A stretch of DNA of 11,779 nt from Acidobacteriota bacterium (GTDB lineage Bacteria; Acidobacteriota; Terriglobia; UBA7540): the NCBI GenBank assembly GCA_021789565.1, contig JAJYJL010000116.1, positions 1 through 11,779 of the forward strand, read 5' to 3'. Both the position numbers and the translations under genes were made by a program. How positions within the stretch are numbered: position 1 is the first letter of the stretch; each line of letters begins with the position of its first letter. Below the pieces are notes generated by a model. The model worked only from the letters and a program-made list of their open reading frames with translations. It was not told where the DNA came from and did no database searches. Positions 1 through 11,779 of this stretch are shown one piece after another.

Positions 1-73
1 TGAGGTCTCCGCCAGGGATGCCCGCATATCTCTCGTTGGTCACGAAGTGTTGGCACCCGTCCGCCGTGGCCAC
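1..73 (-). CDS. Partial coding frame, continuing the 74-664 gene or a separate GTG-started gene
   Basis: On the minus strand the frame stays open from the TAG at 76-74 to the left edge of the window and reads VATADGCQHFVTNERYAG and onward. This looks like real protein rather than spacer. It is in the same frame as the DUF7007-like gene, and as I remember that family its C-terminus has a PG-V-x-x-VAT-like strand followed by a phenylalanine/valine strand and a tyrosine, which this piece would supply. A separate gene is also possible: GTG at 73-71 directly follows the stop, and GGGAG lies about 8 bases upstream of it. The sequence to the left is needed to decide. Confidence 0.5.
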   Translation of the reverse strand, partial: MATADGCQHFVTNERYAGIPGGDL

Positions 74-664
74 CTAGATGACTCCCGGCCGCTCGGTGTG
101 CCAGTCGCCCCACGCGCACACGATCAGGTTGTGGGACTTGCTTTTCCTGAGACGTTCCTCGGCCTTGTGGTTGAGGTAGCGCCGATACATATCGGCGTCA
201 ACTTCGAGCCCCCGCTCCAGCAGATAATCGGCGTCGAAGACCGTAATGTCGGGTACCAGTGACGACCGGATTCGGGAGTCGGTCATTCGCAGGTACCGCG
301 CTGCCTTAGCCAGCGCCTCGGGTGCCTCTCGGCGAATAGACTCGCTCCAGCCTGCCGCGCCGTCCACGATTAACTGCCAGTCCTTCGCGCACCGCCCTTT
401 GTGCGCTCGCAGCAGGTCGGGATGCTCGAAGAAGAAGATGTTGATGCGGCAATCTTCCTCGAAGCAGGCCCAGTCCCCGAACTGCTCGCTTTTGGATAAC
501 GCCTGCGCGGTGAGTTTGCCCTCCGGTGTGTCCTGTGCCTTGCGGTGAACCATCACGCCGCCGTGTGATGGCGTGGATACTAGGAAGACCCCCTTGGCAA
601 GTTCTTCGGTGTTGTCCACGTTTCCCCAGGGCGAACGTGTCGGTCTCAGAATGATTGTGTCCAT
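74..664 (-). CDS. DUF7007-like phage/plasmid protein, possibly cut short by an in-frame TAG
   Basis: A 196-residue protein starting at ATG 664, preceded by the strong Shine-Dalgarno site AGGAGG that abuts leader copy A. Residues about 26-38 read VFLVSTPSHGGVM, and a GDWACFEEDC stretch follows at about 62-71. This pairing of TPSHGG with W-x-x-(F/Y)-EEDC is what I remember from the DUF7007 family of phage and plasmid proteins, whose function is unknown. The C-terminal part has basic and acidic helices and then a hydrophobic strand ending GDWHTERPGVI before the TAG. The reading frame continues after the TAG (see 1-73), so the true protein may be longer. It is the last complete gene of the leftward operon, 71 bases after the previous gene. 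The family match is from memory; the frame and start are secure. Confidence 0.75.
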   Translation of the reverse strand: MDTIILRPTRSPWGNVDNTEELAKGVFLVSTPSHGGVMVHRKAQDTPEGKLTAQALSKSEQFGDWACFEEDCRINIFFFEHPDLLRAHKGRCAKDWQLIVDGAAGWSESIRREAPEALAKAARYLRMTDSRIRSSLVPDITVFDADYLLERGLEVDADMYRRYLNHKAEERLRKSKSHNLIVCAWGDWHTERPGVI

Positions 665-735
665 CGTTTACTGCCTCCTCGTGCCGGTTGCACGCTGCAG
701 CCCCTGCACCGCAGAGGCTGCCGCTTGCCACCGTC
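665..735 (-). promoter_or_regulatory. Structured RNA leader, copy A (two hairpins and Shine-Dalgarno)
   Basis: The intergenic gap upstream of the 74-664 gene. Read as minus-strand RNA it forms an 11-bp helix from 721-711 with 707-697 (loop of 3, one G-U pair), 2 bases of spacing, a 5-bp helix 694-690 with 684-680 (loop AACCG), and then AGGAGG immediately. The same arrangement and much of the same sequence recur at 1213-1279. On the plus strand the G-U pair would be a C-A mismatch, which points to the minus-strand RNA as the working form. It may control translation, because the second hairpin touches the ribosome site. Confidence 0.6.
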
Positions 736-1212
736 CTAGAAGTTGCGCTCCAGCCCGATCTGCTTCGCGTACTCGTGGCCCTTGGCCGTGAAGTAAATCC
801 ACGTGTTGCCCTCGTCGGTGTCCGTGGTAATGAGACCGGCGACCTTGAGTTGTGTCAGGTTGCCGCGCTCCTCCTTGGTGCCGCCGCAATTCCCGCCGAC
901 CAGTGGATTCCCGCTCCAGTTTGGCGCATCCCGGTAGTACGCCTCGAAGACTCTGCGAGACTCCTCGGTGATCGTGACCGGCTCGCCGTAGCCGCGCTCC
1001 AGCCCGATAATGCGATTATTCATTGACCAGTTCCACGCCGCTGGCGTGGCGATCTGAAAGACCCGTCCCGGCTGCTCGTTGGGGTATGGCGATGTGATGG
1101 CCTTCACCTTGTAGTAGTTCTTGGTGACGCCCACGACCTCGCCGACAAACTGCAGGATGCGCCGTGAGTTTGTGAAGCTGGCTCTTACTTGCTGTCCGAT
1201 CTCGTAATCCAT
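736..1212 (-). CDS. Phage-type protein with SH3-like N-terminus and winged-helix-like C-terminus
   Basis: A 158-residue protein starting at ATG 1212, preceded by GAGGAGG. In-frame codons extend far upstream but cross the leader and the neighbouring gene in the wrong frame, so this start is preferred. Residues about 5-40 (GQQVRASF, then VGEVVGVTKNYYKVKAI) look like a small beta-barrel of the SH3/KOW kind. The C-terminal third (GGTKEERGNLTQLKVAGLI, then DEGNTWIYFTAKGHEYA) has the layout of a winged helix-turn-helix, with a helix, a recognition helix and a beta wing with a conserved-looking W-x-x-FT-x-x-G. I remember similar short proteins among phage hypotheticals. No enzyme motif is visible. 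It sits between two genes of the leftward operon and carries copy B of the RNA leader. A nucleic-acid-binding role is inference. Confidence 0.85.
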   Translation of the reverse strand: MDYEIGQQVRASFTNSRRILQFVGEVVGVTKNYYKVKAITSPYPNEQPGRVFQIATPAAWNWSMNNRIIGLERGYGEPVTITEESRRVFEAYYRDAPNWSGNPLVGGNCGGTKEERGNLTQLKVAGLITTDTDEGNTWIYFTAKGHEYAKQIGLERNF

Positions 1213-1279
1213 CCGTTCCTCCTCGTGCCGGTAGCACGGTCCAGCCCCCCGTACTGCGTGAGAGGCTGGCCCTTGCCGC
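1213..1279 (-). promoter_or_regulatory. Structured RNA leader, copy B (two hairpins and Shine-Dalgarno)
   Basis: The gap upstream of the 736-1212 gene. Minus-strand RNA can form a 9-bp helix from 1269-1261 with 1249-1241 (loop of 11, two G-U pairs), 2 bases, a 5-bp helix 1238-1234 with 1228-1224 (loop TACCG), and then AGGAGG. It shares ACCGGCACGAGGAGG and AGCCTCT with copy A. The outermost pair of the first helix is C-G here and G-C in copy A, a compensatory change. Confidence 0.6.
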
Positions 1280-2299
1280 CTAGCCTCTGATGGCCGCTCC
1301 CAGATGCGCCTCGGCATGGTCAACCCGCCGCCGTGCCGCTCGGATTTCCCAGTCTGCCGCCCGGCGTCCGCAGAGACCGCAAGGCGTATTGAGTTCCTTG
1401 AGCAACCGCTTTTCCGACGCGACCAGTCCCTGCAGCCGCTCAACGCGCTCATCCTTGGCCGTGGCGCCCTTGAGACCGCCTGCCTTAATCCACGTGTCCA
1501 GCGCATCCTGCACGCTGTTCCAGAAGTCGGTATCATCCGGTGAGTGGCCGCCCTCATCGAACGCCCCGCCGAAGCTGTTCGCGTCAACGTACTGGTGAAG
1601 GTCCGCAAAGCCCGTGACGGCCTGCGCGTCGATCTCGCCGGTATCGCAAGCTTCGAGAACTTCCCGCTTCGCCCTGGCGATGGTCTCCTGTAACTCGGTG
1701 GTGGATTCAGTCGGAATGTGCCGAACCCGGTCAATGAACGCTCCGGCGTCCCAGTTCGGCACGGTCTCTCGAACCTTGAGGATGACTGACGCCGCCGCGT
1801 GGGTGATAGCAATATGTCCCTTCTTCGCGATCTCCGCCTCTGGCCGCGTCTTCGCCTTCCAGAATGTATCGTTGAGGATGTCCGCGACCTCTTCCAAGGT
1901 GAACGTCACCGCCTGAGCCTGCAACGGTGCAGCCGCTGCAGTTTCCGGCACTACCACGCCGCCCATAGGCTCCTCCTCCCGTATATCTCCAATCTCCCCC
2001 CTGAGTTCTTCCACCGTCGCCTTCCCAAACTGCTCCCACTTCTCGCCCTCTTGCCTAACTTCAATCACCAGTTGCACCTGCCCCGCGTCGTCCTTGTAGC
2101 TGTATCCCGCGTTCAGCCTATACTCTCGACCCGGAAAACCCCGCAACCCGAAGACCTCGGGGAAACTCCCCAAATCCCTCTCAATCCTTTCACTTGCGGA
2201 CAAATTATCTCCACTTCCGTCCGACCTAGCCGCGCCGCTTTCTGAAGCGATTAGACGTGAGCGAGTTTCATTACCTGTGTTTTCTGTTGGTTGCTTCAT
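1280..2299 (-). CDS. Hypothetical phage-like protein, 339 aa, with a Cys motif near the C-terminus
   Basis: Starts at ATG 2299, overlapping the TGA of the upstream gene in an ATGA junction, with AAAGGAGG about 9 bases before it, so it is probably translationally coupled. Residues 1-40 are polar and likely disordered. Residues about 45-105 (FPEVFGLRGFPGREYRL, YSYKDDAGQVQLVIEV, WEQFGKATVEELRGEI) form an alternating strand pattern that I associate with small phage hypotheticals. A linker rich in Ala and Glu follows; its VPETAAAAP codons contain GGAAACTGCAG, also found in the rightward block. The remainder is mainly helical, with an acidic loop (DEGGHSPDDTDFW). The C-terminus has a single CGLCG motif between charged helices. 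I see no catalytic motif and do not recognise the whole protein. It is the longest gene of the leftward operon. Confidence 0.85.
   Translation of the reverse strand: MKQPTENTGNETRSRLIASESGAARSDGSGDNLSASERIERDLGSFPEVFGLRGFPGREYRLNAGYSYKDDAGQVQLVIEVRQEGEKWEQFGKATVEELRGEIGDIREEEPMGGVVVPETAAAAPLQAQAVTFTLEEVADILNDTFWKAKTRPEAEIAKKGHIAITHAAASVILKVRETVPNWDAGAFIDRVRHIPTESTTELQETIARAKREVLEACDTGEIDAQAVTGFADLHQYVDANSFGGAFDEGGHSPDDTDFWNSVQDALDTWIKAGGLKGATAKDERVERLQGLVASEKRLLKELNTPCGLCGRRAADWEIRAARRRVDHAEAHLGAAIRG
1936..1946 (-). repeat. GGAAACTGCAG motif inside a leftward gene
   Basis: The 11-base core of the rightward-block repeat occurs here on the minus strand, followed by CGGCTGCA. It is the only copy I found outside 3170-4755 with the full core, so it may be chance. 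Confidence 0.35.
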
Positions 2300-2640
2300 T
2301 GTGACACCGTCCTCCTTTGGATGTTTTCGTTAGCGATCTGTGCGAGTTGCCCCGCGTATTTCCGTAGCCGCCTCCTAACTACATCGGCCTGTCCCGGCGT
2401 GAGCGTCTTATAAGGAAAGGCTTTCTCCGCCACGCTGGACAGGAACTCCGCATCGAAAGCGTTGAAACCGCGCCGGTTATGCTCCGTCGTGGTTTGGCTT
2501 GCCTGCTCATCCCAAGTCTGTTGCTCGTACAATGCCCTCAGTAGCCGGTAGAGTACCATCCGGTCGCACTCCGCTAACAGCTTGAGAATACGTGCCTTGT
2601 CCCATGTTTCCGTCATCGGATTGTTCCCGCTGGTGCTCAC
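2296..2640 (-). CDS. Phage hypothetical of the RGFxAFDAEFLSS type
   Basis: A 114-residue protein with GTG at 2640; an alternative is ATG at 2616, which would give 106 residues. The core reads HNRRGFNAFDAEFLSS followed by LTPGQADVVRRRLRKYAGQL. I remember this pattern (N-GRGF-AFDAEFLSS, then a helix ending in KYAGQLA-IAN) from a widespread family of short phage and prophage proteins of unknown function. It is all helical, with no enzyme motif. It is the first gene of the leftward operon. The promoter at 2648-2676 would start transcription almost at the GTG, so either the GTG is leaderless or the ATG is used with a leader of about 25 bases that has only a weak AGCGGGA site. The family match is good; the start is uncertain. 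Confidence 0.85.
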   Translation of the reverse strand: MSTSGNNPMTETWDKARILKLLAECDRMVLYRLLRALYEQQTWDEQASQTTTEHNRRGFNAFDAEFLSSVAEKAFPYKTLTPGQADVVRRRLRKYAGQLAQIANENIQRRTVSQ

Positions 2641-2647
2641 AACTACT

Positions 2648-2676
2648 GTTCTAAACCCGTTCGTTCGCTATGTCAA
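2648..2676 (-). promoter_or_regulatory. Sigma-70-type promoter for the leftward operon
   Basis: On the minus strand a perfect -35 TTGACA (2676-2671) is followed after 17 bases by TAGAAC (2653-2648). The expected start is near 2641, next to the GTG at 2640. Confidence 0.7.
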
Positions 2677-2951
2677 TAGTTATTTCGGCTTTTCCACAGA
2701 TTTCTTTAACGACCGCTGCCTCTGGGACAAACTGCTATCACTTCGCCCTTGAATCCGCCCATGCTGGACTCCCTCCGCCCTGCCAGCAATCGAACCACGG
2801 CCAAATGTGCGCCGCGTTTTCCCGCCTGCAGAGGCGACCAGCCCCGAACCGATCAGGACTGGCCAACCGCCGACCGGATGACAACCACCGCCGCGAACCC
2901 TCCCAACCGAACCGGCCGCCAGGACGACCGGCGACCGCCCCGCGCCGGCCA

Positions 2952-2983
2952 GACCCAACCGCTTGGCCCCGACCCAACCGCTT
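2952..2983 (+). repeat. Direct repeat GACCCAACCGCTT, two copies
   Basis: Two exact 13-base copies start 19 bases apart, at 2952 and 2971, inside the divergent intergenic region. Shorter CCAACCG copies lie upstream at 2863 and 2903. They could be protein-binding sites. Confidence 0.55.
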
Positions 2984-3094
2984 CGCAGGCCCGGGCGAGA
3001 AAAAACGAGGCGCGGGCGAAAAAGGGGACCCCCGGCCGCCTCGCGCGCCGATTTTATATTGGCTAGGAGTCAGCGACCTGTTTCAAAAAAAGTA

Positions 3095-3122
3095 TTGCAA
3101 AAACGAGGAGTGACCCTATAAT
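3095..3122 (+). promoter_or_regulatory. Promoter of the first rightward block, probably giving a leaderless mRNA
   Basis: TTGCAA at 3095-3100, 16 bases, then a perfect TATAAT at 3117-3122. GTGACCC lies just upstream of the -10, and TTGTGACACC follows directly at 3122-3131. The expected start is 3129-3131, touching the ATG at 3132, which has no Shine-Dalgarno site. Confidence 0.7.
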
Positions 3123-3131
3123 TGTGACACC

Positions 3132-3542
3132 ATGCGAAGCGGAAACGAGTTCGACCCAAGCGCGGTGTCAGCGAAGGAAACTGCAGCGAGTTCGGGACAA
3201 CCTCCTGTGGCGCAGGATTACTGCAGCCCCTGCAGCAAACGCGGGAGGAGCGGCGTGGTGGCGACCCATTGGGTAAACCGGGAGCCGTTCTGCCGGTCGT
3301 GTTTTAGGGGCGGGGAAGGTGGGGGTAGCGGCGAAAACCCGAACCGTAAGAGGCGCGGGGAGGCAGGGGCGCCTCGGAAGCATCCGTTGTGGAAGGCGCG
3401 GCATTGCCGGGCGCTGTACCGGGCGGGGTGGAAGTACCGGGAGATAGCGCAAAAGCTTGATGTGCCGGAGAGTTGGGTAGCGACGACGATACGGCAGTCG
3501 GTGATAGCGGGGATATTGTTGAGGCGGGACCGGACGTTCTGA
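3132..3542 (+). CDS. Zinc-ribbon plus helix-turn-helix putative DNA-binding protein
   Basis: A 136-residue protein. Residues 31-34 (CSPC) and 54-57 (CRSC) form a four-cysteine zinc ribbon with a beta hairpin between (VVATHWVNREPF). A Gly-rich and Arg-rich linker (58-83) follows. Residues about 88-123 (CRALYRAGWKYREIAQKLDV, then ESWVATTIRQSV) look like a helix-turn-helix of the kind with a G-W/Y-x-Y-R-E-I-A turn. It is probably a transcription regulator or a transcription-machinery adaptor. ATG 3132 lies only 9 bases after the -10 box and has no ribosome site, so leaderless initiation is likely. The stop overlaps the next start (TGATG). GGAAACTGCAG occurs at 3176 and a related CTGCAG pair at 3221-3235 within the codons. 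The domain calls are from pattern; the target is unknown. Confidence 0.8.
   Translation: MRSGNEFDPSAVSAKETAASSGQPPVAQDYCSPCSKRGRSGVVATHWVNREPFCRSCFRGGEGGGSGENPNRKRRGEAGAPRKHPLWKARHCRALYRAGWKYREIAQKLDVPESWVATTIRQSVIAGILLRRDRTF
3176..3186 (+). repeat. GGAAACTGCAG repeat, first rightward copy
   Basis: The core of the repeat 44 bases after a gene start, read in the KETAA frame. The upstream arm of the hairpin (TGCAG) is missing here. A looser relative, CAGGATTACTGCAG, lies at 3213-3226. Confidence 0.5.
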
Positions 3543-3787
3543 TGGGTGAGCAGCGAAAATGCGAGGGGTGCCAGGGGGTCGGCGAGTGTTTTATTGTGGA
3601 TGAGCGGCGGCCTGGGGCGAAGGGGAGCATGGCGCAATCGTTTTGGGCGCAGTACCCGTTGTGCGCGCGGTGTGTGGAAAAGGCGACGCGGATGGGTGGG
3701 GTGGCGCGGGAAGATCTGTATAAAAGCCGGCCGCGGTACGAAGTGCTGGCGCGAACGCTACAGATGGTGCGAGGAGGCGGGTTATGA
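3542..3787 (+). CDS. Small zinc-ribbon protein, 81 aa
   Basis: ATG 3542 shares its A with the preceding TGA, which supports this start over a longer in-frame option at 3473 that would overlap the zinc/HTH gene by 70 bases. Cysteines at 7 and 10 (CEGC) and 41 and 44 (CARC) make a zinc ribbon, with Cys16 between them. The intervening loop (about residues 20-39) carries WAQYPL. The C-terminal helix includes YKSRPRYEVLARTLQM. It has the same CxxC-n-CxxC layout as the gene before it but no helix-turn-helix, so it may be a diverged half-copy or a partner protein. The stop overlaps the next gene in ATGA. I do not recognise a named family. Confidence 0.75.
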   Translation: MGEQRKCEGCQGVGECFIVDERRPGAKGSMAQSFWAQYPLCARCVEKATRMGGVAREDLYKSRPRYEVLARTLQMVRGGGL

Positions 3788-3990
3788 GCGATTCGGTAGA
3801 AGGTGCAGGAAACTGCAGCGACTTGATGCAGGAAACTGCAGTAACCGAGCCAGAGATGGTTGCGCTTGAGTTCAAGCCGTGGGTGAAGGTAGACAGCCGG
3901 TTGGTCGAGGCGGTGACGGAGCTTGAGAGGCTTGGGGCGTCGGTGATCGTGGCGAGGATGAGCGAGCCGGGCGACCCGATCGACGGCTGA
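3784..3990 (+). CDS. Short ORF, probably the N-terminal part of the sigma-4-like gene
   Basis: A 68-residue frame starting in an ATGA overlap with the upstream gene. The residues after about 28 (FKPWVKVDSRLVEAVTELER, then LGASVIVARM) look like a real alpha/beta domain. The frame ends in TGA at 3988-3990, but it stays open directly afterwards in the same register (AWILVRWEPRPWDWEAATEL), joining the sigma-4-like protein without a gap. If the TGA were TGG the junction would read DGWAWILVRW, which looks natural. TGA is a normal stop elsewhere in this window, so this is a nonsense mutation, a readthrough site, an assembly error or two coupled genes. Two copies of TGCAGGAAACTGCAG sit in codons 7-20, read in different frames. 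Confidence 0.65.
   Translation: MSDSVEGAGNCSDLMQETAVTEPEMVALEFKPWVKVDSRLVEAVTELERLGASVIVARMSEPGDPIDG
3804..3841 (+). repeat. Two tandem TGCAGGAAACTGCAG hairpin repeats
   Basis: Copies at 3804-3818 and 3827-3841 lie 23 bases apart. Each is an inverted repeat, TGCAG-GAAA-CTGCA, that as RNA gives a 5-bp stem with a GNRA-type GAAA loop. They are read in two different codon frames (GNCS and QETA), so the conservation is at the nucleotide level. Confidence 0.65.
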
Positions 3991-4716
3991 GCGTGGATCC
4001 TGGTTCGGTGGGAGCCGCGTCCGTGGGACTGGGAAGCGGCGACGGAGCTTGCCTTCGGGCGCGTCCGGCAGACGGCACTTGGGCATCGCACGCGGCTTTA
4101 CCTGCAGGTTGTGGAAATTCCGGGGAACTGCTTCGGGGTTTACGTCGGGTGTCCGCTGGAGCAACTGCCTGACCTGGCGGCGATTATCGCGGACGTTCCG
4201 CGCCAGCCTGAGTACCCGATGGAGCGCGAGATTTTCAAACTCAAGACCAAACTCAGCGCAAGCCGAAGAGAACTTCGGGAGGTCCGCAAAAAGCTGCGCG
4301 ACCTGGCGGCTTTCTATCGCACGGACCTGGGGGCGCTCCAAAGCCTGCGGAACAAGGCCGAGGAGGCCGAACAGCACGCCCAACTCTTCCACGTAAGGCT
4401 TGACCGCGGCGCCGCAGGCCGGTTGCTGGCAAGGGTTTTCGGCGAGAGAGAGCCCATGCCGGTTCGGGCTGACTGGGAGAGGCACGTTACCCGCGCGCTT
4501 CTGGGGCTCTCGCCGCGCGAACGCCGGGTGGTTCACATCTACTACGGGCTCGAGACCGGAGAGCCCCTAACCTATCGCGCTGCCGGGGCCGCGATCGGGG
4601 TCACGGACGAAAGGGCCCGGCAGATTATCGCAAAGGCCATGCGCCGGCTTCGGCACCCCTCGCGGTCCTCTCACCTGCGCAAAGCCTTTGAAGGGTTGCA
4701 CGTGGAACTGCAGTAA
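3991..4716 (+). CDS. Sigma-70 region-4-like protein, lacking an upstream start after the in-frame TGA
   Basis: Coding character begins straight after the TGA, but the first usable start is GTG 4111 (201 residues), which lacks a ribosome site. Counting from GTG 4111, residues about 37-100 are a charged coiled coil (MEREIFKLKTKLSASRRELR and onward). Residues 131-139 read LGLSPRERR, then YYGLETGEPLTYRAAG, GVTDERARQI and AKAMRRLRHPSRSSHLR at about 154-190. This is the classic -35-recognition helix-turn-helix of primary sigma factors (region 4), including the RLRHPSRS tail. No region 2 (-10 recognition) is visible, so it cannot be a full sigma factor; an RNA-polymerase-directed adaptor or regulator is likelier. 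It stands with two zinc-ribbon proteins in a probable transcription module. The region-4 call is firm; the start and the status of the stop are unsettled. Confidence 0.7.
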   Translation, partial: AWILVRWEPRPWDWEAATELAFGRVRQTALGHRTRLYLQVVEIPGNCFGVYVGCPLEQLPDLAAIIADVPRQPEYPMEREIFKLKTKLSASRRELREVRKKLRDLAAFYRTDLGALQSLRNKAEEAEQHAQLFHVRLDRGAAGRLLARVFGEREPMPVRADWERHVTRALLGLSPRERRVVHIYYGLETGEPLTYRAAGAAIGVTDERARQIIAKAMRRLRHPSRSSHLRKAFEGLHVELQ

Positions 4717-4753
4717 CCGGCAGTAAATCCTATGCAGGAAACTGCAGCAACTC
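4703..4753 (+). repeat. GGAACTGCAGTAACC and TGCAGGAAACTGCAG between two genes
   Basis: A degenerate copy TGGAACTGCAGTAACCGG (4703-4720) spans the stop of the sigma-4-like gene and matches 3831-3848 closely. A full copy TGCAGGAAACTGCAG (4733-4747) lies 24 bases upstream of the next start codon, where the hairpin could influence expression. Confidence 0.6.
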
Positions 4754-4770
4754 TGAATAGGGGGGAGCAC

Positions 4771-5652
4771 ATGACGATTGCGCTGGATCTGCAGAAGATG
4801 ATAAACGCCCTGCCGCCGATTGCGTGGCGGGGCTTCGTATGGCCGCACGCCGGGGTGATTGAGGTCCCGGGCGGGGCTTTCGAAATTTCTTCGACCGTCC
4901 GGATAGATTCCCCGTTCGTCATCATCAGGGGGCAAGGCGCCGTCGCAACGCAACTGCACTTCACCGGCAAGGGTCCTGCGATCGAGTGGACGTCCCGAGG
5001 GCTCAATAGCGGCATCGGGCAGACGCTCGCCGGGGGCCTGCGCGACCTTAGCATCGTGGGATATAAGGCGCAGCCGGGGTCTTTCGGTCTCGTCACGCGC
5101 GACCTGATCGGTTTCAGCTCCACGCGCGTTTCGATCTGCGGCTTCAACCAGCCGGGATCCGCAGGTTGGTGGGACGATACCGTCCTGTGGTTCAACGAAC
5201 GCTACGACGTCGAAATGGAGATGGGCGACAATCAGGACTGCTGGCTCGTCACGAACAACCATGCGCCCGGCAGCTTCAACGGCTACACCTACGGGTACGG
5301 CTGTCTGAAACTCTGGCTCAACTGCATCAAGGGCGGAAATGCCATCCGGTCGGTCGGCAAGAGCAAGGACTATCCCGCGCAGGTGTGGAACGAGTCCGCG
5401 CACATCGTCGTCAACGGCGCGGACGGAAAGTGCTTCAACCTGAACAATTATTCTCACTGGCACTTGCAGGGCATGGTCCACTGCGAACAGAACCCGAAGG
5501 GGCTCGTCACCGACTGGACAAGCTACCTGGTGGTGAACGGCTACTCCACGGGTCTATACGCAAACCAGTTTCACAAGGTCGGCAGTAACCTCCTGCAGAG
5601 AGCCAAGCAGGCGTACCACAAAGTCCACAAAATCGGAGCGGAGCTCTACTGA
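4771..5652 (+). CDS. Pectate-lyase-like beta-helix protein
   Basis: A 293-residue protein. ATG 4771 is preceded by GGGGGGAG, so it is preferred to an in-frame ATG at 4732 that falls inside the repeat. Residues about 20-60 (FVWPHAGVIEVPGGAFEISS, then FVIIRGQGAVATQLHF) match the opening turn of a right-handed parallel beta helix as in pectate-lyase-superfamily proteins and phage tail-spike domains. The rest keeps a short-strand rhythm (LRDLSIVGY, SSTRVSICGF, SAHIVVNGADGKCFNL, HWHLQGMVHCEQNPKGLVT, YLVVNGYSTGLYANQF) consistent with further rungs. There is no signal peptide and no catalytic motif I can assign. It might be a depolymerase, a receptor-binding protein or a structural protein, but no tail genes are nearby. 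The fold is well supported, the function is not. Confidence 0.8.
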   Translation: MTIALDLQKMINALPPIAWRGFVWPHAGVIEVPGGAFEISSTVRIDSPFVIIRGQGAVATQLHFTGKGPAIEWTSRGLNSGIGQTLAGGLRDLSIVGYKAQPGSFGLVTRDLIGFSSTRVSICGFNQPGSAGWWDDTVLWFNERYDVEMEMGDNQDCWLVTNNHAPGSFNGYTYGYGCLKLWLNCIKGGNAIRSVGKSKDYPAQVWNESAHIVVNGADGKCFNLNNYSHWHLQGMVHCEQNPKGLVTDWTSYLVVNGYSTGLYANQFHKVGSNLLQRAKQAYHKVHKIGAELY

Positions 5653-5666
5653 ATTTCTAAAGACTT

Positions 5667-5694
5667 TTGGGGCTGCAGCGTGCTATAACCCCAA
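5667..5694 (+). promoter_or_regulatory. Possible promoter within an inverted repeat, upstream of the secreted protein
   Basis: TTGGGG (5667-5672) and CCCCAA (5689-5694) flank CTGCAGCGTGCTATAA, which holds a -10-like TATAAC at 5684-5689. No good -35 is visible. AAGTGC is repeated in tandem just downstream at 5693-5704. It may be a regulated promoter or a small hairpin. Confidence 0.3.
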
Positions 5695-5737
5695 GTGCAA
5701 GTGCAAGCCAACTCAAACACAATCAGGGAGGGTATGA

Positions 5738-6322
5738 ATGAAGAAGTTTCTCGTGATCTTTACCGTATTTGCAATGGCAGTAATGCTCAGCGTGGCACCC
5801 GTGGCGGCCAGCGGGAACAACCACGATAACAGCAACCAGCAGGGCCAGGGGCAGCTCCAGGCACAAGGGCAGCGGCAAGCGCAGGCCCAGGCCCAGGGAC
5901 AAGCCCAAGGGCAGCACCAGACGGCCACAGCCACCAGCAGCGCCAGCGCCACGAATACGGCAAGCAACGTCGCGACCAACACGGCCAACGCCACCGGAGG
6001 CAATGCGTCCAACGGCAGCCAGTCGAACTCACAGAGCACTAGCTTTACCTCACCGCACGAGGCGCCGGCGTTCTTTGTCGAGTCGGCGTGGCCCACCGCA
6101 CCGTGCCGAGTGGCGTTTTCGGGGGGCGGATCTTGGCTGACGGGCGGCGTCGGATTCGGCGCAAGCAAGCTCGACAAGGACTGCGCGATTGAGCACGCCG
6201 CACAATCCTTTGAGGCTCTCCACGAGCACCGTGCCGCGGTCAGGATACTCTGCATGACCAAGGCCGCAAGGCTCGCGAAGCCCGAGGTCTGCAGGCAGTT
6301 CCCCGTTGAACCCCAGTGGTAA
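5738..6322 (+). CDS. Secreted Gln/Ala/Asn-rich protein with a four-cysteine C-terminal domain
   Basis: A 194-residue protein with a clear signal peptide (MKKFLVIFTVFAMAVMLSVA, cleavage likely near residue 24 after VAAS). Residues about 32-65 are a low-complexity Q/A/G run (GQGQLQAQGQRQAQAQAQG), and residues 65-105 are a T/S/A/N-rich stretch. The C-terminal 90 residues are ordinary: SAWPTAPCRVAFSGGG, GVGFGASKLDKDCAIEHAA and HRAAVRILCMTKAARL, with Cys at 123, 149, 172 and 185. I remember phage and mobile-element exported proteins with a similar DxxC...A...L...AA...LC ending, without a known role. AGGGAGGGT precedes the start. The four cysteines suggest two disulfides in the periplasm or outside the cell. 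A surface or envelope role is inference. Confidence 0.8.
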   Translation: MKKFLVIFTVFAMAVMLSVAPVAASGNNHDNSNQQGQGQLQAQGQRQAQAQAQGQAQGQHQTATATSSASATNTASNVATNTANATGGNASNGSQSNSQSTSFTSPHEAPAFFVESAWPTAPCRVAFSGGGSWLTGGVGFGASKLDKDCAIEHAAQSFEALHEHRAAVRILCMTKAARLAKPEVCRQFPVEPQW

Positions 6323-6334
6323 AGTCCTATTCCA

Positions 6335-6364
6335 GCCTGGGGCCGGTTTCGGCCGGCCCCAGGC
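6335..6364 (+). other. Perfect 12-bp GC hairpin between genes
   Basis: GCCTGGGGCCGG (6335-6346) pairs with CCGGCCCCAGGC (6353-6364) around the loop TTTCGG. It lies between the secreted protein and the Cys-rich gene. No T-run follows on either strand, so it is not a standard intrinsic terminator. It may stabilise or process the mRNA 3' end. Confidence 0.7.
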
Positions 6365-6381
6365 GCACACCGGAGCAAGCC

Positions 6382-6600
6382 ATGCGAAAGTGTAAATGCT
6401 GCGGCGCGACGTTCACTGGGCGCAACCAGGGATGCGACGGCGAATGTTACGGGCGACACTGCACCCGATGCCAGCAATGCCCCATACACTGCCGATGCCC
6501 GCAGCCTGCCTTTCCCGCCGACCAGCACGACGATACCCGCGACGAGTACACCGGAAAAAGCCTCTACGCCGCCCCAGAAGATGAATTTCTTCCCGACTGA
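6382..6600 (+). CDS. Small Cys-rich (treble-clef or zinc-knuckle-like) protein
   Basis: A 72-residue protein. ATG 6382 has GGAG about 7 bases upstream and follows the hairpin; a longer in-frame start at 6316 would read through the hairpin and is less likely. The N-terminal 40 residues hold CKCCGATF, CDGECYGRHCTRCQQC and HCRC, about eleven cysteines with a histidine or two, enough to bind two zinc ions. The C-terminal 30 residues are acidic and unstructured (DQHDDTRDEYTG). I do not recognise the family. It is the last gene before the promoter of the next operon. Confidence 0.7.
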   Translation: MRKCKCCGATFTGRNQGCDGECYGRHCTRCQQCPIHCRCPQPAFPADQHDDTRDEYTGKSLYAAPEDEFLPD

Positions 6601-6610
6601 AATTTTCCCT

Positions 6611-6638
6611 TTGCGCCCGAGTGACACCATGCTAGAAT
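6611..6638 (+). promoter_or_regulatory. Promoter of the second rightward operon
   Basis: TTGCGC at 6611-6616, 16 bases, TAGAAT at 6633-6638. The spacer contains GTGACACC (6621-6628), and a second TGACACC follows the -10 (6638-6644). AATTTTCC directly upstream is shared with the promoter at 10972. The start would be near 6645, 17 bases before the first ATG. Confidence 0.6.
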
Positions 6639-6661
6639 GACACCACTCTGGCGGAGGCGCT

Positions 6662-7006
6662 ATGGCTCAGAAGTCAAAACTCGATCGCGAGCCCGTTACC
6701 ATTCTGTTGACAGGTTCCTGCCTTGATCTGGTTCAGCAGGTTCACGAAACCGGACTCTTCGGGCCCACCATCGAAGTCACGCTGGAGCGCATCATCTGTG
6801 ACTGGCTCTGGAAAGAGCAACTACCCAAGGAGGCACCGATTGTCCAAAACCCCCAACCTCTCGAAATCCTACCGCACGGCAAGCGAACTCTTGATTCAAC
6901 TCTCACAGCCGAACTGCGGGAACACCCTCGCCATGCTGCGGGGAGCAATATCAACACCAAACGCGGTTATCGTCGCCAGCTCGGGCCAAGAAGCCGATCG
7001 GCTTAG
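6662..7006 (+). CDS. Ribbon-helix-helix-like small protein with an overlapping tail
   Basis: A 114-residue frame; ATG 6662 has GGAGG about 5 bases upstream. Residues 12-55 (VTILLTGSCLDLVQQVHETG, LFGPTIEVTLERIICDWLWK) resemble a ribbon-helix-helix DNA-binding domain: a short strand, a helix, a G-L-F/Y-G turn and a second helix ending in W-L-W. From about residue 60 the frame overlaps the next gene, which has the better coding signal there, so the last 55 residues look like overprinted tail rather than a domain. An upstream frameshift joining the two frames is also possible. It is the first gene of the operon and is well placed to be an autoregulator of the promoter at 6611-6638. Confidence 0.65.
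   Translation: MAQKSKLDREPVTILLTGSCLDLVQQVHETGLFGPTIEVTLERIICDWLWKEQLPKEAPIVQNPQPLEILPHGKRTLDSTLTAELREHPRHAAGSNINTKRGYRRQLGPRSRSA
6827..6833 (+). promoter_or_regulatory. Ribosome site AAGGAGG that fixes a TTG start
   Basis: A near-perfect Shine-Dalgarno site inside the RHH-like gene, six bases before TTG 6840. It makes TTG 6840 the likely start of the next gene. Confidence 0.7.
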
Positions 7007-7565
7007 CCAGCGCCTCGCGCTCGCTTTCTACCAGCAGCGGGTTATTTCGCTCGAAATGGTTTGCGACGGCGCCCTCAAGGGGCTGCGCACTCCGGTTGTG
7101 ATCGACCACAAAGCCATCTGCGAAGTGCTGCGCGGCCTTCTGAATGAAATCGCCCAGATGGAGCTCTGCGGATCCGACGTCGATACGTTCAAGCTCGCGC
7201 AGGAGAGAAGCCTCGAGATCTTGGCAGAGGCGATGTCAACGGCCGTCCACGCGATGTTGCAGTCCATGCCCGAACCAACCGAAGTGATGGGCGACTGGTG
7301 GGAGCGTGACGGTCAGAAGATCGCGCTCATGCTGGTCGAAGCCGGTCCCAGAGCAGTTGAGCTTTATCAGAAGGCGCTCGAACAGGCGTTCAATATGGGG
7401 GCGATTTGCGGACTCGACGAAGCAAAGGAGATTCTGGAAACTTCCGGCCAGGAGGTCGCCGGGAAGCTCAAAAAGAGGGAGGAAGAAACCTTTGAGTTAC
7501 GAGGGAACAGTGGTTCCGGTAGTCCGGAGCCAGGAGATGATTCGAAAGCTAATCCTGCAAAATAA
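6840..7565 (+). CDS. Hypothetical alpha/beta protein, 241 aa, TTG start
   Basis: The start is TTG 6840 with AAGGAGG; the frame also runs further upstream, but there it gives Ser/Arg-rich nonsense. Residues about 12-90 (ASELLIQLSQPNCGNTLAML, TPNAVIVASSGQEADRLSQR, RVISLEMVCDGALKGLRTPV, VIDHKAICEVL) have a strand-helix-strand rhythm like the start of a P-loop or Rossmann fold, and VVIDHKA sits where a Walker-B-like strand could be. I see no Walker A, so ATPase activity is not supported. Residues 90-215 are mainly helical (DTFKLAQERSLEILAEAM, then WWERDGQKIALMLVEAG). The end is a polar tail (EEETFELRGNSGSGSPEP) that overlaps the next gene by 74 bases. I recall similar NAV(I/V)-x-S...P-V-V-x-DH proteins in phages but cannot name the family. 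Confidence 0.75.
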   Translation: MSKTPNLSKSYRTASELLIQLSQPNCGNTLAMLRGAISTPNAVIVASSGQEADRLSQRLALAFYQQRVISLEMVCDGALKGLRTPVVIDHKAICEVLRGLLNEIAQMELCGSDVDTFKLAQERSLEILAEAMSTAVHAMLQSMPEPTEVMGDWWERDGQKIALMLVEAGPRAVELYQKALEQAFNMGAICGLDEAKEILETSGQEVAGKLKKREEETFELRGNSGSGSPEPGDDSKANPAK

Positions 7566-7950
7566 GGGAACGGCCGTTGCCTTCATCAGCCAGCCGCCGA
7601 CCGAAGGGCTGGAGGCGCAGATTCCGATGGAGGGGGAGTACTACCGCATCCGGATATCGGCGAAGTGCAGGCCCCCCGAGGGCAAGGTCAAGACAAAGTG
7701 GCAGGGCGGTAAATACGTGGAGGTCCCACCGGACCCTGAAAAAGAGGCTCGCCGGATCTGGCGTGTCATATACTACCACCTGAAATCGGTGTTCGATTCC
7801 GCCAACACTGGCGTTATCGAGCTCAGGGAGCTGCTGCTTCCGCACATCGTTACGGCCGACAACCAGACGGTCGCGGAGCACATCATCCCGAATCTCTCGA
7901 GGGCGATGACCGGAAAGCCGGAGCGATTGCTGCCGGCGGCAAGACAGTAA
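7492..7950 (+). CDS. Widespread phage hypothetical (T-x-V-P-V-x-RS / LLPHIV type)
   Basis: A 152-residue protein. TTG 7492 follows GGGAGGAAG and gives the N-terminus SYEGTVVPVVRSQEMIRKLI; starting later would lose this conserved-looking T-V-V-P-V-x-RS segment. The body has QIPMEGEYYRIRISAKC, a basic loop, EARRIWRVIYYHLKSVFD, then ELRELLLPHIVTADNQTVAE and a C-terminus NLSRAMTGKPERLLP. I remember the combination of a W-R/K-helix (usually ALLLVIKAKLE), an EEEFLAHIVLPDG(R/Q)TV segment and a ...LLP end from a very common phage family, often encoded near recombination or modification genes. Its function is unknown. It overlaps the upstream gene by 74 bases and is followed 11 bases later by a zinc-ribbon gene. 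Confidence 0.8.
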   Translation: MSYEGTVVPVVRSQEMIRKLILQNKGTAVAFISQPPTEGLEAQIPMEGEYYRIRISAKCRPPEGKVKTKWQGGKYVEVPPDPEKEARRIWRVIYYHLKSVFDSANTGVIELRELLLPHIVTADNQTVAEHIIPNLSRAMTGKPERLLPAARQ

Positions 7951-7961
7951 GGGAGGCGAAC

Positions 7962-8285
7962 GTGGAAGCAACGATTAAAGCATTTAGCGGAAGGGTCCTG
8001 GTGAAGGTGACGGGAGAGACCGTGAGGGAACTCTTCAAGGCGGTCTCCGACGTCGAGCAATCCTTCAACGCCCAGAAAGCTTGCGGAAAGTGCCAGAGTA
8101 CCGAAATCTTCCCGAACGTGAGAACTACCCGGAACGGTGACAACTACTTCGAGCTGCGCTGCAGGGCCTGCAATGCCCAGTTCGTTTTCGGGCAGCACAA
8201 GACGGGCGGAACGCTCTACCCGAAGGGCCAATGGCAGATCTACCAGCGCGGCGACACTGGAGAAGAATATCATGGTGAGTACTGA
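7962..8285 (+). CDS. Phage zinc-ribbon protein
   Basis: A 107-residue protein starting at GTG 7962 with AGGGAGG upstream. Residues 43-46 (CGKC, within KACGKCQST) and 68-71 (CRAC, within LRCRACNAQFVFGQHK) form a zinc ribbon, with the YFELRC strand between them. The N-terminal 40 residues include VTGETVRELFKAVSDVEQSF. The C-terminal part runs GGTLYPKGQWQIY. As I remember, phages commonly encode proteins with FKxIxxxQEVF...CGxCxSxxI...YYELxCxxCxAxLxFGQxKxGGxLFP, which this fits closely. They often stand near single-strand-binding or recombination genes, but no activity is established that I know of. It overlaps the next gene by 14 bases. Confidence 0.8.
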   Translation: MEATIKAFSGRVLVKVTGETVRELFKAVSDVEQSFNAQKACGKCQSTEIFPNVRTTRNGDNYFELRCRACNAQFVFGQHKTGGTLYPKGQWQIYQRGDTGEEYHGEY

Positions 8286-8544
8286 CGAGGTCAGGCAGAT
8301 GCTTCCCCCTGGGTGCGAGCTTCTCGACTTCAAGCCCACAACGGTTCCATTCAGGACCAACTTTTCTTCGACCGTTGTTAATCAAGAGAAATTCATTCGT
8401 TCATATATGCGCGATCTTGGAACAAGACTTAAAACCCCATCGACAATGGCCTGCGACTCCCTGGCGATCATTCTCGACAAGCTGCAGTCGGCAGGGGTCC
8501 ACATAAGGCTGAAAGGAAACCATGACCGAAATGCAGAAGTTTAG
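8272..8544 (+). CDS. Hypothetical small protein, 90 aa
   Basis: The start is ATG 8272 with GGAG 9 bases upstream, overlapping the zinc-ribbon gene by 14 bases. The N-terminal 30 residues read TDEVRQMLPPGCELLDFKPT, and a helix follows (NQEKFIRSYMRDLGTRLKTP, then MACDSLAIILDKLQSAGVHI). The segment 8340-8445 is less GC-rich than its surroundings. I do not recognise the family. The compact helical form and the position suggest a small phage accessory protein. Confidence 0.6.
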   Translation: MVSTDEVRQMLPPGCELLDFKPTTVPFRTNFSSTVVNQEKFIRSYMRDLGTRLKTPSTMACDSLAIILDKLQSAGVHIRLKGNHDRNAEV

Positions 8545-8914
8545 CGACGTTCCTCACATCTCTGCGGTGATGGTTGACAAAGAGGGCGAGGACGGATTCT
8601 TTACGCCGCACGGAGACCCGCGCGCCTTGAAGTGGAGCATCGAGTGGATGCGGCGGTGCCTGCACGGCAAAAGGATCGAAGGCGACCTGGAACTGAAAGT
8701 CATCCTTAAAAAGGTCGGTTTCAGTTGCCCCGACAAGCACTTGGCCCACATGACGGTAGGCTTTTTCGCTGGCGGCGTCGTCAAGGTGGTCTTCGACAAT
8801 CAGGATTTCGCTAACGCCTCCATGACTAAGATTGGCGAGATTGCCGCCGACCCGGCGAGGCTGGACACCCTCGTCGGGATGGTTCCTGGCACCGAAAGTA
8901 AAACCAGCCAATAG
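8522..8914 (+). CDS. Hypothetical protein, 130 aa
   Basis: The start is ATG 8522, with AAAGGAAA upstream, overlapping the previous gene by 23 bases. Segments of note are DVPHISAVMVDKEGEDGFFT, LKWSIEWMRRCLHGKRIEGD, LELKVILKKVGFSCPDKHLA and HMTVGFFAGGVVKVVFDNQD. The last has alternating strands ending in an acidic turn. A single cysteine in each half argues against a zinc site. I do not recognise the family and see no catalytic motif. It is ten bases from the next gene. Confidence 0.65.
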   Translation: MTEMQKFSDVPHISAVMVDKEGEDGFFTPHGDPRALKWSIEWMRRCLHGKRIEGDLELKVILKKVGFSCPDKHLAHMTVGFFAGGVVKVVFDNQDFANASMTKIGEIAADPARLDTLVGMVPGTESKTSQ

Positions 8915-8923
8915 GATGACCCA

Positions 8924-9130
8924 ATGAGGAACCGAGACGGGAGATTTCTAATCCTTCTGGAAGACCTCCGGAGGCTCAACATCCGAATCAGCCTTGCCAG
9001 CGAGGGACGGATACGGGTAAAGGGCGACCAGTCCGTCCTTACCGATTACATGAAGACGCGCATCCTCGAGTTCAAACCGGACCTGATAGCGTTTCTCGAG
9101 TCGCGATGCGTTACGAGTTACTTGGTGTGA
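8924..9130 (+). CDS. TubC-N-terminal-docking-domain-like small protein
   Basis: A 68-residue protein with AGGATGA upstream of ATG 8924. Residues about 10-57 (FLILLEDLRRLNIRISLASE, GRIRVKGDQSVLTDYMKTRI, LEFKPDLIAFL) match the TubC N-terminal docking domain pattern: a helix, a G/N-I-x-(L/I) strand, a G-R-I-R-V turn, and then a helix pair with L-(T/S)-x-x-(M/L)-(K/R)-x-x-I...H/F-K-x-(D/E)-L-(L/I)-A-(F/L)-L. The domain is known from polyketide/peptide synthetases and also occurs next to phage replication and DNA-handling genes, where it may act as a protein-docking tag. A partner is not obvious here. Confidence 0.7.
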   Translation: MRNRDGRFLILLEDLRRLNIRISLASEGRIRVKGDQSVLTDYMKTRILEFKPDLIAFLESRCVTSYLV

Positions 9131-9138
9131 GGGAACGT

Positions 9139-9333
9139 ATGAAGTTCATGGGAATGGAAGTTGTCGTGAATGACGGGTTGCCGAGCAACTCGATAATGAT
9201 TATTCCCTACTGCGCGGTGCGCTCGCCGCTTCCTGGCGAGAAGCCGGACTGGGTCTTTCCGGCAGTGGGCGGCGTAAAAATCGAAACGGACAAGATCACA
9301 CTCATCAAGGGGATTTCTACAGATGCCGATTAG
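9139..9333 (+). CDS. Hypothetical small protein, 64 aa
   Basis: ATG 9139 has GAGGGA a few bases upstream; an in-frame ATG at 9106 lies inside the previous gene and has no ribosome site. The sequence MKFMGMEVVVNDGLPSNSIM and IIPYCAVRSPLPGEKPDWVF is mostly beta. I recognise no family. It overlaps the methyltransferase start by 11 bases, so the two are probably co-translated. Confidence 0.55.
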   Translation: MKFMGMEVVVNDGLPSNSIMIIPYCAVRSPLPGEKPDWVFPAVGGVKIETDKITLIKGISTDAD

Positions 9334-10960
9334 GGGCAACGCCTTCCAGCTTCCGTTCAAAGATGAATCTATTCAGTGTATCGTGACGAGCCCCCCTTAC
9401 TGGGCCCTCCGCCGCTACGCGGGGGAACAGTCGATGGTCTGGCCGACGCCGGCGGCTCGCGGCATCGTGCGCTGCGCGGCTGGCGATCATGACTGGCAAT
9501 CGGCAGGAAAGCTGCGCCATCATCCGGACCGGTGCATCCAGGGAAAGGACTTGAACGGCAGTGGGAAATTCTCGGACGAAATACCGCGTGGGGAGCAAGG
9601 CTCAAAGGCCAGCCGCGGTGAAGCCCTCGACCTGGGCGATAGCTGCAGCCTCTGCGGTAGCTGGCGCGGTGCCTACGGGCAAGAGCCCACGCTCGATCTT
9701 TATGTTGAGCACACTGTCCTCTGGATGGAAGAGTGCCGGCGCGTGCTGCGCAGCGACGGCTGCCTCATTGTCAACATCGGCGACAAGTACGCGAACGACG
9801 GGAAGTGGGGCGGCGAGACCGGTGGAAAGCAGGCTTACCTTGACGACGACAACCGAAAGCGAAACGGGCGCCAGAAGATTAAAACTGGGCTCAAGCCGAA
9901 AGATATGTGCCTGATTCCCTTTCGTGTGGCCTTGGCGGCTCAGCAGAGTGGGTGGTGGGTACGCTCCATTATCCCTCCGGACTACGAGAATTGCAATGCG
10001 CAGCCTGCGCGTGTCGGGATCTGGGAGAAACCAAACCCGATGCCGTCAAGCGCCTGGGACCGTCCTACCAACTCCTTTGAGTTCGTCTTCGTGTTCACCA
10101 AGTCCGAACGCTACTTCTGGGACTCTGACGCCATTGCGGAGCCCTGCAGCGAGAGCACGCACCAGAGAATCAGCCAGAGAAGTCTCTCCAGCCAGGCGGG
10201 ATCCGACCGCGCCTACGGGGGCCAGCGCCACAACGGTCCCATGAAGGCAGTTGTGCGCGGCATGGGAGCCAAGGTCGGCCGGCGCGAGGATGGCGTAAAG
10301 GCGAACGGAGATTTTATGTCGGCCGTCGTCGGGCAGCCCCTCACGCGCAATGCCCGAAACGTCTGGACGATTACCACACAGCCGCAGTCCTGGGCGGAGT
10401 GCGATGCTTGCCACCTGGTCTTTCCAAACAAGAAGTACCTGCCGAAGCGCGTCGTGAAGGTTAAGAACTCTGGGAGGATCGAGTACGGCTGCCCACGCTG
10501 CGGGGCGTGGGGAAAATGGGTTGAGCACTTCGCCACCTTTCCGGAGGAGATTCCCCGCCGCGCCATCCTTGCAGCTACGAGCCAGCGGGGAGCCTGCCGC
10601 TTCTGCGGTTCGCCTTGGGAGCGCGTAAGGACAGCACGGTTCTATGGCGACGGCAACCCTGACGGCGGCAGCCATCACGCGCCCGGCCAGGTGCACCGGA
10701 TGAGCAACGATCGAAAGGGCACGGAGTTCCTCTCAAGCTACCGACCTCCGGACACCGTGGGATGGACGCCCACCTGTAAGTGCCGAGGGCAGCATGGAAA
10801 AACCTCTCCGTGTTTGGTGCTGGATCCTTTCAGCGGCTCAGGAACAACCGAGAAGGTCGCGATCGAGCTTGGAAGAATCGGCGTTGGGGTTGACGTCGCC
10901 TACCATGAGATACAGAAGTTCCGCCTGCAGGACCTGCAGCCAGAGCTTTCTTTCTTTTAG
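9323..10960 (+). CDS. Beta-class site-specific DNA methyltransferase (orphan), with zinc-ribbon insert
   Basis: A 545-residue protein transferring methyl groups from S-adenosylmethionine to DNA. The catalytic motif TSPPYW stands at 22-27, and the cofactor motif DPFSGSGTT lies near the C-terminus at 501-509, which is the beta-class order (IV before I). After motif IV come CSLCGSWRGAYGQEPT (Cys108, 111), CLIVNIGDKYANDG, FRVALAAQQSGWWVRSIIPP, NPMPSSAWDRPTNSFEFVFV (motif VIII-like), a variable middle region likely to read the target, and Cys pairs at 360/363, 390/393 and 425/428. SPPYW is typical of N4-cytosine enzymes but also occurs in N6-adenine ones, so the modified base is not certain. ATG 9323 has AAGGGG 10 bases upstream and overlaps the previous gene. 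No restriction gene accompanies it, so protection of the element's own DNA or an epigenetic role is likely. Confidence 0.92.
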   Translation: MPIRGNAFQLPFKDESIQCIVTSPPYWALRRYAGEQSMVWPTPAARGIVRCAAGDHDWQSAGKLRHHPDRCIQGKDLNGSGKFSDEIPRGEQGSKASRGEALDLGDSCSLCGSWRGAYGQEPTLDLYVEHTVLWMEECRRVLRSDGCLIVNIGDKYANDGKWGGETGGKQAYLDDDNRKRNGRQKIKTGLKPKDMCLIPFRVALAAQQSGWWVRSIIPPDYENCNAQPARVGIWEKPNPMPSSAWDRPTNSFEFVFVFTKSERYFWDSDAIAEPCSESTHQRISQRSLSSQAGSDRAYGGQRHNGPMKAVVRGMGAKVGRREDGVKANGDFMSAVVGQPLTRNARNVWTITTQPQSWAECDACHLVFPNKKYLPKRVVKVKNSGRIEYGCPRCGAWGKWVEHFATFPEEIPRRAILAATSQRGACRFCGSPWERVRTARFYGDGNPDGGSHHAPGQVHRMSNDRKGTEFLSSYRPPDTVGWTPTCKCRGQHGKTSPCLVLDPFSGSGTTEKVAIELGRIGVGVDVAYHEIQKFRLQDLQPELSFF

Positions 10961-10971
10961 CAATTTTCCTG

Positions 10972-11000
10972 TTGCCTGCCAGAATCCGACACCATATAAT
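10972..11000 (+). promoter_or_regulatory. Promoter for a candidate small RNA
   Basis: TTGCCT at 10972-10977, 17 bases, then a perfect TATAAT at 10995-11000. The spacer ends CCGACACCA. AATTTTCC lies directly upstream, as at the 6611 promoter. The start is expected near 11007. No gene follows before the terminator. Confidence 0.6.
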
Positions 11001-11006
11001 GAGCGC

Positions 11007-11130
11007 AGCGTGATACTGGGCTTCCGCCACAGTTCATCGTTAGGGGTTAGGGTTTCCCGCCGGATACCTTGGCCCCGCCTCCTTTGACGTTTTGAGATGA
11101 TGCGGCCGGGGAGCAATCCCCGGCCGTTTT
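11007..11130 (+). ncRNA. Candidate intergenic small RNA of about 124 nt
   Basis: The stretch runs from the predicted start of the 10972-11000 promoter to the T-run of the intrinsic terminator at 11103-11130 and contains no plausible gene. It holds an internal hairpin, ACTGGGC (11015-11021) with GCC-A-CAGT (11026-11033), loop TTCC and a one-base bulge, and ends in the 10-bp terminator. It does not fold as a tRNA by eye. It could be a regulatory RNA or an antisense or decoy RNA; its target is unknown. Confidence 0.5.
11103..11130 (+). terminator. Strong rho-independent terminator
   Basis: CGGCCGGGGA (11103-11112) pairs perfectly with TCCCCGGCCG (11117-11126) around loop GCAA, followed by TTTTGTCGTTTT. 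It ends the candidate small RNA and any readthrough from the methyltransferase operon. Confidence 0.92.
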
Positions 11131-11162
11131 GTCGTTTTAGGATGGCCAGTAGCAAGTCACTG

Positions 11163-11197
11163 AAAAGGCTAGGGGAAGCCTGGAAACTGCTTCCCCT
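11163..11197 (-). terminator. Terminator for the leftward genes at the right edge
   Basis: On the minus strand AGGGGAAGC (11197-11189) pairs perfectly with GCTTCCCCT (11179-11171) around a 9-base loop. AGCCTTTTC follows, a short T-run a few bases away. It lies 25 bases after the stop of the 11222-11536 gene. Confidence 0.65.
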
Positions 11198-11221
11198 GAT
11201 GAGGTTATGTTGGCCGGGAAA

Positions 11222-11536
11222 TTATAGGGTTGACTGGGCGAGTGAGTAGCCGCTCTCGAAAGCGGTGGAAGGGGAAAAGCTTGTGTAGCCGTCTTCGTAG
11301 ACGACAAAGTATCCGCCGGTGTGGGCCCCGCGTTTTCCCATCCATTCCTTCGTGACGAGAACCTTCTTCCCGCCCTGCAGGCCCAGTATGTAGGAGCCTG
11401 GAGAGAAATCCTCGATGGACTCGATGCGCGCGGCCTGGACCGTCTTGTGGCAGTTCCACATCGGGAGCTGCCAGTTATCAAAGGGCTCGCTCGAACCGCT
11501 CATCATTCGGGCCCTCTTGATTTCCTGTTCTTGCAT
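11222..11536 (-). CDS. Phage protein of the CHKTV...GGYFVVYEDGY type
   Basis: A 104-residue protein. ATG 11536 is preceded by AAAGGAGGA, which fixes the start against a longer frame to 11596 that would overlap the upstream gene. After a polar N-terminus comes MWNCHKTVQAARIESIEDFS, then VLVTKEWMGKRGAHTGGYFV, VYEDGYTSFSPSTAFESGYS. I know this layout (CHKxVxAxxI, a short beta turn, then GGY-x-V-x-Y-x-DGY-x-S-x-SP-x-x-x-FE-x-GY) as one of the most common small phage hypotheticals, all beta and without known activity. It follows the partial gene at the edge after 10 bases and is closed by the terminator at 11163-11197. Confidence 0.88.
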   Translation of the reverse strand: MQEQEIKRARMMSGSSEPFDNWQLPMWNCHKTVQAARIESIEDFSPGSYILGLQGGKKVLVTKEWMGKRGAHTGGYFVVYEDGYTSFSPSTAFESGYSLAQSTL

Positions 11537-11546
11537 GGTCCTCCTT

Positions 11547-11779
11547 TCAATCACACTCTGCGATGTGCTCGCAGACGGTGAGGTTTCGGCTTCCAAAAGT
11601 CTGGCAGGCGGTGTCCCACACTTCGCCCTCCTTGACGACGACCCAGTTCATCGCCCCGCACTTTCCGCGCGTCGGCGCCGGCTTGAGGTAGACTCGCACG
11701 GTCTTCCCTCGGATGCTGCTCCAGACCGCCCTCGCCACCTGGCCCGAGTCCGGATGGGTACCTTGGGCGATCTGCAGGA
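11547..11779 (-). CDS. Partial gene at the right edge, hypothetical
   Basis: The frame is open from the stop at 11547 to the window edge (at least 76 residues), reading IAQGTHPDSGQVARAVWSSI, RGKTVRVYLKPAPTRGKCGA, MNWVVVKEGEVWDTACQTFG and so on. A GTG at 11738 could start it but has only a weak ribosome site, and the sequence upstream of it still looks coding, so the gene probably begins outside the window. Three cysteines (in GKCGA, DTACQ and TVCEH) could suit a zinc site. I do not recognise the family. It is co-transcribed with the next leftward gene. Confidence 0.6.
   Translation of the reverse strand, partial: LQIAQGTHPDSGQVARAVWSSIRGKTVRVYLKPAPTRGKCGAMNWVVVKEGEVWDTACQTFGSRNLTVCEHIAECD

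Follow-up and report, generated by a model that had tools for sequence, protein, structure and literature searches.

In phage T7, RNase III processing sites lie between the early genes in the form of imperfect hairpins of about two helical turns. Cluster K mycobacteriophages carry SAS, a short repeat at the translation starts of some genes of different families, the core of which is a 13-bp sequence (GGGATAGGAGCCC) a few nucleotides from the start codon (PMC3203893). In ESAS, an inverted repeat stands just upstream of the start-associated repeat. Its function is given as unknown, departures from the inverted repeats generally do not support RNA pairing, and DNA-protein sites were judged likelier (PMC3203893). 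Clustered hammerheads flank single prophage genes and may divide long transcripts into mRNAs one gene long (PMC3088659). Ribozyme-neighbour genes have also served as a route to discovery, leading to pistol, twister-sister and hatchet (PMC4604425).

Here, we describe a ~70-nt element that fills both gaps of a minus-strand gene run (2640-74) within a window of 11,779 bases, the whole stretch of DNA that was analysed. Among described systems, SAS/ESAS (PMC3203893; PMC12699233) comes closest, sharing with the element a start-associated repeat before genes of different families and an inverted repeat just upstream. The SAS core (up to 2 mismatches) does not occur in the window leaders, and by reading, CACGAGGAGG stands before the start in both. 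Unlike in ESAS, the changes within the inverted repeats are compensatory. The element also resembles clustered prophage hammerheads (PMC3088659) and twister-P5 (RF02684) in being a compact structured RNA in a stop-to-start gap, repeated in neighbouring gaps of a phage-like element. However, it has no hammerhead core, twister match or Rfam ribozyme match. Compared by description, it is also like the T7 sites in its predicted imperfect hairpin of about two turns, repeated between the cistrons of a polycistronic mRNA. No description of the element was found in the titles and abstract openings of open-licence papers on repeated structured phage leaders and phage ribozymes.

The window has phage-type gene content, with a DUF7007 protein (PF22653), PHROG matches and a DNA methyltransferase. 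Within the minus-strand run, ORF4 and ORF3 overlap, and gaps of 67 and 71 nt separate the genes at the other junctions (Table 1). As the first-pass annotation of this DNA had proposed, the genes behind the two gaps are of different families: ORF1 is a DUF7007 protein and ORF2 belongs to another family, the two being unrelated (hhalign probability 0.2%). Therefore, no recent whole-gene duplication lies behind the shared leader. In our reading of its predicted model (mean pLDDT 77), ORF2 appears to have a beta-rich N-terminal part and a winged-helix-like C-terminal part. It also has weak MarR matches (E 0.02-0.04) and is a candidate nucleic-acid binder.

Table 1. Genes of the minus-strand run, parts of the two copies of the repeated element, and type II hammerhead matches in related loci (L numbers denote loci; other positions are those of the window).
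Feature	Position	Strand	Context
ORF4	2640-2296	-	First gene of the minus-strand run 2640-74
ORF3, 339 aa, no assigned family	1280..2299	-	5' of copy 1; stop TAG 1282-1280
ORF2, 158 aa	736..1212	-	3' of copy 1; stop TAG 738-736; ATG 1212
ORF1, DUF7007 protein (PF22653)	74..664	-	3' of copy 2; ATG 664
Copy 1, whole	1213..1282	-	ORF3 stop TAG to just before ORF2 ATG (1212)
Copy 1, extended hairpin 5' arm GGCGGCAAGGGCCAGCCTCTC	1260..1280	-	
Copy 1, extended hairpin 3' arm GGGGGGCTGGACCGTGCTACC	1230..1250	-	
Copy 1, alternative hairpin CGTGC-TACCG-GCACG, abuts Shine-Dalgarno	1224..1238	-	
Copy 1, Shine-Dalgarno AGGAGG	1218..1223	-	5 nt before ATG 1212
Copy 2, whole	665..738	-	ORF2 stop TAG to just before ORF1 ATG (664)
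Copy 2, extended hairpin 5' arm	711..733	-	
Copy 2, extended hairpin 3' arm	685..707	-	
Copy 2, alternative hairpin CGTGC-AACCG-GCACG, abuts Shine-Dalgarno	680..694	-	
Copy 2, Shine-Dalgarno AGGAGG	674..679	-	9 nt before ATG 664
Type II hammerhead matches	L030 2907-2986, 3249-3315, 4996-5074		Near ORF2-family genes; third below Rfam cut-off
Type II hammerhead matches	L042 2923-2984; L047 4083-4147		Near ORF2-family genes; both below Rfam cut-off

Other features of the window are recorded here as separate observations. Behind the TAG of ORF1 (74-76, minus strand), the frame (VATADG...) still resembles DUF7007 relatives, for which the readings include a nonsense change, a sequencing error or read-through. 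TAG is also the stop of ORF2, ORF3 and the methyltransferase, which is of the N6/N4 type and encoded at 9323-10960. The hexamer CTGCAG occurs 25 times in the whole window, against ~3.8 expected from base composition. In the plus-strand gene run, a TGCAGGAAACTGCAGC-like 20-mer occurs four times, at 3172, 3804, 3827 and 4733 (plus strand).

Both copies of the element begin at the upstream gene's stop codon, TAG, and end in AGGAGG followed by ATG. The 21-mer CGTGCNACCGGCACGAGGAGG has exactly two sites in the window when up to 3 mismatches are allowed (694-674 and 1238-1218, minus strand), with 0.01 expected by shuffling. Aligned with one another, the leaders reach a local score of 58, above all 2000 shuffles (mean 15.3, sd 2.7, maximum 29). 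The longest identical stretch includes AGGAGG, and the similarity covers ~55 nt upstream of it, with identity reaching 5' to GGYGGCAAG (GGCAAG) and the CAGCCTCT arm. GGCAAG and WACCGGCACG are nearly invariant between the copies. This contradicts any view of the similarity as confined to the ribosome site.

That proposal was of a reused cis-acting RNA, built from a hairpin with an AGCC...GGCT core (hairpin 1), a 2-base gap, a second hairpin CGTGC-WACCG-GCACG (hairpin 2) and AGGAGG. All of these parts are present in both gaps. The annotation further suggested that the element controls translation, possibly as the binding site of an element-encoded protein or a metabolite. A pair-by-pair comparison shows that the G-C to C-G compensatory change in the outer pair of the first helix is real, and the U-G pairs do exist only in the minus-strand RNA, as had been claimed. 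A reused cis-acting RNA before unrelated genes is supported because the similarity is far above shuffles and the changes are compensatory and wobble-aware. The two-hairpin anatomy, however, competes with one other fold.

In the other fold, the 5' half of hairpin 2 is taken up by an upstream GGCAAG arm, and the result is a single interrupted hairpin that follows the upstream stop codon immediately. This extended hairpin is broken by purine mismatches and is 20 bp long in copy 2 and 16-18 bp in copy 1, depending on the ends taken. Folding each leader on its own gives it as the structure of lowest energy (-36.5 kcal/mol for copy 2 and -28.8 for copy 1), and RNAalifold on both copies gives the same structure. 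Against dinucleotide shuffles, the stability of copy 2 is exceptional (z -4.4, 0/200) and that of copy 1 modest (z -1.8, 10/200). All shared pairs (16/16) are kept between the copies, two of them changed on both sides (alignment columns 16-48 and 18-46) and one more going from U-A to U-G. The loops have diverged while the stems have compensated. The second compensatory pair sits outside hairpin 1 and was absent from the first-pass account, the two-hairpin model of which accounts for one such pair, not two. With the same 2 + 3 substitutions placed randomly in paired positions, all pairs were kept with two double changes in 0.0008 of 200,000 trials. The column-shuffle control reaches the observed covariation in 118/500, and is weak because two sequences give little power. 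Hairpin 2 is invariant and therefore shows no covariation. Both the covariation and the folding energies of the leaders on their own speak for the longer interrupted hairpin rather than the two-hairpin fold.

Hairpin 2 and the extended hairpin are mutually exclusive pairings of CGUGC, and both are conserved. An isolated leader made to form hairpin 2 is less stable by 6.6 kcal/mol (copy 2) or 3.8 kcal/mol (copy 1). The leaders were also folded in context, including the stop codon and 45 nt of the downstream gene, with either nothing or the 5' end masked. Unmasked, hairpin 2 is predicted at 0.47 in copy 1 (vs 0.29 for the lower stem of the extended hairpin) and at 0.22 in copy 2 (vs 0.75). In copy 2 with its flanks, the minimum-energy fold contains hairpin 2, although the ensemble favours the extended stem. 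When at least the first 9 nt behind the stop are masked, neither copy keeps the lower stem, and hairpin 2 stands at 0.67-0.87 for copy 1 and at 0.54-0.98 for copy 2. Predicted accessibility of the Shine-Dalgarno falls on masking in copy 1 (0.83 to 0.46-0.76) and is little changed or raised in copy 2. The Shine-Dalgarno is 0.46-0.83 unpaired in every state tried, and therefore the fold change alone predicts no on/off switch. In copy 2, the start codon stays largely base-paired in all of these states (0.15-0.29 unpaired).

No third copy was found in the window, either by eye in the first-pass annotation or with a covariance model of both copies. Plus-strand model matches at the leaders themselves are the mirror of the palindrome. 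A 15-nt exact match to copy 2 (GGGGCTGCAGCGTGC) was seen just behind a stop codon at 5669-5683 (plus strand), longer than in 200/200 shuffles (maximum 14). Its region folds no better than shuffles. Chance is the preferred explanation, because the fold is not significant and because the CTGCAG inside the match is over-represented, which dinucleotide shuffles miss.

Further copies were also sought in sequence collections. GTGCNACCGGCACGAGGAGG had 0 matches in IMG/VR viral contigs and 8 in GTDB genome contigs, 0/8 with the surrounding leader by eye. Three other searches of IMG/VR gave matches that appear by eye to be chance: the pattern CAGCC..GGCTG..ACCGG, which fits copy 1 only (6 matches), GTGCNACCGGCACNNGGAG (14 matches) and an extended-hairpin pattern (3 matches). 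Covariance model R1 gave 30 rows on those 31 pattern-matched loci, down to E 0.00027, values that are circular because most of the loci were chosen by the same letters. With blastn, window 1-2400 matched nothing in phages (INPHARED) or plasmids (PLSDB), and copy 2 alone matched 12 INPHARED records with a best E of 2. Scans for close relatives with ORF1 alone and with ORF2 alone returned no locus. Protein relatives in viral contigs provided 57 loci (52 for ORF2 and 5 for ORF1), in which R1 found no convincing copy (best E 0.0037 in L051, next 0.19 in L049). The L051 match lies behind an ORF2 homologue, but is a 16-bp terminator-like hairpin between that homologue and an opposite-strand ORF, with no start placed as in the window. 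The first-pass annotation had staked its proposal on further homologues with covariation; none were found in IMG/VR, GTDB, INPHARED or PLSDB as searched, and there the result goes against it. Because neither a third copy nor a homologue was found in the collections searched, all structural inference rests on two copies.

The relatives of ORF2 are informative about what else can occupy the same slot. Within each locus, 50-nt stretches upstream of starts were compared, and at least one similar pair was present in 17/52 loci of ORF2 relatives, 3/23 other viral loci, 0/5 loci of DUF7007 relatives and 0/8 genome loci. When the stretches were displaced by +90 or -120 nt, no set had a similar pair. 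These counts are lower bounds, because the scan misses the window's own pair (0/1), the ORF2 frame being open beyond its start. Near-identical contigs (L020-L022, L024, L025 and L027; L052/L054; L078/L082) were counted separately and the controls are unmatched for host or GC; start-associated repeats are therefore frequent, with no specificity to ORF2 implied. By eye, the repeated leaders of L049 look like promoter-plus-leader duplications. In L053, which has both ORF2 and DUF7007 homologues, AGGAGAACCAC occurs at 110-120, 368-378 and 923-933, before both starts and that of a third gene. Fold z-scores of 41 upstream regions of ORF2 homologues (mean -1.0, 6 below -2) revealed no general strong structure.

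Rfam searches at the gathering score, covering 50 of the 52 ORF2-relative loci, identified self-cleaving ribozymes in 3/50, namely hammerhead II in L030 and twister-P5 in L052/L054, which are nearly identical and form one group. Most ORF2 relatives have no ribozyme match. Lower thresholds, applied to 14 loci, add L042 (35.6 bits, cut-off 37), L047 (28.7 bits) and more copies in L030 and L054, and a hammerhead core pattern gave two further hammerhead-like cores in L047. By eye, core-pattern matches in L024, L025, L060 and two controls are no hammerheads. A ribozyme match stands directly upstream of an ORF2 homologue in three groups (L030, L042 and L052/L054). L054 has eight twister-P5 matches (E<=1) in 3.3 kb (1590-4892), gap after gap. 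They score 28-42 bits, with 3 reaching the cut-off of 37.6; relative to the preceding stop, 7/8 start at -5 to +4 nt, and 8/8 end 24-28 nt before a start. Among the 15 of 23 control viral loci scanned with Rfam (140 kb), there were 0 ribozymes, and tRNA and tmRNA in one locus. In L062 and L063, a CyVA-1 RNA (RF02965) was noted at 2466-2543 (minus strand), ~460 nt from DUF7007 homologues on the opposite strand. The ribozymes in the slot of some ORF2 relatives thus indicate mRNA processing at least as much as ligand control.

The window element was also compared with known classes of RNA. No Rfam family, riboswitch or other cis-regulatory, reached its gathering score in the leaders, where the weak matches are far below cut-offs, and no Rfam ribozyme, including twister, pistol, twister-sister and hatchet, matched window 640-1310 at E<=10. 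Neither leader with its flanks contains the CTGANGA or CGAAA of a hammerhead core (CUGANGA and GAAA with three stems). A topology scan of both leaders for an HDV-like nested double pseudoknot (P1/P2/P3), using a simplified definition and no positive control, found none. RNase III sites cut in vivo are marked by about two turns of double-stranded RNA, and the predicted leader hairpins are 20 and 18 bp long; recognition of the element by RNase III may be suggested from hairpin length only.

The best reading, to which we give a probability of about 0.4, is an intergenic mRNA-processing or insulating hairpin that is reused in both gaps of the run and refolds beside the Shine-Dalgarno. It is read as a message-separating hairpin because it has the geometry of the ribozymes in the relatives without their known cores. 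The reading builds on the existence of two copies, on the base pairs that they share and the compensatory changes among these, on an alternative pairing worked out on paper, and on the ribozymes in the slot of some relatives. In the intact minus-strand polycistronic RNA, the two arms would pair first into the extended hairpin. Once a cut in the gap had taken away the 5' arm, or a ribosome finishing translation at the upstream stop had melted it, CGUGC would be free to pair with GGCACG and form the short hairpin abutting the Shine-Dalgarno. The likely job would be to separate and insulate cistrons, with the upstream message gaining a protected 3' end and the next message a 5' hairpin and a ready ribosome site. 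We infer that the RNA is cut, either by itself or by a double-strand nuclease such as RNase III, and that expression is affected. A predicted fragment cut in the hairpin-1 loop places hairpin 2 at 0.99 in copy 2 and only at 0.22 in copy 1, the latter value counting against the simplest cleavage-and-refold version.

The main rival, possible if on the whole doubtful, is a translation switch without cleavage that couples neighbouring genes, the chooser being a terminating ribosome, a phage protein (for which ORF2 is the candidate) or a ligand. The two exclusive, conserved pairings of CGUGC would suit such a switch, as would an element that touches both stop and Shine-Dalgarno, a predicted fold that flips when the nucleotides under a terminating ribosome are masked, and the winged-helix-like C-terminal half of the ORF2 model with its weak MarR matches. 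However, the Shine-Dalgarno is at least 0.46 open at every masking tried and no clear on/off is predicted, Rfam gives no match above cut-off, to a riboswitch or otherwise, and hairpin 2 lacks covariation. A feature of the DNA with no RNA function (an operator palindrome, a recombination seam or the remnant of a duplicated leader-plus-gene module) is unlikely. Hairpin 2 is a perfect 5-bp dyad in DNA too, the C-G to G-C flips also preserve DNA symmetry, similar start-associated leaders recur in the 17 ORF2-relative loci, and the report on ESAS leans towards DNA-protein sites (PMC3203893). Against this, the U-G pair that does not vary and the pair that goes from U-A to U-G are both kept only in minus-strand RNA, the minus strand of 1-3300 has no sigma-70-like site, and stems were compensated while loops diverged.

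An undescribed class of self-cleaving ribozyme, of which the leaders would be the first known copies, doing what twister and hammerhead do in relatives, is very unlikely as a whole. On this view, the extended hairpin would be the fold before cleavage or the catalytic one, and the 21-nt CGTGCWACCGGCACGAGGAGG would remain at the 5' end after cleavage as a hairpin with the ribosome site. The slot and gene family are common to the twister and hammerhead matches, the element is compact with compensatory stem changes and nearly invariant GGCAAG and WACCGGCACG, and ribozyme-neighbour genes have led to new classes before (PMC4604425). Yet no Rfam ribozyme matches, hammerhead core and HDV-like topology (as simply defined) are absent, and the fold, known from two copies only, resembles a simple hairpin with interruptions, in which no pseudoknot is proven. 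That a ribosome-binding site and chance hairpins produce the resemblance is hardly credible: although the longest identical stretch includes AGGAGG, the likeness of ~55 nt upstream of it, the score above 2000/2000 shuffles and the expectation of 0.01 for CGTGCNACCGGCACGAGGAGG all speak against it.

Start-associated phage repeats have so far been described without a mechanism, and the pair in this window adds RNA-level evidence, in the form of compensatory changes, for one of them. Together with the self-cleaving ribozymes that fill the same slot in some relatives, it suggests that phage leaders of this sort may be interchangeable modules that separate messages. The analysis also flags the ORF2 family as a ribozyme-associated gene and, with it, a place to look for new catalytic RNAs.
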